64,000 nt of DNA, from assembly GCF_020594515.1 (NCBI RefSeq), contig NZ_JAJCTH010000003.1:248001-312000 (forward strand), read 5' to 3'. This stretch comes from Rhodoferax sp. U2-2l (GTDB lineage: Bacteria > Pseudomonadota > Gammaproteobacteria > Burkholderiales > Burkholderiaceae_C). The notes beneath the pieces are model-generated. The model worked only from the letters and a program-made list of their open reading frames with translations. It was not told the origin of the DNA and ran no database searches. The translations under genes and the position numbers were made by a program. Below are positions 1 to 64,000 of the stretch, in pieces. The number at the start of each line of letters is the position of its first letter. Position 1 is the stretch's first letter.

Positions 1-524
1 AACAGGCGAATCTCTTCAATGTCGAGCAAATGGTGAAACGCCAGGGCCTGGAACTCGCTTTGCGCCCCGTTGCCAATCAGGGCCATCACCCGGCTGTTGG
101 GCCGGGCCAAAGCGCGTGCGGCCACCACCGATGTCGCGGCCGTGCGCAGGGCGGTGGTCAGCGTCAGCTCACTGAGCAAGAGCGGCACGCCGGTGCTCAC
201 ATCGGCCAACACGCCAAACGCCATCACCGTGGACAAGCCCCGGGCGGTGTTTCGCGGGTGGCCGTTGACGTATTTGAAGGTGTACGTGTTGGCGTCGGCA
301 ATGGGCATCAGCTCGATCACACCGTCTGGCGAATGGCTGGCGACACGGGGCGCCTTGTCAAAACTCTTCCAGCGCAAAAAATCCTGGCGAATATAGGCGG
401 CCAAACCTTGCAGTGTGGCGGCGATGCCTTGGCGGCCAACCAGCGCGGCCACGTCTGCCGGGCTGAGAAACAGGGTGCTGACGCGGCTGTGGGGTGCGGT
501 GTGGATGATGTGGGGGGTGGTCAT
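1..524 (-). CDS. Ornithine cyclodeaminase / mu-crystallin family protein (3' part outside window)
   Basis: Only the N-terminal 174 or so residues are present; the gene runs off the left edge. The protein starts MTTPHIIHTAP and contains the family's substrate-binding stretch (FKYVNGHPRN) and then LTLTTALRTAATSVVAARALARP leading into the NAD-binding segment (ALIGNGAQSEFQALAF). Family members are about 320-350 residues and catalyse NAD-dependent conversion of ornithine to proline with loss of ammonia, or act on related amino or imino acids. It is divergent from an Lrp/AsnC regulator about 130 bp away, a common arrangement in which the regulator controls the amino-acid catabolic gene. Exact substrate cannot be told from this part. 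Confidence 0.85.
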   Translation of the reverse strand, partial: MTTPHIIHTAPHSRVSTLFLSPADVAALVGRQGIAATLQGLAAYIRQDFLRWKSFDKAPRVASHSPDGVIELMPIADANTYTFKYVNGHPRNTARGLSTVMAFGVLADVSTGVPLLLSELTLTTALRTAATSVVAARALARPNSRVMALIGNGAQSEFQALAFHHLLDIEEIRL

Positions 525-658
525 GGTGGGTTTTTCGGACGGGTCATCGTCTGGAAACGGGTGAGAACGAGTTTGCCTGCGCACGGCAACAATCACAATG
601 GTCAATTTTGTATAAAAACCGTCACATAATTGCCGTTTTGACACCTTGGGTTGCCACA

Positions 659-1084
659 ATGGATGGAGTAGACCAACAATTGCTGTCCCTGCTGCGGCAA
701 GACGCCCGGCTGTCGGTGGCCGCGCTGGCGCTCAAGCTCAAGGTGTCACGCGGCACCGTTACCAACCGCATCCGTAAGCTCGAAGACGATGGCGTGATCG
801 TCGGCTACACCGTGCGGCTGCGCCCGGACGTGCAGCACGACCCCATCACCGCCTGGATGAGCATCGCGGTGGACGGCAACCAGACCCGCGCGGTGATTGC
901 TGCCCTGCTGGGCGAGCCTGGCGTGGCCACCCTGCATGACACCAATGGCCGCTGGGACTTGCTGGCCGAGTTGCGCGCCGAAACCCTGCAGGAGTTGGCC
1001 AAAGTGCTGGAGCGCATTCGCCTGCTCAAAGGCATCAGCAACACCGAAACCAGCATCCACCTCGAAACTTTCCGACTCTCCTGA
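659..1084 (+). CDS. Lrp/AsnC family transcriptional regulator
   Basis: This is a 141-residue protein starting MDGVDQQLLSLL. It has an N-terminal helix-turn-helix of the AsnC type (LRQDARLSVAALALKLKVSR, then GTVTNRIRKLEDDGVI) and a C-terminal RAM/ligand-sensing domain. An upstream in-frame ATG at 608 would add 17 residues, but the chosen start matches where the family normally begins (the Asp that opens helix 1). The gene is divergent from the ornithine cyclodeaminase gene, so it most likely controls that gene in response to an amino acid such as ornithine, arginine or proline. The shared gap of about 134 bp holds an AT-rich patch around 603-632 that could carry promoters. Confidence 0.88.
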   Translation: MDGVDQQLLSLLRQDARLSVAALALKLKVSRGTVTNRIRKLEDDGVIVGYTVRLRPDVQHDPITAWMSIAVDGNQTRAVIAALLGEPGVATLHDTNGRWDLLAELRAETLQELAKVLERIRLLKGISNTETSIHLETFRLS

Positions 1085-1300
1085 ACGGGTGACGCCGTCC
1101 CGGGCTTTGCCCCGGCGGGTGGTCATCGTCTGCCCGGTGCGCGAACGTTCGGGCGATGCAATGCAACGCCCGGCAAGCCAATGATCTGGTTTTGAACGCG
1201 TCATCGCTAGCCCTGCCAGGTGGCGCTGTTCCAGGTCGATGCCGCTGCGTCCCAACCCGGCCTGAGACCCCTGGCGATAGGGGCAGGCTAAACTGGTTCC

Positions 1301-2407
1301 ATGCAACTCAGCCCGTCCCAGTTACCCGCGCATTTGAACAAAGGTCTCAAAAGCCTTTACACCTTGCATGGCGACGAGCCGCTGCTGATTGGTGAGGCGC
1401 TGGACGCCATCCGCGCCGCCGCCCGCGCCCAAGGGTTCACCGAGCGCACGTCCCACACCGTGAGCGGTGCCAACTTTGACTGGAGCGAGGTGCTGGCCGC
1501 CTGTGGGTCTTTGAGTCTGTTTGCCGACAAACAGATCGTCGAAATCCGCATCCCCAGCGGCAAACCCGGCAAGGAAGGCAGCGTGGCGCTGCAACAGTTG
1601 GTGGAGCAGTCGCGCGGCAACGACGCCACGCTGACCCTGGTGATCCTGCCCCGCCTCGACAAAATGACCAAGGCCACCGCCTGGTTTGCCGCGCTGGAAG
1701 GCGGCATCACGCTGGAAGTGAGTCCGGTCGAGCGCGCCGCGCTGCCGCAATGGATTGCCCAACGGCTGGCGGCCCAAGCCCAGCGTGTGGCAGCGGGCGA
1801 AGAGGGCCAGCGCACGCTGCAGTTTTTTGCCGACCGGGTGGAAGGCAACCTGCTGGCCGCGCACCAGGAGATCCAAAAACTGGCGCTGTTGCACCCGGCT
1901 GGTGAACTGAGCTTTGCGCAGATCGAATCCGCCGTGCTCAATGTGGCGCGCTACGACGTGTTCAAGCTGTCCGAAGCGGTGCTGGCCGGCCAGGCGACGC
2001 GGGTGCAGCGCATGCTCGACGGCCTGCAAGCCGAGGGCGAGGCCGAGGTGCTGGTGCACTACACCCTGGCCGAGGACATCCGCGCCCTCAAACGTGTGAA
2101 AGACGCCATGAACCGCGGCACACCACTGCCGATGGCGCTGCGTGAACAGCGTATCTGGGGCAACAAGGAGCGTTTGTTTGAGCGTGTTTTGCCGCGCCTG
2201 AGCGACGCCGCGCTGGCGCAACTGCTGCAAAGCGCGCATTTGGTGGACGGCATCGTCAAAGGATTGAGGCAACCCGATTGGCCCAACGACCCCTGGGCGG
2301 CGCTGGGTCGGCTGGCGATGTTGCTGTGTGGTCTGTGCGCGGTGGGGGCGGGGAAGCCGGTCAAGGCGGCCATGCCTGAGGCGACGCGTGCCAAAATAGC
2401 CCGATGA
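1301..2407 (+). CDS. holA: DNA polymerase III subunit delta
   Basis: This 368-residue protein is the clamp-loader delta subunit, which opens the beta sliding clamp. The start is typical ([37 protein letters not shown] is the HolA domain I opening), followed by the degenerate AAA+ domain II and a C-terminal collar region ([23 protein letters not shown]). Its stop overlaps the proA start by four bases (ATGA), implying translational coupling. In many Burkholderiales lptE lies just upstream of holA; here the 216 bp upstream hold no gene, only a GC-rich inverted repeat near 1097-1120. Confidence 0.95.
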
Positions 2408-3702
2408 ACGCGATCAACCTCCCCGACTACGCCCAAACGCTGGGTGCTCAGGCCAAACAGGCCTCGGTCCTGATGGCCAAAGCGCCAGCAGCGATCAAAA
2501 ACAAAGCTTTGCGCCGCCTGGCCGAGCTGCTGCGGACCAACGTGGCCGCGCTGCAGATCGACAACGCCCGCGACATTGACCGCGCGGTGGCCGCGGGTCT
2601 GGCCGCCCCCATGGTGGACCGGCTCAAGCTCACCCCCAAGGTGATCGAGACCTGCGCCCAGGGCTGTGAACAACTCGCCGCCATGGCCGATGTGATTGGC
2701 GAAATCATCGGAATGAAGGAGCAGCCCAGCGGCATCCGTGTCGGGCAGATGCGGGTGCCGATCGGGGTGTTTGGCATGATTTTCGAGAGCCGCCCGAATG
2801 TGACGATTGAAGCCGCGTCGTTGAGCATCAAGAGTGGCAACGCCTGCATCCTGCGCGGCGGCTCCGAGGCAATCGACTCCAACAAGGCGCTGGCGCGGCT
2901 GGTGCAGCAGGCGTTGGCGGAGAGCGGCCTGCCCGAGCACGGGGTGCAGCTGGTGCAAGTGACCGACCGCGAGTTGGTCGGCCAACTCATCACCATGCCG
3001 CAGTTTGTGGATGTGATCATTCCGCGCGGTGGCAAGGGCCTGATCGAGCGCATCAGCCGCGACGCCAAGGTGCCGGTCATCAAACACCTGGATGGCAATT
3101 GCCACACCTATGTGGACGACCCGTGCGACATCGCCTTGGCCGTGAAAGTGGCCGACAACGCCAAAACCAACAAATACAGCCCCTGCAACGCCACCGAGAG
3201 CCTGCTGGTGGCGCGGGGTGTGGCGGCCGAGTTTTTGCCGCAGATCGCCCGCATTTACGCGGCCAAAGGCGTCGAGATGCGCTGCTGCCCCGAGGCGCTG
3301 ACCTTGTTGCAGTCTGATCAGGCAGCTGTCCAGAACGAAGCCGTCAAGCTGGTGCCCGCGCTCGAGGCGGACTGGTCTGAAGAATACCTCGCACCCATCA
3401 TCAGCATCAAGATCGTCGCTGGGGTCCAGGAGGCCATCGCCCACATCAACCGGTACAGCAGCCACCACACCGACGCCATCCTGACGCGTGACCATGTGCA
3501 TGCCCAACAGTTTTTGCGCGAGGTGGACTCCAGCAGCGTCATGGTCAACACCAGCACCCGTTTTGCCGACGGCTTTGAGTACGGGCTGGGTGCCGAAATC
3601 GGCATCAGCACCGACAAGTTCCACGCGCGTGGCCCGGTCGGCATCGAGGGCCTCACCTCCCTCAAATACGTGGTGCTGGGCCAGGGCGAAGTGCGGACCT
3701 GA
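2404..3702 (+). CDS. proA: Gamma-glutamyl phosphate reductase
   Basis: This enzyme does the second step of proline synthesis, NADPH-dependent reduction of gamma-glutamyl phosphate to glutamate semialdehyde. Its 432 residues match the family length of about 415-430. Visible signatures are the cofactor-binding part ([17 protein letters not shown]), [14 protein letters not shown], and the catalytic cysteine segment [15 protein letters not shown] near residues 256-270. It is coupled to holA by an ATGA overlap, as in many Burkholderiales. proB is not in the window. Confidence 0.97.
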
Positions 3703-3881
3703 ACCGTTGACGGCCACGGGCGCGCCAGACCGTGCGCTGGCACACTGACCTGACAGGTGGTGTTCTGGAACTATTTGGCCCGGACGGGAACTGAGTGAAA
3801 GTTTGCACATCTACGTCTGATGCGCGTCTGGCCGACACAGGCCCGCCCTAGAATAAAAGCAACTCTTTCGCAAGGTTTTCC

Positions 3882-5177
3882 ATGGTTCCTCATCTCATCA
3901 CCGCCTTGACAGGCCCCATCAATGAACTGGAGCAGCGCGTGCTGGACTCCATGCCCGCCATTGAGCGCTGGTTCCGGCTGGAGTGGATGGAGCACACGCC
4001 GCCGTTTTACAGCTCGGTCGATATCCGCAACGCCGGCTTCAAGCTCTCGCCGGTCAGCACCCGCCTGTTTCCCTCCGCCTGGAACAACCTCACCCCGGAG
4101 ATGGTGCCGCTGGCCGTGCAGGCTGCCATGGCTGCCATCGAGAAAATCTGCCCCGAGGCGCGCAACCTGCTGGTCATCCCCAGCAACGGGCCGCACAGCC
4201 CGAGTTACCTGGACAACCTGGCGCAGTTGCGGCGCATCTTCAACATGGCGGGTTTGAATGTGCGGCTGGGCTCCATTGACCCGGCACTCAAGAAAAGCAC
4301 CACCATCGAGCTGCAGAACGGTGAATCCGTCACCCTGGAGCCGGTCATCCGCGGCAGGCGCCGTCTGGGCCTGAAAGACTTTGACCCCTGCACCATCCTG
4401 CTCAACAATGACCTGAGCGCCGGTGTCCCGGGCATTCTGGAAGAGATTTACGAGCAGTACCTGCTGCCACCGTTGCACGCGGGCTGGCCCACCCGGCGCA
4501 AAAGCAAACATTTCAAAGCCTACGAAGAAGTCGCCAAACGGCTGGGCAAACTGTTGGGCGTCGACCCCTGGCTGATCAACCCGCTGTTTGACAAATGCGA
4601 CGAGGTGGAACTGGACAAGGACAGCGGGCTGGACTGCCTGCGCAGCCAGGTGGACGTGGTGCTGACCCGGGTGCGGCGCAAGTACAAGGAATACGGCATC
4701 AAGGAGAAGCCGTTTGTGGTGGTCAAGGCCGACCACGGCACGCACGAGTTGGGCGTGGTGACGGTGCGCGACGCCAGGGACATGCAGGCCCTGGCCGACC
4801 GTGCGCAAGCCCTGGCCAAAAACCGGCAGACCCCGCTGGCGCCACACGGTTTCATGGTGCAAGAAGGGGTGATGACGCAAGAGCGTGTCCATGACGCGGT
4901 GGCCGAGCCGGTGATCTTCACCATGGACCGGTATGTGGTGGGTGGTTTTTACCGCGTGCACGCCGGACGCGGGGTGGATGAGGCGCTCAACGCGCCCGGC
5001 TCGGACTACGTGCCGCTGGCTTTTGAGCACAGCACCCAGTTGCCCCAGCCGGGCATCAAGCCCGGCGCCAGCCTGCCCAACCGGTTTTACATGTACGGCG
5101 TGGTGGGCCGCCTGGCCATGTTGGCCGCCAGCTACGAACTGGAGGCTACCGACCCCGAGGCCGAGGTCTACGACTAA
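3882..5177 (+). CDS. gshA: Glutamate-cysteine ligase, proteobacterial (GshA ferrooxidans-like) type
   Basis: This 431-residue protein belongs to the beta/gammaproteobacterial glutamate-cysteine ligase family that is distinct from the E. coli GshA fold; it makes gamma-glutamylcysteine, the first step of glutathione synthesis. Recognisable stretches are WFRLEWMEHTPPFYSSVDIRN near the N-terminus, KADHGTHELGVVTVRDA, and the C-terminal GRLAMLAASYELEA. The start at 3882 follows an AT-richer leader. gshB lies 3.4 kb downstream on the same strand, with kup and a BenE-type permease between. Confidence 0.93.
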   Translation: MVPHLITALTGPINELEQRVLDSMPAIERWFRLEWMEHTPPFYSSVDIRNAGFKLSPVSTRLFPSAWNNLTPEMVPLAVQAAMAAIEKICPEARNLLVIPSNGPHSPSYLDNLAQLRRIFNMAGLNVRLGSIDPALKKSTTIELQNGESVTLEPVIRGRRRLGLKDFDPCTILLNNDLSAGVPGILEEIYEQYLLPPLHAGWPTRRKSKHFKAYEEVAKRLGKLLGVDPWLINPLFDKCDEVELDKDSGLDCLRSQVDVVLTRVRRKYKEYGIKEKPFVVVKADHGTHELGVVTVRDARDMQALADRAQALAKNRQTPLAPHGFMVQEGVMTQERVHDAVAEPVIFTMDRYVVGGFYRVHAGRGVDEALNAPGSDYVPLAFEHSTQLPQPGIKPGASLPNRFYMYGVVGRLAMLAASYELEATDPEAEVYD

Positions 5178-5332
5178 GCCTGACGTGTGGGTTTGCCGCC
5201 ACAGGCGGTCAGGAAACGTTGAGTCAGATCAAGTCTGTGTCAGATCGTTGGCAGCGCCTGCCCGGCTTTCAGGCGCAAAATGGCGCCCTCTCATGACATG
5301 GAGCCCGGCCTGTTGGTAGGCTGAGTGGTGAT

Positions 5333-7201
5333 TTGACAAACTCTCAAACGTCTCTGCGCGCACTCACCCTGGGCGCCATTGGTGTGGTGTATGGCGACAT
5401 CGGCACCAGCGTGCTCTACGCGGTCAAGGAAGTGTTTGGCTCTGGCCATGTGCCGTTCACCACCGACAACGTGATGGGCGTGCTGTCCATCTTCTTCTGG
5501 ACGCTGACCGTCATCATCTCGCTCAAATACGTGACGCTGGTGCTGCGCGCCGACAACAACGGCGAGGGCGGTCTGGTGGCGATGCTGGCGCTGGCGTCCC
5601 AGTCGGTCGTCGACAAGCCCAAATTGCGGCGTGTGTTGTTGTATGTGGGCATTTTTGGCACCTGCCTGTTTTATGGCGATGGCGTGATCACCCCGGCCAT
5701 CTCGGTGCTGTCGGCGGTGGAAGGCCTGGAGGTGGTGTCGCCTACCTTCAAAAAAGCGGTGATTCCACTGACCCTGCTGATTTTGTTTGCGCTGTTTTTT
5801 GTGCAAAAACGCGGCACGGCTGACATTGGCAAGTTTTTTGGCCCGATCACGCTGACCTGGTTTGTGGTCATCGGGGTGCTGGGTGTGTCGCACATCTGGC
5901 ACAACCCCGAGATTTTGTGGGCGCTGAGCCCGCACCATGCCTGGTTATTTACCTGGAACAACCCGGGCGTCACCTTCATCATTCTGGGGGCGGTGGTGTT
6001 GTGTGTGACCGGGGGCGAGGCGCTGTATGCCGACATGGGGCACTTTGGCAAGAAGCCGATCCGCCTGGCCTGGTTCACCGTGGTCATGCCTTGCCTCACG
6101 CTGAACTACTTTGGCCAGGGCGCCTTGTTGCTCAGTGACCCGAGCGCGGTGAAAAATCCGTTTTTCAACATGGCCCCCGACTGGGCGCTGCTGCCGCTGG
6201 TGGGCCTGGCCACGCTGGCCACGGTGATTGCCTCGCAGGCCTTGATCACCGGGGCGTTTTCGGTCACCAAGCAGGTCATCCAGCTGGGCTACCTGCCACG
6301 CTTGCAGGTGTGGCACACCAGCGTCAAGGAAACCGGCCAGATCTACATGCCGTTTGTGAACTGGGGCCTGTTTGTGCTGATTGTGCTGGCTGTGGTGTTG
6401 TTCAAGACATCAAGCAACCTGGCCGCAGCCTATGGCATTGCGGTGACGCTGGACATGCTGATCACCACGGTGCTTACGTTTTTTGTCGTCCGATATGCCT
6501 GGCGATACCCCTTGTGGCTGTGCGTTGGCGTGACCAGCTGGTTCTTTGTGGTGGACATGGCGTTTTTTACCTCCAACATGATCAAGCTGTTCGACGGCGG
6601 CTGGTTCCCGCTGCTGATCGCCGGTGGCGTCTACACCGTGATGCTCACCTGGAAAGACGGCCGACGGCTGCTCAAGCAAAAACTCAAACAGGACGCCATT
6701 GACCTGACCAGTTTCCTGGAGGCGGTGTTCATCAGCCCGCCCACCCGCGTGGCCGGTGCCGCCGTCTTCCTGACCGCTGAGAGCGGCACCGTGCCCAACG
6801 CGATGCTGCACAACCTCAAGCACAACAAGGTGCTGCACGAGACCAACCTGTTTGTCACCGTGGTCAGCCATGAGGTGCCGTGGATTGGCATGGACAAACG
6901 GGTGAGCATCGAGTCCCTGGGGCACGACTGCTGGCAGGTGATCGTCAACTACGGCTTCAAGAACGACCCCGACCTGCCCAAAGCCCTGCAAAGCCTCAAA
7001 GGCCGGGGTTGTGATCTGGACCCGATGACCACCAGTTATTTCCTGAGCCGCGACACCGTCACGCCCTCGCTGAGCAGCGGCATGGCCTTGTGGCGCGAAA
7101 AGTTGTTCGCCCAGATGCACCTCAACGCCAGCGGCGCGGCGGGGTTCTTGAACCTGCCGAGCAACGCGGTGGTGGAGTTGGGCAGCAAGATCGAGATTTG
7201 A
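5333..7201 (+). CDS. kup: KUP-type low-affinity potassium:proton symporter
   Basis: The 622 residues equal the E. coli Kup length. The N-terminal part has the family hallmark [28 protein letters not shown], followed by about twelve membrane spans (for example [22 protein letters not shown] and [20 protein letters not shown]) and a cytoplasmic C-terminal domain from about residue 450. Translation appears to begin at a TTG codon at 5333, since the conserved N-terminus begins directly after it and no ATG fits. It sits between gshA and gshB; glutathione gates KefB/C potassium efflux in other bacteria, so a functional link is possible but unproven. Confidence 0.95.
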
Positions 7202-7290
7202 GCCCTGACGGGTGGGTGGGCGGTTTCGCCCGGTCGGGTCGGCTGGCGGCCTGGGCAAGGTAAAGTTCAGCGCTTCGCCAGAACCAAGTC

Positions 7291-8505
7291 ATGCGCTTTT
7301 TCAAAGATCTTTCCCCCGCCGCCTTCACCGCCGGTTTTGTGGCTGTGCTGGTGGGCTTCACCAGCTCGGTGGCCATCGTGTTCCAGGCGGCGCTGGCCTT
7401 CGGGGCCACACCTGTGCAGATCACGTCCTGGATGTGGGCGCTGGGCTGGGGCATGGGCTTGTGCACCGCGGTGCCGTCGTTGATCCTGAAAAAGCCGGTG
7501 ATGGTGGCCTGGAGCACCCCCGGCGCCGCCGTGTTGGCCACGGCGGGTGTCGCGGGCGGCTTCAGCATGGCCGAAGCGGTGGGCGCCTTCATGGTGTGTG
7601 CTGCGCTGATCACCCTGGTGGGGGTCACCGGCTTGTTTGAGCGCGCCATGAACCACCTGCCCATGGCGATCGCTTCGGGCTTGCTGGCTGGCGTATTGGC
7701 GCGCTTTGGCATGCAGGCTTTCACCGCAGCACAAACCAACCTGCCGCTGGTGCTGATCATGCTGCTGACCTACCTGGCGGGCAAACGCTGGTTGGCCCGT
7801 TACGCGGTGCCTGTGACCTTGCTGGTTGCTATTGCCTATGTAGCGATGACCTCTGGATTCACGGGTGCTAGCGTGCAATTTGGCTTGGCGATGCCGGTAT
7901 TCACCCTGCCGCAGTTCAGCTGGAGTGCGGTCATCAGCCTGGCGCTGCCGCTGTTTGTGGTGACCATGGCCTCGCAAAACCTGCCGGGGGTGGCGGTCAT
8001 TAACGCCGCAGGTTATGGCCGCACGACTGACCAGCGCGGCATTCCTGTGTCGGGGGTGATCACGCTGACCGGCCTGGTCACGCTGGTGCTGGCGCCGTTT
8101 GGTGGTTATGCGCTGAACCTGGCCGCCATCACCGCCGCAATCTGTATGGGCCGCGAGGTCCACCCGGACCCGGACAAACGCTACACCGCCGCGGTGTCGT
8201 GCGGCGCGCTGTACATCCTGATCGGCATGTTTGGCACGGTCATCACTGGCGCGCTCACGGCGTTTCCCAAGGAACTGATTGCCACGATTGCCGGGCTGGC
8301 GCTGCTGGGCACCATCGGCTCGGCACTGACCACCGCGCTGCGGGACGACTTTCACCGCGAGGCCGCCCTGATCACCTTTCTGGTCACCCTGAGCGGGGTG
8401 GTGATTGCCGGTGTCGGCTCGGCGTTTTGGGGGGTGATTGCGGGTGCCTTGGCCTTGTTGATCCAAAGGGTTGGAAAATCGCACTTTGACCTGCCGCCGC
8501 GCTGA
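7291..8505 (+). CDS. BenE family benzoate/proton symporter-like permease
   Basis: This is a 404-residue inner-membrane protein with about eleven or twelve hydrophobic spans. The start MRFFKDLSPAAFTAGFVAVLVGFTSSVAIVFQAA and the segment ASQNLPGVAVINAAGYG are typical of the BenE family, which imports benzoate with protons. No benzoate catabolic genes are nearby, so the substrate is uncertain. It lies 89 bp after kup and 68 bp before gshB on the same strand and may be cotranscribed with them. Confidence 0.85.
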   Translation: MRFFKDLSPAAFTAGFVAVLVGFTSSVAIVFQAALAFGATPVQITSWMWALGWGMGLCTAVPSLILKKPVMVAWSTPGAAVLATAGVAGGFSMAEAVGAFMVCAALITLVGVTGLFERAMNHLPMAIASGLLAGVLARFGMQAFTAAQTNLPLVLIMLLTYLAGKRWLARYAVPVTLLVAIAYVAMTSGFTGASVQFGLAMPVFTLPQFSWSAVISLALPLFVVTMASQNLPGVAVINAAGYGRTTDQRGIPVSGVITLTGLVTLVLAPFGGYALNLAAITAAICMGREVHPDPDKRYTAAVSCGALYILIGMFGTVITGALTAFPKELIATIAGLALLGTIGSALTTALRDDFHREAALITFLVTLSGVVIAGVGSAFWGVIAGALALLIQRVGKSHFDLPPR

Positions 8506-8573
8506 CACGCGCGCACGGCAGTCGTTTCCTTGCCTCCTGCGCCCCTCGGGGCCACTTAGAAAGTGATGTTTCC

Positions 8574-9530
8574 ATGAAGTTGTTGTTTGTCGCTGACCCG
8601 CTCGAATCGTTCAAAATTTACAAAGACACCACCTTTGCCATGATGCGCGAGGCGCAAAAACGTGGCCACACCCTGAGTGTTTGCGAACCCAAAGACATCA
8701 TGTGGCAGCGTGGCGCGCCGGTGACCGCTTATGTGCGAGACATCACACTCACCGGCCAAACGCCCCAGTGGTTCACCGCGCTGCAGCAAGCACCCAACGA
8801 GCGAGCGGCCGCACTAAAGGACTTTGACGCGGTGGTGATGCGCAAAGACCCGCCGTTTGACTCGGAGTACTTCTACGCCACCCACCTGCTCGAGCAGGCC
8901 GAGCGCGAGGGCGCCCGCGTCTTCAACAAGCCACGCGCGCTGCGCGATCACCCGGAAAAACTGGCGATTCTGGAGTGGCCGCAGTTCATCGGTCCGACGC
9001 TGGTCACGCGTGATGCGCAGGACATCCGCCGTTTTCACGCCGAACATCAGGACATCATCCTCAAGCCGCTGGATGGCATGGGCGGCACCGGCATCTTCCG
9101 CGTGAAGGAAGATGGCCTGAACCTGGGCGCCATCATCGAAACGCTCAACAAGGAGGGCGCCGAGACCGTGATGGTGCAAGCCTTTTTGCCTGCCATCGCC
9201 CAGGGCGACAAGCGGGTGCTGGTGATTGGCGGCCAGCCGGTGCCGTATGGCCTGGCGCGTATTCCGCAAGGCGGCGAGGTGCGTGGCAACCTGGCAGCAG
9301 GCGGCAAAGGGGTGGCGCAGCCCTTGACCGCGCGTGACCGCGAGATCGCCGAAGCGATTGGCCCGGTGCTGGCGGCGCGCGGCTTGTTGTTGATCGGGCT
9401 GGACGTGATTGGTGAGCACCTCACCGAGATCAACGTCACCAGCCCCACCTGTTTCCAGGAGATCTTTGATCAGACCGGCTTTGACGTGGCGGCGATGTTT
9501 GTGCAGGCGCTGGAAGCGGCACAGGTCTGA
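8574..9530 (+). CDS. gshB: Glutathione synthetase
   Basis: This 318-residue ATP-grasp enzyme joins glycine to gamma-glutamylcysteine. Diagnostic segments are MKLLFVADPLESFKIYKDTTFAMM at the N-terminus, VVMRKDPPFDSEYFYATHLLE, the ATP-binding loop IILKPLDGMGGTGIFRV, and the C-terminal GLDVIGEHLTEINVTSPTCFQEI. Length matches the family (about 315). Its last 61 bp overlap, tail to tail, with the run-on end of the glutamine amidotransferase gene on the other strand. Confidence 0.97.
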   Translation: MKLLFVADPLESFKIYKDTTFAMMREAQKRGHTLSVCEPKDIMWQRGAPVTAYVRDITLTGQTPQWFTALQQAPNERAAALKDFDAVVMRKDPPFDSEYFYATHLLEQAEREGARVFNKPRALRDHPEKLAILEWPQFIGPTLVTRDAQDIRRFHAEHQDIILKPLDGMGGTGIFRVKEDGLNLGAIIETLNKEGAETVMVQAFLPAIAQGDKRVLVIGGQPVPYGLARIPQGGEVRGNLAAGGKGVAQPLTARDREIAEAIGPVLAARGLLLIGLDVIGEHLTEINVTSPTCFQEIFDQTGFDVAAMFVQALEAAQV

Positions 9531-10408
9531 ATACAACGCGGCGCCGGTCCGGCAGCCACCACCGGCACCGGCCCTAGCGGGTCGGTGATGGGCGCCGGGC
9601 GCGGCGGGGCGGCGCACTGGCAGCTGCAGTGCGCCAGGGTGCCGTCGACAAACACGTTGAGTTGGCCCGGGGCAAAAGGCGTCCAGTCTTCATCGGTGGT
9701 CAGCGGCTCGGTCACGACGATGGCCAGCCGGTCTGCCGGGCTGTTGAGCTGGGCCAGGTTCACCGTCACATCATCGTCCTTCAGATGCACCTGATTGAAC
9801 GGGTGGGCGCGCAACACGTAACACAGGTGGGTGGTGGCGTGCGCCCACAGTGCCTGGCCGTTGCTGAGCAAAAAATTGAAGGTGCCGTGTTTTGAGATCT
9901 GCGGCACCAGCTCTTGCAGGGTGCGGGTGAGTTCGTCCACCGTGGGCACACTGGCGTGGGATTTGGCCAGCTCCTGCAACAGCCAGCAAAACGCCAACTC
10001 GCTGTCGGTACTGCCCACCGGCCTGAAATGGCCGTGCAGGTGCGGTGCATAGTTTTTCAGGTCGCCATTGTGGGCAAACACCCAGTAACGGCCCCACAAC
10101 TCGCGCACGAACGGGTGGGTGTTTTCCAGCGTGACCTGCCCCACGGTGGCCTTGCGCACATGCGCTACCACGTTGTGGCTTTTGATCGGGTAATTTTTGA
10201 GCATCTGCGCTATCGGCGAGGCGGCGGCGCTGCATTTGTCGACAAAGTGACGCACCCCTTTGCCGGGGCGGCTGTCGTCACTTTCAAAAAAAGCAATGCC
10301 CCAGCCGTCGCCGTGGTGGGCGGTGCCGCCGCCGCGCTGCGCGAAGCCGGTGAAACTCAGCGTCAGGCTGGCCGGCAGGTGGCTGTTCATTCCGAGTAAT
10401 TGGCACAT
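9470..10408 (-). CDS. Class II glutamine amidotransferase (YafJ-like)
   Basis: The start is fixed by the sequence MCQLLGMNSH: in Ntn amidotransferases the initiator Met is removed so that Cys2 becomes the catalytic nucleophile. An upstream ATG at 10456 would bury this Cys and is rejected. Other signatures are HHGDGWGIAFF, VAHVRKATVGQVTLENTHPF and WVFAHNGDLKNY. The 312 residues exceed the usual 255-280 of YafJ-type proteins: after WTPFAPGQLNVFVDGTLA the reading frame runs on about 50 Cys/Ala/Pro-rich residues into the 3' end of gshB on the opposite strand. The natural substrate of this family is not known to me. Confidence 0.9.
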   Translation of the reverse strand: MCQLLGMNSHLPASLTLSFTGFAQRGGGTAHHGDGWGIAFFESDDSRPGKGVRHFVDKCSAAASPIAQMLKNYPIKSHNVVAHVRKATVGQVTLENTHPFVRELWGRYWVFAHNGDLKNYAPHLHGHFRPVGSTDSELAFCWLLQELAKSHASVPTVDELTRTLQELVPQISKHGTFNFLLSNGQALWAHATTHLCYVLRAHPFNQVHLKDDDVTVNLAQLNSPADRLAIVVTEPLTTDEDWTPFAPGQLNVFVDGTLAHCSCQCAAPPRPAPITDPLGPVPVVAAGPAPRCIQTCAASSACTNIAATSKPV

Positions 10409-10611
10409 GGTGAGCGATTCAATAGCGTTGTGCTGACTGACAAAATGTTGCTCCAAGGCGCAAAGCTTAACGATTTCCTGCTATGTTCTGCTTGGATGGG
10501 AAAAGACGGTACAAAATCAAGACGTCTTGCGAGTATGCTTTCAAATCGCCGTCAAGGTGAGTTTTTGTCAGACCAGTTGGCCTTCGCTGGCTGCTTACCG
10601 GGTCTTTTTCG

Positions 10612-12603
10612 ATGCGTCAATCGTTACAACGTGGAAATGCTGTCTTGAAGAACAGAGTCAGTTATTTTGTCGCCTTGTTGGCAGTGTTAACTGGAGCCGC
10701 GTCAACCGGTCACGCCTTCACGCTGGGTGATCTGCGAGGTAGTGCGGTGATTGGTCGCTCGCTGGATGTGACCGTGCCGGTCGTGCCTGGCGCCGGTGAA
10801 GACGTGCTGGCGACCTGCCTGTCGGCCGAGGTGCTGTTTGCCGAGTCGCAGCAGCTGAGCCCGTTGATCACGGTGAGCCAGACCAGCACCGGGTCTGCGC
10901 CCGCCATGGTGCGCATCCGGTCTGCCGCTGCGGTGACTGAGCCGGTGGTGACCGTGGTGCTGCGGTCCATCTGCGGCAGCCCCATGTCTCGCCAATACGT
11001 CTTGCTGTCGGACTTTCCGGCGCCAGATTTGCCCAAGGCGTCAGCCCCGTCGGCCGTCGATTTGATGCCATTGGCGTCCAGTGCGTCCAGCATGCCACCG
11101 CAAAGCGCAGCTGGCGCCGGGGCATCGGTCGCGCAGGCCCAGGCGGCGCCCACCTCGGCGCCGAACCGGGTTCAGGCGGACGCAGCGCTGGCCAGGCCGG
11201 TGGCACCCCAGCAAGCTGCGCCCGTTAAAAAGCGACCCAAGCCCGCAGCGGCCCCGGTCAAGCCGAGGCCAGCGCCGGAGCAGACCAAACCTGTGTTGAA
11301 GCTGGACCAGTCCCTGGTGTTGCCCGTCCAGGGTGACTTACCGATGCCAGTGGCGGCACCTGCTTCTGCGCCGGCATCGGTGCCTGCCTCGGCCCCCAGT
11401 GAAGAGGCGGTGCAGCAGGCCCTGCGCATGGAGGCTTTGCAGAACGATATCAAGGTCCTCAAAGAGCTGGCTTTAAAAAACGAAGCCAGTCTGACGGAAT
11501 TTCAGACCAAATTGCGCCAGGCCGAAGCCGAGCGTGTTCCGCTGACCTGGTTTTACCTGCTGTCAGGCTTGTTGGCGCTTTGCCTGGCCACCTTGGCCTG
11601 GGTGCTGCGCAAGCAGCAGGCCGCCAAAAAGAACGACGAGGCCTGGTGGCAGCAGGGCCAAGACGGCACGACGCAAACGGTTGCCAACGCGCCACCGTCC
11701 GCTTTCCCGGCGCCCGCGGCGACGGTGCTGCCGACGCTGGCAACCGTGGAGGTGGACCGGCCACATGCCGTGACCGCCGAGTCTGATGTGGACCTGGACA
11801 TTGACCTGGCCAGTCTGCCGCCCGCCGATGCGCCGCCGTCCGTGACGCCGCCGATGGCGCTGCCGCCAGCGGATGGGTTTGCCATGACCCACAACATCAA
11901 CGCCGAGAGCGTGTCAGACATCCGCCAGCAGGCCGAGTTTTTTGTCTCACTGGGGCAGACCGATCGGGCCTTGAATGTGTTGCGCAAGCAGATTTTGGAA
12001 AGCCAGGACCCGAACCCGCTGGTGTATCTGGACTTGCTGACGCAGTACCACGCCCAAGGGTTGAAGTCTGATTTCCGCGAATTGCGGGCGGCGTTCAACC
12101 GGTTTTTCAACGGTGTGGTGCCCGATTTTCCTGCGTTCAACCTGGAAGGCCGTGACCTGCTGAGCTACCCCGAGCCGCTGGCTGTGCTGGCGCGGTTCTG
12201 GCCCAACATCGAAGCCATCGCGTTCCTGGAGGCCTGCATTTTCCGCAACGACGCAGCGCCCATGCAGATGTCATTCGATCTGCCCGCCTTCCGTGATTTG
12301 CTGATGCTGCATGCCGTGGCCGAAAAGGTGACGTCTGACTCGCCCTGGAAGATGACGAACTATTCGGGTCTGGGCGGTCAGAGCACCGGCCCGGCCGAGT
12401 TGGCGGGTATGGCCATGGTGATGGACATGCGTGGCCGGGCGGCAGAAGAGGATGCCAAGCCGGTGTCGGTGGCCGAAACGCTCTCGCCGGGTCTGGATCT
12501 GGATCTGGCGTTTCCATCCGCGGAAGACACCAGCAGCGCGTCCAAGCCAAAGGCCCCGTCGGCTGACGGGCGCGGCGACTTGCCTTTCCCCGACTTGCGC
12601 TGA
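10612..12603 (+). CDS. FimV-like inner-membrane/peptidoglycan-associated protein
   Basis: The 663-residue protein begins with a signal-like segment (YFVALLAVLTGAASTGHAF) and then the short FimV N-terminal domain (FTLGDLRGSAVIGRSLDVTVPV). A Pro/Ala-rich stretch, a short coiled coil (residues about 265-300) and one membrane span (WFYLLSGLLALCLATLAWVL, about 306-325) follow. The cytoplasmic C-terminal half has TPR-like helices (IRQQAEFFVSLGQTDRALNVLRKQI). FimV proteins organise polar type IV pilus machinery. The start is uncertain: ATG at 10612 leaves 11 odd residues before a possible TTG start at 10645. No pilus genes are adjacent. Confidence 0.7.
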   Translation: MRQSLQRGNAVLKNRVSYFVALLAVLTGAASTGHAFTLGDLRGSAVIGRSLDVTVPVVPGAGEDVLATCLSAEVLFAESQQLSPLITVSQTSTGSAPAMVRIRSAAAVTEPVVTVVLRSICGSPMSRQYVLLSDFPAPDLPKASAPSAVDLMPLASSASSMPPQSAAGAGASVAQAQAAPTSAPNRVQADAALARPVAPQQAAPVKKRPKPAAAPVKPRPAPEQTKPVLKLDQSLVLPVQGDLPMPVAAPASAPASVPASAPSEEAVQQALRMEALQNDIKVLKELALKNEASLTEFQTKLRQAEAERVPLTWFYLLSGLLALCLATLAWVLRKQQAAKKNDEAWWQQGQDGTTQTVANAPPSAFPAPAATVLPTLATVEVDRPHAVTAESDVDLDIDLASLPPADAPPSVTPPMALPPADGFAMTHNINAESVSDIRQQAEFFVSLGQTDRALNVLRKQILESQDPNPLVYLDLLTQYHAQGLKSDFRELRAAFNRFFNGVVPDFPAFNLEGRDLLSYPEPLAVLARFWPNIEAIAFLEACIFRNDAAPMQMSFDLPAFRDLLMLHAVAEKVTSDSPWKMTNYSGLGGQSTGPAELAGMAMVMDMRGRAAEEDAKPVSVAETLSPGLDLDLAFPSAEDTSSASKPKAPSADGRGDLPFPDLR

Positions 12604-12642
12604 CCCTTGCGGCCGGGCGGCGCCGGGAGGGGCGTCAACCGC

Positions 12643-12867
12643 TCAGCGCTTGCCGGGCCCAAATTGCCGCCACAGCCGCAGCGCCAGCAGGAGCATCGGC
12701 GCCAGATGCAGGCACAAGTCAAACACGTCCAGTGGGCGCACCAGCGCACCCTGGCTGAGCAGGCGCAGTTTGTCGATCAGATGCGGCTCAGGGGCGATCG
12801 GGGCAACCGCCATCCACACCGCCAGCGCCACCACCACCCACAGCGGGGCTTTGTCCAGCCAGCTCAT
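12643..12867 (-). CDS. Small membrane protein of the type often annotated 'RND transporter'
   Basis: This 74-residue protein, MSWLDKAPLWVVVALAVWM onwards, has two hydrophobic segments separated by a conserved-looking loop (PEPHLIDKLRLLSQGALVRPLDVFDLCLHLAP). Short proteins of this design are widespread in betaproteobacteria and carry a doubtful RND label; the true function is unknown. Its ATG overlaps the stop of the upstream cysteine-rich gene (ATGA), and both sit directly behind glcB, so the three probably form one transcript. Confidence 0.65.
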   Translation of the reverse strand: MSWLDKAPLWVVVALAVWMAVAPIAPEPHLIDKLRLLSQGALVRPLDVFDLCLHLAPMLLLALRLWRQFGPGKR

Positions 12868-13106
12868 GCCGGGTTGGCTGCCACACACGCCGCGCAAACG
12901 CAGGCGGTGTGGCGTGCGGCCGCCGGAATGCGGTCCAGCAGAGAGGGGCTGAAACTGGCGGTGGTGCACCAGCACGGCGGCTGCTTGACGCCGGTGACGC
13001 GTTCAGCCTCCATCGCGCAGGCGTTGGGCTGGCCGCAAATCGGGCACAGACCCGGCTGGGGTGCTGGCGGTGGCGCTTGGTGGGGCATGGCGGTGGGCCG
13101 ATCCAT
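12864..13106 (-). CDS. Cysteine-rich CWC family protein
   Basis: This 80-residue protein has the CWC signature: CPICGQPNAC at residues 21-30, then PPCWCTTASF, and later Cys residues in HTACVCAACVA. The pattern suggests a small zinc- or iron-binding knuckle; function is unknown in the family. It starts 8 bp after glcB stops and overlaps the next gene by four bases. An internal ATG at 13088 is an alternative start. Confidence 0.7.
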   Translation of the reverse strand: MDRPTAMPHQAPPPAPQPGLCPICGQPNACAMEAERVTGVKQPPCWCTTASFSPSLLDRIPAAARHTACVCAACVAANPA

Positions 13107-13114
13107 GTGCCAGG

Positions 13115-15367
13115 TCAGCCCGCTGCCTTCACCTTCAAGCGCCAGCCGTGCAGCAGCGGCTCGGTGTAACCACTGGGTTGGGTCAGGCCTTTGAACACCA
13201 GGTCACACGCGGCCTGGTAGGCCATCGAGGTGTCAAAGTGGCCCGCCATCGGTTGGTAGAGCGGATCGCCCGCGTTTTGCGCGTCCACCACGGCGGCCAT
13301 GCGCTCAAAGGTTTCCTTGACCTGGGCCGCGGTCACCACGCCGTGGTGCAACCAGTTGGCCATGTGCTGGCTACTGATGCGCAGCGTGGCGCGGTCTTCC
13401 ATCAGGCCGATGTTGTGGATGTCGGGCACCTTGGAGCAGCCCACGCCCTGGTCCACCCAGCGCACCACATAACCCAGGATGCCCTGGGCGTTGTTGTCGA
13501 GTTCCTGCTGTTTCTCGGCCTCACTCCAGGTGGGGGCGGGCGCGACCGGGATGTGCAACAGACCGGTCAGCAGCGCGTCGTGTTCACTCTGGGCATCACG
13601 TTTGGCGTGGGTTTTTTCAATGTCTTTTTGCACGTCGCTGACCAGCACCTGGTGGTAGTGCAGGGCGTGCAGCGTGGCACCGGTGGGGCTGGGCACCCAG
13701 GCGGTGTTGGCACCGGCCTTGGGGTGGGCAATTTTTTGCTCGAGCATGGCTTTCATCAGGTCGGGCATGGCCCACATGCCCTTGCCGATTTGGGCCTTGC
13801 CGCGCAGACCACATTGCAAACCCACCAGCACGTTGTTGCGCTCGTAGGCGTGGATCCAGGTGCTGGCTTTCATGTCAGCCTTGCGAACCATCGGGCCGGC
13901 CAACATGGCGCTGTGCATCTCGTCGCCGGTGCGGTCCAGGAAGCCGGTGTTGATGAACGCGACGCGGCTGGCGGCAGCGGCAATGCAGGCTTTCAGGTTG
14001 ACGCTGGTGCGGCGCTCTTCGTCCATGATGCCGAGTTTGACGGTGCTCTCCGGCAGGCCCAGCAGCTTCTCGACGCGGCCAAACAGTTCATTGGCAAACG
14101 CCACTTCCGCCGGGCCGTGCATCTTGGGTTTGACGATGTAGACCGAGCCCTTGCGCGAGTTGCGAATCGCGTCTTTTTTGGTCTTGGCCAGGTCGTGCAT
14201 GGCAATCGTGGTGGTGACCACCGCGTCCATGATGCCTTCGGGAATCTCACGCACTTCACCGGCCTTGTCGGTGTAGAGGATGGCCGGGTTGGTCATCAGG
14301 TGGCCGACGTTGCGCACAAACATCAGGCTGCGGCCATGCAGGCGCACCGGCTTTTTGCCATCGGGCGCGGTGTAGAGGCGGTCGGGGTTGAGGCCGCGGG
14401 TGATGGTCTTGTCGCCTTTGGCCACTTCTTCGGTGAGTGTGCCTTGGAGGATGCCGAGCCAGTTGCTGTAGGCCAGCACCTTGTCGTCGGCGTCCACCGC
14501 GGCGACCGAGTCTTCCAGGTCCAGGATGGTGGAGAGGGCCGCCTCGACCACCAAGTCAGACACGCCCGCCGGGTCGCTGGCGCCGATGGCCGTGGCGCGG
14601 TTGATGATCAGGTCCAGATGCAGGCCGTGGTGGACAAACAACACGCTGGAAGGTGTCTTGGCCTCGCCTTGGTAGCCCACCAACTGGTCGTTGTCTTCCA
14701 GGCTGGTGTTGCTGCCGTCGGCCAGTTTCACCGCCAGCTTGCCGCCCTTGATGCTGTAGGCCACCGAGTCGATGTGTGAGCCTTTCTTCAGGGGCACGCA
14801 GCGGTCCAGCACATAACGTGCGTATTCGATCACCTTGGCGCCGCGTTTGGGGTTGTAGCCGCCCTTTTTGCCGACCTTTTGACAGCCCTTGGCCTCGTCA
14901 ATCACATCGGTGCCGTACAAGGCGTCATACAGGCTGCCCCAGCGTGCATTGGCGGCGTTGAGCGCGTAGCGGGCGTTCAGGATCGGCACCACCAGTTGCG
15001 GACCGGCTTGTTTGGCCAGCTCGGCGTCCACCTTGCTGGTGCTGATGCGAACTTTGTCGGGCACCGGCACCAGGTAACCGATTTTTTCCAGGAACGCGCG
15101 GTAGTGCGCCATGTCGTTCGGTTGGCCGTGATCACCCGCGGCGATGGGGCCGGGGTTGGCCGTGTGCCAGGCATCGAGCTCGCTTTGCAAGCGGTCCCGC
15201 TCGGCCAGCAGGGCGATGTTTTTTGGTGCCAGATCGGCCACGATGGCATCGAACCCCTTCCAGAATTTGGCAGGTGTCACGCCGGTGCCGGGCAGCACTT
15301 GGGTGTCGATGAACTGGCACAGGTTGCTGGCCACTTGCAGGCGATGTCGGGTGATGCGTTCGGTCAT
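13115..15367 (-). CDS. glcB: Malate synthase G
   Basis: Malate synthase G condenses glyoxylate with acetyl-CoA to malate, in glyoxylate/glycolate use. The start [21 protein letters not shown] is the typical family N-terminus; upstream in-frame codons give unrelated sequence, so the longer reading from 15502 is rejected. Landmarks are [19 protein letters not shown], the catalytic core [16 protein letters not shown] with its acidic residues, [19 protein letters not shown], and [16 protein letters not shown]. At 750 residues it is slightly longer than the usual 720-730. Isocitrate lyase and glycolate oxidase are not in the window. Confidence 0.95.
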
Positions 15368-15591
15368 GATGGTGCGGTTGGAGTTGAAAAATTCTGGCGG
15401 CTGGGTGGCAAGCCTGCCCCGGTGGTGGTCACCTGTTGAGCACCATTTTAGGGAACATTGCCGGTTGGATTGCGTGGATGCATCATCGCGCAGCTGTGAC
15501 AAAAATGGAGGTAATCCACCCAGCGCGACCGGACTGGGAAATAATCCTGTCAGCCCAGCCTGCCACCCTGCCTGTCACACCCAGCATCCCC

Positions 15592-16809
15592 ATGACCCAC
15601 GCCACCGAACCAGCTGTCCCCGTATCCGCCTTGCCGTTGCACGGTTTGCGGGTGGTGGAGTTCACCCACATGGTGATGGGCCCGACCTGCGGCATGGTGC
15701 TGGCCGACATGGGCGCCGAGGTGATCAAGGTCGAGCCCCTGGAGGGGGACCGCACCCGCCACCTGCTGGGCGCCGGAGCGGGGTTTTTCCCGATGTTCAA
15801 CCGCAACAAGAAAAGCATCGCGATCAACCTGCACCAGCCCGAAGGCGCCGCCGTGGCACGCCAGCTGGCCCAGAGTGCAGATGTGGTGCTGGAGAACTTC
15901 AAGCCCGACACCATGGTCAAGTACGGGCTGGACTATGTGGCCTTGTCCCAAGTCAACCCGAAGATCATCTATGTCAGCCACAAGGGGTTTCTGCCCGGCC
16001 CGTACGAGCACCGCACCGCGCTGGATGAAGTGGTGCAGATGATGGGTGGCCTGGCCTACATGACCGGGCGCCCGGGTGACCCGCTGCGCGCGGGCAGCAG
16101 CGTCAACGACATCATGGGCGGTTTGTTTGGTGCCATCGGCGCTTTGGGTGCGCTGATCCAGCGCGGCATCACCGGGCGCGGCCAGGAGGTGCAAAGCGCA
16201 CTGTTCGAGAACAACGTGTTTCTGGTCGGCCAGCACATGCTGCAGTACGCCATCACCGGCCAAGCCGCGGCCCCCATGCCCGCGCGCATTTCGCCCTGGG
16301 GCGTGTATGACGTGTTTACCGTGAAAGACGGCGAGCAGATTTTTCTGTCTGCGGTCAGTGATGCCCAGTGGGCCACGTTTTGTGCGGTATTCGACCTGGC
16401 GGACCTCAAAGCCGATGTGCGTTACGCCAGCAACAACGACCGGGTGCGTGAGCGCCCCACACTGTTGCCGCTGCTGCGTGAGCGGCTGGCGCACTACAGC
16501 GCCACCCAGATCGCGCAGGTGATGGAAGCCAACCAGCTGCCCTACGCGCCGATCCGCAAGCCCGAGGAACTGTTTGACGACGAACACCTGCTGGCCACTG
16601 GCGGCCTGGCCGACATCACCTTGCCCGACGGCGAGCGGGCTGGCCAAACCACCCAGGCCGCGCTGTTTCCTTTCACGCTGGGTGGTCACCGGCTCGGCGT
16701 GCGCTTGAGCCCGCCCACCTTGGGTGCACACACCGATGAACTGTTGGCCGCGCTGGGCCTGGGGCCTGACCAGGTGCAGGCCTTGCGCGCCGCCCGGGCG
16801 GTGGCTTAG
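15592..16809 (+). CDS. CaiB/BaiF family CoA-transferase
   Basis: This 405-residue class III CoA-transferase moves CoA between carboxylic acids. Its N-terminal signature is LHGLRVVEFTHMVMGPTCGMVLADMGAEVIKVEP, followed by FNRNKKSIAINLHQPEG and VVLENFKPDTMVKYGLDY, where the Asp after the Lys-Pro is the expected catalytic residue. The start at the ATG giving MTHATEP is preferred over a long upstream extension that does not look like the family. It is divergent from glcB with about 224 bp between. The substrate is unknown; a LysR regulator follows closely. Confidence 0.88.
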   Translation: MTHATEPAVPVSALPLHGLRVVEFTHMVMGPTCGMVLADMGAEVIKVEPLEGDRTRHLLGAGAGFFPMFNRNKKSIAINLHQPEGAAVARQLAQSADVVLENFKPDTMVKYGLDYVALSQVNPKIIYVSHKGFLPGPYEHRTALDEVVQMMGGLAYMTGRPGDPLRAGSSVNDIMGGLFGAIGALGALIQRGITGRGQEVQSALFENNVFLVGQHMLQYAITGQAAAPMPARISPWGVYDVFTVKDGEQIFLSAVSDAQWATFCAVFDLADLKADVRYASNNDRVRERPTLLPLLRERLAHYSATQIAQVMEANQLPYAPIRKPEELFDDEHLLATGGLADITLPDGERAGQTTQAALFPFTLGGHRLGVRLSPPTLGAHTDELLAALGLGPDQVQALRAARAVA

Positions 16810-16839
16810 TCGCTTGGCGATGTGCCGGACCCGGTTCGC

Positions 16840-17775
16840 ATGAGCAAGCTCAAACAGCTGGAAACCTTTGTCAATGTGGCTGCGCGCGGTGGCCTGACCG
16901 CGGCGGCCAAAGCCGAAGGTGTGGCGCCCGCCATCATCGGGCGCCGGCTGGATGCGCTGGAAGAGCGCCTGGGCGTCAAGCTGCTGTTGCGCACCACCCG
17001 GCGCGTCTCCCTCACGCAGGAAGGCAGCGCGTTTCTGGAGGACTGCCAGCGCCTGCTGACCGGGCTGGCCAGTGCCGAGGCCCGTGTGTCTGCGGGCGGG
17101 ATCAAACCCACCGGCCACCTGGCGCTGACGGCGCCGGCCGGTTTCGGGCGTCGTCATGTGGCGCCGCTGGTGCCGCGTTTTCGCGAACTGTACCCGGAGG
17201 TCAGCATTGCGCTGAACCTGAGTGACCGCGTGGTGGACCTGAGCGCCGAGGGGTTTGACTGCGCGGTGCGGGTCGGTGACATGCCCGACTCCAGCCTGGT
17301 CAGTGTGCGCCTGGCCGACAACCGGCGCCTGTGTGTGGCCGCCCCGGCTTACCTGAAACGCCATGGCATACCGCAGCACCCCAGCGATCTGGCGCGGTTT
17401 GACTGCCTGACGCTGTCCAGCGACGCCGCGCAAACGCGGGGCTGGGCGTTTTCGCTGCCGCAGGGCGCGGGGGTGGAGGTGGTGCACCTCAAACCCGGTG
17501 GCCCGATGAGTTGTTCCGATGGCGAAGTGTTGTTTGACTGGTGCCTGGCGGGTTACGGCATTGCCTGGCGCAGCACCTGGGAGGTGCAGGCCGAGGTGGC
17601 TGCCGGGTTATTGGTGCCGGTGCTGGAAGCTTTTGCCGCGCCGCCCAACGGGGTGTACGCCGTGTTTCCCCAGCGCAAACATCTGCCGCTGCGGGTGCGG
17701 CTGTGGGTGGATTACCTCAAGCAGCAATTTGCCCACCTGCCGTTTGCCCATTCGACGACCGAGAAAGCCGCCTGA
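16840..17775 (+). CDS. LysR family transcriptional regulator
   Basis: This 311-residue protein has the LysR winged helix-turn-helix (KQLETFVNVAARGGLTAAAKAEGVAPAIIGRRLDALEERLGVKLLLRTTRRVSLTQEG) and a periplasmic-binding-like effector domain. Its residue pattern resembles the CrgA-type subgroup. A GTG at 16822 would add six residues. It starts 30 bp after the CoA-transferase gene, on the same strand, so it may be cotranscribed with and regulate that gene; most LysR genes are divergent from their targets, so this is only an inference. Confidence 0.88.
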   Translation: MSKLKQLETFVNVAARGGLTAAAKAEGVAPAIIGRRLDALEERLGVKLLLRTTRRVSLTQEGSAFLEDCQRLLTGLASAEARVSAGGIKPTGHLALTAPAGFGRRHVAPLVPRFRELYPEVSIALNLSDRVVDLSAEGFDCAVRVGDMPDSSLVSVRLADNRRLCVAAPAYLKRHGIPQHPSDLARFDCLTLSSDAAQTRGWAFSLPQGAGVEVVHLKPGGPMSCSDGEVLFDWCLAGYGIAWRSTWEVQAEVAAGLLVPVLEAFAAPPNGVYAVFPQRKHLPLRVRLWVDYLKQQFAHLPFAHSTTEKAA

Positions 17776-17833
17776 AACCGGCCACCCTGGCCCAGCCGTC
17801 AGGCGGCGTCACCCGCCCCTCTAAAATCGCCCG

Positions 17834-19531
17834 ATGCTTACTGTCAAAACCGATCTGTTGGAAACCCTGCGCCTGGCGCTGGAAGATTTGTCACCGGGTG
17901 CTGGCGCCCGCGCCGCCTTCGAGTCGCCCAAAGTGGCGGCCCATGGCGACCTAGCCACCACCGCCGCCATGCAACTGGCCAAACCCCTCAAGCTCAACCC
18001 GCGCCAGGTGGCTGAAAAGCTCTGTGCCGCACTGCAAGCCACCGTGCCGTACCAGACCTGGGTCGATGCGCTGGACATTGCCGGGCCCGGCTTCATCAAC
18101 ATCAAACTCAAACCCGCCGCCAAACAACAAGTGGTGCGCGAGGTGCTGGCGCAAACGTCCTGTTACGGCAAGCAGGCGGGCAACGGGCAACGCATGCTGG
18201 TGGAGTTTGTCTCAGCCAACCCCACCGGCCCGTTACACGTCGGGCATGGCCGCCAGGCAGCGCTGGGCGATGCCATCTGCAACCTGTTTGCCACCCAAGG
18301 CTGGGACGTGTACCGCGAGTTTTATTACAACGACGCGGGTGTGCAGATTGGCACCTTGGCCACCAGCACCCAGTTGCGTGTGCAGGGCTTCAAGCCGGGC
18401 GACGATTGCTGGCCGGTTGACCCCGACAACCCGGTCAGCAAAAACTTCTACAACGGCGACTACATCGCCGACATTGCGGCGGATTTTCTGGCCCAAAAAA
18501 CCGTCAAGTCCGATGACCGTGAATTCACCGCCTCGGGGGATGCCAATGACCTGGACGGCATGCGCCAGTTTGCCGTGGCCTACCTGCGCCATGAGCAGGA
18601 CCTGGACCTCCAGGCCTTCGCCGTCAAGTTCGACAACTATTACCTGGAGAGCAGCCTGTACACCAGCGGCAAGGTGGATGCGGCGGTCAAACGGCTGATT
18701 GATGCGGGCAAAACCTATGAGCAGGACGGCGCCCTGTGGCTCAAGTCCACCGACTACGGTGACGACAAAGACCGCGTGATGCGCAAAAAGGATGGCAGCT
18801 ACACCTACTTTGTGCCCGACGTGGCCTACCACATCACCAAGTGGGAGCGCGGCTTCAGCAAAGTGATCAACATCCAAGGCACCGACCACCACGGCACCAT
18901 CGCCCGCGTGCGCGCCGGGCTGCAGGCCGCCAATGTGGGCATTCCGCAAGGCTTCCCGGACTACGTGCTGCACACCATGGTGCGCGTGGTCAAGGGCGGC
19001 GAAGAGGTCAAGATCAGCAAACGCGCGGGTAGCTACGTGACGCTGCGCGACCTGATCGAGTGGACCAGCAAGGACGCGGTGCGTTTCTTTCTGCTCAGCC
19101 GCAAGCCCGACACCGAATACACCTTCGATGTCGATCTGGCGGTGCAAAAGAACAACGACAACCCGGTCTACTACGTGCAGTACGCCCATGCGCGCATCTG
19201 CTCGGTGCTGGCCGCCTGGGGTGGTGACGCGGCCAGCCTGGCCAGCGTTGACCTGAGCGCGCTGGACAGCCCGCAAGCCCAGGCGCTGATGCTGCTGCTG
19301 GCCAAATACCCGGCGATGCTGACCATGGCCGCTGAGGGTTTTGCGCCGCACGATGTGACGTTTTACCTGCGCGAACTCGCGGCCTGCTACCACAGCTATT
19401 ACGATGCCGAGCGCATTTTGGTCGATGATGAAGCGGTCAAACTGGCACGCTTGGCGCTGGTGGCGGCCACGGCACAGGTGTTGTCCAACGGCCTGGCGGT
19501 GCTCGGTGTCAGCGCGCCGCAAAAAATGTAA
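17834..19531 (+). CDS. argS: Arginyl-tRNA synthetase
   Basis: This 565-residue class I synthetase charges tRNA-Arg. It shows the N-terminal Add-1 domain ([29 protein letters not shown]), the HIGH-type motif [19 protein letters not shown] near residue 130, YNDAGVQIG, the segment [13 protein letters not shown], and the KMSKS equivalent [12 protein letters not shown] near residue 395. The C-terminal anticodon-binding domain follows. The argS-SPOR-dsbA order is common in Burkholderiales. Confidence 0.97.
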
Positions 19532-19564
19532 GCAACGGACACAGACCGGTATCAAAGGCAAAAC

Positions 19565-20191
19565 ATGAAACAACAACGGGGTGGCACTTTTCTGGGATTT
19601 GTGCTGGGGCTGGTGGTGGGCTTGGGTGTGGCGCTGGCGGTGGCGGTGTACGTGACCAAGGTGCCGGTGCCCTTTCTGGACAAGGGTACGAACCGCCCCG
19701 CCGATCAGGACGCGGTGGAGCAGCAGAAAAACAAGGATTGGGATCCGAATGCCCCCTTGTATGGCAAGAACCCGGCGCGCCCGGCCTCCGTCGAACAGGT
19801 GGAGACTCTGCCGCCCAAGGCCGCGGCCTCGGCAGCCGATGCCGCCGTGCCGGAGGTCAAACCCGCCGTCACCGCCGACCCGCTGGGGGATCTGGTCAAA
19901 GCCAAGCTGGCGGGTGCCAAGGCCGCCGCATCGGAAGCAGTCAGCCCGGCGGAGGCTTTTATCTATTTTGTTCAGGTGGGCGCCTACCGCAGCCCGGAAG
20001 ACGCCGAGAGCCAGCGCGCCAAGCTCTCGCTGGCGGGCATCGAGACCAAAATGACCGAGCGTGAGCAGGCCGGTCGCACGGTCTACCGCGTGCGCATGGG
20101 GCCGTTTGAGACGCGTGAAGACGCCGAAAAAGCCAAGGCCCGGCTCGAAGCCGCCGGTCAGGAAGCGGCCATGGTGCGTGTGGCGCGTTGA
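19565..20191 (+). CDS. SPOR domain protein (FtsN-like)
   Basis: This 208-residue protein has a short cytoplasmic start, one membrane span (FLGFVLGLVVGLGVALAVAVYV, about residues 9-30), a Pro/Ala-rich periplasmic linker, and a C-terminal SPOR domain (FYFVQVGAYRSPEDAESQRAKLSLAGIETKM to the end) that binds denuded peptidoglycan at division sites. This architecture fits a divisome component such as FtsN, but key FtsN motifs cannot be confirmed by eye. It lies 33 bp after argS and 9 bp before dsbA. Confidence 0.85.
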   Translation: MKQQRGGTFLGFVLGLVVGLGVALAVAVYVTKVPVPFLDKGTNRPADQDAVEQQKNKDWDPNAPLYGKNPARPASVEQVETLPPKAAASAADAAVPEVKPAVTADPLGDLVKAKLAGAKAAASEAVSPAEAFIYFVQVGAYRSPEDAESQRAKLSLAGIETKMTEREQAGRTVYRVRMGPFETREDAEKAKARLEAAGQEAAMVRVAR

Positions 20192-20200
20192 CAATCCCAC

Positions 20201-20854
20201 ATGTCTGTGAATCGTCGTGATTTTTGTGCGGCAGCCACCTCACTGGCCACAGCCGGTCTGTTGCCTTCAAGCGTGCTGGCGCAAGCCCGGGTGCCGCAGG
20301 CGGGTGCGGATTTCATCCCGTTGGGCCACTTGGCGCCGGTGGATGCCGCCGCTGGCAAGATCGAGGTGCTGGCGTTTTTTTGGTACGGTTGCCCGCATTG
20401 CCATGCGTTTGAGCCCGTGCTGGGCGCGTGGGCTGGGCAATTGCCGTCAGACGTGGCGTTCAGACGGGTTCCGGTGGCCTTCCAGAGCAGTTATTTGCTG
20501 CACCAGCGCCTTTTTTATGCCCTGGATGGCATGGGTTTGCTGGCCCAACTGCATGACAAAGTGTTTGCGGCCATTCATGTGGCGCGCCAGAATCTGCTCA
20601 GCGAGCGCGCCATCACCGAGTGGGTTGCCGGGCAGGGCGTTGACACAACCCGGTTTGCCAGCCACTTCAATTCTTTTGGCACAAGCACCAAAGCGCGTCG
20701 GGCCAACCAGTTGATGGCGGCCTATCAGGTGGATGGCGTGCCTGCGCTGGGTGTGGCCGGGCGGTTTTACACCGACGCAGCCATGACCAGAGCCATGGAC
20801 CGGGTGCTGCAAGTGGCCAATTTTCTGGTGGCGGAGGTGCGCGCGGGGCGCTGA
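20201..20854 (+). CDS. dsbA: Thiol:disulfide interchange protein DsbA
   Basis: DsbA introduces disulfides into periplasmic proteins. The 217-residue precursor has an export signal with a twin-arginine-like start (SVNRRDFCAAATSLATAG) and a cut expected near SVLAQA. The thioredoxin-fold active site is FFWYGCPHCHAFEP, with CPHC as in E. coli DsbA, and the cis-proline region is GVPALGVAGRFYT. It follows the SPOR gene by 9 bp. Whether it uses Sec/SRP or Tat export cannot be decided from sequence alone. Confidence 0.92.
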   Translation: MSVNRRDFCAAATSLATAGLLPSSVLAQARVPQAGADFIPLGHLAPVDAAAGKIEVLAFFWYGCPHCHAFEPVLGAWAGQLPSDVAFRRVPVAFQSSYLLHQRLFYALDGMGLLAQLHDKVFAAIHVARQNLLSERAITEWVAGQGVDTTRFASHFNSFGTSTKARRANQLMAAYQVDGVPALGVAGRFYTDAAMTRAMDRVLQVANFLVAEVRAGR

Positions 20855-20957
20855 GTGCCGGATAGCGGCGTGGCGCGTCATGCGGGCTTGGGCCGTACCG
20901 CGCAGCGCTTTGGGCCGCTACAATGCAAGGCATAAATCATGCAAGATTCGTGCCTTT

Positions 20958-21590
20958 ATGAATAACACCCTTCTCTCCCGACTGGTCATGGTCCTGATGG
21001 TCCTGCTGGCACCTGCCGCGTGGGGTGAGAAGGCTGACCGCAACAAGCCCATGAATGTGGAGGCGGACGCCCTGCGTTATGACGATGTCCGCCAGGTCAG
21101 CGTGTTCACCGGCCGGGTGGTGCTGACCAAGGGCACCATCCTGATCCGGGGTGCTACGCTGGATGTGCGGCAAGACCCCGATGGCTTTCAATATGGCGTG
21201 GTCAAGGCTGAGCCTGGCAAGCTGGCCTTTTTTCGCCAGAAGCGCGAAGGCCTGGACGAGTACATCGAAGGTGAGGGTGAAACCATCGAATACGACGGCC
21301 GCAACGGCACCGTCAAGTTCATCGGCAGCGCGCAGCTTCGCCGTTACCGTGGCACCGTCATGAACGACGAATTCAATGCCGGTTTGATTGTTTACAACAA
21401 TGTCACCGACGTGTTCACGCTGGACGGCGCGCCTGTCGCGGGCAAAGTCGGCAGCACCGGGCGGCCTGGTGCGCCGGCGGGTCGCGTCAAGGCCATGCTG
21501 ACGCCCAACAGCGCCGCAGCCAGCGCGCCCGCCGCCCCGGCCTCGACGCCCCTGCGTGAAGCCGGCACCCTGGGGACCCCCAAGCCATGA
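20958..21590 (+). CDS. lptA: Lipopolysaccharide transport periplasmic protein LptA
   Basis: LptA forms the periplasmic bridge that carries lipopolysaccharide to the outer membrane. The 210-residue precursor begins [23 protein letters not shown], a clear signal peptide, followed by the OstA domain ([38 protein letters not shown]) and an Ala/Pro-rich tail. An upstream ATG at 20880 would put 26 residues before the signal and is rejected. It overlaps lptB by four bases. LptC, usually just upstream, is absent from the 103 bp after dsbA. Confidence 0.92.
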
Positions 21591-22414
21591 CAGGCCGCAG
21601 CGTGGTCACCCCGGTGCCCCCGGTCGCAGCTGATACCGTGGCGCGCGGGCGTCCGCTGGACGTTGGGTCGGACCACCGCAGCCTGCAAGCGCACCATCTG
21701 GAAAAGTCTTACGGCAGCCGCAAGGTGGTGAAAGACGTCTCTCTGGCGGTGCGCCGGGGTGAGGTGGTGGGGCTGCTCGGCCCCAATGGGGCTGGCAAAA
21801 CCACCTCGTTTTACATGATCGTCGGGCTGGTGCGAGCCAGCGCGGGCGACATCACCATCGACGGCCAATCCATCGAACACATGCCGATCCACCGGCGTGC
21901 GCGCCTGGGGCTGGGGTATTTGCCGCAGGAGTCGTCGATCTTTCGCAAGCTCAATGTCGAAGACAACGTGCGGGCGGTGCTGGAACTGCAATTTGACGAA
22001 CATGGGCGGCCGCTGGGTGAGGCCGAGATTGAAAAGCGCCTGACCGGCTTGCTGCAAGACCTGCGGGTGGAACACCTGCGCCAATCCAGCGCGCTGTCAC
22101 TGTCGGGCGGTGAACGCAGGCGGGTGGAAATTGCCCGCGCGCTGGCCACGCGGCCCAGTTTCATCCTGCTCGATGAGCCGTTTGCCGGGATCGACCCGAT
22201 TGCCGTGATCGAGATCCAGCGCATCATCAGTTTTCTGAAAAACCGGGGCATTGGCGTGCTGATCACCGATCACAACGTGCGCGAAACCCTGGGTATTTGC
22301 GACCACGCCTACATCATCAGCGACGGCACCGTGCTGGCGCAGGGCACCCCCGCCGACATCGTCAACGACGCTGATGTCCGTCGGGTGTACCTGGGTGAAC
22401 ACTTCAGAATGTGA
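21587..22414 (+). CDS. lptB: LPS export ABC transporter ATP-binding protein LptB
   Basis: This is the ATPase of the LptB2FGC exporter. Walker A is [19 protein letters not shown] (residues about 63-81), the signature is [17 protein letters not shown], Walker B is [16 protein letters not shown] and the switch His lies in [13 protein letters not shown]. At 275 residues it is about 30 longer than E. coli LptB because of an N-terminal extension before [15 protein letters not shown]. It overlaps lptA (ATGA) and the rpoN start (TGATG), indicating translational coupling across all three. Confidence 0.96.
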
Positions 22415-24012
22415 TGAAACAAGGCCTGTCCCTACGCATCTCGCAGCATCTGGCGCTCACGCCCCAGTTGCAGCAGTCCATTCGGCTGTTGCAGCTCTCC
22501 ACCCTGGAGCTTTCCAGCGAGGTGGATCAGATGCTGGACGACAACCCGTTCCTGGAGCGCAACGTCGAGGAAGCCGAGCGCGAGTCGTTTGGCCTGGCGC
22601 AAGCCGATGCGCCGGTCAGCCAGGCCGACCGTGAATCGGAAGTCACAACCTACTCAGGCGCTGACTACCCGGAGACGACCCGGGTCAAGGCCGACAACGA
22701 CGGCGACGAGGCGCGGGTGCCGTCTGAGGACAGCCCCAGTTGGGAGGGCGACGGCACCGTCAGCCTGGCCCCCGACGACGGCGAATGGGGTGGCGAGGCC
22801 GCCGCCCGTGGCAACAATCTCAGCGGTGACGACGAGATGGACGCCACCGAACTGGCGCGCAACCAGGAGTCGCTGCAAAGCTTTTTGCACCGCCAGGCGC
22901 TGGCGCTGCGCTTGAGTGCGGAGGACAGTGCCGCACTGCGTTTCCTGATCGAGTCGCTCAACGACGACGGTTACCTGGAAGACCCGCTCGACGAGCTGGC
23001 CCGTGGCCTGGCCGGTGAGGACGATCCGGAGCAGCTGGAACAACTGGTCCACCACTTCACCGTGGCCCTGAGCCTGCTGCAAAGCCTGGAGCCGACTGGC
23101 GTGGGTGCCCGTGGCCTGGCTGAATGCCTGAGCCTGCAGCTGCAAGCCCTGCAGCGCAACACCGATCTGAGCGACGAGTTCGACCCCGACGTGATCAAGG
23201 TCGCCCTGGCCATCTGCCGCCAGCCGATGGACCTGCTGGCCAGGCGCGACATCAAACACCTGATGCCGCTGTGTGGCGCCACCGATGCCGCCGTGCGCGC
23301 CGCCATCACCCTGATCAGCCGCCTCGAGCCCAAACCCGGACGGCGTTTTGTGGACGTGGAACGCAACGTGGTGGTGCCCGATGTGCTGGTGGTCAAGGTG
23401 GGCAATGGCGCAGGCGTCAAATTCACCGTGCGCCTGAACCCCGAAGTGATGCCGCGCCTGCGCGTGCACGACATCTACGCCAACGCGCTCAAGGGCCACA
23501 AGGCCGGTGGCAGCGAGGCATCGAGTGCGCTGGCGCTGCAGCAACGGCTGCAAGAAGCACGCTGGTTCATCAAAAACATCCAACAGCGCTTTGATACCAT
23601 CCTGCGGGTGTCCACCGCGATTGTGGAGCGGCAAAAAAGCTTCTTCATCCACGGCGAGCTGGCCATGCGCCCGCTGGTGCTGCGCGAAATTGCCGACGAG
23701 CTGGGCCTGCACGAGTCCACCATCAGCCGCGTCACCACCGCCAAATACATGGCCACGCCCTACGGCACCTTCGAGCTCAAGTACTTCTTTGGCTCGGGCC
23801 TGGGCACCGAATCCGGCGGCAATGCGTCCAGCACTGCGGTGCGCGCCCTGATCAAGCAGTTTGTCGCCGCCGAGAGCCCCAAAAAACCGCTGTCCGACAA
23901 CCAGATCTCCGACATGCTCAAGGAACAGGGCATCGAATGCGCCCGCCGCACCGTGGCCAAATACCGCGAAGGCCTGCGCATCGCCCCGGCATCGTTGCGC
24001 AAGGAATTGTGA
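22414..24012 (+). CDS. rpoN: RNA polymerase sigma-54 factor
   Basis: Sigma-54 directs transcription from -24/-12 promoters with enhancer-binding activators. The 532-residue protein has the Gln/Leu-rich region I (LSLRISQHLALTPQLQQSIRLLQLSTLEL), an acidic region II, the core-binding region and, near the C-terminus, the helix-turn-helix (LGLHESTISRVTTAKYM) and RpoN box (ARRTVAKYREGL). ATG at 22414 sits in TGATG with the lptB stop; a GTG at 22411 adds one residue. The usual downstream hpf/raiA gene is missing; a tandem repeat follows instead. Confidence 0.97.
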   Translation: MKQGLSLRISQHLALTPQLQQSIRLLQLSTLELSSEVDQMLDDNPFLERNVEEAERESFGLAQADAPVSQADRESEVTTYSGADYPETTRVKADNDGDEARVPSEDSPSWEGDGTVSLAPDDGEWGGEAAARGNNLSGDDEMDATELARNQESLQSFLHRQALALRLSAEDSAALRFLIESLNDDGYLEDPLDELARGLAGEDDPEQLEQLVHHFTVALSLLQSLEPTGVGARGLAECLSLQLQALQRNTDLSDEFDPDVIKVALAICRQPMDLLARRDIKHLMPLCGATDAAVRAAITLISRLEPKPGRRFVDVERNVVVPDVLVVKVGNGAGVKFTVRLNPEVMPRLRVHDIYANALKGHKAGGSEASSALALQQRLQEARWFIKNIQQRFDTILRVSTAIVERQKSFFIHGELAMRPLVLREIADELGLHESTISRVTTAKYMATPYGTFELKYFFGSGLGTESGGNASSTAVRALIKQFVAAESPKKPLSDNQISDMLKEQGIECARRTVAKYREGLRIAPASLRKEL

Positions 24013-24222
24013 GACCTTGCGGGACAGACCAAGATTTGCGGAGCAAATTTGCTCTGTCCCCAACATCTCGTCGGATGTCGGCTGTTCGGCCTTGCGGGAC
24101 AGACCAAGATTTGCGGAGCAAATTTGCTCTGTCCCCAACATCTCGTCGGATGTCGGCTGTTCGACCTTGCAGGACAGATCAAGATTTGCGGCGCAAATTA
24201 GATCTGTCCTCAACCTATTGAG
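24013..24222. repeat. 75-bp tandem repeat, three copies, each with a long hairpin
   Basis: Between the rpoN stop and the next start codon lie about 2.8 units of a 75-bp repeat. Units begin near 24015, 24090 and 24165. Units 1 and 2 are nearly identical; unit 3 is diverged and cut short. Each unit carries an inverted repeat: GGGACAGA pairs with TCTGTCCC, with an inner ATTTGC/GCAAAT pair. In unit 3 both arms are changed together, giving AGGACAGATC pairing with GATCTGTCCT. A second small inverted repeat (ACATC-TCGTCG-GATGT) lies at the end of units 1 and 2. No T-tract makes these standard terminators. Confidence 0.9.
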
Positions 24223-24229
24223 GTAATTC

Positions 24230-25606
24230 ATGAACCAACTCCAACTGTTCCTGCCCTGCGCCGCTGGCGTCGAAGACTACCTGGCTACTGAGGTCTTGCG
24301 CATCACCGAGCTGCCGCCGGGCTGCATCACCAAACAACGTGGTGGCGTGGCGGTGCGCACCGGCTTTGCCCACGCCATGCTGCTCAACCTCTACAGCCGC
24401 CTGGCGCAACGCGTGCTGGTGTTGCTCAGTTACACCGAATACCGCTCTGAGCAGGACCTGTACCGTGCCGCCAGCGAAGTCACCTGGGAGCGCTGGTTCA
24501 CCCCGCGTGAAAGCATCAAGGTTGAGATCACCGCCCAGCACAGCCCGCTCAATAGCCTGAACTTTGCCGCGCTCAAGATCAAGGACGCCGTCTGTGACCG
24601 TTTTCGCACCGTGGCCAATGGCGTGCGCCCCGATGTCAACACCCAGTGGCCCGATGTGCGCATCTACGCCCACCTGACCACCGACAGTTGTTCGCTCTAC
24701 ATCGACACCTCGGGTGAACCGCTGTTCAAACGCGGCTGGCGTGTTGACAAGGGTGATGCCCCTCTGAAAGAAACCCTGGCCGCCGCGATGATCGCCGCCA
24801 GCGGCTGGCTCGACGGTGAGGGTGACCTGCAGCCGCTGTACGACCCGTGTTGCGGCAGCGGCACCATCCTGATCGAAGCCGCCCAAATGGCCTGCAACAT
24901 GCCCGCCGGTGGCCAGCGCCGTTTTGCCTTCGAGAAATACCTGCCGTTCCGCAAGGCTGACTGGGAGGCCATGAAGCAGGAAGCTCAAGAGGCCGTGGTG
25001 ATGCCCGACGCCGATCAAAAACCGCTGCTGTTTGGCAGCGATGTGGCCCACCGTATGGTCGACTTTGCCCAGCGCAATGCCGAGCGCGCCGGTGTCGCCC
25101 AGGTGATTGAGTTCCGGGGTGGTGACGCATTACAACGAATGCCGCCGATGGATGTGAGCCAGGCCGGTGGTGGTGTGATGCTGTTGAACCCCCCCTATGG
25201 TGAACGAATCGAGGTCGCCGGTGTGGCCCGCAGTGGCCGTATGGAACGTGCGCCATTACATGCCAAACAGGCCTCTAGCCCTTATAACGACAGGGCTGAC
25301 AGCTACGAGGACGATAGTGGTGCAGAAGAGGGTGCTGATTTGCAGCAGGGCCGTTTTGGCGCCCGTGAACTGCCCCAAACCGAGAACGGCGGTGAGTTCT
25401 TCAGCCAACTCGCCACCCATTGGAAGAAAAACTACTCGGGCTGGACCGCCTGGATGCTCACGCCCGACCTCAAACTGCCCAGCAAGATGCGCCTGAAAGA
25501 ATCCCGCCGCGTGCCGATGTGGAACGGCCCGATCGAATGCCGCTTGTTCCGTTTTGACATGGTGGCCGGCTCCGCGCGTGAGCGCAGCCCCAAACCCGCC
25601 GCGTGA
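24230..25606 (+). CDS. rlmL: THUMP-domain 23S rRNA (guanine-N2) methyltransferase, RlmL-like
   Basis: This 458-residue protein has a THUMP RNA-binding domain at the N-terminus and a Rossmann methyltransferase with the SAM motif PLYDPCCGSGTILIEAA (near residues 205-221) and the catalytic NPPYGERIEV (near 321-330). E. coli RlmL methylates G2445 and is fused to RlmK; this protein matches only the RlmL half. Directly after NPPYGERI an extra segment of about 55 residues, acidic and low-complexity, interrupts the fold before HWKKNYSGWTAWMLTP. The segment contains a palindromic repeat (25277-25297). The reading frame stays open, so the protein is probably functional. Confidence 0.88.
   Translation: MNQLQLFLPCAAGVEDYLATEVLRITELPPGCITKQRGGVAVRTGFAHAMLLNLYSRLAQRVLVLLSYTEYRSEQDLYRAASEVTWERWFTPRESIKVEITAQHSPLNSLNFAALKIKDAVCDRFRTVANGVRPDVNTQWPDVRIYAHLTTDSCSLYIDTSGEPLFKRGWRVDKGDAPLKETLAAAMIAASGWLDGEGDLQPLYDPCCGSGTILIEAAQMACNMPAGGQRRFAFEKYLPFRKADWEAMKQEAQEAVVMPDADQKPLLFGSDVAHRMVDFAQRNAERAGVAQVIEFRGGDALQRMPPMDVSQAGGGVMLLNPPYGERIEVAGVARSGRMERAPLHAKQASSPYNDRADSYEDDSGAEEGADLQQGRFGARELPQTENGGEFFSQLATHWKKNYSGWTAWMLTPDLKLPSKMRLKESRRVPMWNGPIECRLFRFDMVAGSARERSPKPAA
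25265..25317. repeat. Small palindromic repeat inserted in frame within rlmL
   Basis: The core is AGCCCT at 25277-25282, a nine-base loop, and AGGGCT at 25292-25297, flanked by CAAACAGGCCT and GACAGCTACGAG. The composition and codon use differ from the rest of rlmL (AT-richer, with TTA and TCT codons). It resembles short palindromic repeats that I associate with intergenic DNA of Comamonadaceae genomes, but that is from memory. It encodes part of the extra protein segment after the catalytic NPPY motif. Confidence 0.5.
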
Positions 25607-26055
25607 GCCTGATCGCTGCCACCCAGACGATCGGGCCCCAGGCCGCCCAGCCTGCGCCGGTGGTGGTTGACACCAACATCGTCCTGGACCTGCTGATCTT
25701 CCGCGACCCGGCCACGCCACCCTTGCAAAGCGCCCTGGACTCGGGCCAGTTGCAATGGCTGGCCACCGCGCCCATGCGCGAGGAGCTGGCGCGGGTGCTC
25801 ACCTACCCTGCAATCGTCAAAAGCATCGTGCATCACGCACTGACCGCAGAGCAGGTGCTGGCAGCGTTTGACGGCCAGGCCCGCATCGTGCCCGTGGTGC
25901 CCAAAGCCCGCGTGACCTGCAAAGACCCCGACGACCAGAAATTCATCGACCTTGCGGTGGCCTACCAAGCCACCTTGCTGAGCAAGGACAAGGCCGTGCT
26001 TTGCATGAAAAAAAGGCTTCTGACCTGGGATGTGACCGCCCTGAAAGCGCTCTAA
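25603..26055 (+). CDS. PIN-domain protein, putative toxin component (COG1569 type)
   Basis: This 150-residue protein has the PIN fold acidic residues: VVVDTNIVLDLLIF near residue 24, an Arg/Glu pair in APMREELARVLTYP, and TCKDPDDQKFIDLAVAYQATLLSKDKAVL at the C-terminal active-site side. PIN proteins are metal-dependent RNases, often toxins. The GTG start overlaps the rlmL stop (GTGA), so it is translationally coupled to an rRNA methyltransferase. No antitoxin gene is on either side, so a toxin-antitoxin role is unlikely here; an RNA-processing role is an alternative. Confidence 0.8.
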   Translation: MSLIAATQTIGPQAAQPAPVVVDTNIVLDLLIFRDPATPPLQSALDSGQLQWLATAPMREELARVLTYPAIVKSIVHHALTAEQVLAAFDGQARIVPVVPKARVTCKDPDDQKFIDLAVAYQATLLSKDKAVLCMKKRLLTWDVTALKAL

Positions 26056-26181
26056 ATCACGGTGAAATCATCCGTGCGGGTTCGTGGCACGGGCGCGCAT
26101 CGGTCGGCAAGTTCACGCTGCTTTGACGACCCCCGGCGCACCGAGGACAATACGGGCTGATTTAATTTCTGATTTTCAAAC

Positions 26182-26985
26182 ATGACCTCTGAAACCACCC
26201 AAGTCGCGCCTGAAAGCGCATTGGACGTTGAACATTTCGACGAACTCGACACCATTCTGGACGACCTGCGCATGCGCGACGACGAGATCCCTCAGTGGGA
26301 GTTTTGCGAAGGTTTTCTGGCCGCGCTGGTGTGCTGCCGCCGCGAATTGGTGCCCGCCGAATACCTGCCGGTGCTATTGGGCTTTGACCCTGCCGGGGCC
26401 TGTGGCAGCTCGGTGTTTGCCGATACCGCGCAGTTTGAGCGTTTCATGACGCTTTGGACCCGCCGCATGAACGAGGTGGCCACCGCGCTCAACACCCCCA
26501 TCGAGGCGCTGGACGACGAGCGCGCCTACCAGCCCGAGGTGATGGACCTGCGCGGCGCCATTGCCGCCCTGACCCCCGAGCAGCGCGCCGAAATGGGTGA
26601 TGCACCGATCCCATCCTTTGGCCAGATCTGGGCCATCGGCTTCATGTACGCGGTGGAAAACTGGCCCGAAGAGTGGGAGCCACCGCGCGACCGCGAAGCC
26701 GCCAAGGTGATCAACGCCGCGTTGGAATGCATCGTGACCCTGACCGAAGACGACACGGCAGAACCCACCGTGGGCGCATTTGAGCAAGACGGCGTGCCCA
26801 CCATGAGCGAGCAGCGACTGAACGACTTTGCCGACGCGCTGTGGGCGGTGTACGACCTGCGCGAAGTCTGGCGCCACATCGGCCCGCGCGTGGAAACCGT
26901 GTTCCGCGTCGAAACCCCGGGCCGCAACGACGCCTGTTCGTGCGGCAGCGGCAAAAAGTACAAGAAGTGCTGCGGGGCCAACTGA
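26182..26985 (+). CDS. UPF0149 (YgfB/YecA) family protein with C-terminal SEC-C zinc motif
   Basis: The 267-residue protein has an N-terminal YecA-like helical domain (LDTILDDLRMRDDEIPQWEFCEGFLAALVCC) and ends with a SEC-C motif, NDACSCGSGKKYKKCCG, the zinc-binding tail also found at the end of SecA. SEC-C tails can contact SecB or ribosomes. The cellular role of YecA-like proteins is poorly known. It has its own 126-bp upstream gap and is followed by a 227-bp gap with no visible gene. Confidence 0.88.
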   Translation: MTSETTQVAPESALDVEHFDELDTILDDLRMRDDEIPQWEFCEGFLAALVCCRRELVPAEYLPVLLGFDPAGACGSSVFADTAQFERFMTLWTRRMNEVATALNTPIEALDDERAYQPEVMDLRGAIAALTPEQRAEMGDAPIPSFGQIWAIGFMYAVENWPEEWEPPRDREAAKVINAALECIVTLTEDDTAEPTVGAFEQDGVPTMSEQRLNDFADALWAVYDLREVWRHIGPRVETVFRVETPGRNDACSCGSGKKYKKCCGAN

Positions 26986-27212
26986 GAGATTGCTGTTGAA
27001 GGCATAGCGCCTCAATCCAGGGGCATGTTGCGACTACCCCCCGCCTTTAAGCATCAGAGCGCTGCAGATGCAACGCAATTGGTTCGCTGCGAGGGTTCGC
27101 GAAGTTTCAGCAGCGCCTGCGGGTGGCGGGAGATGTTCAATTCGTCGGTAACCTGATTTACCCTGCCCCAAAAGGGTGGCATTGCTGGTTCCTGCTGAGT
27201 CAGTGGTGTCGC

Positions 27213-28472
27213 TTACAGGAGCGCGAATGCGGCAACCGCGATCAATGTCGGCAGCAAGGCACCCACTAGCAATTCGCCCGCCCCAATTGATTCATCAGCG
27301 AAACCTCGACGAAGCAACGCAACGCCGGCGGGATTGGGTGCATTGGCAATCACAGTCAATCCACCGCCGGCAACTGCACCCGCAACCAAGTTGTACTTGG
27401 CCTCGTCTGAAATCCCCTCAATGAGCGAACCAAGGTAGGTCAAAGCCGCGTTGTCCGTCAATGCCGTCAAGGCGGTGGCACCAAAGAAGAGTACCTTGGG
27501 AGACATACCGGAAACGATGGGCTGGAGCCACCACTGCTGCATGCCGCCCAGCACAACCAACCCCGCCAGGAAAAACGCGACAAGCAGCGCCTCTTTGACG
27601 ATGAGCTGGTTCTGATAGCGCTCGTACGCCTGGGTTACCCCCAAAAACATCAGAAACAGACCCAGGAAGGCCACCGGATGGTGTGCGAGTGCCACCACCG
27701 AAGCCAGGAAGGTCAAATGGACGGCCACCAAGGGCATGGGCATGCTGCCTTCGCCGGAGCCCTCCAATCGGGCATCAATCTCTGGCAGGTGCCTTCTCAG
27801 CACGAAGACGGCAATGCTGGCGTTCACCAGCACGGCAATGGCCGCTTTCCAGCCAAACGTGGCCAGCATGAATGCAGACGTCCAATTCCATGTCGAAGCA
27901 ACCATCAGCACAGGCGGCGCGGCAAAGGATGTCAGCGTCCCGCCGATGGAAATATTGACAAACAGCACGCCCAGAGCCAGGTATTTCACCCGTTCTGGCA
28001 CATCCGGTCTAAAAATCTGGGGAGCCAACATAAGCGCTGCAATCGTCATGGCTGCAGGCTCTGTGATCGCAGACCCAAACAGCGGTACCGCGGCCAATCC
28101 CAGCCACGCCGTGGCCAGTGATCGACGGACCGGCAAAAGTCGAGCAAGGGCGTTGACCGTAGCCATAACCACATGCAGCACCGGTTTGGATGCTGCGATC
28201 ACCATCACCACAAAGACAAACAGGGGTTCGGTGTATTTCCGGGACTCGGCGTAGGCCAGCGCCTCACTGCCGCCACTCACCACGGCCATGGCAAAGACCA
28301 GCACGATGGCCCAGAAGCCGAAGACGACTTCGACTTCTCCCAGCAAATGCAGAAGGCCTGCGTGTCGGGGGTAGCGGTAAGACAGCCGTTCAAATAGCTT
28401 GGCGGAAAATGTGTGGATAAGAGCGACTGCAAATAGTGCAGCCGCAATCTGTTCGATTGAAATATTGGGCAT
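27213..28472 (-). CDS. Putative Na+/H+ antiporter-type permease (Ion transporter superfamily)
   Basis: This 419-residue protein has about eleven hydrophobic spans. It starts MPNISIEQIAAALFAVALIHTFSAKLFERL; a longer reading from 28535 is less likely. Segments such as GSAITEPAAMTIAALMLAP, VNISIGGTLTSFAAPPVLMVA and ALTDNAALTYLGSL resemble the putative Na+/H+ antiporter family of the NhaD/ArsB ion-transporter superfamily, including paired hairpin-like repeats rich in T/N/P. The ion is not established. The gene has different neighbours from the surrounding core genes and sits next to a UspA relic, suggesting an accessory island. Confidence 0.8.
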   Translation of the reverse strand: MPNISIEQIAAALFAVALIHTFSAKLFERLSYRYPRHAGLLHLLGEVEVVFGFWAIVLVFAMAVVSGGSEALAYAESRKYTEPLFVFVVMVIAASKPVLHVVMATVNALARLLPVRRSLATAWLGLAAVPLFGSAITEPAAMTIAALMLAPQIFRPDVPERVKYLALGVLFVNISIGGTLTSFAAPPVLMVASTWNWTSAFMLATFGWKAAIAVLVNASIAVFVLRRHLPEIDARLEGSGEGSMPMPLVAVHLTFLASVVALAHHPVAFLGLFLMFLGVTQAYERYQNQLIVKEALLVAFFLAGLVVLGGMQQWWLQPIVSGMSPKVLFFGATALTALTDNAALTYLGSLIEGISDEAKYNLVAGAVAGGGLTVIANAPNPAGVALLRRGFADESIGAGELLVGALLPTLIAVAAFALL

Positions 28473-28605
28473 CGGGTTTTCATGTGTGACAAAGCCGCGA
28501 GGCGGCCCGACCGTCGCGTGAACCTGCTGCAACAAATCCCTGCTGCAGCACCCGTAAGTAGTTTAGTTGAGGTCCTCGCAGGACATCATCTCGTAAATGG
28601 CGCAA

Positions 28606-28851
28606 TCAGCGCAGTAACAGTGTCGCCACCTGGGATGTTTTAAGCATCTCGGAGGTCTTGCTTCCCATAAACAGGCTCCGCAATGGTGAGTGGCTGTAGG
28701 CCCCCATGACCAGCAAGTTGAAACCGACGCGCGTGCCAACGCCTTGGCGTTGAAGTTGTGAAGGCTTCACCCGCGAGAAAGCCGAAGAACGGCTCACGAG
28801 AGCTTGAGGCTCATGACGCATCTGCTGCAATTGGGGTGACACCTTCACCAA
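28606..28851 (-). pseudogene. Truncated universal stress protein (UspA) C-terminus
   Basis: The 81-codon frame ends with a typical UspA C-terminal half: FNLLVMGAYSHSPLRSLFMG followed by SKTSEMLKTSQVATLLLR, containing the ATP-binding-like G-x2-G-x9-G(S/T) region in altered form. The first 40 or so codons look like a degraded middle part (LQQMRHEPQALVSRSSAF). A normal UspA has 140-290 residues, so the nucleotide-binding N-terminus is gone. Its apparent start overlaps the SDR stop by seven bases. I judge it a remnant, not a gene. Confidence 0.65.
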
Positions 28852-29567
28852 GGCAGCGCTTCCCCGTCATAACTGAAAAACCCGCCGGAGTCCTCCGGCT
28901 TCAAGGTGCCTAAGGTCGCCAGCAACTCGGTGGCGGCCACGTCAGGCTGGCGCACGTGAAGGCCGGTTTTGGCAAACGGTTGCGACAGCGCGCTGTGCAC
29001 CGTGCCTGGGTGCAGCGCCACGCAAATCGCCTGCGGCGCACGCCGCCGCAACTCGATCGCCGCTGTGTGCACCAATTGGTTCAGCGCGGCTTTGCTGGCG
29101 CGGTAGCTGTACCAGCCGCCCAGCCGGTTGTCGCCGATGCTGCCGACCTTGGCCGACAACGTGGCAAACACCGGTCTGCCTTCGCGCGGCAGCAGCGGCA
29201 AAAAGTGTTTCATCAGCAGCGCCGGGCCAATGGCGTTGATGGCAAACGCCTGCGCCATCTGCGTGGCATCGAGCTGCACCCAGCTTTTTTCGGGCTGATG
29301 CGTGGGCGTGTGCAGCATGCCGGTGGCGTCCAGCACCAAGTCCAATGTCAGCGACTTTTCCTGCAACAGGGTTTTGACGTAGCTGGCAGCGGCGGCGATG
29401 CTCGCTTCATCGAGCAAGTCCAGCGCCGGCATGCTGCGGCGCGACAGGCCCAGCGCCAGCGTAAAACGCGGGTCGGCCTGGAGTTGCGCCAGCAGCGCCG
29501 CACCGATGCCACCGCTGGCGCCGATGACCACGCCGAGTGCCCGGCAACCCGCGTCAGTGTGGTTCAT
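28845..29567 (-). CDS. Short-chain dehydrogenase/reductase (CsgA-like)
   Basis: This 240-residue SDR has the nucleotide-binding motif VVIGASGGIGAALL at the N-terminus, NAIGPALLMKHFLPLL in the middle and the catalytic set Ser (TLSAKVGSIGDN), Tyr and Lys (YSYRASKAALNQ). It ends GGFFSYDGEALPW, which is typical for the CsgA/Rossmann SDR subgroup. ATG at 29567 fits the family; an ATG four codons earlier is possible. The substrate is unknown. Confidence 0.88.
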   Translation of the reverse strand: MNHTDAGCRALGVVIGASGGIGAALLAQLQADPRFTLALGLSRRSMPALDLLDEASIAAAASYVKTLLQEKSLTLDLVLDATGMLHTPTHQPEKSWVQLDATQMAQAFAINAIGPALLMKHFLPLLPREGRPVFATLSAKVGSIGDNRLGGWYSYRASKAALNQLVHTAAIELRRRAPQAICVALHPGTVHSALSQPFAKTGLHVRQPDVAATELLATLGTLKPEDSGGFFSYDGEALPW

Positions 29568-29621
29568 GCGGCTATCCAAATACGTGGCGATTGAACGCGG
29601 TTGGCCGTTTTGCTGAGGCGT

Positions 29622-30116
29622 TCAATTCCGAGGGTTTTGGGCCAGAAACCGGTCCAGCGCGGCGCGGGTTTGCACGCGCACCTGTTTGTTGAAAAACGGC
29701 GCCCAGCCCAGCACCCAGCCGCCCATGCCCAGCGCCTGGCGTGACCAGCGCCAGAAGTCGAACCGGTCGCGGTGGCTGGCAATCAGCCCCTCGGGGGTGA
29801 AGGTGAAGTCGGCCTCGACGATGTTGTGCACCGGCCGCTTGTTGGCGCTAAAAACGTAGTGCGCCTCCCAGTGGGCGTGCCCGGTGTGGTCGTCGGCGTG
29901 CAGGTTGCTGACATCCAGCCGCCAGTCCTGCTTGCCGTGGCCCCGGGCGGCGTTGCACAACATGTGCCACATGCCCGCGATCTCGTGCTGGGCTTTGAGC
30001 GAGAAGGCGGGGTCGTCAAAAGTGGCGTCCAAGCTGTAGCAACTGCCCATGGCATCGGCGTCCAGGGCGGCAAAGGCGGCGTAAAAGCGGGTCAGGGTCT
30101 GTAAATTGGGGTGCAT
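29622..30116 (-). CDS. SnoaL-like / NTF2-fold protein
   Basis: This 164-residue protein has the NTF2 cone-fold pattern: LQTLTRFYAAFAALDADAMGSCYSLDATFDDPAF at the start and FTPEGLIASHRDRFDFWRWSRQALG near the end. Members often act on small molecules or are scaffolds; no specific activity can be assigned. It lies 54 bp upstream of the SDR on the same strand and may be part of one transcript with it. Confidence 0.8.
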   Translation of the reverse strand: MHPNLQTLTRFYAAFAALDADAMGSCYSLDATFDDPAFSLKAQHEIAGMWHMLCNAARGHGKQDWRLDVSNLHADDHTGHAHWEAHYVFSANKRPVHNIVEADFTFTPEGLIASHRDRFDFWRWSRQALGMGGWVLGWAPFFNKQVRVQTRAALDRFLAQNPRN

Positions 30117-30199
30117 GGCGGTTCAGGTGGATGACAGGGCATTTTCAACGAATGTCGCAGGCCATCGCCAAGGCCCGGGTTTGGGGCGGAGGCTGTGCG

Positions 30200-31465
30200 T
30201 CACGCCAGCCACTGGATCAGCTGCCGCGTCACTTGCGGGCTGCTGAGCAGTTGCAGGTGGTAGGTGCGGTACAGGATCAGCTGGTGATCGGGGGCAAAGT
30301 GCAGGCAGCGCGTCGGGTCTTTGTGCTGCCCCAGCGCGCTGGGCAGGGGCACCAGGCCGTCGCCCAGCAGGCGGTCGGCCAGCGTGCCGCGTTGGGTGGC
30401 TGCGGTGGCGGCCACGGTGAAGCAGGCGATACCGTCAGGCAGGGGGACGGCTTGGCGGCTGTCGGGTTTTCGGTGAAACCGGTCGTGGCCGTGCCAGTCC
30501 ACGTCCAGCAGGTGACCGTAGCGCAGGTCGGTCACACCGGCGCTGCGCAATTGACCCAGTTTGGCAAACGGGCGGCTGTAGGGCGTGCTGCCCAGCATCA
30601 CATCCACCCAGTTGCCCGCGCGCTCCAGCGGTGCGCCGTGGTGCGGTGTGCCCAGAAAAACGAGGTGTTTGACCCGCTGCGGCCAGGTCAGCGCGTCCTG
30701 CTGCGCGTAATACAGCGCGCTGCGGATCAACAGCCCGCCCATGCTGTGCGCTAGCACGGTGATCTGCGCCAGCGCTGTCGGCCAGCGCTTCACCAGGTGT
30801 TCCAGTTGCCGGGCCAGTTCGCGGCCGTTTTGCGACACGTGCAGCCCGCTGTTGTAACGCAGGTAAACGGGGGTGCAGCCCAGCGCGCTGGCCAAAGCGT
30901 CGGCATGGTTGACCGGCTGACCCTGGTGCTCGGTGGTCCACTGCAGGTCGTTCATGCACAGGCCGTGGATGACCAGCAGCAGCTTGGGTGTGACGTGGGC
31001 GCTCGGGTTGTCTTGTGCCAGATAGGCGTCCAGCCTTTGGGGTGCCTTGGCGGCGGGCGCCTTGAACAGCGGGGTCATGGGCAGCGCCAGCGGGTTGTGG
31101 CTGGCGGCCAGCCGGTCGCCCATCACGCCGTTGAAGGCGGCCACCACCGCCAGCCGTTCGGGCGAGGCGTCACCTTGGTTTTCCAGCCGCTGCAGCAGGG
31201 GTTCCAGCCGGGTCAGGGCGCTGTCCACACCACGCCCGATCAGCGCGGTCACACCAGTGATGCTCTGGTAGACCAGCCCGGTCAGGCCGCGCGTGCGGGC
31301 GGCGGTGGCGCCGCTGGGGGCGCCGAGCGTGCGCCAAACCGACTGGTGCACACCCTCGCTGATGCGGGTGATGGCGTGGGTGGCCTGGGTGGCCAGTTGG
31401 GCGGCCGCCCGCAGGTCCGAGGCGCGCAGATGGTGGGCCGGGCGTTTGTGCAGAGGTTGAGTCAT
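30200..31465 (-). CDS. PGAP1-like alpha/beta hydrolase
   Basis: The 421-residue protein has a helical N-terminal part of about 130 residues, then an alpha/beta hydrolase core: LLVIHGLCMNDLQW (oxyanion region) and the nucleophile elbow TVLAHSMGGLLIRSALYYAQ, followed by HLVFLGTPHHGAPLERAGN. The arrangement matches PGAP1-like/GPI-inositol-deacylase-like lipases of bacteria. No signal peptide is seen. The substrate is unknown. Confidence 0.82.
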   Translation of the reverse strand: MTQPLHKRPAHHLRASDLRAAAQLATQATHAITRISEGVHQSVWRTLGAPSGATAARTRGLTGLVYQSITGVTALIGRGVDSALTRLEPLLQRLENQGDASPERLAVVAAFNGVMGDRLAASHNPLALPMTPLFKAPAAKAPQRLDAYLAQDNPSAHVTPKLLLVIHGLCMNDLQWTTEHQGQPVNHADALASALGCTPVYLRYNSGLHVSQNGRELARQLEHLVKRWPTALAQITVLAHSMGGLLIRSALYYAQQDALTWPQRVKHLVFLGTPHHGAPLERAGNWVDVMLGSTPYSRPFAKLGQLRSAGVTDLRYGHLLDVDWHGHDRFHRKPDSRQAVPLPDGIACFTVAATAATQRGTLADRLLGDGLVPLPSALGQHKDPTRCLHFAPDHQLILYRTYHLQLLSSPQVTRQLIQWLA

Positions 31466-31558
31466 GCGCCATTGTGCACAGGCGCACCGGGGAAGGCTAG
31501 GGAGCTTGCCCCATGCTTGGCCGCGGCTACATTAACGGCACCACCCTGAGAGTCCCCC

Positions 31559-32122
31559 TTGTTCTGGCCCATCTGTCGCCCTTTTAGCCCCTTGATCCTT
31601 GCCGCTGCGGCGTTGTTGTCCAGCGCGCCGGGCCACGCGCAGGGTTACGACATCCGGCCGTGGCCCCCCGGCAAATCCGCACGCGCGTGGGTGGGGACTG
31701 ACCTGCAGGGCCAGACCTGGCAACTGGCCGATTTGCGCGGCAAAGCGGTGTTGATCAATTTTTGGGCCAGTTGGTGTGCGCCCTGCCTGGCAGAAATGCC
31801 CTCGCTGCAGTCGCTGCCCAAGGCCTACGGGAGCGACAAGCTGGTGGTTTTGGCGGTGAACTTCAAGGAGTCCGGCACCGTGGTTCAGCGTTACGTCCAG
31901 CGCAACAGCCTGACCTTGCCCGTGTTGCTGGACCCGCTGGGCACGATGGCGCGGACGTGGGGGGTGAGCGTCTTCCCGACCACGGTGCTGGTGGCATCCG
32001 ATGGCCGTGTGGTGGGTGTGGTGCGGGGCGAGTTCGATTGGGCTGGCCCACAAGCGGCCAAGCTTTTGGCGCCCTTGATGCAGCCGCTGGACCCGGTCAG
32101 TCAACAGGGTGCGCGGCGATAA
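31559..32122 (+). CDS. TlpA-like thioredoxin-fold protein, exported
   Basis: This 187-residue protein has an N-terminal signal (ILAAAALLSSAPGHAQ) and a thioredoxin-like domain with the redox motif FWASWCAPCLAEMPSLQSLP near residues 73-92, followed by GVSVFPTTVLVASDG with the cis-proline. TlpA/ResA-type proteins are periplasmic thiol reductases. The start codon appears to be TTG at 31559; other starts would lose part of the signal. It is followed 73 bp later by the transglutaminase-like gene. Confidence 0.85.
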   Translation: MFWPICRPFSPLILAAAALLSSAPGHAQGYDIRPWPPGKSARAWVGTDLQGQTWQLADLRGKAVLINFWASWCAPCLAEMPSLQSLPKAYGSDKLVVLAVNFKESGTVVQRYVQRNSLTLPVLLDPLGTMARTWGVSVFPTTVLVASDGRVVGVVRGEFDWAGPQAAKLLAPLMQPLDPVSQQGARR

Positions 32123-32195
32123 TTGATGTTGGTCAACCTGGGTACCTTCACCTACCCCGACGACCTGGCCTCGCAACCTTTCCGGAGTTCTTTGG

Positions 32196-33326
32196 ATGAC
32201 CACCGTTCACGCCCACGCGCGCCGACTTTTTTTGAAAAGTCTGGCTCTGACCACTGTCGCGGCACTGCCTGCCGCCTCTTTCGCCCAAGCGGCGTCACCT
32301 GCCGATCGCCTGTTTGCCCCCCAGCCGGGCTCATGGCGCACGTTTGAGGTCACCACCCGGGTTGACATCCTGGCGCCGCAGGGGGCGGCGCGGGTCTGGC
32401 TGCCTGTGGCCTCGGTTGACACCGACTGGCAAAAATCCATGGACCACACGTACACCAGCAACGGCCAGGCGACGTTGACCGCCGATGGGCAGTATGGCGC
32501 CCGTATGTTGTACGTGGAATTTGCGGAGAAGGAAGCCAAACCCTACGTGGAGCTGACCAGCCGCATCCAGACCCAGAATCGTGCGGTTGACTGGCAAGCC
32601 AAGCGCAGCCCGGCCGAAGACGCGGCCACGCTGGCCTACTGGCGCCAGCCGACCGACCTGCTGCCCACCGATGGCATCGTGCGTCAAACCGCGTTGGCAG
32701 CCACGCAGGGTGCCCGAACCGACGTGGACAGGGCGCAAAAGTTGTACGACTGGATCGTGGCCAACACGTTCCGTGAACCCAAGGTGAAAGGCTGTGGCGA
32801 GGGCGACATCAAGACCATGCTGGAAACTGGCAACCTGGGTGGCAAGTGTGCTGACCTCAACGCCCTGTTTGTGGGGATGTGCCGCGCCATCGGGCTGCCC
32901 GCGCGGGATGTTTATGGCCTGCGTCTGGTGCCCTCCGCTTTTGGCTACAAGGAACTGGGTGGCAACCCGGCCAGCCTGAAGGGTGCGCAGCACTGCCGGG
33001 CCGAGGTCTACCTTCAGGGCCACGGCTGGGTAGCCATGGACCCGGCCGACGTGACCAAGGTGATGCGCCAGGAAACCCCCGAGTGGATCAAGTCGCCGCA
33101 AAACCCCATCGTGAAGCCGGTGAACAGCGCGCTGTTTGGTGGCTGGGAAGGCAACTGGATGGCCTACAACATGGCGCATGATGTGAAGCTGCCCCATTCG
33201 AAAGGCGAAACGCTGGGCTTCTTCATGTACCCGGTGGGCGAAGACGCCTCAGGGCGCTTCAACTCATACGCGCCGGACGACTTCAAATACCAGATCAGCG
33301 CCCGGGAGATCGTGACCCCGTCTTGA
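32196..33326 (+). CDS. Exported transglutaminase-like cysteine protein
   Basis: This 376-residue protein has a twin-arginine-like export signal (HARRLFLKSLALTTVAALPAASFAQA). The core has the transglutaminase triad: Cys in GNLGGKCADLNALFVGMCRAIG, His in GAQHCRAEVYLQGHGWVAM, and Asp in the following DPADV. Bacterial members are usually proteases or peptidoglycan-related rather than crosslinkers. It follows the thioredoxin-fold gene, whose product could keep the active-site Cys reduced; this is an inference from proximity. Confidence 0.82.
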   Translation: MTTVHAHARRLFLKSLALTTVAALPAASFAQAASPADRLFAPQPGSWRTFEVTTRVDILAPQGAARVWLPVASVDTDWQKSMDHTYTSNGQATLTADGQYGARMLYVEFAEKEAKPYVELTSRIQTQNRAVDWQAKRSPAEDAATLAYWRQPTDLLPTDGIVRQTALAATQGARTDVDRAQKLYDWIVANTFREPKVKGCGEGDIKTMLETGNLGGKCADLNALFVGMCRAIGLPARDVYGLRLVPSAFGYKELGGNPASLKGAQHCRAEVYLQGHGWVAMDPADVTKVMRQETPEWIKSPQNPIVKPVNSALFGGWEGNWMAYNMAHDVKLPHSKGETLGFFMYPVGEDASGRFNSYAPDDFKYQISAREIVTPS

Positions 33327-33370
33327 CGCTGACCCGCCGAACGCCAGGGCGGGCTTGGCGCCTGCCCGTT

Positions 33371-34027
33371 TTAGCCCCCGCTGGCCGTCAGCACATGCCG
33401 CACCAGCAAAGCGGCCAGCACCCACATCGTTAGCCCGATCAGGCCGTCCAGCAGCTGCCAGGCCCGGGGCCGGGCAAACCAGGGCGCCAACCAACGGGCG
33501 CCAAACCCCAGCAAGCCGAACCAGGCCAGGCTGGCGACACAGGCGCCGGTCACAAACCACGGCCTTAACGCCGCAGGTTGTTGCGCCCCGATGCTGCCAA
33601 CCAGCAGAACCGTGTCCAGATACACGTGCGGATTGAGCAGCGTGAAGGCCGCAGCCTGGCTGAAGGCGCCCGCCAAGCTCAGGCCTGCGCCCCCGTTTGC
33701 CGCCCGCAGCTGGTGGGGCTGCCGCGCCCGGCGTAACGCCTGCCAACCGTAAACCGCCAAAAAAGCAGCGCCCGCCAGCGCCAGAGAGCGGGCCACGCCC
33801 GGGCGCTCCCCCAGGGCCTGGGCCATGCCCATCACGCCGGCGCTGATCAGCACCGCGTCGGCCAAGGCACAAAACGCCACCACGCTGCCCACGTGTTCGC
33901 GGCGCAAGCCTTGGCGCAGCACAAACGCGTTTTGGGCGCCAATGGCCACGATCAGCCCCAGGCTCAAGGACAGACCCTGCACAAAAGCAGGTGCGACAGC
34001 AGAAAGGAGGGCGGCTTGGTTGGGCAT
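33371..34027 (-). CDS. argO: LysE/ArgO family amino-acid exporter
   Basis: This 218-residue protein has about six membrane spans and the family start GLSLSLGLIVAIGAQNAFVLRQGLRREHV, followed by LLNPHVYLDTVLLVGS. LysE/ArgO proteins export lysine and arginine. The gene is divergent from an ArgP/LysG-type regulator with 75 bp between, the classic arrangement for argO/lysE with its regulator. This makes basic-amino-acid export the likely function. Confidence 0.88.
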   Translation of the reverse strand: MPNQAALLSAVAPAFVQGLSLSLGLIVAIGAQNAFVLRQGLRREHVGSVVAFCALADAVLISAGVMGMAQALGERPGVARSLALAGAAFLAVYGWQALRRARQPHQLRAANGGAGLSLAGAFSQAAAFTLLNPHVYLDTVLLVGSIGAQQPAALRPWFVTGACVASLAWFGLLGFGARWLAPWFARPRAWQLLDGLIGLTMWVLAALLVRHVLTASGG

Positions 34028-34102
34028 GGGGGCCGAGCTTGCCTGCTTTCTAGAATCAAGACAAACTATCTTTCCTGCACCTCGTTAAGAAAAACTAACG
34101 TC

Positions 34103-34999
34103 ATGATGGACTACGCCTCTTTGTCTGCGCTGGCTGCCGTGGTGCGCGAAGGCAGTTTTGAGCGCGCCGCCCGCGCGCTGCATGTGACACCGTCAGCCGT
34201 GTCGCAGCGCATCCGGTTGCTGGAGGAGCAGGTCGGTTGTGCCCTGGTGGTGCGTGGCGCGCCGTGTGGTGCCACCGAGACCGGGCGCCGCCTGTGCCAG
34301 CATGTGGACCGGGTGCGGCTGCTGGAGCACGAATTGCACGGTGAATTGCCCACGCTGACGCACGACGGCGCGGTACGGGTGCCGCTGCCGGTGGCGGTCA
34401 ACGCCGACAGCCTGGCCACCTGGTTTGCCCCGGCCATGGCGCGTTTTGCGGCCGATGCGCCGGTGCTGATGGCCATTGCGGTGGATGACCAGGACCACAC
34501 GGCCGACTGGTTGCGCTCAGGCACCGTGCTGGCCGCCGTGACCGGCACGGCCCGCCAAGCAGCGGGTTGCAACAGCCGCCCGCTGGGCGCCATGCGCTAC
34601 CTGGCGGTGGCCAGCCCCGGCCTGGTGGCGCGTTATTTCGCCAAAGGGGTGGGGGTGGCCAGCCTGACCGACGCACCCAGCCTGGTGTTCAACACCAAGG
34701 ATGAGTTGCAGGCCCGCTGGGTGCAGCGCCTGTGCCATCGGCACGTCGAATTGCCCCGGCACACGCTGCCGTCGCCGCAGGCGTTTGTGACGGCAGCCGT
34801 CGCGGGGATGGGCTGGGGCCTGCATCCGCAGGAACTGGTGGCCGGACATCTGGCAGACGGATCGCTGGTGGAATTGGTGCCTGACACGCCCCTGGATGTG
34901 CCACTGTACTGGCAGCAGGCGCGCGCCACCTCGTCGTTGCTGGCGGGCTTGACCCGCGAGGTGCTGGCGGCGGCCAGTGCGGCGTTGGTCCAGCGGTAA
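34103..34999 (+). CDS. argP: ArgP/LysG-type LysR regulator
   Basis: This 298-residue LysR regulator begins MMDYASLSALAAVVREGSFERAARALHVTPSAVSQRIRLLEEQVG, which closely follows the ArgP/IciA N-terminus. A longer reading from 33893 enters the divergent exporter gene and is rejected. ArgP activates argO in response to arginine and is inhibited by lysine in E. coli. The 75-bp gap with argO contains an AT-rich stretch (AAACTATCTTTCC to AAGAAAAACTAACG) suited to the operator. Confidence 0.9.
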   Translation: MMDYASLSALAAVVREGSFERAARALHVTPSAVSQRIRLLEEQVGCALVVRGAPCGATETGRRLCQHVDRVRLLEHELHGELPTLTHDGAVRVPLPVAVNADSLATWFAPAMARFAADAPVLMAIAVDDQDHTADWLRSGTVLAAVTGTARQAAGCNSRPLGAMRYLAVASPGLVARYFAKGVGVASLTDAPSLVFNTKDELQARWVQRLCHRHVELPRHTLPSPQAFVTAAVAGMGWGLHPQELVAGHLADGSLVELVPDTPLDVPLYWQQARATSSLLAGLTREVLAAASAALVQR

Positions 35000-35265
35000 A
35001 AGCCTGTTCAACGGTGGCGGGTGGATGGGTGCTTTTTTTGGTGATAATTCGGTGGCTGTTCGAATTTGTTGGAATTTTGGCAACACGCACATTTCCAAAC
35101 GCACTGTCATGGCTGCCAAGCCAAAAGCGGCCAATGTGGCAGTCATGGCGAGCACCGATCCGCCATCCATGGCCTCGGGTTCATGGAAGGCGGGTCAGGT
35201 CCGGGATGACAGCCCCCAGTTTTTCACGTTAACAAAACCGCCACACAACGGCAGGAAGACACACC

Positions 35266-36048
35266 ATGGCTGAATACCTTGCCGACCATCGCCAGGAGCT
35301 GATCATGGCGGCCCTCTCCGCCCGGGGTGAATGCCGCACCAAACAGCTGTCTGAGCAGTTGCAGTCCTCCGAGATGACGCTGCGCCGGGATCTGGCCGAG
35401 CTGGAAAAGCGCGGCCTGTTGCGCCGGGTGCACGGGGGTGCCGTGCTGCTGAACCAAGAGGTGGGTTACGCCCAGCGCTTGGCGCAGGACCAGGCGCCAA
35501 AACAGTCGGTGGGCAGGGCTGCCACGCGCTTGCTCAAAAGCGGCCAGACGGTGTATCTGGACGCCGGCACCACCGCCTGCGAAATGGCCCGAGCCATTGC
35601 CCAGGGCCTGCCCCAGGTGAGCGACCTGACCATCGTCACCCACGGCATCGGCATCGCCAGTGAACTGGCGGGCCGCACCCCGTACCAGCTCCAGTTGATT
35701 GGCGGGGACATTTACCAGAACACCCTGAGCACGGTCGGGCCGGTGGCGCTGGCGCAGATTGCCAACCTCAACATCGACGTGTTCTTCCTGGCCCCGGGCG
35801 CGGTGGACAGCCACGCTGGCTGGACCAACTCCAGCATGGTCGAGGCCACCGTCAAGCGTGCCGTGGTGGCGCGCAGCAAGAGCGTGGTGTCGATCTGCGA
35901 CAGCGGCAAGTGGGGGCAGGAGTCCTTTGCCACCATCGTGCCGTTCAATGGTGTCAGCCGCTGGGTCGTTGACCGGGGCCTGTCGTCGCAAGGCATCGCG
36001 GCAGCCATGGCCGCCGGTATCACGCTGGTCTACGCCGACGGCATGTGA
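35266..36048 (+). CDS. DeoR family transcriptional regulator
   Basis: The 260-residue protein has a DeoR helix-turn-helix (RTKQLSEQLQSSEMTLRRDLAELEKRGLLRRVHGGAVL) and a sugar-phosphate-sensing DeoRC domain (TVYLDAGTTACEMARAI, with the D-x-G-T-T motif, and ISICDSGKWG-like SICDSGKWGQESF). DeoR regulators usually repress sugar or nucleoside use genes. It is 385 bp upstream of adhE on the same strand; it may control adhE but no sugar operon is visible. The 266 bp before it hold no gene. Confidence 0.87.
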   Translation: MAEYLADHRQELIMAALSARGECRTKQLSEQLQSSEMTLRRDLAELEKRGLLRRVHGGAVLLNQEVGYAQRLAQDQAPKQSVGRAATRLLKSGQTVYLDAGTTACEMARAIAQGLPQVSDLTIVTHGIGIASELAGRTPYQLQLIGGDIYQNTLSTVGPVALAQIANLNIDVFFLAPGAVDSHAGWTNSSMVEATVKRAVVARSKSVVSICDSGKWGQESFATIVPFNGVSRWVVDRGLSSQGIAAAMAAGITLVYADGM

Positions 36049-36432
36049 TTCGCGGCGGTGAGGCCGCAGCGTCTCGGCTTGCCTGACGCCACCCGGACGA
36101 GCCGACGTCTTGGCGGCCCGTTGCGCTTGCCCGCGGGCGCCTTGCCGCCAGCTTCCCTCGTCGTCCTGATCACCCAATTCCAAATTCCAAGCTCAAAGGA
36201 AAACAAGGTCAATCATGTTCGACTTTGATTGATATTGTGTGTAAAATGACAATACTCAAACTAATAACACAGACCAAACGAACAGAGTGAGAGGTGTGTT
36301 GTTGGCTCATGCAAGGAACTTTTCATCCATCGGCATGTCAAGATGTCTTGCGCGTTTTTGAGAAAACCCTCGCGCTGCCCGACGGGTTGTGGGGTGGCAG
36401 CGAGTGTCTAACTTCAGTTTTGGAGAATCAAG
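36049..36432 (+). promoter_or_regulatory. 384-bp control region upstream of adhE
   Basis: No gene was found. The part near 36200-36290 is AT-rich, unlike the surroundings, and holds an inverted repeat ATTGTGTGTAAAATGACAAT (36234-36253; arms ATTGT/ACAAT). Just before it is TTGATTGATATT (36226-36237), a possible weak FNR-like half-site. A purine-rich GGAGAATCAAG stretch just before 36433 is the probable ribosome-binding site for adhE. Binding proteins are not known. Confidence 0.4.
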
Positions 36433-39051
36433 ATGGCTGTGACGAACAAGGAAGAACTCTACGCACTGGTGGCGCGGGTCAAGAAGGCGCAAGCACTGTT
36501 TGCGACTTTCACGCAGGAAAAAGTGGATGCCATTTTCCGCAACGCAGCGCTGGCTGCCACCGACGCGCGGATCCCGCTGGCCAAGCTCGCAGTGACCGAG
36601 ACCGGCATGGGTGTGCTGGAAGACAAGGTCATCAAAAACCACTTCTCGTCAGAGTACATCTACAACAAGTACAAGGACGAAAAGACCTGCGGCATCTTGT
36701 CTGAAGACGACAACTTCGGCACCATCACGATTGCTGAACCCATTGGCATCCTGTGCGGCATCGTCCCCACCACCAACCCCACCTCCACCGCCATCTTCAA
36801 GGCGCTGATCGCGCTCAAGACACGCAACGGCATCATCTTCTCGCCCCACCCACGTGCACGCAGGTCCACCTGTGAAGCCGCTCGTCTGGTGTTGGAGGCC
36901 GCTGTGGCAGCTGGTGCACCGGCCGACATCATTGGCTGGATCGACGAACCCACCGTGGACTTGTCCAACGAGCTGATGCGCCATCCAGACATCAACCTGA
37001 TCCTGGCCACCGGCGGCCCGGCCATGGTGCGTGCTGCTTATTCCTCCGGCAAACCCGCCATTGGTGTGGGTGCGGGCAACACCCCGGCCGTGATTGATGA
37101 GACCGCTGACATCAAACGTGCGGTGGCCTCCATCCTGATGTCCAAAACCTTTGACAACGGCGTGGTCTGTGCGTCCGAGCAGTCGGTCATCATTGTTGAA
37201 CAGGCCTACCAGGCGGTGCGTGAACGTTTTGCCAAACATGGCGGCTACATCCTGAACGCTGAAGAAGCCGAAGCTGTGCGCAAGGTCATCCTCAAAAATG
37301 GCTCACTCAACAGCGCGATCGTGGGCCAATCGGCCATCGTGATTGCAACCATGGCCGGGATTTCTGTGCCGGGTTTCACCAAGGTGTTGATCGGTGAAGT
37401 GACCGATGTGTCAACCAATGAAGCCTTTGCCCACGAAAAACTTTCACCCATGTTGGCCATGTACAAGGCCACAGATTTTGTTGATGCTTGCAGCAAAGCA
37501 GCGGCATTGGTGGCCATGGGTGGCATTGGCCACACCTCTTCGCTCTACACCGACCAGGATTTGCAGGGTGACCGCATCGCCTACTTTGGCGACAAGATGA
37601 AGACCGCCCGCATCCTCATCAACACACCGTCTTCACACGGTGGTATTGGTGACCTCTACAACTTCAACCTCGCGCCGTCCTTGACCCTGGGCTGCGGCTC
37701 TTGGGGTGGCAACTCGATTTCCGAAAACGTCGGACCCAAGCACCTGATCAACAAGAAAACCGTCGCCAAGAGGGCCGAGAACATGTTGTGGCACAAACTC
37801 CCCAAATCCATCTACTTCCGTCGCGGCTGCCTGCCGATTGCCCTGGAAGACCTGGCAGACCGCAAGCGCTGCCTGATCGTGACGGACCGGTACCTGTTCG
37901 AAAACGGCTACGTGGACGACACCACGCGCATTCTCAAGAAGCAAGGCCTGGAAGTGGAATGTTTCCACGAAGTGGCCGCTGACCCGACCCTGGCGGTGGT
38001 GCGCAAAGGTCTGTCGATGGCGAACGCCTTCCAGCCCGACGTGATTCTGGCGCTGGGTGGTGGCTCACCGATGGATGCGGCCAAGATCATGTGGGTGATG
38101 TACGAACATCCGGAAGTCCAGTTTGAAGACTTGGCGCTGCGTTTCATGGACATCCGCAAACGCATCTACAAGTTCCCCAAGATGGGCCTCAAGGCCATGA
38201 TGGTCGCGGTGCCAACCACCTCCGGCACCGGCTCCGAAGTGACCCCGTTTGCCGTGGTGACCGACGAAGTGACCGGTGTGAAGTACCCGATTGCCGACTA
38301 CGAACTCACACCCAACATCGCCATCGTGGATGCCAACCTGGTCATGAACATGCCCAAGTCACTCACCGCTGTGGGTGGTATCGACGCGGTGACCCATGCG
38401 CTGGAAGCTTATGTGTCGGTGATGGCCAACGAGTACTCTGATGCACAAGCCTTGCAGGCCCTCAAGCTGCTCAAGGACTACCTGCCAGCCTCGTTCATCA
38501 ACGGTGCCAACGATCCGAAAGCACGTGAACAAGTCCACAACGCGTCGTGTATCGCCGGTATTGCGTTTGCCAACGCCTTCCTGGGTGTGTGCCACTCGAT
38601 GGCGCACAAGCTGGGTGCCGAGTTCCATCTCGCCCACGGCCTGGCCAACGCGCTGTTGATCTCGAACGTCATCCGTTACAACGCCGCTGACATCCCGACC
38701 AAACAAACCGCCTTCAGCCAGTACGACCGGCCCAAGGGTGTGGAGCGTTATGCCCAGATCGCCAAACACCTTGGCCTGGAAGCCACCAGCGACCATGACC
38801 ACGTTGAGAAACTGGTGGAGTGGGTCGATGGCCTGAAGAAGGTGCTGGGCATTCCTGCCTCGATCCAGGCCGCCGGTGTCAACGAAGCCGAATTCCTGGC
38901 CAAGGTGGACAGCCTGGCAGAAGCCGCGTTTGACGACCAGTGCACCGGCGCCAACCCGCGCTTCCCGCTGATCAGCGAACTCAAGGAACTGCTGATCCAC
39001 AGCTACTATGGCAACGCCTATCACGAGGTATATGAGTCTGAGGCCCAATAA
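36433..39051 (+). CDS. adhE: Bifunctional acetaldehyde-CoA/alcohol dehydrogenase
   Basis: AdhE reduces acetyl-CoA to acetaldehyde and then to ethanol with two NADH. The 872-residue protein has an N-terminal CoA-acylating aldehyde dehydrogenase domain with catalytic Cys246 (DNGVVCASEQS), a linker, and a C-terminal iron-dependent alcohol dehydrogenase with the nucleotide loop ALGGGSPMDAAKIMW and iron-ligand His residues in FLGVCHSMAHKLGAEFHLAHGLANALL. Length fits E. coli AdhE (891). Its codon use has more AAC/GTG-type frequent codons than its neighbours, suggesting high expression. It matches a fermentative or low-oxygen lifestyle and could drain acetyl-CoA from the PFOR encoded 6 kb downstream. 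Confidence 0.96.
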   Translation: MAVTNKEELYALVARVKKAQALFATFTQEKVDAIFRNAALAATDARIPLAKLAVTETGMGVLEDKVIKNHFSSEYIYNKYKDEKTCGILSEDDNFGTITIAEPIGILCGIVPTTNPTSTAIFKALIALKTRNGIIFSPHPRARRSTCEAARLVLEAAVAAGAPADIIGWIDEPTVDLSNELMRHPDINLILATGGPAMVRAAYSSGKPAIGVGAGNTPAVIDETADIKRAVASILMSKTFDNGVVCASEQSVIIVEQAYQAVRERFAKHGGYILNAEEAEAVRKVILKNGSLNSAIVGQSAIVIATMAGISVPGFTKVLIGEVTDVSTNEAFAHEKLSPMLAMYKATDFVDACSKAAALVAMGGIGHTSSLYTDQDLQGDRIAYFGDKMKTARILINTPSSHGGIGDLYNFNLAPSLTLGCGSWGGNSISENVGPKHLINKKTVAKRAENMLWHKLPKSIYFRRGCLPIALEDLADRKRCLIVTDRYLFENGYVDDTTRILKKQGLEVECFHEVAADPTLAVVRKGLSMANAFQPDVILALGGGSPMDAAKIMWVMYEHPEVQFEDLALRFMDIRKRIYKFPKMGLKAMMVAVPTTSGTGSEVTPFAVVTDEVTGVKYPIADYELTPNIAIVDANLVMNMPKSLTAVGGIDAVTHALEAYVSVMANEYSDAQALQALKLLKDYLPASFINGANDPKAREQVHNASCIAGIAFANAFLGVCHSMAHKLGAEFHLAHGLANALLISNVIRYNAADIPTKQTAFSQYDRPKGVERYAQIAKHLGLEATSDHDHVEKLVEWVDGLKKVLGIPASIQAAGVNEAEFLAKVDSLAEAAFDDQCTGANPRFPLISELKELLIHSYYGNAYHEVYESEAQ

Positions 39052-39077
39052 GCAAGACGCAAGCGACGCGCCCTGAT

Positions 39078-39118
39078 GGCCCAAGCCTCGCCGGACACGG
39101 CGGGGTGGATGGGCCTTT
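39078..39118 (+). terminator. Possible terminator between adhE and the convergent cyclase gene
   Basis: An imperfect hairpin has GGCCCA (39078-39083) pairing with TGGGCC (39110-39115), with inner GCCTCGCC pairing with GGCGGGGT across a short loop. Only a short TTT follows, so it is a weak intrinsic terminator at best. Its position, 27 bp after the adhE stop and before the end of the oppositely oriented cyclase gene, fits the role. Confidence 0.45.
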
Positions 39119-39127
39119 GACGGGCGC

Positions 39128-40684
39128 TCAGTCGCCGAGCACCACCCGATTTCGCCCGGTGTTTTTCGCCTTGTACAGGGCTTCGTCGGCGCGACGGTAG
39201 AGGCTTGTGGCGGTGTCAGCGGCGGTGACTTCGGCCACGCCCAGGCTCATGGTGATCACGCCGAGCGGGGGGTTGGCTGGGTGGGTGAGGGCCATGTCTT
39301 GCAGGGTGGTGCGGATGACTTCGGCTGTGGCGAGAGCCTGGTCGGCGTTGGCCCCTGGCAGTAGCACGCCAAATTCTTCGCCGCCCATGCGTGCTGGCAT
39401 GTCGAGCTCGCGCCGCAAGGTGGTGCGCAGGCCATGGGCAACTTTTTGGAGAGCCTCGTCACCCGCCGGATGACCGTACGTGTCGTTGTATTTTTTGAAA
39501 TGGTCCACATCCATCAGGATCAGGGCGGCCGGCAGCTGCTGGCGCGCGTGCGCTGCCAGGAGGTGATCCAGCCGTTCATTGAATGCGCGCCGGTTGGGCA
39601 GGGCGGTCAGGGTGTCGGTTTGCGACAGCTTTTGCAACTCTTGCACCTGATCGTGCACCACCGCCACCAGACCGCGCGTGTAGCCCGCCAGCGCGGCTAT
39701 TTCGTCTTGGCCGCTGACGGTGACGTCGCCGGTCCAGCACTTGGAGTCAACGATCAACCCCAGCTCTCGCCGGAGCTGGTTGAGGCGTTTCACCACCACC
39801 AGGTCCAGCAGCAGGACCAGCAAAAACCCGCAAGTCACGATCAGGGCGATGACCAGGGCCTGCGTGGCGGCATAACTCCGGTTCGCAACCAATGCTTGTT
39901 GGCGCGGCCAGGTCATCTGAATTTCAGCGATGGTTTGACCTGACAGGCCGGTCAGCGGGTAGTGCAATTCCAGATGGGTGTCGTGGGTCAGGATCTGCAC
40001 GGCCTCCGGGCTGAACGGCTGTTCGCCCGCAGCGCTGCGTTGCGCGCCCATGGCCAGGGTGGGCACGGTGCTGATCTTGAACTGGAGGTCGGCAACTTCA
40101 GAAATCTGCCGGACCATCTGCGCATCAACCCAACGGCCTAACAAGATGTAACCGCGCGACTGCCCCCCGCCTTCGCTGTCCAGGATCGGGCTCAAGCAAA
40201 CCAGTGCCACCCGGGCCTGGGCCTGGATGGCGCCACAGCCACTGGCGGCTTCGCTCAAACGCACATAAGCGGGATAGTGGTGTGCGTCTTTCCGGATGAC
40301 CTCGGTGGCGGGTGTTTCGCCGTTGGGGCCGGGCACCTCGGTCACATCCAGCAGTTGGCCGGACAAGTCCAGCAGCGCCAGAAAATCGACGCTCGCCACG
40401 GCAATGGCCTGCACGCTCAACTCGGCTTCGCGGAACTTGTCCGTGCGGTTGGCAAAATAATCAAACAGCCCCGTCCAGTTGGACCACGACTTCAAGGTGC
40501 CACTGAGTTCCAGCTCACGCGCCTGAAACGTGCTGATCAGGCGCCGCAAATCGCCGCGCGCCTCCACTTCTTCCAGCTGGATTGCTTTTTGATGGCTGTC
40601 CCAGCGCAGGGCCACCAGCGTCAGCAGTGCCAAAACCGACAAGATGCTGATCAGGTAGAGAGAAATTCGTCGCTTGAGCCCCAA
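39128..40684 (-). CDS. Membrane diguanylate cyclase with CHASE4-like sensor domain
   Basis: The 518-residue protein has a first membrane span (YLISILSVLALLTLVALRWDS), a periplasmic CHASE4-like domain (ISTFQARELELSGTLKSWSNWTGLFDYFANRTDKF), a second span (ALVIALIVTCGFLLVLLLDLVVV), a HAMP-like region and a C-terminal GGDEF domain with the active-site motif RMGGEEFGVLLPG. A degenerate RxxD inhibitory site cannot be confirmed. It should make c-di-GMP in response to an extracellular signal. Translation appears to start at a TTG codon (MGLKRRISLYL). A PilZ protein is 3.3 kb away. Confidence 0.88.
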   Translation of the reverse strand: MGLKRRISLYLISILSVLALLTLVALRWDSHQKAIQLEEVEARGDLRRLISTFQARELELSGTLKSWSNWTGLFDYFANRTDKFREAELSVQAIAVASVDFLALLDLSGQLLDVTEVPGPNGETPATEVIRKDAHHYPAYVRLSEAASGCGAIQAQARVALVCLSPILDSEGGGQSRGYILLGRWVDAQMVRQISEVADLQFKISTVPTLAMGAQRSAAGEQPFSPEAVQILTHDTHLELHYPLTGLSGQTIAEIQMTWPRQQALVANRSYAATQALVIALIVTCGFLLVLLLDLVVVKRLNQLRRELGLIVDSKCWTGDVTVSGQDEIAALAGYTRGLVAVVHDQVQELQKLSQTDTLTALPNRRAFNERLDHLLAAHARQQLPAALILMDVDHFKKYNDTYGHPAGDEALQKVAHGLRTTLRRELDMPARMGGEEFGVLLPGANADQALATAEVIRTTLQDMALTHPANPPLGVITMSLGVAEVTAADTATSLYRRADEALYKAKNTGRNRVVLGD

Positions 40685-41083
40685 TTGAAATCAACCCTTT
40701 TTTTCGTTCGGCCAGAGGTGCGCGGATGTGGTGTGCGCTTGCCATCAGCTGCTCGGTGAGATGGCACCCTCGGGTGTGTGCCATGTGCAAGAGGTGTCCG
40801 AGCCATCGTCGAACAAACTTTGCAGCAGTCGCTGGTGCGCCTTGGTTTGGGCACATCATAAGGGGGCCGCGCCGAGGTTTCCAAACAGCCTGCAGGCCGG
40901 CAAGTGCGTGGTGCATAATCCACTGCCCGCAAAGGGATGACGCAGCCGGAAAAACCGGTTTCTGAAAACCTTATCAATCAACAGTTTAGGTGGTGTTTGG
41001 ACCTGAGTTCGTTCACCGCCAGCTGCACCAAGCCCCCGCTGTTGATCGGGCCAACCCCACGAACCCATTGATGACCACGCCGC
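40685..41083. other. 399-bp divergent intergenic region between cyclase and J-protein genes
   Basis: No gene, tRNA or known riboswitch was recognised. It must hold the promoters of both the cyclase gene (minus) and the J-protein operon (plus). A perfect 10-bp palindrome AAACCGGTTT lies at 40952-40961 beside a CCGG-AAAAA-CCGG hairpin, about 125 bp before the J-protein start. Short open frames on both strands here have no protein-like composition. Confidence 0.5.
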
Positions 41084-41365
41084 ATGCAGCATAAGGACCA
41101 TTACGCCGCGTTGGGCCTGCCCAGCTCGGCCACACTGGCTGACATCAAGAAAGCCTTTCGCCAGCAGGCGTCTGTGCACCACCCGGACCGCAACGCCTCG
41201 CCGCAGGCACCGGCGCGTTTTCGGGCGGTGCAAGAGGCTTACGAGGTGTTGTCTGACCCGGGCTTGCGCAAAGCCTATGATGACAATCGCCAGCGCAACC
41301 TGCTCGACAGCCCCCTGGACACTGCCCGCAGCATCTGGCTCGACTATTTTGGCCGCCTGGTTTGA
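41084..41365 (+). CDS. Mini J-domain (DnaJ-like) protein
   Basis: This 93-residue protein is almost only a J domain: KDHYAALGLPSSATLADIKKAFRQQASVHHPDRN carries the HPD motif that activates Hsp70 ATPase, followed by FRAVQEAYEVLSDPGLRKAYDDNRQRN. A short tail (LDTARSIWLDYFGRLV) follows; no zinc or substrate-binding domain is present. It is the first gene of a four-gene run with three unrecognised proteins, so it probably recruits DnaK to a specific client in this operon. Confidence 0.9.
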   Translation: MQHKDHYAALGLPSSATLADIKKAFRQQASVHHPDRNASPQAPARFRAVQEAYEVLSDPGLRKAYDDNRQRNLLDSPLDTARSIWLDYFGRLV

Positions 41366-41390
41366 GGCTGGCCCCACCGAAAGTAACGCC

Positions 41391-41966
41391 ATGAGCATGT
41401 CTGCATTTTTTCGCGCCTTGCGCTCGTCCTACCAGGCCGAGATCGACGACCTCGCCTCGGACTCCGAGGGCAAGGATGTGCTGCGCCGACGCCTGCTGGA
41501 AAAGCGCGGCCAGATCGCCTTTTTGAGCCAGATGATGGAGTCCGCCCCCGAGATGGTGGCGGTAGCTTTTCATGGTGGCTTCCACTTTGAGCTGCCGGCC
41601 GTCATGGAGCAGCTGCTGACGCTGGAGTCGGACGAGTTCCCGGATTGGGACAGCCTCTCTGACGCCGTGCAACTCACGCCCTGGGCCAAAGACATGGCCG
41701 CCGTGTTGCTCAAGCAACCGCAGGGCGACTGGTTCATGACGGTGGCCGCTGCGCTGGAATATATGTACCACCGCCCGTCGCCGCACCACCATGAAGTGGC
41801 GCATGCCGACGAGCACGGTGAACACGGTGCGCGGGGCAGTTCGCGTGACCTGGATCATGGCCACGACTTTGATGCGGATGACGATCATGCGCACAAGACC
41901 GACCAGGACCACGACGAGGCCAGCGCAGACTGGCTGGAAGACCAAGGTTTTGACCGCAAGGAGTGA
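41391..41966 (+). CDS. Unrecognised acidic protein with His/Asp-rich tail
   Basis: I do not recognise this 191-residue protein. The N-terminal two thirds are predicted helical (FFRALRSSYQAEIDDLASDSEGKDVLRRRLLEKRGQ). The C-terminal tail from about residue 130 is rich in His, Asp and Glu (YHRPSPHHHEVAHADEHGEHG and DLDHGHDFDADDDHAHK), a composition often seen in metal-binding or metallochaperone tails. The start MSMSAFF at 41391 is preferred over longer frames that overlap the J-protein gene. It starts 25 bp after the J-protein stop and is followed one base later by the next gene. Confidence 0.75.
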   Translation: MSMSAFFRALRSSYQAEIDDLASDSEGKDVLRRRLLEKRGQIAFLSQMMESAPEMVAVAFHGGFHFELPAVMEQLLTLESDEFPDWDSLSDAVQLTPWAKDMAAVLLKQPQGDWFMTVAAALEYMYHRPSPHHHEVAHADEHGEHGARGSSRDLDHGHDFDADDDHAHKTDQDHDEASADWLEDQGFDRKE

Positions 41967-41967
41967 T

Positions 41968-42711
41968 ATGCAGCATTTGGCCCTGATCGAAAAAACCCAG
42001 TCCCTGATCGCCGCTGGCGACATCGTCGGCGCGGAGCATGCGTTGGTGGCATTGGCCGACGCGCAGGGCGACGGCGCCCTGATGGAAGTGCTGACGCAGT
42101 TGCCTCCCAAAGACGTGCTGGCGATCATCCGCGAGTACGACAACTCCAAGGCCTCCATCATCAACCTGATGCTGACCCCCGAGCAATTTGCCCGCGCCGT
42201 GGTCATCGAGAAGCAGTACCGCGACCTGACCCGCGCGCATTTGCGCGGCATGATGAACTCGGTCATCTTCCGCGATGGCGCGGATTCGCTGGCGTTTTTG
42301 ACCGCGATTGGTGACCTGGAAGGCGGCAGCGAGGCGCTGGCCGACTACTTTGAGGAGAAGTGGAGCCGCATCGAGGCGTTTGCCCGCACTGGCACCTTTG
42401 ACACGGTGGAAGACGACGGCGCGATGATCGACGAGGACGACCTGCGCGCCAACGCCTGGGCGCGCCCGCGTATCGAGCTTGATGAGGTCGCCGACCAGGA
42501 CTGGATGCAAACCGCCTGGCTGCTGCGCCACGAACTGCCTGACCTGTTCATCGAAATGCTGGTGGTGTTACGCGCCAAGGCCCGCGCGTTTGAACTGGGC
42601 CTGGACGCCGAAGACCTGGAAGAAGACGACGGCAAGGTCGAAACCCGCGACACCGATCTGGGCAAAGCCACGCCAGCCGCCCGCGAGTCGGACGAAGAAT
42701 CCGCCATTTAG
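41968..42711 (+). CDS. Unrecognised acidic helical protein
   Basis: This 247-residue soluble protein is not recognised. It begins MQHLALIEKTQSLIAAGDIVGAEHALVALAD, a helix-turn-helix-repeat-like beginning, then LPPKDVLAIIREYDNSKASIINLMLTPEQFARAVVIEKQYRD, which has a look of repeated helical hairpins. The C-terminal tail is strongly acidic (DAEDLEEDDGKVETRDTD). It starts one base after the preceding stop (TGATATG), so it is translationally coupled to it. No catalytic motif is visible. Confidence 0.75.
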   Translation: MQHLALIEKTQSLIAAGDIVGAEHALVALADAQGDGALMEVLTQLPPKDVLAIIREYDNSKASIINLMLTPEQFARAVVIEKQYRDLTRAHLRGMMNSVIFRDGADSLAFLTAIGDLEGGSEALADYFEEKWSRIEAFARTGTFDTVEDDGAMIDEDDLRANAWARPRIELDEVADQDWMQTAWLLRHELPDLFIEMLVVLRAKARAFELGLDAEDLEEDDGKVETRDTDLGKATPAARESDEESAI

Positions 42712-42750
42712 TTTGAACAAGACAGGCCGCCCGGCCTGCTTTTGCACCGC

Positions 42751-43974
42751 ATGACCACCACCTCAGCCCCTGCCGCAGGCACCGTCTCGCTGTTTGATAG
42801 CCGCCCTTTTTTCGAAAAGGCGCTGATTTTTGGCGTGCAGCACGGGCTGATCGATCAGGCCAAACTCGACGAGATTGCCGCTGACGCACCCAAAGGCATG
42901 GTGCAGATTGCGCGCTACTTCGGCAGCGAATATCTGCGCCCCGAGCTGGAGAAAGCGCGTGACCGCATCGTTAATCTGGTCAGCCTGCACCTGCAGACGG
43001 CCAGCGCGGGCGATCTGCACGTGGCGGCCACCTTGTTGCGCGACCACTCCTTTTTGTCGCGCTCCAAAGCCGGGTCGGACATGCTCAAGGCGCTGATCGT
43101 GATGCCGCAAAACACCCATTTCGGCATGAACGAGCGCGGTGGTTTTTCAGACCGCCACATCCCGCAACTGGCGCGCTGGTCCTTGGCCCCGTTTGTCGAA
43201 GTGCAAGCGGAATTGGCGGTGCGCCAGCGTGTGGCCCAGGTGGTGGACGCCGCGCTGTGGCTGGCGGATCAGCTCGGCCTACCTGCCGACGAACTGCAAG
43301 ACTACGAGCCCGACGCCGAAGCGGTGATCCGCACCGCCTTGCTGGCGCTGGCCACCCGGCGCAAGGCGCTGCCGGACTGGGCAGACTTTGAAAAAATGGT
43401 GCTGGCCCTGCGGCGCAAAGACCCGGCTGCGGTGGCGTCAAGTGTGGTGTTGCCCAAGAACCTGCCACCCGAGTACCACGAGGTGGTGACGTCAGTGCAA
43501 CAAAGTGTGCTGGCAGATTTACCCCGGCTGCTCGATGGGCGGCTGGGCATCCGCAAGCTGTTTGACCAGACCCCGGCCTTCATGGGGCGTTATTTCTGGA
43601 TCGAAGACGCGTTGAGTGAAGTCGGCCAGCATGACCGCGAGCGCTCGGCCGCCTGGGACAAGCTCACCCAGGGCCATGGTGACGACGGCACGTTGCTGAC
43701 CCTGTTGGTGTGTGTGGCGGCGGGCAGCGCCCCCAAAACCCTGCTGACCGACAAGTCAGCTGCGACGCTGATCCGCAAGATGCGCAAAAGCGGTTTTCAG
43801 CCCGAACTGGCGGCGGCCTTCATCCGGGACCACGCACCCGAGCAGCACCAAGACGACTACGCCCGCTTGTGGCAGGACTTTGTGGCCGAAGCCCAAGCCA
43901 CCCTGCTCAGCGACTTTGACAGCAAGCTCAGTGATGCGCTGTCGTTGTTGCGGCGGGAATGCAACGTGGCCTGA
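42751..43974 (+). CDS. Unrecognised 407-residue soluble protein
   Basis: I cannot assign this protein. It starts MTTTSAPAAGTVSLFDSRPFFEKALIFGVQHGLIDQAKLDEIAAD and appears largely helical and cytoplasmic, with no signal, span or clear enzyme motif. It contains few Cys and no visible nucleotide-binding loop. It starts 39 bp after the previous gene and ends the J-protein operon. A structural or adaptor role with the co-chaperone is possible, but only inferred from position. Confidence 0.75.
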   Translation: MTTTSAPAAGTVSLFDSRPFFEKALIFGVQHGLIDQAKLDEIAADAPKGMVQIARYFGSEYLRPELEKARDRIVNLVSLHLQTASAGDLHVAATLLRDHSFLSRSKAGSDMLKALIVMPQNTHFGMNERGGFSDRHIPQLARWSLAPFVEVQAELAVRQRVAQVVDAALWLADQLGLPADELQDYEPDAEAVIRTALLALATRRKALPDWADFEKMVLALRRKDPAAVASSVVLPKNLPPEYHEVVTSVQQSVLADLPRLLDGRLGIRKLFDQTPAFMGRYFWIEDALSEVGQHDRERSAAWDKLTQGHGDDGTLLTLLVCVAAGSAPKTLLTDKSAATLIRKMRKSGFQPELAAAFIRDHAPEQHQDDYARLWQDFVAEAQATLLSDFDSKLSDALSLLRRECNVA

Positions 43975-43997
43975 TCCGGCCAGTTTTGGGCAGCGCC

Positions 43998-44381
43998 TCA
44001 GGCGTGCCGGGTTGAGAAAAGCTGCGACAGTTCGCGGTCCATCAAATCAGCGTCGCCGGTGTTGAGCTCCAGCAGACGGCGCAGCAGCGTCAGGCTGGCC
44101 AGGTCGATGTGCTCGCAACGCAGGCCCACGTGGCAGTCTTTCAAGTGGGCGATGGTGCCCGCCATTTCAATGACCTCATCGTCGCCCGACAGCGGCAACA
44201 GCAAACGGCAAGGCGCTTGCAACTGGATGTCTTCAGGCACATCGGTCTGCACCAGTGCGCCTTTGAGGGCAATGTCCAGCAGGGTCACTTCCAGATTTTT
44301 GCCAGGCAGGTGCAGTGTGACGGCAGCGCTGAACGGGACGCGCGAAAACTGGCGGTGACCTTCGGCAGGGATGGCATTCAT
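43998..44381 (-). CDS. PilZ domain protein
   Basis: The 127-residue protein is a single PilZ domain. The c-di-GMP binding motif is RQFSRVPFSAAVTL (an RxxxR element at residues 10-14) and the second motif is the D-x-S-x-x-G equivalent LDIALKGALV, where Ser is replaced by Ala. It probably binds c-di-GMP and controls surface or motility functions. It lies 23 bp after the J-protein operon on the opposite strand and near the membrane cyclase gene. Confidence 0.85.
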   Translation of the reverse strand: MNAIPAEGHRQFSRVPFSAAVTLHLPGKNLEVTLLDIALKGALVQTDVPEDIQLQAPCRLLLPLSGDDEVIEMAGTIAHLKDCHVGLRCEHIDLASLTLLRRLLELNTGDADLMDRELSQLFSTRHA

Positions 44382-44497
44382 GAGGTTTCCTTGGGACGTG
44401 GCGTGAACCGGTGCGGCTCAAACTCAAATCATAAAGCACGCCAAATCGCATGGGATGAGGCTGGGTGCAGCGGGACTCCAAGCTACAATTGAACCGT

Positions 44498-44587
44498 GGA
44501 AGCTTGGCCGAGCGGTTTAAGGCACCGGTCTTGAAAACCGGCGATGTTTTACGACATCCGTGAGTTCGAATCTCACAGCTTCCGCCA
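44498..44587 (+). tRNA. tRNA-Ser (anticodon UGA)
   Basis: The 90-base gene includes an encoded CCA end. Acceptor arms GGAAGCT and AGCTTCC pair fully. The D arm is GCCGAGCGGTTTAAGGC, the anticodon arm is CCGGT-CTTGAAA-ACCGG with TGA in the loop (serine), the long variable arm (GATGTTTTACGACATC) is typical of tRNA-Ser, and the T arm is GTGAG-TTCGAAT-CTCAC. Discriminator base G precedes CCA. Confidence 0.98.
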
Positions 44588-44593
44588 GCATAC

Positions 44594-44627
44594 AACCCCA
44601 AGTGATTGATTCACTTGGGGTTTTTTT
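44594..44627 (+). terminator. Rho-independent terminator of tRNA-Ser
   Basis: A perfect 12-bp stem (AACCCCAAGTGA, loop TTGAT, TCACTTGGGGTT) is followed by a T-tract to 44627. It starts seven bases after the tRNA CCA and so ends the tRNA transcript. Its A-rich opposite side is not followed by T on the minus strand, so it does not clearly terminate the facing Rnf operon. Confidence 0.93.
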
Positions 44628-44649
44628 CTTGCCTGACGCAAGCGGTGTG

Positions 44650-45510
44650 TCAGTACAACACCACATGCCAGCGACCGCTGGCCAGCAGGTTCTGGCGAAT
44701 GTGGGTCCAGGCCTCGGTGCCGCCCAGGATGTTGGCGAAGCTGTCTTCCACCCGGCCCAGCATGGCGTGCGGGCCGGCGATATAGACCTGGGTGCTGGCC
44801 TCTTGCAGCATCTCCCGCACCTCGGCGGCATTTTTTTCAATCGCCAGTTCCACCGCTGGTGGTTCGTCAAAATGCGGCCGCGGGCTCACCGCCTGAAAAG
44901 CCTTGAAGGTGGACTGATCAAAATAGTTCGCCAGATCCTGGTTCTGGTCGTTCATGTAGAGCATTTCCAGGCCGCTGCGGGCACCGTAAAACAGCCGCAC
45001 CTTGCCGTCCCAGCCGCCCAACGTGTCGTAAATGCGGTTCACCAGCCCGCGAAAGGGGGCAATGCCGGTGCCCATGCCCACCATCAGCAGGGGCGACTGG
45101 CGGTTGGCCGGGATCGAAAACGGGTGGCCTGAGGGGCCCGAAAAACGCACCACGCTGCCCAGCGGCAGATCACACAGGTAGTTGGAGGCGACACCGGCAT
45201 AACGCTCGCCACTGAAGTCATCGAGGTAGCTGCAGCGGCGCACCAGCAACGAGAACTCGGTGTGTTGCGCGTCGACGTGGTCGATGTGCGCCAGCGAATA
45301 CAGGCGGGTGTGGTGCTGGTTGCCAAATTGGCCGGGGGCCATGATCTGGATGCATTGGCCGATCCGGGCGTCAAAGCCGGCATCGTCGGTTGAAAAGATC
45401 ATGTGCCGCACATCTTCGGGGGAGTCGGGCGGCGTGATCCGGCTGCTGCCGATGAGTCTGGCCGTCAGGAGCCGTTGATCATCTGCGGTGGGGGTGTCGG
45501 TGCTTGGCAT
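44650..45510 (-). CDS. Plant-type ferredoxin-NADP+ reductase-like flavoprotein
   Basis: This 286-residue protein has the FNR family FAD motif HTRLYSLAHIDH (RxYS), the NAD(P) loop LLMVGMGTGIAPFRGLVNR, and the end GRWHVVLY with a C-terminal Tyr that in plant-type FNR stacks on FAD. A middle segment FSGPSGHPFSIPANRQ is also typical. It probably exchanges electrons between ferredoxin and NADP(H). It is the last gene of the PFOR-Rnf operon, adding an NADPH outlet to the ferredoxin pool. BoxA-type reductases share the C-terminal half, so oxygenase-reductase is an alternative. Confidence 0.85.
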   Translation of the reverse strand: MPSTDTPTADDQRLLTARLIGSSRITPPDSPEDVRHMIFSTDDAGFDARIGQCIQIMAPGQFGNQHHTRLYSLAHIDHVDAQHTEFSLLVRRCSYLDDFSGERYAGVASNYLCDLPLGSVVRFSGPSGHPFSIPANRQSPLLMVGMGTGIAPFRGLVNRIYDTLGGWDGKVRLFYGARSGLEMLYMNDQNQDLANYFDQSTFKAFQAVSPRPHFDEPPAVELAIEKNAAEVREMLQEASTQVYIAGPHAMLGRVEDSFANILGGTEAWTHIRQNLLASGRWHVVLY

Positions 45511-45536
45511 GGTGTGGGTTCCTTGTGGGTGGTTGG

Positions 45537-45776
45537 TCAGGTTTCTTTGGAACGGTTGGCAACCGGGATGGGCCGCTGTGGGGTGGTTGGGCCGGGGGGA
45601 CTGCTGCAGGTTTTGGCACAGCCGCCGCAGCCGCCGCCACAGCCCGCGCCCGCTTCCCGGAACGGGCCCGCCTCGGGGTGGCGCGCTGCCACACGGCGCG
45701 CCAGGGTCTGGACCGTGATCCAGACGCCCAGCAGCACCCCCAGGGTGGCCAGCGCGCTCAAATAGTTGGCCAGCAC
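45537..45776 (-). CDS. Small Cys-rich membrane protein after rnfA (NqrM/FeoB-associated-like)
   Basis: This 79-residue frame begins at GTG one base after the rnfA stop (an ATG at 45797 inside rnfA is the alternative). It has one membrane span (LSALATLGVLLGVWITVQTLA) and then a Cys/Gly cluster, AGAGCGGGCGGCAKTCSSP, with four Cys in about a dozen residues, and a Pro-rich tail. NqrM, which is needed to deliver iron to the NqrD/NqrE centre, has the same simple layout of one span plus four Cys; FeoB-associated proteins do too. RnfA/RnfE are NqrE/NqrD homologues, so a comparable assembly role is plausible but inferred. Confidence 0.7.
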   Translation of the reverse strand: MLANYLSALATLGVLLGVWITVQTLARRVAARHPEAGPFREAGAGCGGGCGGCAKTCSSPPGPTTPQRPIPVANRSKET

Positions 45777-45777
45777 T

Positions 45778-46356
45778 TTAGTTCCCCAGCCCGGCAAAAC
45801 CCATGAACGAGAGTGACAGCAGCCCGGCCAGCATCAAGGCCAGGGCCGAACCGCGCGCGATGTCTGGCACCTCCACCAGTTGCATGCGTTCGCGCAGGCC
45901 GGCCATCAGCACCAGCGCCAGCGTGAAGCCGATGCCGCCGCCCAATGCAAACGCCATCGACTGGACAAAACTGTAGTCACGCGCGGTCTGGAACAGCGCC
46001 ACGCCCAACACCGCGCAATTGGTGGTGATCAGTGGCAGGTAAATGCCCAGGGCCCGAAACAGCGCCGGGCTGTGTTTTTTGAGCACCATCTCCACCAGTT
46101 GCACCGCTGACGCGATGATCACGATGTAGGAGATCAGCCGCAAAAACTCCAGGTGCAACAGGCCCAGAAGCCAGTTGAGCCCAAAAGCGCACAGCGAAGC
46201 CACCACCATCACGAAGGTGGTGGCCACGCCCATGGGGAACGCTGTTTCCAGCTTGCCCGATACGCCCAAAAACGGGCACAAACCCAGAAACATGGCCAGC
46301 ACAAAGTTGTTGGCCAGGATCACGCTGATAAAAATTTGATATGCCGATTCCTGCAT
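45778..46356 (-). CDS. rnfA: Electron transport complex subunit RnfA
   Basis: RnfA is a six-span membrane subunit that with RnfE holds an iron-sulfur centre inside the membrane. The 192-residue protein has MQESAYQIFISVILANNFVLAMFLGLCPFLGVSGK, where the half-membrane Cys lies in GLCPFLG, and the second conserved TTNCAVLGVALFQ. It follows rnfE by five bases. The start at MQES is standard (E. coli RsxA is 193 residues). Confidence 0.96.
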   Translation of the reverse strand: MQESAYQIFISVILANNFVLAMFLGLCPFLGVSGKLETAFPMGVATTFVMVVASLCAFGLNWLLGLLHLEFLRLISYIVIIASAVQLVEMVLKKHSPALFRALGIYLPLITTNCAVLGVALFQTARDYSFVQSMAFALGGGIGFTLALVLMAGLRERMQLVEVPDIARGSALALMLAGLLSLSFMGFAGLGN

Positions 46357-46361
46357 GATGC

Positions 46362-47036
46362 TCAAGCCTTTGCGGCAGCTGTTTTGACCAACAAGGTTTT
46401 GGATTTGCGCTTTTCCCACCAGGCAAACAGCAACAACCAGGAGCCCAGCACAAAGAAGCCACCCGGTGGCAGCACCATCACCACCCAGGGCTGGAAGTCC
46501 GCCCCGAACAGGCTGATGCCAAACAGGCTGCCGGCACCCAGAATCTCACGCACTGTGCCCAGTGCCAGCAGCCCGATCATGAACCCCAACCCCATGCCCG
46601 CCGCGTTGACCATGGCGCGCAGCGGCGGGTTTTTGGAGGCATGGGCTTCGGCCCGGCCCAGAATGATGCAATTCACCACGATCAGCTGGATAAACGCCCC
46701 AAGTGCTTCGTACAGCGCCAGGCTGATGGACTGAATGGCGTAGTCCACCACCGTGACAAACGTGGCAATGATGACGATGTAGGTGGCGATGCGTACCTCT
46801 TTGGGAATCACCTTGCGCAACAGCGACACCAGCAGCGCCGAGCAGACCAGCACCAGCAGCGTGGCCACGCCCATTGACAGCGCATTGATGGCAGACACCG
46901 TGACCGCCAGGGTGGGGCACATGCCCAGCATCATCACAAACACCGGGTTCTGGCGCCAGATGCCTTCCGTGAAATCGTCCCAGCTGACGCCGCCGGTGGC
47001 GTCCACAGCAGGCTTGGTCTTGGGTTGCTCACTCAT
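46362..47036 (-). CDS. rnfE: Electron transport complex subunit RnfE
   Basis: This 224-residue six-span subunit pairs with RnfA. Its conserved Cys segments are VMMLGMCPTLAVTVSAINAL and IVVNCIILGRAEAHASKN, the equivalents of those in RnfA that bind the intramembrane iron centre. It overlaps rnfG by four bases (ATGA). Length fits the family (about 200-230). Confidence 0.96.
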   Translation of the reverse strand: MSEQPKTKPAVDATGGVSWDDFTEGIWRQNPVFVMMLGMCPTLAVTVSAINALSMGVATLLVLVCSALLVSLLRKVIPKEVRIATYIVIIATFVTVVDYAIQSISLALYEALGAFIQLIVVNCIILGRAEAHASKNPPLRAMVNAAGMGLGFMIGLLALGTVREILGAGSLFGISLFGADFQPWVVMVLPPGGFFVLGSWLLLFAWWEKRKSKTLLVKTAAAKA

Positions 47037-47725
47037 TTTGACGATCCGATCTTGTCGAGTTGGGGCACCAGCACGGGCAGCAGCGCTTGCGCCGCGTCGT
47101 TGATGGCGCGGCCCACCGCCCGCGAGGTGACGGTGGCGCCTGAGATGGCATCCACCTGCCAGGCCTGGGTTTTGCTGCCGTGCTTGACGGTTTTGACCTC
47201 GTTGGCCAGGGCTTTCATGTCAGCCGCCAGCCGCACATCCAGCGCCTTGAAATTGGCCAGAAAGTTGGCGTCTTTTAGGATCTTGTCGCCAATGCCAGGT
47301 GTCTCTTGCATCGACACCACGCTGAAGCCCACCACGCAGTGGCAGGGCGGCGAGTAGCCAAACATGATGCGCACATTGCCGGCGTAACCCTTGGCCGAGC
47401 CTTCGGCGGCAATGCCCATCAACTGGCCTGATGCGTCAAACGCCGCGTGAAAAGGCACACCGTCAGCGGCGGTGTCAGCACCTGTCAACGGTCGGATACC
47501 GCCGTTGGGCCGGGCCACATAGGCCACCGTTTTGGCGGCACCCGGCAACACCTTGTGGATGGCGCGCTCCATGGCCACCCGGCGGTTCTCCTGGACCGAG
47601 CTCAGGCTGCCTTCATAGGCCACCACGATGATCAGCCCGCAGATGGCCGCCACCAGGCCCAGCGCCAGCAGCATGGCACGGGTGGGCGTTGGCGGTGCCG
47701 CAAGGGGCAGGGCAGGTGTGCTCAT
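47033..47725 (-). CDS. rnfG: Electron transport complex subunit RnfG
   Basis: RnfG is a membrane-anchored periplasmic flavoprotein. The 230-residue protein has one N-terminal span (AMLLALGLVAAICGLIIVVAY) and the covalent FMN attachment motif VDAISGATVTSRAV near residues 190-203. The middle has QETPGIGDKI, a family signature. An unusual stretch, GYSPPCHCVVGF, places two Cys (C-x-C) where most relatives have a plain beta strand. It overlaps both rnfD and rnfE by four bases. Confidence 0.93.
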   Translation of the reverse strand: MSTPALPLAAPPTPTRAMLLALGLVAAICGLIIVVAYEGSLSSVQENRRVAMERAIHKVLPGAAKTVAYVARPNGGIRPLTGADTAADGVPFHAAFDASGQLMGIAAEGSAKGYAGNVRIMFGYSPPCHCVVGFSVVSMQETPGIGDKILKDANFLANFKALDVRLAADMKALANEVKTVKHGSKTQAWQVDAISGATVTSRAVGRAINDAAQALLPVLVPQLDKIGSSK

Positions 47726-48870
47726 GATTTTTTGGGCTTGTTCTTGAGGAATTGCTTCTTGGGCGTCACCGCATTGGCCTCTTCACGCGAGATGTACTCG
47801 GGGTGCAGCGGGTAACTGGCGCTGCGCTTGGGCCGCAGCAGGCCCGACTTGCCAAACGGTGTGGGCTGGGTGATGCGCTCAATCAGCGGCGCGGCGGCAT
47901 TGCCCAGCAAAATGGCGTACATCACGCCTTCCGGCAGGCCGCTGTAATAGCGGATCACCACTGTGAGCAGCCCGATGACCGCGCCATACACCCACATGCC
48001 GCGTGGCGTGACCGGTGAGGTGGCCATGTCGGTCGCCATGAACACCGCGCCCAGAATCAGCCCGCCCGAGAACAGCATGAAAAACGGGTCCGGGTAGTGC
48101 TGCGGCGCAATGGCAAACAAAATCCACGCGGTTAGCCCGGCGCTGCCGATGATGGCCACCGGAATGCGCCAGTCCATGAAGCGACGCAGCGCCAGGTACA
48201 TCCCGCACAACAGGATCAGCAGCGGCGACGGCCCCACGGCCATGTGGCCGGCCAGCGAGGTCAACAAATCTCCCGCCGGGGTCAGCTCCCCTTCAAACTT
48301 CCACTTGGCCAGCGGCGTGGCGCCACTCAAGCCGTCCACGGTTTGGCTGCTCACCCAGGCCACGGTGTCGGGTGGCAGCATGAACGGCCAGGCCAGCGTG
48401 CTGGGAATGAACTCGGTGAAACGCCCGGGCAAAAAAGAGGGCGTGTAGGTGGCAATGGCTGACGGAAAAGCCGCCTGCACAAACGCCCGCCCGACCAGCG
48501 CCGGATTGAACACGTTGAACCCAATGCCGCCAAACACCGCCTTGCCCAGCGCCATGGCCACAAAACCCGCCACCACGCCCATCCACAAGGGGTAACCCGG
48601 TGGCAGGGTGAGCGCCAGCAAGAGGCCTGTGATGGTGGCCGACCAATCGGCCAGCGAGCCCGATTGGGTGCCGGTCTTCACAAAAAACCGCTCGGTCAAC
48701 AAGCAGGTGCCGGTGATCACCACGATGGACGCCAGCGCCGAAATGCCGTACTGGTAAACGTAAAACAGGCACACCGGCAGCAGCGCACCCACCACGTTGC
48801 GCATGATCTGCTCGACACTGCGTGGTGCCTTGATGTGCGGCGCGCTGCGGATTTCAATGGTCGCGCTCAT
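47722..48870 (-). CDS. rnfD: Electron transport complex subunit RnfD
   Basis: RnfD is the multi-span membrane subunit carrying covalent FMN. In this 382-residue protein the FMN attachment motif is DGLSGATPLAKWK, near residue 185, and characteristic segments are GGIGFNVFNPALVGRAFVQAAFP and GAVFMATDMATSPVTPRGMWVYG. It overlaps rnfC and rnfG by four bases each (ATGA), typical of translational coupling along the operon. Confidence 0.96.
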   Translation of the reverse strand: MSATIEIRSAPHIKAPRSVEQIMRNVVGALLPVCLFYVYQYGISALASIVVITGTCLLTERFFVKTGTQSGSLADWSATITGLLLALTLPPGYPLWMGVVAGFVAMALGKAVFGGIGFNVFNPALVGRAFVQAAFPSAIATYTPSFLPGRFTEFIPSTLAWPFMLPPDTVAWVSSQTVDGLSGATPLAKWKFEGELTPAGDLLTSLAGHMAVGPSPLLILLCGMYLALRRFMDWRIPVAIIGSAGLTAWILFAIAPQHYPDPFFMLFSGGLILGAVFMATDMATSPVTPRGMWVYGAVIGLLTVVIRYYSGLPEGVMYAILLGNAAAPLIERITQPTPFGKSGLLRPKRSASYPLHPEYISREEANAVTPKKQFLKNKPKKS

Positions 48871-50228
48871 GCGGCACTCGCCTTTTCACGCAACACCTGC
48901 TTGGCGATGCGAAATTGCTGGACCAGCGGGATGTTGGACGGGCAGACATAGGTGCAGCAGCCACATTCAAAACAGTCCCCCAGGTGGTAACGCTGGCCCA
49001 TCAGCTCGTACTCGCGTTTGGCGGCCAGCATGCCCAGCGTGGACGGGTTCAGCCCCATCGGGCACGACTCGACACACTCGCCGCATTTGATGCAGGGGTA
49101 GGTGGCGCGGCCATCGCGGTCGGCCATGTCTTCCGGCTGGAACACCAGAATGCCGGACACGCCTTTGGTCACCGGCGTGTCCAGCGAGGCCACCGATTGG
49201 CCCATCATCGGTCCGCCCAGCACCAGCTGGCAGGCGTTGGCCGCGTTTTTGTTGACCCCCGCCCACTCCAGCACAAACGAGATCGGTGTGCCCAGCGGCA
49301 CACGGTAGTCGCCTGGGCGGCTGACACCTGGGCCGGCAATGGTCACCACGCGCTCGGTCAGGCCCTGCCCGGCGGGCAACAGTTGGCCCAGGGCCGCCAG
49401 CGTGCCCACGTTGTTCATGACCATGCCCAGCGACACCGGCAGCGCGCCGGACGGAATCTCCACGCCAAACAGCGCCATCAGCAACATCTTCTCGGAGCCT
49501 TGCGGGTACTTGGTGGGCACGGCTTCCACAAACAGGTTGTCCGCTTGGGTGGCGTTTATCGCCGCCTGGATGGCAGCCACAGCGTCGGGCTTGTTGTCTT
49601 CCACACCGACGATGCCGCGCACGGCCCCGGTGGCGCGCATGGCCAGTTGCATGCCCAGCACCAGCTCGGGCGCTTTTTCCAGCATCACGCGGTGGTCGCA
49701 GGTCAGGTAGGGTTCACATTCGCAGCCGTTGACGACCAGCGTGTGGACCTTGGCCTGCTTGGGCACCATCAGCTTGGCGTGGGTGGGAAAGGCCGCGCCA
49801 CCCAGACCCACCATGCCGGTGTCCCACACCGCCTGCAAAATTTCAGACGCGTCCAGGCCGGACAGGTCACGCGGCACACCCCACAAATCCTCTTGCGTGG
49901 CCCCTGCGTGCGGGCGGATCACGATCGATTCGGCCCACGGCCCGCGGGCTGTCGGGCGCAGCTCGATGGCCGTCACCACACCCGTGGCCGGGGCATGGTG
50001 CGGTACCGACAGCCAGTCACTGGTTTTGGCAATCGGTTCACCACGCACCACCTCCTGCCCCACGCGCACGATGGGCTGCGGGGCTTTGCCGATGTGTTGT
50101 GACAGCGGCACGATCAGGTGCTCGGCATACGGCAGCCGCCGAATCGGCGTGCGCGCGGTGTGCTTGTTTTGCGGCGGGTGGATGCCGCGCGCAAAGGTCT
50201 CGCCGCGCAGGAAGTTCAGAAACTTCAT
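48867..50228 (-). CDS. rnfC: Electron transport complex subunit RnfC
   Basis: RnfC is the peripheral subunit with the NADH/FMN-binding fold and two [4Fe-4S] clusters. The 453-residue protein starts MKFLNFLRGETFARGIHPP (an upstream start at 50390 is out of context) and has the flavin/NADH segment GMVGLGGAAFPTHAK, VNGCECEPYLTCDH, and the cluster motifs CIKCGECVESCP and CFECGCCTYVCP near the C-terminus. It lacks the long C-terminal Ala/Lys repeats of E. coli RsxC. It lies 22 bp after the PFOR gene. Confidence 0.96.
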   Translation of the reverse strand: MKFLNFLRGETFARGIHPPQNKHTARTPIRRLPYAEHLIVPLSQHIGKAPQPIVRVGQEVVRGEPIAKTSDWLSVPHHAPATGVVTAIELRPTARGPWAESIVIRPHAGATQEDLWGVPRDLSGLDASEILQAVWDTGMVGLGGAAFPTHAKLMVPKQAKVHTLVVNGCECEPYLTCDHRVMLEKAPELVLGMQLAMRATGAVRGIVGVEDNKPDAVAAIQAAINATQADNLFVEAVPTKYPQGSEKMLLMALFGVEIPSGALPVSLGMVMNNVGTLAALGQLLPAGQGLTERVVTIAGPGVSRPGDYRVPLGTPISFVLEWAGVNKNAANACQLVLGGPMMGQSVASLDTPVTKGVSGILVFQPEDMADRDGRATYPCIKCGECVESCPMGLNPSTLGMLAAKREYELMGQRYHLGDCFECGCCTYVCPSNIPLVQQFRIAKQVLREKASAA

Positions 50229-50250
50229 AGAGGAAGTCTTGCGTCGGCCA

Positions 50251-53200
50251 TCAGTTGTACTTGGCGGCACGGGCCAGCAGCTTGTCCAGCCCCGGCTCGG
50301 ACGCATCCCACGGGGTGCCCGGGTGCAGGCAACCGGCGGTGCATTTCTCGGCCGCCTTGACCAGGTCCTTGTACTTGGCCCCTTTGGCATTGGTCACCAC
50401 CACCTGTTTCTGGTCGTTGTAGGCAAACACCTTGGGTGCCAGCGTGGTGCACTCGTCGCAGGCGGTGCATTCCGGGGTGTCGACCCAGCAGGCTTCGTAA
50501 CCGCCGCTGGGAACGGCCACCGCCACGGTCTCAGGGGCGACCGGCTGCGCTGCGGCTGGCACGGTGGGTGCGGCAGGTGGAATGTTGCTGCCCGACAGGC
50601 CCAGGCTGGCGGAAATGCGCTGCAACAACTCGGTGCGCACCCGCGTGGCCACGGCTTCGTCGTTGACCGCGGTGTGGTCTTCCGGCCGTTTGGCCACATC
50701 CTTGAGCTGCTTCCAGAAATTCTGGCGCTCCTCGCAGGCCAGCACCAGCTCTTTGGAAACCAGCAGGCGCATCAGACGGTTCTTGGTGTCCGTCGCCCAG
50801 ATGTAGGGGTAGCGGCCTTCGCGCTCGTCTTGCGGCAGGGTCAGCAACTCGGCCAGTGGCAGCATGGCGTCGTTCCAGGTTTCAGGCGGGGCCTTGCGGA
50901 ACTGCTTGCTGAACCGACCCTCGGTGGCGGCAAAGTCGGCAAAGGTCACCGGCAATTCCATGCGCAGCTCTTCGCCCGCTTCGTCCAGGTAGGGCAGGGA
51001 ATAGACCGGCCAGTCGGTCTCCATCGACGGGTTGCCTTCCAGGCTGACACACTCCGAGAACGTGGTGCCGGCATCGGGGTCGAAGCGGAACAGCGGGTAG
51101 GCGCGGCTTTCCACCGCCAGCTTGCTCTGGTCCACGCTCTTGTCGTCCCCCACGCCATGCTCGGGCGGGCACACCGCGTAGATGTTGAACAGGGCCGGGC
51201 GGCGCGAGTTGAGGCCCTCGATGTAGCCCTCCAGCAAATGGGTCACATGCGCGATGGTGCTTTGCAGCACAAACGAGGTGCGGTGCGCCATGGCAATCAC
51301 ACTCATCTCCTTGCGGATCTCGGTCTTGCCGTGCATGGCCTTGCCGTAGGGTGCCATGTCCGACACCTGGCTGATGAAGCCCGAGGTGCAGGCTTGGCCG
51401 CCGGTGTTGGAATACACCTGGGTGTCCACCACCAGCACCTTGATCGGTTTGCCCGACATCATGGCGCGTGACAGGTTCTGGAAACCGATGTCGTACATGG
51501 CGCCGTCACCGCCCAGGCTGACCACCGGCGGGCACAAATGCCACTCGTCGTCGCTGAACTGGGGCCAGTCAAAACGTTTGAAGAAGTCGGCATCGCGCTC
51601 GTCGATGTACTCGCCTTTGAGCTCCAGCTCGGCCATGCGCACCGCCTTAAAGCCCTCGGCCATCTTGGCCATGTGGCCCTCGAACAGGCCCATCGCCACC
51701 GAGGGCGAGTCCTGGAACAGGTGCGAGGTCCATGGGAACGGGTACGGGTGGTAGGGGTAGGTGGAGCCCCAGACCGAGGTGCATCCCGTCGAATTGACCA
51801 TGCCCATGTCGGCGCGGCCGCGTTTGCTCGGGCCTTCCACATAACGCCAGCGCAGGTCTTTGAGCTTGTCCAGCAGCTGGGCGGTGCGTTTGATCCAGGC
51901 CGGGTCGAGCGGCTGCGACGGTTTGTTGGCAGACAGGCTGGCCGCCAGCGTGGACAGCGTCAGGTCTGAGCTGCTGGCGTTGACGGCAGACACCACCGCA
52001 CTGGCGTCCGACAGGTCGATGGCGTTGGCCAGCCGGTTGCGCATGTGTTGTTCCAGGTCGGTGATGAGCTGGTCCAGCCGCGCCACGTAGTCGCGCACGC
52101 GGGGTTGCATCAGCGCGGCAGCCGCGGCGGTGAACAGGTGGATGGCGGTTTTTTCGCCGCAGCCCAGGCAGGCGCCGTCGCCGCAGTTCATCGAGTTGTA
52201 GGTGGTTTTGTCGAGCAGCAGGGTGTCGAGCGCGCCGATTTTCTCGTCCAGGCTGTCGATCCGGCTGTAGTCCTTGGAGGTGGTGGGCAGGTCCAGCCAG
52301 AAGTCCCAGTCCTGGCGCAGCGTTTGCACCGAGCTTTCTGTCTGCGTCACCATCTTCAAGGCCTTGTCCTCACACACGGTGACACACAGGGCGCAGGATT
52401 TGCAGGTGAGCGGGTTGACGGTGATCGAGAACAGGCCGCCGCTGCCGGGGGCTTTCTTTTCCTTTTGTGTCCAGTAGGGTTTGGTGGTGGCGAACTGGAA
52501 GTTGCCCAGCTGGGCTTTGAGCAGTTCAAATTCGGCGCCAAGCTTGACGCGCTCTTCTTCGGGTGCATCGGCAATGGTGGCGTCAATCGCCTGGTCGATC
52601 AACGGGCGCACGGCCACGCCGTCCCCGGTGATCAGGGCGCGCAGTTTTTTCTCAGCCACACGCACCGCGCGGCGCAGGAAGCGGGTTGGGGTGCCGCTGG
52701 TCTCTATCCGGTTTAACGCGGTGGTGAAGACCTCCGGCAGACTGTTGACCAGACCCGGCATGGCGCTGTCGGGACAGACGGTGTAGCAGGCGCCGCAGGC
52801 GGTGCAGTTCTCAGCTTGCCAGACCGGGTGTTCAAAACGGATGCCGGTCATGTCGCGGTAAATGCCGGTGGCTGCCGGTACCAGCGAGGCACCGATGAAC
52901 GGGTCCACCAGGTTGTCGTTGCCCTTGCCGGTGGCATAAAAATGGCCGGTTTGCTCCCAGAAACGGTGCATGTCCGCCACCGGTGGCAGGTGTTTGGCAT
53001 CAGCCACCGGGGTGCGCAGCAACATCGTGGGCAATCCAGCGCCCACCTTGCTCACCGACAGATGGTGGTTGCCCAGCGGTTTGTCGGTGATCTCGCGGGT
53101 TTCCACGTAGCCGCGTTTGACCACGGTCAGGTTGTTTTGCACCACCCGGCCGCCTTTGCCGCCGAACTTGGCTTCGAGCTGTTTTTCAATCGCGCGGAAC

Positions 53201-55230
53201 AGGGTTTCTTCGCTCAAGCCCGCGTTCTCCCGCACCGGGGAGGCGGCAAAAAACGCGCCCTGGAAGGCGTTGCCCTGCATGCGCAGCATCAGTTCGGCGC
53301 TGCCAGCTTCCTCGCGGGCGATCTGGAACGCGTCCAGGTAAAACACGCGGATTTGCTGCTCGACGATCTGCTTTTGTGCCCACGCCGGAAAGGCGCCCCA
53401 GGTGGCATCACCCAGATTGCTCTGGATGATGAAGACGCCGCCTTTTTTCAGGCCGGTGAGCGGGTTCGAGTGGCCGAACACGGCCGGGTCGGGCGACAGC
53501 ACCACGTCCAGATGCACGTATTCGCTGTTGACGCGGATCAGCTCCGGTGCGGCGGACAGGTAATAGGTGGTGGGCTGGCCCTTCTTTTCCGAGCCGTACT
53601 TGGGGTTGGCCTTGATCTCGTAACCCAGCAGGTCAAACAGGGTCATCGCCAGGTTTTTGCCGGTGGTGATGGCACCCCAGCCGCCAATCGAGTGCATGCG
53701 CACGGTGATCGCTCCAGGCGGCATCAGGTTCGGGTTTTCGCTGCCATGCACGGCCAGTTCGCGGATGCGTGGGTAAGCGGCGTGCAAGGCTTCCTGGTGC
53801 AACTCGTCCTTGGGGTTGATCGGGTCGCGGGCGAAATCGACCGACAGGTAAAAGAACGAGCGGCGCTGGCCGTTGGGCAGCATGTTCTCGAACGCGCCAA
53901 TCAGGCCTTCGGGTTGCAGGTCGCGCGAACCCAGGCCGTAGCAGCCCGAGTACAGCCGTGGCATCTCGGCAGCGGGGATGCAGGCATAACCCGGGTTGGG
54001 CAGCTCGGCGTTGATGTTGGCGCCACGGTCCGCTGCGGCCTGGCCGTTCTCCAGACATTTGGAGAGGGTGGCGCGCACTTCGCGCATCAGCGGCAGGTCT
54101 TCGGCCAGCGGCTGGTCGGTGCGTTCCAGCACCGCCACGCCCTTTTTGCCACGCAACACATGGCCCAGCAGGTCGCCGGGGAACGGGCGGAACATGGTCA
54201 GGTTGACCACGCCCACCTTGAGTTTGCGGGTCGTGCGCAGGTAGTCGGCCACGGCCTCGGCCTGCACGATCATGCTGCCCATGCCGAGGATCAGGTAGTC
54301 GGCGTCGTCACATTGCCAGCTGCTGACCCGTTGGTAACTGCGCCCGGTCAGGGTGGCGTACTCGGCCATGCTGGCGTCGGTCATGGCGGCAATGTGGTCG
54401 AAGAAATACGGGCGCTGGCCCGCCACCGACTGCATGTAGGCGTCCTGGTTCTGCACCGAGCCTGAGAGCATCGGCGCATCCACGTCCCAGATGGCGGGCA
54501 CCCGGCGGCGTTTGGGGCCGTAGAGCATGGCTTGCGCCGGGGTGGGCGTGTCGATCAGGTCGTCGGGCTTGCCGAGGAATTCAGCCACCAGCTCGCGCTC
54601 GGGCAGGCGGGCGGATTCGATCAGGTGGGTGGTCAGAAAACCGTCCTGGCCGACGATGGCCGGTGTCAGCGACAGCTCGGCCACCTTGCGCGAGATCAGG
54701 TTCAGGTCGGCCGCTTCGGTGGCGTTTTTGGCCATCACCTGGATGAAACCGGTGTCGTCAATGCAGTGGTAGTCGTCATGGCCGGCGTGCACGTTCAGGC
54801 TGGCCTTGGTGATGGCGCGGCAACCCATGTTCAGCACGTAGGGCAGGCGTTTGCCCACCGTGGCGTAGAGCGACTCGTGCATGAAGGCAATGCCCTGGCC
54901 TGAACTGAAGTTGGTGGCGCGCAGCCCGGTCATCGACATACCGGCGGTGACGCCTGCCGCAGCGTGTTCGGACTCGGGTTCAACAAAGATCAGTGGCCGG
55001 TCCGAGATATTCAGGTGCCCGGCAGACACTTCCTCGGCCCAGTATTCACCCATTTGGGTGGACGGGGTGATCGGGTAGGCCCCGGCTGCGTCAGAGGCCT
55101 CACGCTCCACGTGGATCACCGCCGTGTTGCCGTCCACCGCGTCGCGGATGCCGGGGAATTTGACCTGGCTGAGGTCGGTCGCGGCCGCGCTGGTGTCACC
55201 CGTCAGATAGTTGAGCATTTTTTTGAGCAT
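50251..55230 (-). CDS. nifJ: Giant one-chain 2-oxoacid (pyruvate):ferredoxin oxidoreductase with C-terminal ferredoxin
   Basis: The 1659-residue protein reversibly splits a 2-oxoacid, most likely pyruvate, to acetyl-CoA, CO2 and reduced ferredoxin. Domain order: N-terminal oxidoreductase domain (REASDAAGAYPITPSTQMGEYW), gamma domain (MHSIGGWGAITTGKNLAM, near 530), ferredoxin motifs CTACGACYTVCP (about 807) and CKSCALCVTVC (about 941), the thiamine-diphosphate domain (GGDGAMYDIGFQNLSRAMM, about 1237, and VVDTQVYSNTGGQ), then an Ala/Pro linker and an added single-cluster ferredoxin (CTACDEC, about 1586, with C-x3-C near 1627). NifJ is usually near 1175 residues; here about 480 are extra, including a spacer of about 120 between the two ferredoxin motifs. 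Substrate choice is inferred. Confidence 0.93.
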   Translation of the reverse strand: MLKKMLNYLTGDTSAAATDLSQVKFPGIRDAVDGNTAVIHVEREASDAAGAYPITPSTQMGEYWAEEVSAGHLNISDRPLIFVEPESEHAAAGVTAGMSMTGLRATNFSSGQGIAFMHESLYATVGKRLPYVLNMGCRAITKASLNVHAGHDDYHCIDDTGFIQVMAKNATEAADLNLISRKVAELSLTPAIVGQDGFLTTHLIESARLPERELVAEFLGKPDDLIDTPTPAQAMLYGPKRRRVPAIWDVDAPMLSGSVQNQDAYMQSVAGQRPYFFDHIAAMTDASMAEYATLTGRSYQRVSSWQCDDADYLILGMGSMIVQAEAVADYLRTTRKLKVGVVNLTMFRPFPGDLLGHVLRGKKGVAVLERTDQPLAEDLPLMREVRATLSKCLENGQAAADRGANINAELPNPGYACIPAAEMPRLYSGCYGLGSRDLQPEGLIGAFENMLPNGQRRSFFYLSVDFARDPINPKDELHQEALHAAYPRIRELAVHGSENPNLMPPGAITVRMHSIGGWGAITTGKNLAMTLFDLLGYEIKANPKYGSEKKGQPTTYYLSAAPELIRVNSEYVHLDVVLSPDPAVFGHSNPLTGLKKGGVFIIQSNLGDATWGAFPAWAQKQIVEQQIRVFYLDAFQIAREEAGSAELMLRMQGNAFQGAFFAASPVRENAGLSEETLFRAIEKQLEAKFGGKGGRVVQNNLTVVKRGYVETREITDKPLGNHHLSVSKVGAGLPTMLLRTPVADAKHLPPVADMHRFWEQTGHFYATGKGNDNLVDPFIGASLVPAATGIYRDMTGIRFEHPVWQAENCTACGACYTVCPDSAMPGLVNSLPEVFTTALNRIETSGTPTRFLRRAVRVAEKKLRALITGDGVAVRPLIDQAIDATIADAPEEERVKLGAEFELLKAQLGNFQFATTKPYWTQKEKKAPGSGGLFSITVNPLTCKSCALCVTVCEDKALKMVTQTESSVQTLRQDWDFWLDLPTTSKDYSRIDSLDEKIGALDTLLLDKTTYNSMNCGDGACLGCGEKTAIHLFTAAAAALMQPRVRDYVARLDQLITDLEQHMRNRLANAIDLSDASAVVSAVNASSSDLTLSTLAASLSANKPSQPLDPAWIKRTAQLLDKLKDLRWRYVEGPSKRGRADMGMVNSTGCTSVWGSTYPYHPYPFPWTSHLFQDSPSVAMGLFEGHMAKMAEGFKAVRMAELELKGEYIDERDADFFKRFDWPQFSDDEWHLCPPVVSLGGDGAMYDIGFQNLSRAMMSGKPIKVLVVDTQVYSNTGGQACTSGFISQVSDMAPYGKAMHGKTEIRKEMSVIAMAHRTSFVLQSTIAHVTHLLEGYIEGLNSRRPALFNIYAVCPPEHGVGDDKSVDQSKLAVESRAYPLFRFDPDAGTTFSECVSLEGNPSMETDWPVYSLPYLDEAGEELRMELPVTFADFAATEGRFSKQFRKAPPETWNDAMLPLAELLTLPQDEREGRYPYIWATDTKNRLMRLLVSKELVLACEERQNFWKQLKDVAKRPEDHTAVNDEAVATRVRTELLQRISASLGLSGSNIPPAAPTVPAAAQPVAPETVAVAVPSGGYEACWVDTPECTACDECTTLAPKVFAYNDQKQVVVTNAKGAKYKDLVKAAEKCTAGCLHPGTPWDASEPGLDKLLARAAKYN

Positions 55231-55287
55231 GATGGTGTTCCCGGAGAAAAATTAAATCGTTGGGCGGGTCGCGACAGGCGCACCGCG

Positions 55288-56166
55288 TTAATGCTTGAGC
55301 GGCAACGGGTCGTTGCGCAGGATCTTTTTGGCCGAATGCCCGCGTGCGCCTTGCGCCAGGTCGTCAAACCAGACGATGGCGCCGGTGGGGCAGCGGTCGG
55401 TGAGGTGGCGGCTGGCCTGGTCGTGCCAGTCGTAGTCGATCTCGACCAGGTTGTTTTTGAGGGTCAGCAGGCCCGCTGGCGCATCGGCCACACATTTGCC
55501 GCAGGCGGTGCAAGCGACTTCGCAGGCCGCTTCGGCGGCGTCGCCATCGGCGCGGTTGCGGCAGGCCACCCACAGTTTGCGCTGGGTGGGTTGCAGCGAA
55601 AACAGGCCTTTGGGGCAGACCTCGACGCAATCGTTGCAGGCGGTGCACAGGTCGGGGTCTACCACCGGCAAGCCATGCCGGTCCAGATGGATCGCGCCCT
55701 GCTTGCACACCGTGGCGCAGTCGCCCAGCCCCAGGCAGCCCCAGACACACTCCTTGCCGCCGCCACTCACCACCGCCGCGGCCCGGCAGGTGGACAAACC
55801 GGCGTAACGCGCCCGGGTGTAGGCCACATGTTTGCCACCCGCGCAGGCGAGGCGCGCCACGCGGCGTTCCACATCGCCCGCATCCACACCGAGCAAACTG
55901 GCGATGGCGCCGACCTGCAAGGCATTGTTCACCGTGCATTGTGCGGGCACCACGTCACCGGCGATGACTTTTTCGGCGAAGTTGCGGCAACCGGCCAGAC
56001 CACAGGCACCGCAGTTGGACTTGGGCAGCAGCTCTTCCACCGCCTCGATGCGCGGGTCTTCATAGACAAACAGGCGCCGGTTGGCCAAGGCCAGCACGCC
56101 CGCCAGCAGCAGGCCGAGCACGGCCATGAACAGGCCGGCACTACCAATGGTTCCAACTAGTTCCAA
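55288..56166 (-). CDS. rnfB: Electron transport complex subunit RnfB
   Basis: RnfB accepts electrons from ferredoxin. The 292-residue protein has an N-terminal span, then the RnfB Fe-S domain (LLPKSNCGACGLAGCRNFAEKV and PAQC) and two ferredoxin motifs (CTACNDCVEVCP and, modified, CTACGKCVADAP), with further Cys in CVWGCLGLGDCATVC. The second motif lacks the final Cys of CxxxCP, so one cluster may be changed. Translation starts with TTG at 56166, preceded by GGAG. It lies between apbE and the PFOR gene, not in its usual place between rnfA and rnfC. Confidence 0.93.
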   Translation of the reverse strand: MELVGTIGSAGLFMAVLGLLLAGVLALANRRLFVYEDPRIEAVEELLPKSNCGACGLAGCRNFAEKVIAGDVVPAQCTVNNALQVGAIASLLGVDAGDVERRVARLACAGGKHVAYTRARYAGLSTCRAAAVVSGGGKECVWGCLGLGDCATVCKQGAIHLDRHGLPVVDPDLCTACNDCVEVCPKGLFSLQPTQRKLWVACRNRADGDAAEAACEVACTACGKCVADAPAGLLTLKNNLVEIDYDWHDQASRHLTDRCPTGAIVWFDDLAQGARGHSAKKILRNDPLPLKH

Positions 56167-56207
56167 CGGATGAACTCCACAAAGATCGACGCCAGCCCCG
56201 GCGGGGC

Positions 56208-57209
56208 TCAGGCTGTCAGTTCAGGGAAATAAGCGGTTTTGCGGCGGCTGCCGTCTTTGCCCACCAGCAAGGCGTCCACCTGCGGCAAGGCGGCGGCGAG
56301 CGCCAGCGCCTTGTCCACCCCCATCACCAAAAATGCGGTGGACAGGCCGTCGGCCATCAGCCCGGTGGGCGCCAGCACCGTGGCACTGGCCAGGGTGGTG
56401 GGCGAGTCGCCCGTGGCGGGGTCAAAAATGTGGTGGTGGCGGAAGTCCGGGCTGAATACCGTTTCGTAGTCGCCGGAGGTGGCGAGCTGGCGGCCATCCA
56501 GCGGCACCCGGGCGGCCAGGGTATCGGCTTGCCGTGGGTTTTTGATGCCCAGCACCCAAGGTTGGTCGGTCGCCTTGTGGCCGAGGACGCCAAATTCGCC
56601 GGTATCCAGCAGGGCGTGGGTGATGCCATGGGCACGCAAGGCCGCCAGGGCCAGGTCCACCGCGTAACCTTGCGCCAGCCCGTTGAGGGTGATGGCCATG
56701 CCGGGCTTGGTCAGCCGAATCTGGTCAGCGTCCACGCGCACATCCTGCCAGTTGACCAGCGCTTTGGCCTGGGCGATGGCGGCGGGGGCGGGTAACGCCC
56801 CTTGGGCCTGAGCCTGGCTGAACGCCAGCCACAGCGGTTGCACGGTCACGTCAAACGCGCCGCCTGTCTGGCTGGCGAGTTGCCGGGCGTAGTCCAGCAC
56901 CTGGCGCAGATGGGGGTCAGGGTTGGCAAGCTGTCCCGTGGCGTTGAGCTGGTAGACCTGGCTGTGGGGCTGGTGCAGGCTCATCAGGGCGTCCACCTGG
57001 CTGATGTGACGCAAAGCCTCTGCGATGGCCGCTTGTGCGGTGAGCGGGTCCTCGTGCAACACGCGGATGGCCACCGTGGTACCAAACGCTCGCCCGCCGC
57101 CTGTGTGGGCCGTCAGTTCAGGCAAAGCGCTGGCGCGCGATCCCCAATAGGCCAGCCCTCCCAGAGAAGCCAGACCCAGAGAGGCAGAAAGCAAGGTGCG
57201 ACGGTGCAT
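56208..57209 (-). CDS. apbE: FAD:protein FMN transferase ApbE
   Basis: ApbE attaches FMN to a Thr or Ser of RnfG, RnfD and related proteins. The 333-residue protein has a leader (HRRTLLSASLGLASLGGLAYWGS), the motif RAFGTTVAIRVLHEDPL, the segment FDVTVQPLWLAFSQ, DLALAALRAHGITHALLDTGEFGVLG, and a C-terminal HHHIFDPATGDSPTTLASATVLAPT with the Asp/Thr magnesium site. As first gene of the operon it presumably serves RnfG and RnfD made from the same transcript. Confidence 0.94.
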   Translation of the reverse strand: MHRRTLLSASLGLASLGGLAYWGSRASALPELTAHTGGGRAFGTTVAIRVLHEDPLTAQAAIAEALRHISQVDALMSLHQPHSQVYQLNATGQLANPDPHLRQVLDYARQLASQTGGAFDVTVQPLWLAFSQAQAQGALPAPAAIAQAKALVNWQDVRVDADQIRLTKPGMAITLNGLAQGYAVDLALAALRAHGITHALLDTGEFGVLGHKATDQPWVLGIKNPRQADTLAARVPLDGRQLATSGDYETVFSPDFRHHHIFDPATGDSPTTLASATVLAPTGLMADGLSTAFLVMGVDKALALAAALPQVDALLVGKDGSRRKTAYFPELTA

Positions 57210-57410
57210 TCAAATTCCCTGTAAACATTTGTACGCAGTTGCGAACATTTGTGAACATTTTAAATTCAATACAGGGTTTTTTGGACAAGTGTAAACATAA
57301 ACTTACACCTGTCTGGCGCATTCTAAGTCTTTGATTTATATAAGTTCTGGCGCGAAATCCGGGTGAGTGACAGTTTTCGGGGCGTTGGCTGCGGGCGGCC
57401 GGCCGCGGGC
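57210..57410 (-). promoter_or_regulatory. Promoter region of the apbE-Rnf-PFOR operon
   Basis: This 200-bp gap is AT-rich against the local average. It contains a 20-bp inverted repeat GTGTAAACATAAACTTACAC at 57289-57308, whose core TGTAAA-N6-CTTACA resembles a TyrR-type box with one mismatch. Three close AACATTT copies lie at 57224-57230, 57244-57250 and 57254-57260. A weak FNR-like half-site TTGATTTATATAAG is at 57331-57344. The regulator is not identified. Confidence 0.5.
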
Positions 57411-58040
57411 CTAGTTTCCTAATATGGGAAACAGTTTCACCAATCCGTCTGACATCACTTCCACCGCCAGCGCCGCCAGGATCAAGCCCATGAGCCGCGT
57501 CATGACATTGATGCCGGTCTTGCCCAGGCTGTGCGCGATCGGCTGGGCCAGCGAGAAACACAGCGCGGTGGCCAACGCCACCACCACACCGTAGCCCACC
57601 AGGGTGGTGAGCTGCAGCACGGTTTTGGCCTTGTCGGCGTAGATCACCACGGTGGACATGGTGGCCGGGCCGGTGAGCAGTGGAATGGTCAGCGGCACCA
57701 CGGCAATGCTGGCGCGGGCGGCGGCGTCATGCATTTCTTCCGCGTTGGACTTGGCTTCGGCCGGTTGGGCGTTGAGCATGGCCAGCGCCGAGGTCAGCAG
57801 CAACATGCCGCCACCGACCTGAAAGCTGGCCAGCGAGATGCCGAAAAATTCCAGAATATGCAGGCCCATCAGCGCGCAGGTGGCAATCACCACAAAGGTG
57901 CTGAAGGACGCGATCAGGATGGTGCGTCGGCGCTGCTCCGGCGTGAAGTCCACCGTGTAGTGGATGAAAAACGGCACGATGGCCAAGGGGTTGACGATGG
58001 CCAGCAGGGTGACGAGCGGTTTGAAATCCATGGTGGGCAT
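57411..58040 (-). CDS. MarC family membrane protein
   Basis: This 209-residue protein has about six hydrophobic spans and the MarC/NAAT family start FKPLVTLLAIVNPLAIVPFFIHYT and the segment PLTIPLLTGPATMSTVVIY. Family members were once thought to be multidrug resistance proteins; function is unclear and some are linked to amino-acid transport. It is on the same strand and upstream of the apbE operon but has a separate 200-bp gap with an apparent promoter, so it is likely independent. Confidence 0.88.
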   Translation of the reverse strand: MPTMDFKPLVTLLAIVNPLAIVPFFIHYTVDFTPEQRRRTILIASFSTFVVIATCALMGLHILEFFGISLASFQVGGGMLLLTSALAMLNAQPAEAKSNAEEMHDAAARASIAVVPLTIPLLTGPATMSTVVIYADKAKTVLQLTTLVGYGVVVALATALCFSLAQPIAHSLGKTGINVMTRLMGLILAALAVEVMSDGLVKLFPILGN

Positions 58041-58118
58041 GGTAGCCGCTGGTGCGCCAGCGAACGCTGGATTCTTTGGGTAAACGTGCGCCGGGTTGGC
58101 GCAGGCAAGGACGGGTCG

Positions 58119-58287
58119 CTAGGAGGCTGTCGGACTTGGAGCGCCGAAAGCGAAAATCGGCCCCAGCGAGCACAGTTTTTGTCGGATTTGCAGCCCAATA
58201 GCCGAGCTATTGGGCAAAAAGCTGAAAAAAAATGGGCCGCTGCGGTCGATTTGCAGCCGGTGATTTCCAAGTTTGACAGCCTCCTAG
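58119..58287. mobile_element. 169-bp MITE-like element with 22-bp terminal inverted repeats
   Basis: The ends at 58119-58140 and 58266-58287 are inverted copies identical at 20 of 22 bases; each starts CTAGGAGGCTGTC. Inside is a perfect 9-bp stem with loop (GCCCAATAG at 58193-58201, loop CCGAG, CTATTGGGC at 58207-58215) and no open frame of note. Its right end overlaps the last codon of the alpha/beta hydrolase gene and supplies the TAG stop. It looks like a non-autonomous mobile or repeated element; copies elsewhere in the genome cannot be checked here. Confidence 0.75.
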
Positions 58288-59195
58288 TTGTCTGAGCGTA
58301 AAAAATCACGCAACGGCGCCAGCGCACGCTCAGGGGCTTCTTCTTGCGGCAGGTGGCCCACACCGTCCAGCGCCACCAGTTGGCTGCGTGCCAGGGCGTG
58401 GGTGTAGTCCGCGGCGTTGCTGAAGGGAATCAACGCGTCCTGCTGACCCCAGATGAGCAGCGTGGGGGCGCTGATGCGCTGGAGCAGCGGCACCGGGTCG
58501 ACCAGCACACTTTGCTGCAGGCGCGCGATCATGGCCTGGCGTGCGCCAGGGGCCAGCATCAGATCGTGGTAGCGGGTGGCGCGCTCGTCGGTCAAAGCGG
58601 CGGCGTCCACGTAGGCGGGCGCCAGATTCATGCGCAGCAGCCATTTGGGCAGCGTGAAACGCATCAGTTGCAGGGTGGCGGGCACGTCCGGTTTGACGCC
58701 GTAGGCAAAACCCGGGCTGGCAAACCCGTCGGGCGCCACCAGCACCAGTTTGTCGACCCGCTCGGGGTGGGTGGCCGCCAGGGTCCAGGCGATGCGCCCA
58801 CCCATCGAGTGCCCGACCACGCTGGCACGCGGCACAGCCAACTGGTCCAGCAGCGCCAGCAACAGCGCCACCGAGCGGCTGTCGGTGTAGTCCCCGGTCG
58901 CGTCGGGGCTACTCAGGCCGTGGCCGGGCAGGTCCAGGCGGATCACGCGCATGTGCTGCGACAAGTTTTGCGCCCATGGCTCCCAGGTGTGCAGGCTGCT
59001 GGCAAAGCCGTGGATCAGCAGCACTGCCGGGGCGTCACGCGGGCCGGTGTCGCGCACATGCAGGCTGGTGCCCAGCACCGTCACGCGGTCGGTGGGGGCG
59101 GCCTGGTAGCTGCGCTGCAGTTGCGCCAGGTCACGGTCTGGCGTCCACAGAAGCCACAAGCTTAGCAGCAGGATCAGCATGAGGATGACTTTCAA
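58284..59195 (-). CDS. Alpha/beta hydrolase with N-terminal anchor
   Basis: The 303-residue protein has an N-terminal signal anchor (ILMLILLLSLWLLW), then a hydrolase core with the oxyanion loop VLLIHGFASSLHTWEPW, nucleophile Ser in SVVGHSMGGRIAWTLA, acid residue in IWGQQDALIPF and His in LDGVGHLPQEEAPE. The substrate is unknown. The TAG stop is part of the CTAG end of the neighbouring repeat, so the original C-terminus may have been altered. Confidence 0.85.
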   Translation of the reverse strand: MKVILMLILLLSLWLLWTPDRDLAQLQRSYQAAPTDRVTVLGTSLHVRDTGPRDAPAVLLIHGFASSLHTWEPWAQNLSQHMRVIRLDLPGHGLSSPDATGDYTDSRSVALLLALLDQLAVPRASVVGHSMGGRIAWTLAATHPERVDKLVLVAPDGFASPGFAYGVKPDVPATLQLMRFTLPKWLLRMNLAPAYVDAAALTDERATRYHDLMLAPGARQAMIARLQQSVLVDPVPLLQRISAPTLLIWGQQDALIPFSNAADYTHALARSQLVALDGVGHLPQEEAPERALAPLRDFLRSDN

Positions 59196-59199
59196 AACC

Positions 59200-60339
59200 C
59201 TAGCGCGCAGAGCGCTCCAGATAGCGCTTTCGCCAGAAAAACACCACCAGCGCCAGTGCGGTGAGCGCCATCGCGCCCATGGCCAGCCAGAAGCCGTTGG
59301 AGCGGTGCAGCAGCGGAATAAATTCGAAATTCATGCCAAAAATCCCGGCAATCAGGTTCAGCGGCAAAAACACCGCGGTCAGCACGGTGAGCGTGCGCAT
59401 GATCTCGTTGGTGCGGTGGCTTTGGGCGTTGAAGTGGATCTGCACCGCGGTCTCGGCGTTTTGCTCGAGCTGGCGCACATGGTGCACCACGCGCTCGATG
59501 TGTTCCAGCACGTCGCGGCTGCGCACCTGAAGCAAGTCGCGCTCATGGTGGCTCAGGTGGGTGTCGGTCTGCGGCCAGTGTTTCAGCGCCTCGATCCAGT
59601 CCTGAATGGCTGTGCGCTGGTCCTCGCACACCTCGTCGAGCAGGTGCAGCGAGCGGCGGGCATCGAGCAGGGTGCTCCAGTTGGAAAACCGGGTTTTGGG
59701 GTTGAGCAGTTCACTTTGCCAGTGGTCCAGCTGGTGGGTGAGTTCACGGCGCAGGGCCAGAAAACCGTCCACCATGTGGTTGACGATGCGCAGCATCAGG
59801 TCAGCCGGGCTGCTGGGCACACCGCGCGCCCCGGTGGAGCGGCCATCGGGCAGCGCGGCGCTTGCCTGGTTGCCGCCAGCGGTCAGCAGCCGTTGGGCGT
59901 AACTGTCGCGCAGCCCGCAGTTTTCCGGGTGGACACTCAGCAGAACCCGGTCAAACACCACAAACCCGATGGCGCTGGTGGCAATGCGCTGCAAGATGGG
60001 TGGCCCGCGGCGTTTGGTGGTGGGTGGCGGCGCTTTTTCGGGCGGGGCCTCGTTGACCTCCACCGCATCGGTCAGGCGGCGAAACACCAGCAGGTCGTAC
60101 TGCAGGGTGTAGTCGTAGCGCGAAGGCAGATGCTGGTTGAGCAAGTCCGACACATGCAGGTCCACCAGCGGTGTCTCACACAGGCGTTGCAGGGTGGTCT
60201 GCAGGGGCGCTTGCAGCTGCTCGAGCTCGGTGCGGGTGCAGGCCAGCCACAAAAAACCGTGTGTGGGCAGGCGCAGGTCGTCCAGCGACGCGGTGTCACT
60301 GTCGTTGACCTGGCTGCCATGGATGGTGAACGCCCGCAT
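59200..60339 (-). CDS. CorA family divalent-cation transporter
   Basis: This 379-residue protein has an alpha/beta N-terminal cytoplasmic domain and two C-terminal spans. The GMN pore signature is in LNLIAGIFGMNFEFIPLLH near residue 340. The spacing matches the CorA/ZntB superfamily. E. coli CorA imports Mg2+; ZntB exports zinc. The start at 60339 (MRAFTIHGSQ) is preferred over a start seven codons upstream. It ends four bases before the hydrolase start. Confidence 0.88.
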   Translation of the reverse strand: MRAFTIHGSQVNDSDTASLDDLRLPTHGFLWLACTRTELEQLQAPLQTTLQRLCETPLVDLHVSDLLNQHLPSRYDYTLQYDLLVFRRLTDAVEVNEAPPEKAPPPTTKRRGPPILQRIATSAIGFVVFDRVLLSVHPENCGLRDSYAQRLLTAGGNQASAALPDGRSTGARGVPSSPADLMLRIVNHMVDGFLALRRELTHQLDHWQSELLNPKTRFSNWSTLLDARRSLHLLDEVCEDQRTAIQDWIEALKHWPQTDTHLSHHERDLLQVRSRDVLEHIERVVHHVRQLEQNAETAVQIHFNAQSHRTNEIMRTLTVLTAVFLPLNLIAGIFGMNFEFIPLLHRSNGFWLAMGAMALTALALVVFFWRKRYLERSAR

Positions 60340-60399
60340 GGTGTTGGTGCTGCTCCGCAATCGGCCGCTTGCCCTGATGCATCAGGGCAAGCATCGCCT

Positions 60400-61491
<1,092 letters not shown>

Positions 61492-61500
61492 TTAAATTAC

Positions 61501-61605
61501 GCCCCGGACAGTTTACTGTCCCCCGCTTTTCCTCCCTGAGCGGGGCCTTGATGTGTGACAGCAAATAGGCTTACCACCCCAGCCCTCGTGCTGGGGTTTT
61601 TTTTT
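61501..61605 (+). ncRNA. Candidate structured RNA/leader with terminator
   Basis: Three foldable parts lie in a row: GGACAG-TTTA-CTGTCC (61506-61521); CCCCGCT (61521-61527) pairing with AGCGGGG (61539-61545) around the loop TTTCCTCCCTG, which is anti-Shine-Dalgarno-like; and the terminator at 61577. GCCCCG at 61501-61506 can alternatively pair with CGGGGC at 61541-61546, so two folds exclude each other. An AT-rich promoter-like region with TTGACT at 61465 precedes it, though no clear -10 is seen. It may be a small RNA or a leader of the VanZ gene. Confidence 0.4.
61577..61605 (+). terminator. Rho-independent terminator upstream of the VanZ-like gene
   Basis: CCCCAGC at 61577-61583 pairs with GCTGGGG at 61590-61596 around a six-base loop, followed by nine T residues at 61597-61605. 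It lies 62 bp upstream of the VanZ-like start and points in the same direction, so it ends an upstream short transcript or acts as an attenuator. Confidence 0.88.
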
Positions 61606-61667
61606 GTCTGTCGTTTTTTCGCCCTAAACTGACCGAATGACCCCGATTTTTTTCATGTGATCGCCCG

Positions 61668-62768
61668 ATGCCGATGCACAAAACCTCGGCATGGCCGCTG
61701 GCGCTGGTTTACGCAGGCCTGATCGTCTATGCCAGTCTGTACCCGTTTGTGGGGTGGCGCGACCAGGGCATGGCGCCCATGTTGTTCCTGACGGCACCCT
61801 GGCCCAAATATTGGACCGGTTTTGATGTGGTGTCCAACGTGCTGGGCTACATGCCGGTCGGGTTTTTCCTGACCTTGGGGGCACTGCGCACCGGCCACAT
61901 GCGCTGGGCGGTTTGGGTGGCGGTGCCGGTCGCCGCGCTGCTGTCGCTGGCCATGGAAACCCTGCAGATTTACCTGCCATCGCGCGTGCCGTCCAACCTG
62001 GATTGGGTACTGAACATTCTGGGTGCTGCGCTGGGTGCGCTGTCGGCCTGGGGTTTGGAAAAGCTTGGGGTTTTGCAGCGCTGGAGCCGTTTTCGCGCCA
62101 GTTGGTTTGTGCACGATGCGCGCGGGGCGTTGGTGCTGCTGGCGTTGTGGCCGCTGGCGCTGTTGTTTCCGACCACGGTGCCTTGGGGGCTGGGGCAGGT
62201 GATGGAGCGGCTCGAAGGCGGGCTGGCAGTTTTGCTGGCTGACAGCCCGTTTCTTGAGTGGCTGCCGGTGCGTGACATCGAATTGCAGCCGCCGCTACCG
62301 GTGGCAGAGTGGTTGTGTGTGGTGCTGGGCTTGCTGATTCCGGGCTTGCTGGGCTACTGCGTCATTCTCCATGGCGGCAAGCGGCTGTGGTTTTTGTTGT
62401 GGATGGCTGTGTTGGGTGTGGGTGTGACCAGTTTGAGTGCCGCGCTCAGTTTTGGGCCTGAGCATGCCTGGATCTGGCTGCGAGCTCCGGTGCGTGGGGC
62501 GGCGGTGGTCGCGCTGGTGGTACTGGCGTTGCTGCTGTGGTTGCCACCACGTGCCGCGGCGACCCTGGCGGTGCTGGCCTTGGGTGTGTACTTGAGCCTG
62601 ATCAACCAGACCCCGATCGATCCGTATTTTGAGCAGACGCTGTTTTTATGGGAGCAAGGGCGGTTCATCCGGTTTCACGGATTGGCGCAGTGGCTGGGCT
62701 GGTTGTGGCCCTTTGCCGCACTGTTCTATGTGCTGAGCAGGGTGTGGGGAAAAGAGTCGCGCAACTAA
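61668..62768 (+). CDS. VanZ-like family membrane protein
   Basis: This 366-residue protein has about nine or ten hydrophobic spans. The N-terminal part (VYASLYPFVGWRD, then VVSNVLGYMPVGFFLTLGAL and METLQIYLPSRVPSNLDWVLNILGAALGAL) is the VanZ-like domain named after a teicoplanin-resistance accessory protein; its biochemical role is unknown. The C-terminal half is extra membrane sequence of unknown role. A second ATG lies two codons in (61674). Confidence 0.85.
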   Translation: MPMHKTSAWPLALVYAGLIVYASLYPFVGWRDQGMAPMLFLTAPWPKYWTGFDVVSNVLGYMPVGFFLTLGALRTGHMRWAVWVAVPVAALLSLAMETLQIYLPSRVPSNLDWVLNILGAALGALSAWGLEKLGVLQRWSRFRASWFVHDARGALVLLALWPLALLFPTTVPWGLGQVMERLEGGLAVLLADSPFLEWLPVRDIELQPPLPVAEWLCVVLGLLIPGLLGYCVILHGGKRLWFLLWMAVLGVGVTSLSAALSFGPEHAWIWLRAPVRGAAVVALVVLALLLWLPPRAAATLAVLALGVYLSLINQTPIDPYFEQTLFLWEQGRFIRFHGLAQWLGWLWPFAALFYVLSRVWGKESRN

Positions 62769-62777
62769 AATCATTGG

Positions 62778-63155
62778 ATGACCCATTCAACACTTCCAGT
62801 CTCAGGCTCCAGTCCGCCCGCGCCCGCGGCCGGTTACTTTCAACGGCACATTTTTTTCTGCATCAACGAGCGACCCAACGGCGAATCCTGTTGCGCCCAG
62901 CATGGCGCACTGGCCGCGTTCGACCACTGCAAGGCGCAAGTCAAGGCCGCCGGGCTGGCCGGGCCGGGGCAGGTGCGGGTGAACAAAGCGGGTTGCCTGG
63001 ACCGCTGCGCTGCCGGGCCGGTGGCCGTGGTGTACCCCGAAGGTGTCTGGTACAGCTACCTGGACAACAGCGACATCGATGAGATCGTCGAATCGCACCT
63101 CAAAAACGGCCAGGTGGTGCAGCGCCTGCTGACGCCGCCGCACCTGGGTCGTTAA
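62778..63155 (+). CDS. (2Fe-2S) ferredoxin-domain protein, thioredoxin-like fold
   Basis: This 125-residue protein has the cluster Cys pattern: FFCINERPNGESCCAQHGA, then GCLDRCAAGPVAVVYPEGVWY, typical of the thioredoxin-like [2Fe-2S] ferredoxin family. It may be an electron carrier. It starts nine bases after the VanZ-like stop and is probably in the same operon. There are no nearby hydrogenase or nitrogenase genes to suggest a partner. Confidence 0.88.
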   Translation: MTHSTLPVSGSSPPAPAAGYFQRHIFFCINERPNGESCCAQHGALAAFDHCKAQVKAAGLAGPGQVRVNKAGCLDRCAAGPVAVVYPEGVWYSYLDNSDIDEIVESHLKNGQVVQRLLTPPHLGR

Positions 63156-63267
63156 CTTATCCCCGGCGTTTCGTGCGTCAGCCCTCGTCGTCAGAGGACG
63201 GGTCGCTACCCTGACAACAGCCATTCATTTTTCAAACAGCCTGTTGGCTGACATCACCCATTTTTTT

Positions 63268-64000
63268 ATGAAACAGTTTTTTGCCATGCTGGCTGCCTGC
63301 GTTGTCTTGAGCGCAGCAGCCCAAACCCCGCAAGCCCCCGAGATTGCCGCGCGCTCTTACCTGCTGATGGATGTCACAGCCAATCAGATCCTGGCGCAAA
63401 AAGACATTGATACCCCGGTCGAGCCTGCGTCACTGACCAAGCTGATGACCGCCTATCTGGTGTTTGATGCGCTGCGCAACAAGAAAATTGACCTTCAACA
63501 GACGCTGCCGGTGAGCGAGCGCGCCTGGCGGATGCCCGGCTCGCGCATGTTCATCGATCCCAAAATGCAGGTGCCGGTGGAAGACCTGATCAAAGGCATG
63601 ATCGTGCAAAGCGGCAACGATGCCACCATGGCACTGGCTGAAGGTGTGGGTGGCACGGTCGAGCGTTTTGTCGAGATGATGAACGCGCAGGCCAAGGTGC
63701 TGGGCATGAACTCCACCGGCTACAAAAACCCCGAGGGCCTCACCGAAGCGGGTCACACCACCACCGCGCGCGATCTGAGCGTGCTGGCCACGCGGTTGAT
63801 GCGCGACTTCCCGGACTATGTTCACTATTACGCCATCAAGAACTATCGCTACCCGGGCACGCCCGCGGCCAATGGCAACAACCGCAATGCGCTGCTGTTT
63901 CGCGATCCGACGGTGGACGGCCTGAAAACCGGGCACACCGATGCGGCGGGCTACTGCCTGATTGCCACGGCGCATCGTGACGTGGCCGGGCTGGGTAGCC
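63268..64000 (+). CDS. dacC: D-alanyl-D-alanine carboxypeptidase (penicillin-binding protein 5/6 family; 3' end outside window)
   Basis: The N-terminal 244 residues are present. There is a signal peptide (MKQFFAMLAACVVLSAAAQ), the catalytic SxxK in EPASLTKLMTAYLVFD (Ser55, Lys58), the SGN motif in VQSGNDATMALAEG near residue 115 and KTG in DGLKTGHTDAAGYCL near residue 220. It trims pentapeptides in peptidoglycan. It cannot be told apart from dacA, so the symbol is provisional. Confidence 0.92.
   Translation, partial: MKQFFAMLAACVVLSAAAQTPQAPEIAARSYLLMDVTANQILAQKDIDTPVEPASLTKLMTAYLVFDALRNKKIDLQQTLPVSERAWRMPGSRMFIDPKMQVPVEDLIKGMIVQSGNDATMALAEGVGGTVERFVEMMNAQAKVLGMNSTGYKNPEGLTEAGHTTTARDLSVLATRLMRDFPDYVHYYAIKNYRYPGTPAANGNNRNALLFRDPTVDGLKTGHTDAAGYCLIATAHRDVAGLGS

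Follow-up and report, generated by a model that had tools for sequence, protein, structure and literature searches.

A Giant PFOR Encoded within a Complete rnf Operon: A Candidate Electron-Coupled Module in a Rhodoferax Relative

Organization of the Operon

The phototrophic diazotrophic Rhodoferax relative Rhodoferax sp. U2-2l harbours a dense gene cluster on the minus strand of the 64,000-nucleotide stretch of DNA analysed here (the window). Between positions 44650 and 57209, apbE, rnfB, a PFOR gene, rnfC, rnfD, rnfG, rnfE, rnfA and the genes for a small Cys-rich membrane protein and an FNR-like flavoprotein follow each other end to end (Table 1). A preliminary description of this DNA had listed ten minus-strand genes separated by short gaps or four-base overlaps, and all ten open reading frames (ORFs) lie where it had placed them. 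Pfam and NCBIfam return the expected matches for nine of the ten, in agreement with the gene identities proposed there. With corrected start codons rnfD/rnfC, rnfG/rnfD and rnfE/rnfG overlap by 4 bp each, and the other gaps do not exceed 57 bp. RnfC probably starts at Met55 (50228, 22 bp past the PFOR stop) rather than at the ORF opening at 50390, since its homologues do not align before residue ~53. For RnfA the probable start is Met22 of its ORF as listed (46356), and for the small Cys-rich protein it is 45776.

Table 1. Coordinates and properties of the operon features and upstream sites.
Feature	Position	Strand	Properties
apbE	56208..57209	(-)	FAD:protein FMN transferase; PF02424 237.6 bits, cut-off 25.6
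rnfB	55288..56166	(-)	long poly-Fe-S type, 292 aa; PF04060 FeS and Fer4 domains
Giant PFOR	50251..55230	(-)	1659 aa; POR_N, PFOR_II, POR, Fer4, TPP_enzyme_C, Fer4_13
PFOR linker	50494..50598	(-)	disordered, Ala/Pro-rich; residues ~1545-1579
PFOR C-terminal ferredoxin domain	50254..50493	(-)	single [4Fe-4S]; residues ~1580-1659; Cys1588, 1591, 1594, 1630
rnfC	48867..50228	(-)	TIGR01945 474 bits, cut-off 246
rnfD	47722..48870	(-)	TIGR01946 280 bits, cut-off 207; SGAT flavinylation motif
rnfG	47033..47725	(-)	TIGR01947 107.6 bits, cut-off 102; SGAT flavinylation motif
rnfE	46362..47036	(-)	TIGR01948 228 bits, cut-off 213
rnfA	45778..46356	(-)	TIGR01943 247 bits, cut-off 229
Small Cys-rich membrane protein	45537..45776	(-)	one helix and Cys-rich tail; candidate Rnf assembly factor
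FNR-like flavoprotein	44650..45510	(-)	plant-type, BoxA/PetH C-terminal type; PF00175, PF00970
Palindrome TGT-N12-ACA	57230..57247	n/a	PpsR/CrtJ-like; 38 bp before apbE
Palindrome TGT-N12-ACA	57290..57307	n/a	PpsR/CrtJ-like; 98 bp before apbE

The Giant PFOR

The PFOR matches the PDB entry 6cin (E 1.8e-76) and shares with the homodimeric PFORs of Desulfovibrio africanus (1b0p) and Moorella thermoacetica (6cin; NifJ, TIGR02176) the succession of domains I, II and III (gamma), domain V with its two clusters and the TPP domain VI, as well as the catalytic Thr/Glu/Arg, the GDG and YSNTGGQ motifs and the proximal-cluster cysteines. Among 76 homologues, Thr55, Glu88, Arg138, GDG and YSNTGGQ are retained, and 16 cluster cysteines, which correspond to four [4Fe-4S] clusters, are invariant. 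Every PFOR domain and the TPP/substrate residues are thus present, yet with 380 bits the protein stays far below the cut-off of the curated equivalog TIGR02176 (911 bits), and its sequence places it among PFOR-type enzymes outside that family. Given this distance its 2-oxoacid substrate could be other than pyruvate, the substrate that we assume below.

In contrast to the homodimeric enzymes, the giant PFOR is about 450 residues longer and includes added helical insertions (~825-940 and 1025-1135), an additional domain without a PDB match (1391-1513) and a tethered C-terminal ferredoxin. While the preliminary description had identified the enzyme correctly, this last part had been overlooked. 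The tail matches Fer4_13 (E 1.9e-7), and its four cysteines are conserved in at least 99% of the 76 homologues; a PHROGs scan of the C-terminal part gave no match. The preceding linker varies between 32 and 94 residues among the homologues, contains 34% Ala and Pro (16% in the whole protein) and has a pLDDT below 50 in the predicted structure. A model of residues 790-1659, which is of low confidence (pLDDT 63) and was used for the ferredoxin domain and the linker only, yields a domain that resembles Desulfovibrio gigas ferredoxin II and other ferredoxins (Foldseek probability 0.97-1.00).

The Rnf Pump and Accessory Proteins

The Rnf set comprises all six subunits. RnfA, C, D, E and G score above their TIGR cut-offs, and RnfB, which harbours FeS and Fer4 domains, falls marginally below (TIGR01944 68.5 bits, cut-off 68.7; NF005504 209.5 bits). 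The six subunits, the flavinylation motifs and ApbE are shared with the ion-translocating ferredoxin:NAD+ oxidoreductase RnfABCDGE; the PFOR-linked system differs by the PFOR gene between rnfB and rnfC, the rnfB-first order and the long RnfB. Moreover, in an RnfC tree the PFOR-linked proteins form a clade of their own (support 100/99), outside the classical and the nitrogenase-linked Rnf clades. ApbE, which bears an export-like signal (RRTLL) at its N-terminus, is encoded by the first gene of the operon in Rhodoferax loci only; elsewhere apbE lies downstream or is absent.

The 86-aa Cys-rich protein matches no Pfam or NCBIfam family, but is conserved as R(R)xxAxxHPExGPxRE..GCGxxC(x)C..C directly after rnfA in nearly all loci and probably aids Rnf assembly. 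Its single helix and Cys tail presumably resemble the maturation factor NqrM; an identity of this type was rejected upon finding no NqrM/DUF539 Pfam match at E up to 5-10. The FNR-like flavoprotein possesses the FAD and NAD(P) domains, the RxYS motif (RLYS) and the terminal Tyr of plant-type FNRs, along with GVASNYLCD and GTGIAPFR motifs, and reaches no FNR equivalog cut-off in NCBIfam. Relatives are encoded at the same position in about 20 loci.

Conservation and Metabolic Context

The position of the PFOR gene is highly conserved. In 80 near relatives, rnfB lies directly 5' of the PFOR gene in 72 of 74 testable loci, rnfC follows 3' in 67 of 68, and the full rnfB-PFOR-rnfCDGEA order is found in 56 of 57; in an independent class sample, rnfB and/or rnfC flank 10/10 full-length PFOR homologues. 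Because it recurs in nearly all close PFOR relatives and in the independent sample, the arrangement is neither due to chance nor a quirk of one genome. The preliminary description did not know this layout as a standard one, and named adjacency already well described across many relatives as counter-evidence. This applies in part: the layout is not rare and is conserved across beta- and gammaproteobacteria, yet no description of the rnfB-PFOR-rnfC arrangement was found in the open-access literature searched.

The carriers include purple, sulfur- and iron-oxidising bacteria. RuBisCO is encoded in 48 of 51 and aceE (pyruvate dehydrogenase) in 49 of 51, although in the class sample RuBisCO is not significantly enriched (10/14 carriers vs. 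109/238, p 0.10). A gene for PEP synthase (ppsA; TIGR01418 1145 bits) follows the operon in 14 loci, and the PEP synthase regulator gene ppsR lies beside it in 10, mostly adjoining ppsA. Isocitrate lyase is absent from 8/10 ppsA-linked genomes vs. 10/40 others (p 0.002, by statistics that ignore phylogeny); in the class sample its depletion is not significant (p 0.36). The ppsA linkage is missing in Rhodoferax and Rhodocyclales, and the genome of Rhodoferax sp. U2-2l itself encodes isocitrate lyase.

A Sister Operon and Distant Giant PFORs

A sister operon combines Rnf with the 2-oxoglutarate oxidoreductase genes korAB, with sucCD and with genes for a linker-ferredoxin protein and a PFOR-derived protein. 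In the latter the eight cysteines of domain V are retained, whereas the motifs for TPP and for the proximal cluster are lost, and judged by these residues it is catalytically dead. The locus L149 also encodes a fumarate-reductase-like flavoprotein and NuoF, a gene content fitting a reductive branch. Distant giant PFORs (L173-L175) share the long form, the linker and the ferredoxin-like tail; in contrast to the Rnf-linked enzymes they have no Rnf within the fetched flanks, and in L173 a fused NfnAB-like gene (PRK12779 1645 bits) adjoins. The long PFOR form therefore appears to pair with NAD(P)H:ferredoxin converters.

A related clustering is known from a symbiont that also bears the Calvin cycle: in Endoriftia, an rTCA cluster with Hdr-Flx, korABCD and pntAB is reported to be clustered with Rnf (PMC11636981). 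As in the operons described here, 2-oxoacid oxidoreductase genes lie beside electron-supply genes; that cluster differs in that aclAB/korABCD are joined by Hdr-Flx, and the passages found make no mention of rnf operons enclosing a PFOR gene (PMC11636981).

A Candidate Electron-Coupled Module and Its Alternatives

In our judgement, the operon probably encodes one electron-coupled module, in which a pyruvate synthase/oxidoreductase is wired to a dedicated Rnf and works mainly in the reductive direction. NADH would enter at RnfC, and electrons would pass via the flavins and Fe-S centres of RnfD, G, E and A to RnfB, driven uphill to low potential by ion influx. There, the tethered ferredoxin of a presumably docked PFOR would take them up on its flexible linker, and the three internal clusters would supply the TPP centre, which converts acetyl-CoA and CO2 to pyruvate. 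PEP synthase, encoded adjacently in many relatives, may pull pyruvate towards PEP, and FNR may link NADPH to this ferredoxin pool. Flavinylation of RnfD and RnfG would fall to ApbE, and the small Cys-rich protein would be the probable assembly aid. The chemistry is reversible, and pyruvate oxidation with ion export might be an alternative mode under fermentation.

The coupling of PFOR and Rnf is well supported by the gene arrangement, and the single redox pathway proposed in the preliminary description holds up. That description had considered both directions, pyruvate oxidation to NADH and its reversal. The reverse reading is the better supported, since aceE is present in 49/51 carriers and PEP synthase and PpsR genes follow the operon in many loci. 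In a catabolic operation, during fermentation or without oxygen, PFOR would convert pyruvate to acetyl-CoA and Rnf would hand the electrons to NAD+ while exporting ions, which would save the energy wasted by pyruvate dehydrogenase. It accords with the reversibility of PFOR and Rnf, with the fermentative interpretation of the Gallionellaceae PFOR (PMC10734482) and with energy conservation by Rnf with NifJ in butyrivibrios (PMC4478896). The fermentation gene adhE also lies 5.6 kb from the operon within the window, but it was not found near the operon in four Rhodoferax relatives, and this linkage was dropped as evidence. Pyruvate would be drained by PEP synthase, encoded with PpsR next to the operon, and the RuBisCO of most carriers and the reductive TCA branch enzymes of the sister operon likewise speak against catabolism, which we consider unlikely as the main function.

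PFOR and Rnf might instead share their regulation only, with free ferredoxin as the sole link. Physical contact between the two is our deduction, and the distant giant PFORs carry the ferredoxin-like tail without Rnf nearby; however, the near-invariant position between rnfB and rnfC, the dedicated RnfC clade and the sister operon's retention of a dead PFOR in the corresponding position render so loose a relationship rather improbable. Least probable is a supply of nitrogenase, also raised at the outset, for which PFOR and Rnf would both reduce ferredoxin. Carriers are enriched in nifH (class sample 5/14 vs. 17/238, p 0.004), and the gene is present in 28 of the 50 carriers of the near set and in Rhodoferax sp. 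U2-2l; yet the other 22 lack it, and nif genes do not occur among the recurrent operon neighbours. Furthermore, at least three rnfC copies are found in 23/28 nif-positive vs. 5/22 nif-negative carriers (p 4e-5), several further rnfC genes lie on the nif contig, including here (contig C15, nifH 44302, rnfC 86393), and the nif-linked RnfC belongs to a different clade. A nitrogenase-associated Rnf of the Rhodobacter type was rejected on the same grounds.

The electron-coupled module would offer a concrete answer to how ferredoxin-dependent carboxylases are powered in chemolithotrophs and purple bacteria, which hold such enzymes even though direct reduction of ferredoxin is beyond the reach of their weak donors. 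An ion-gradient-driven CO2-fixing step would then be added to organisms supposed to use purely the Calvin or the glyoxylate cycle, and the module may serve as a model from nature for how enzymes of low potential can be coupled to a pump. More tentatively, and with somewhat less than even confidence, we propose that an entire family of Rnf pumps is now devoted to powering 2-oxoacid synthases: PFOR with its tethered ferredoxin or, in the sister operon, KorAB together with the dead-PFOR adaptor would form membrane supercomplexes with Rnf, which power reductive carboxylation in Calvin-cycle autotrophs and phototrophs of aerobic lineages. NADH and the ion gradient would thereby drive acetyl-CoA to pyruvate and succinyl-CoA to 2-oxoglutarate. 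The dead PFOR would represent one of the few instances in which the conversion of an enzyme into what looks like an electron-transfer component can be traced.

Upstream Region

Upstream of apbE, where no sites for the regulator FNR, NifA or sigma-54 were found, the two PpsR/CrtJ-like palindromes are located (Table 1).

Operon structure and genomic context

The PFOR-Rnf operon is real, conserved and coherent, and it represents a new variant built of known parts, undescribed so far as the literature searched shows. The preliminary description had placed ten ORFs on the minus strand between 44650 and 57209, and all ten were recovered there. Pfam and NCBIfam matches identify apbE, rnfB, PFOR, rnfC, rnfD, rnfG, rnfE, rnfA and an FNR-type flavoprotein gene; the 86-aa gene matched neither database. 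With corrected starts, three pairs of neighbouring genes overlap by 4 bp and no gap exceeds 57 bp. The 86-aa product belongs to a one-helix Cys-rich protein family (motif HPExGPxRE...GCG..C), homologues of which are found 3' of rnfA in most loci. This family, tied to PFOR-linked Rnf, appears to be undescribed, and its members are candidates for assembling the RnfA/E cluster.

Features of the operon, its PFOR and the upstream region (nucleotide positions in the window; Cys, PFOR residues)
Feature	Position	Remark
rnfC	corrected start near 50228	
rnfA	corrected start near 46356	
Small 86-aa gene	45537-45776, corrected start near 45776	
PFOR domain-V clusters (two)	Cys 809/812/815/819 and 943/946/949/953	conserved in alignment
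PFOR proximal cluster	Cys 1021/1024/1150/1354	conserved in alignment
PFOR C-terminal ferredoxin cluster	Cys 1588/1591/1594/1630	conserved in alignment
TGT-N12-ACA palindrome	57290-57307	98 bp before apbE
TGT-N12-ACA palindrome	57230-57247	38 bp before apbE

The source genome (4.23 Mb; window, G000:C3:248001-312000) encodes nifH, RuBisCO, isocitrate lyase and pyruvate dehydrogenase, and a second, more distant nifH-like gene sits among genes read from their ORFs as photosynthesis-type. On contig C15, nifH (C15:44302) lies 42 kb from a second Rnf locus (C15:86393; order A, B, C, D, G, E plus an apbE-like gene). The closest public relatives of the window, among the matches listed, are Rhodoferax, with PFORs 95% (L035) and 88% (R. 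antarcticus, L037) identical. An adhE gene for a bifunctional aldehyde/alcohol dehydrogenase (36433-39051) is located 5.6 kb off the operon and has no counterpart at the equivalent place in four Rhodoferax relatives.

Conservation of the PFOR-Rnf arrangement

A scan with one genome per species yielded at least 80 near loci (PFOR identity 63-95%), which among the matches listed represent Rhodocyclales, Gallionellales, Hydrogenophilales, Rubrivivax, Chromatiales, Thiotrichales, Sedimenticola, Thiodiazotropha and one alphaproteobacterium. Among the listed loci whose contig permits the test, 72 of 74 have rnfB directly before PFOR, 67 of 68 have rnfC after it, and 56 of 57 have all of B, C, D, G, E and A. 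The exceptions are L089 and L061, the latter with rnfB relocated behind FNR-apbE. Of the 80 near loci listed, L061 (Rhodoblastus acidophilus) alone is alphaproteobacterial, which suggests horizontal transfer. In an independent class-wide sample, rnfB and/or rnfC adjoin PFOR in all ten full-length homologues; at one of these loci (L013), rnfB was not found inside the 1.5 kb fetched.

In the RnfC tree, a fully supported branch separates the PFOR-linked RnfCs from all others; those of the sister operon form another group, and classical and nif-type RnfCs are separate from both. Since the synteny recurs and PFOR-linked RnfCs branch separately, the association is old and specific. Giant PFORs also exist without Rnf nearby: the more distant ones of L173-L175 (36-47% identity; 1680-1694 aa, ferredoxin-like tail) have none in the fetched flanks, and in L173:2747-10687 a fused NfnAB-like gene (PRK12779, 1645 bits) comes after the PFOR. 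The two-gene PFORs of L150-L152 (38-46% identity) likewise have no adjoining Rnf. In four Sedimenticola loci (L086, L087, L092, L102), a gene read from sequence as thiol-peroxidase-like is inserted between PFOR and rnfC, perhaps for oxygen protection.

The PFOR enzyme

In an alignment of 76 PFOR homologues, Thr55, Glu88, Arg138, GDG, YSNTGGQ and every cluster cysteine are conserved, residues whose roles we take to be those established for PFORs. The C-terminal ferredoxin domain is similar to solved [4Fe-4S] ferredoxins and is preceded by an Ala-rich linker of 32-94 residues (A+P 34% versus 16% overall). The linker is predicted to be disordered, while the ferredoxin and the preceding domain (1391-1513) are predicted at good confidence. 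The tethered ferredoxin might act as a swinging arm that shuttles electrons between PFOR and Rnf. PFOR-Rnf coupling has good support; that pyruvate is the substrate and that the two physically dock, we infer.

Direction of the reaction

Among the matches listed, 14 loci have the PEP synthase gene ppsA (TIGR01418, 1145 bits) 3' of rnf, and 10 have the gene for the PEP synthase regulator PpsR, mostly adjoining ppsA. Isocitrate lyase is absent from 8/10 ppsA-linked genomes versus 10/40 other carriers of the operon (Fisher p 0.002, not phylogeny-corrected). RuBisCO occurs in 48/51 carriers versus 119/252 genomes of the class, but with 10 of the 14 carriers within the class sample the enrichment is not significant (p 0.10). 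As pyruvate dehydrogenase E1 is near-universal in carriers (49/51), PFOR is dispensable for aerobic pyruvate oxidation. Together, these data favour a route from acetyl-CoA and CO2 to pyruvate and on to PEP. Converting acetyl-CoA to pyruvate requires electrons well below NADH, which Rnf, by its established thermodynamics, can deliver only with an ion gradient. That purple bacteria use pyruvate synthase anaplerotically for acetate is established (PMC8307300). The reductive direction is moderately supported, and oxidative use of PFOR in fermentation is still conceivable. A role as nitrogenase feeder is disfavoured: nifH is enriched in carriers, yet missing in 22/50, and nif-positive carriers mostly own an extra rnfC, several on the nif contig.

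A CysB-type LysR gene is divergently oriented 5' of rnfB in 23 loci among the matches listed (e.g., L084:7911-8870) and possibly encodes a protein that responds to acetyl-CoA or pyruvate as a signal.

A sister operon with a PFOR-derived protein

A second operon type was seen in L145-L149 (genomes G034, G167, G218, G098 and G102). Its 5' part comprises korA, korB, a gene for an 810-850-aa protein with a linker and a ferredoxin at its C-terminal end, rnfB and a gene for a 1290-1600-aa PFOR-derived protein; in L145 the linker-ferredoxin frame is broken between ORFs of 750 and 83 aa. Where the sequence reaches, sucC, sucD, rnfC-D-G-E-A and a malate-dehydrogenase-like gene follow. Profile matches confirm the korAB and sucCD names in L145, and that of korA in L149; elsewhere the names follow from position.

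The PFOR-derived protein lacks the YPITPS Thr, the ESEHAAAG Glu, GDG, the entire YSNTGGQ and the four proximal-cluster cysteines, and retains the eight domain-V cysteines. Judged from these residues, TPP binding of the known kind is impossible for this protein, and we take it to be a conduit for electrons, or a scaffold, between KorAB and Rnf. In L149, the upstream genes also include one for a flavoprotein of the fumarate-reductase type and one for a NuoF-like protein, which match a reductive branch from fumarate via succinate and succinyl-CoA to 2-oxoglutarate. Close relatives of the catalytically dead PFOR-derived protein occur in approximately 10 of 369 class genomes (E up to 1e-60), and at least two genomes (G167, G218) harbour both operon types.

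Palindromes upstream of apbE

The photosynthesis repressor PpsR (PpsR/CrtJ) is unrelated to the PEP synthase regulator of the same name. Its published consensus, TGT-N12-ACA (PMC4452267), is present twice before apbE. The Rhodoferax relatives L035, L036 and L038 keep both palindromes, though their cores have diverged, and L037 keeps one. Since the motif is frequent by chance (12 observed versus 13 expected over the whole window), it is position and conservation that speak for the apbE pair. Elsewhere in the source genome, intergenic copies precede genes read as bchI, bchG, bchC and crtE.
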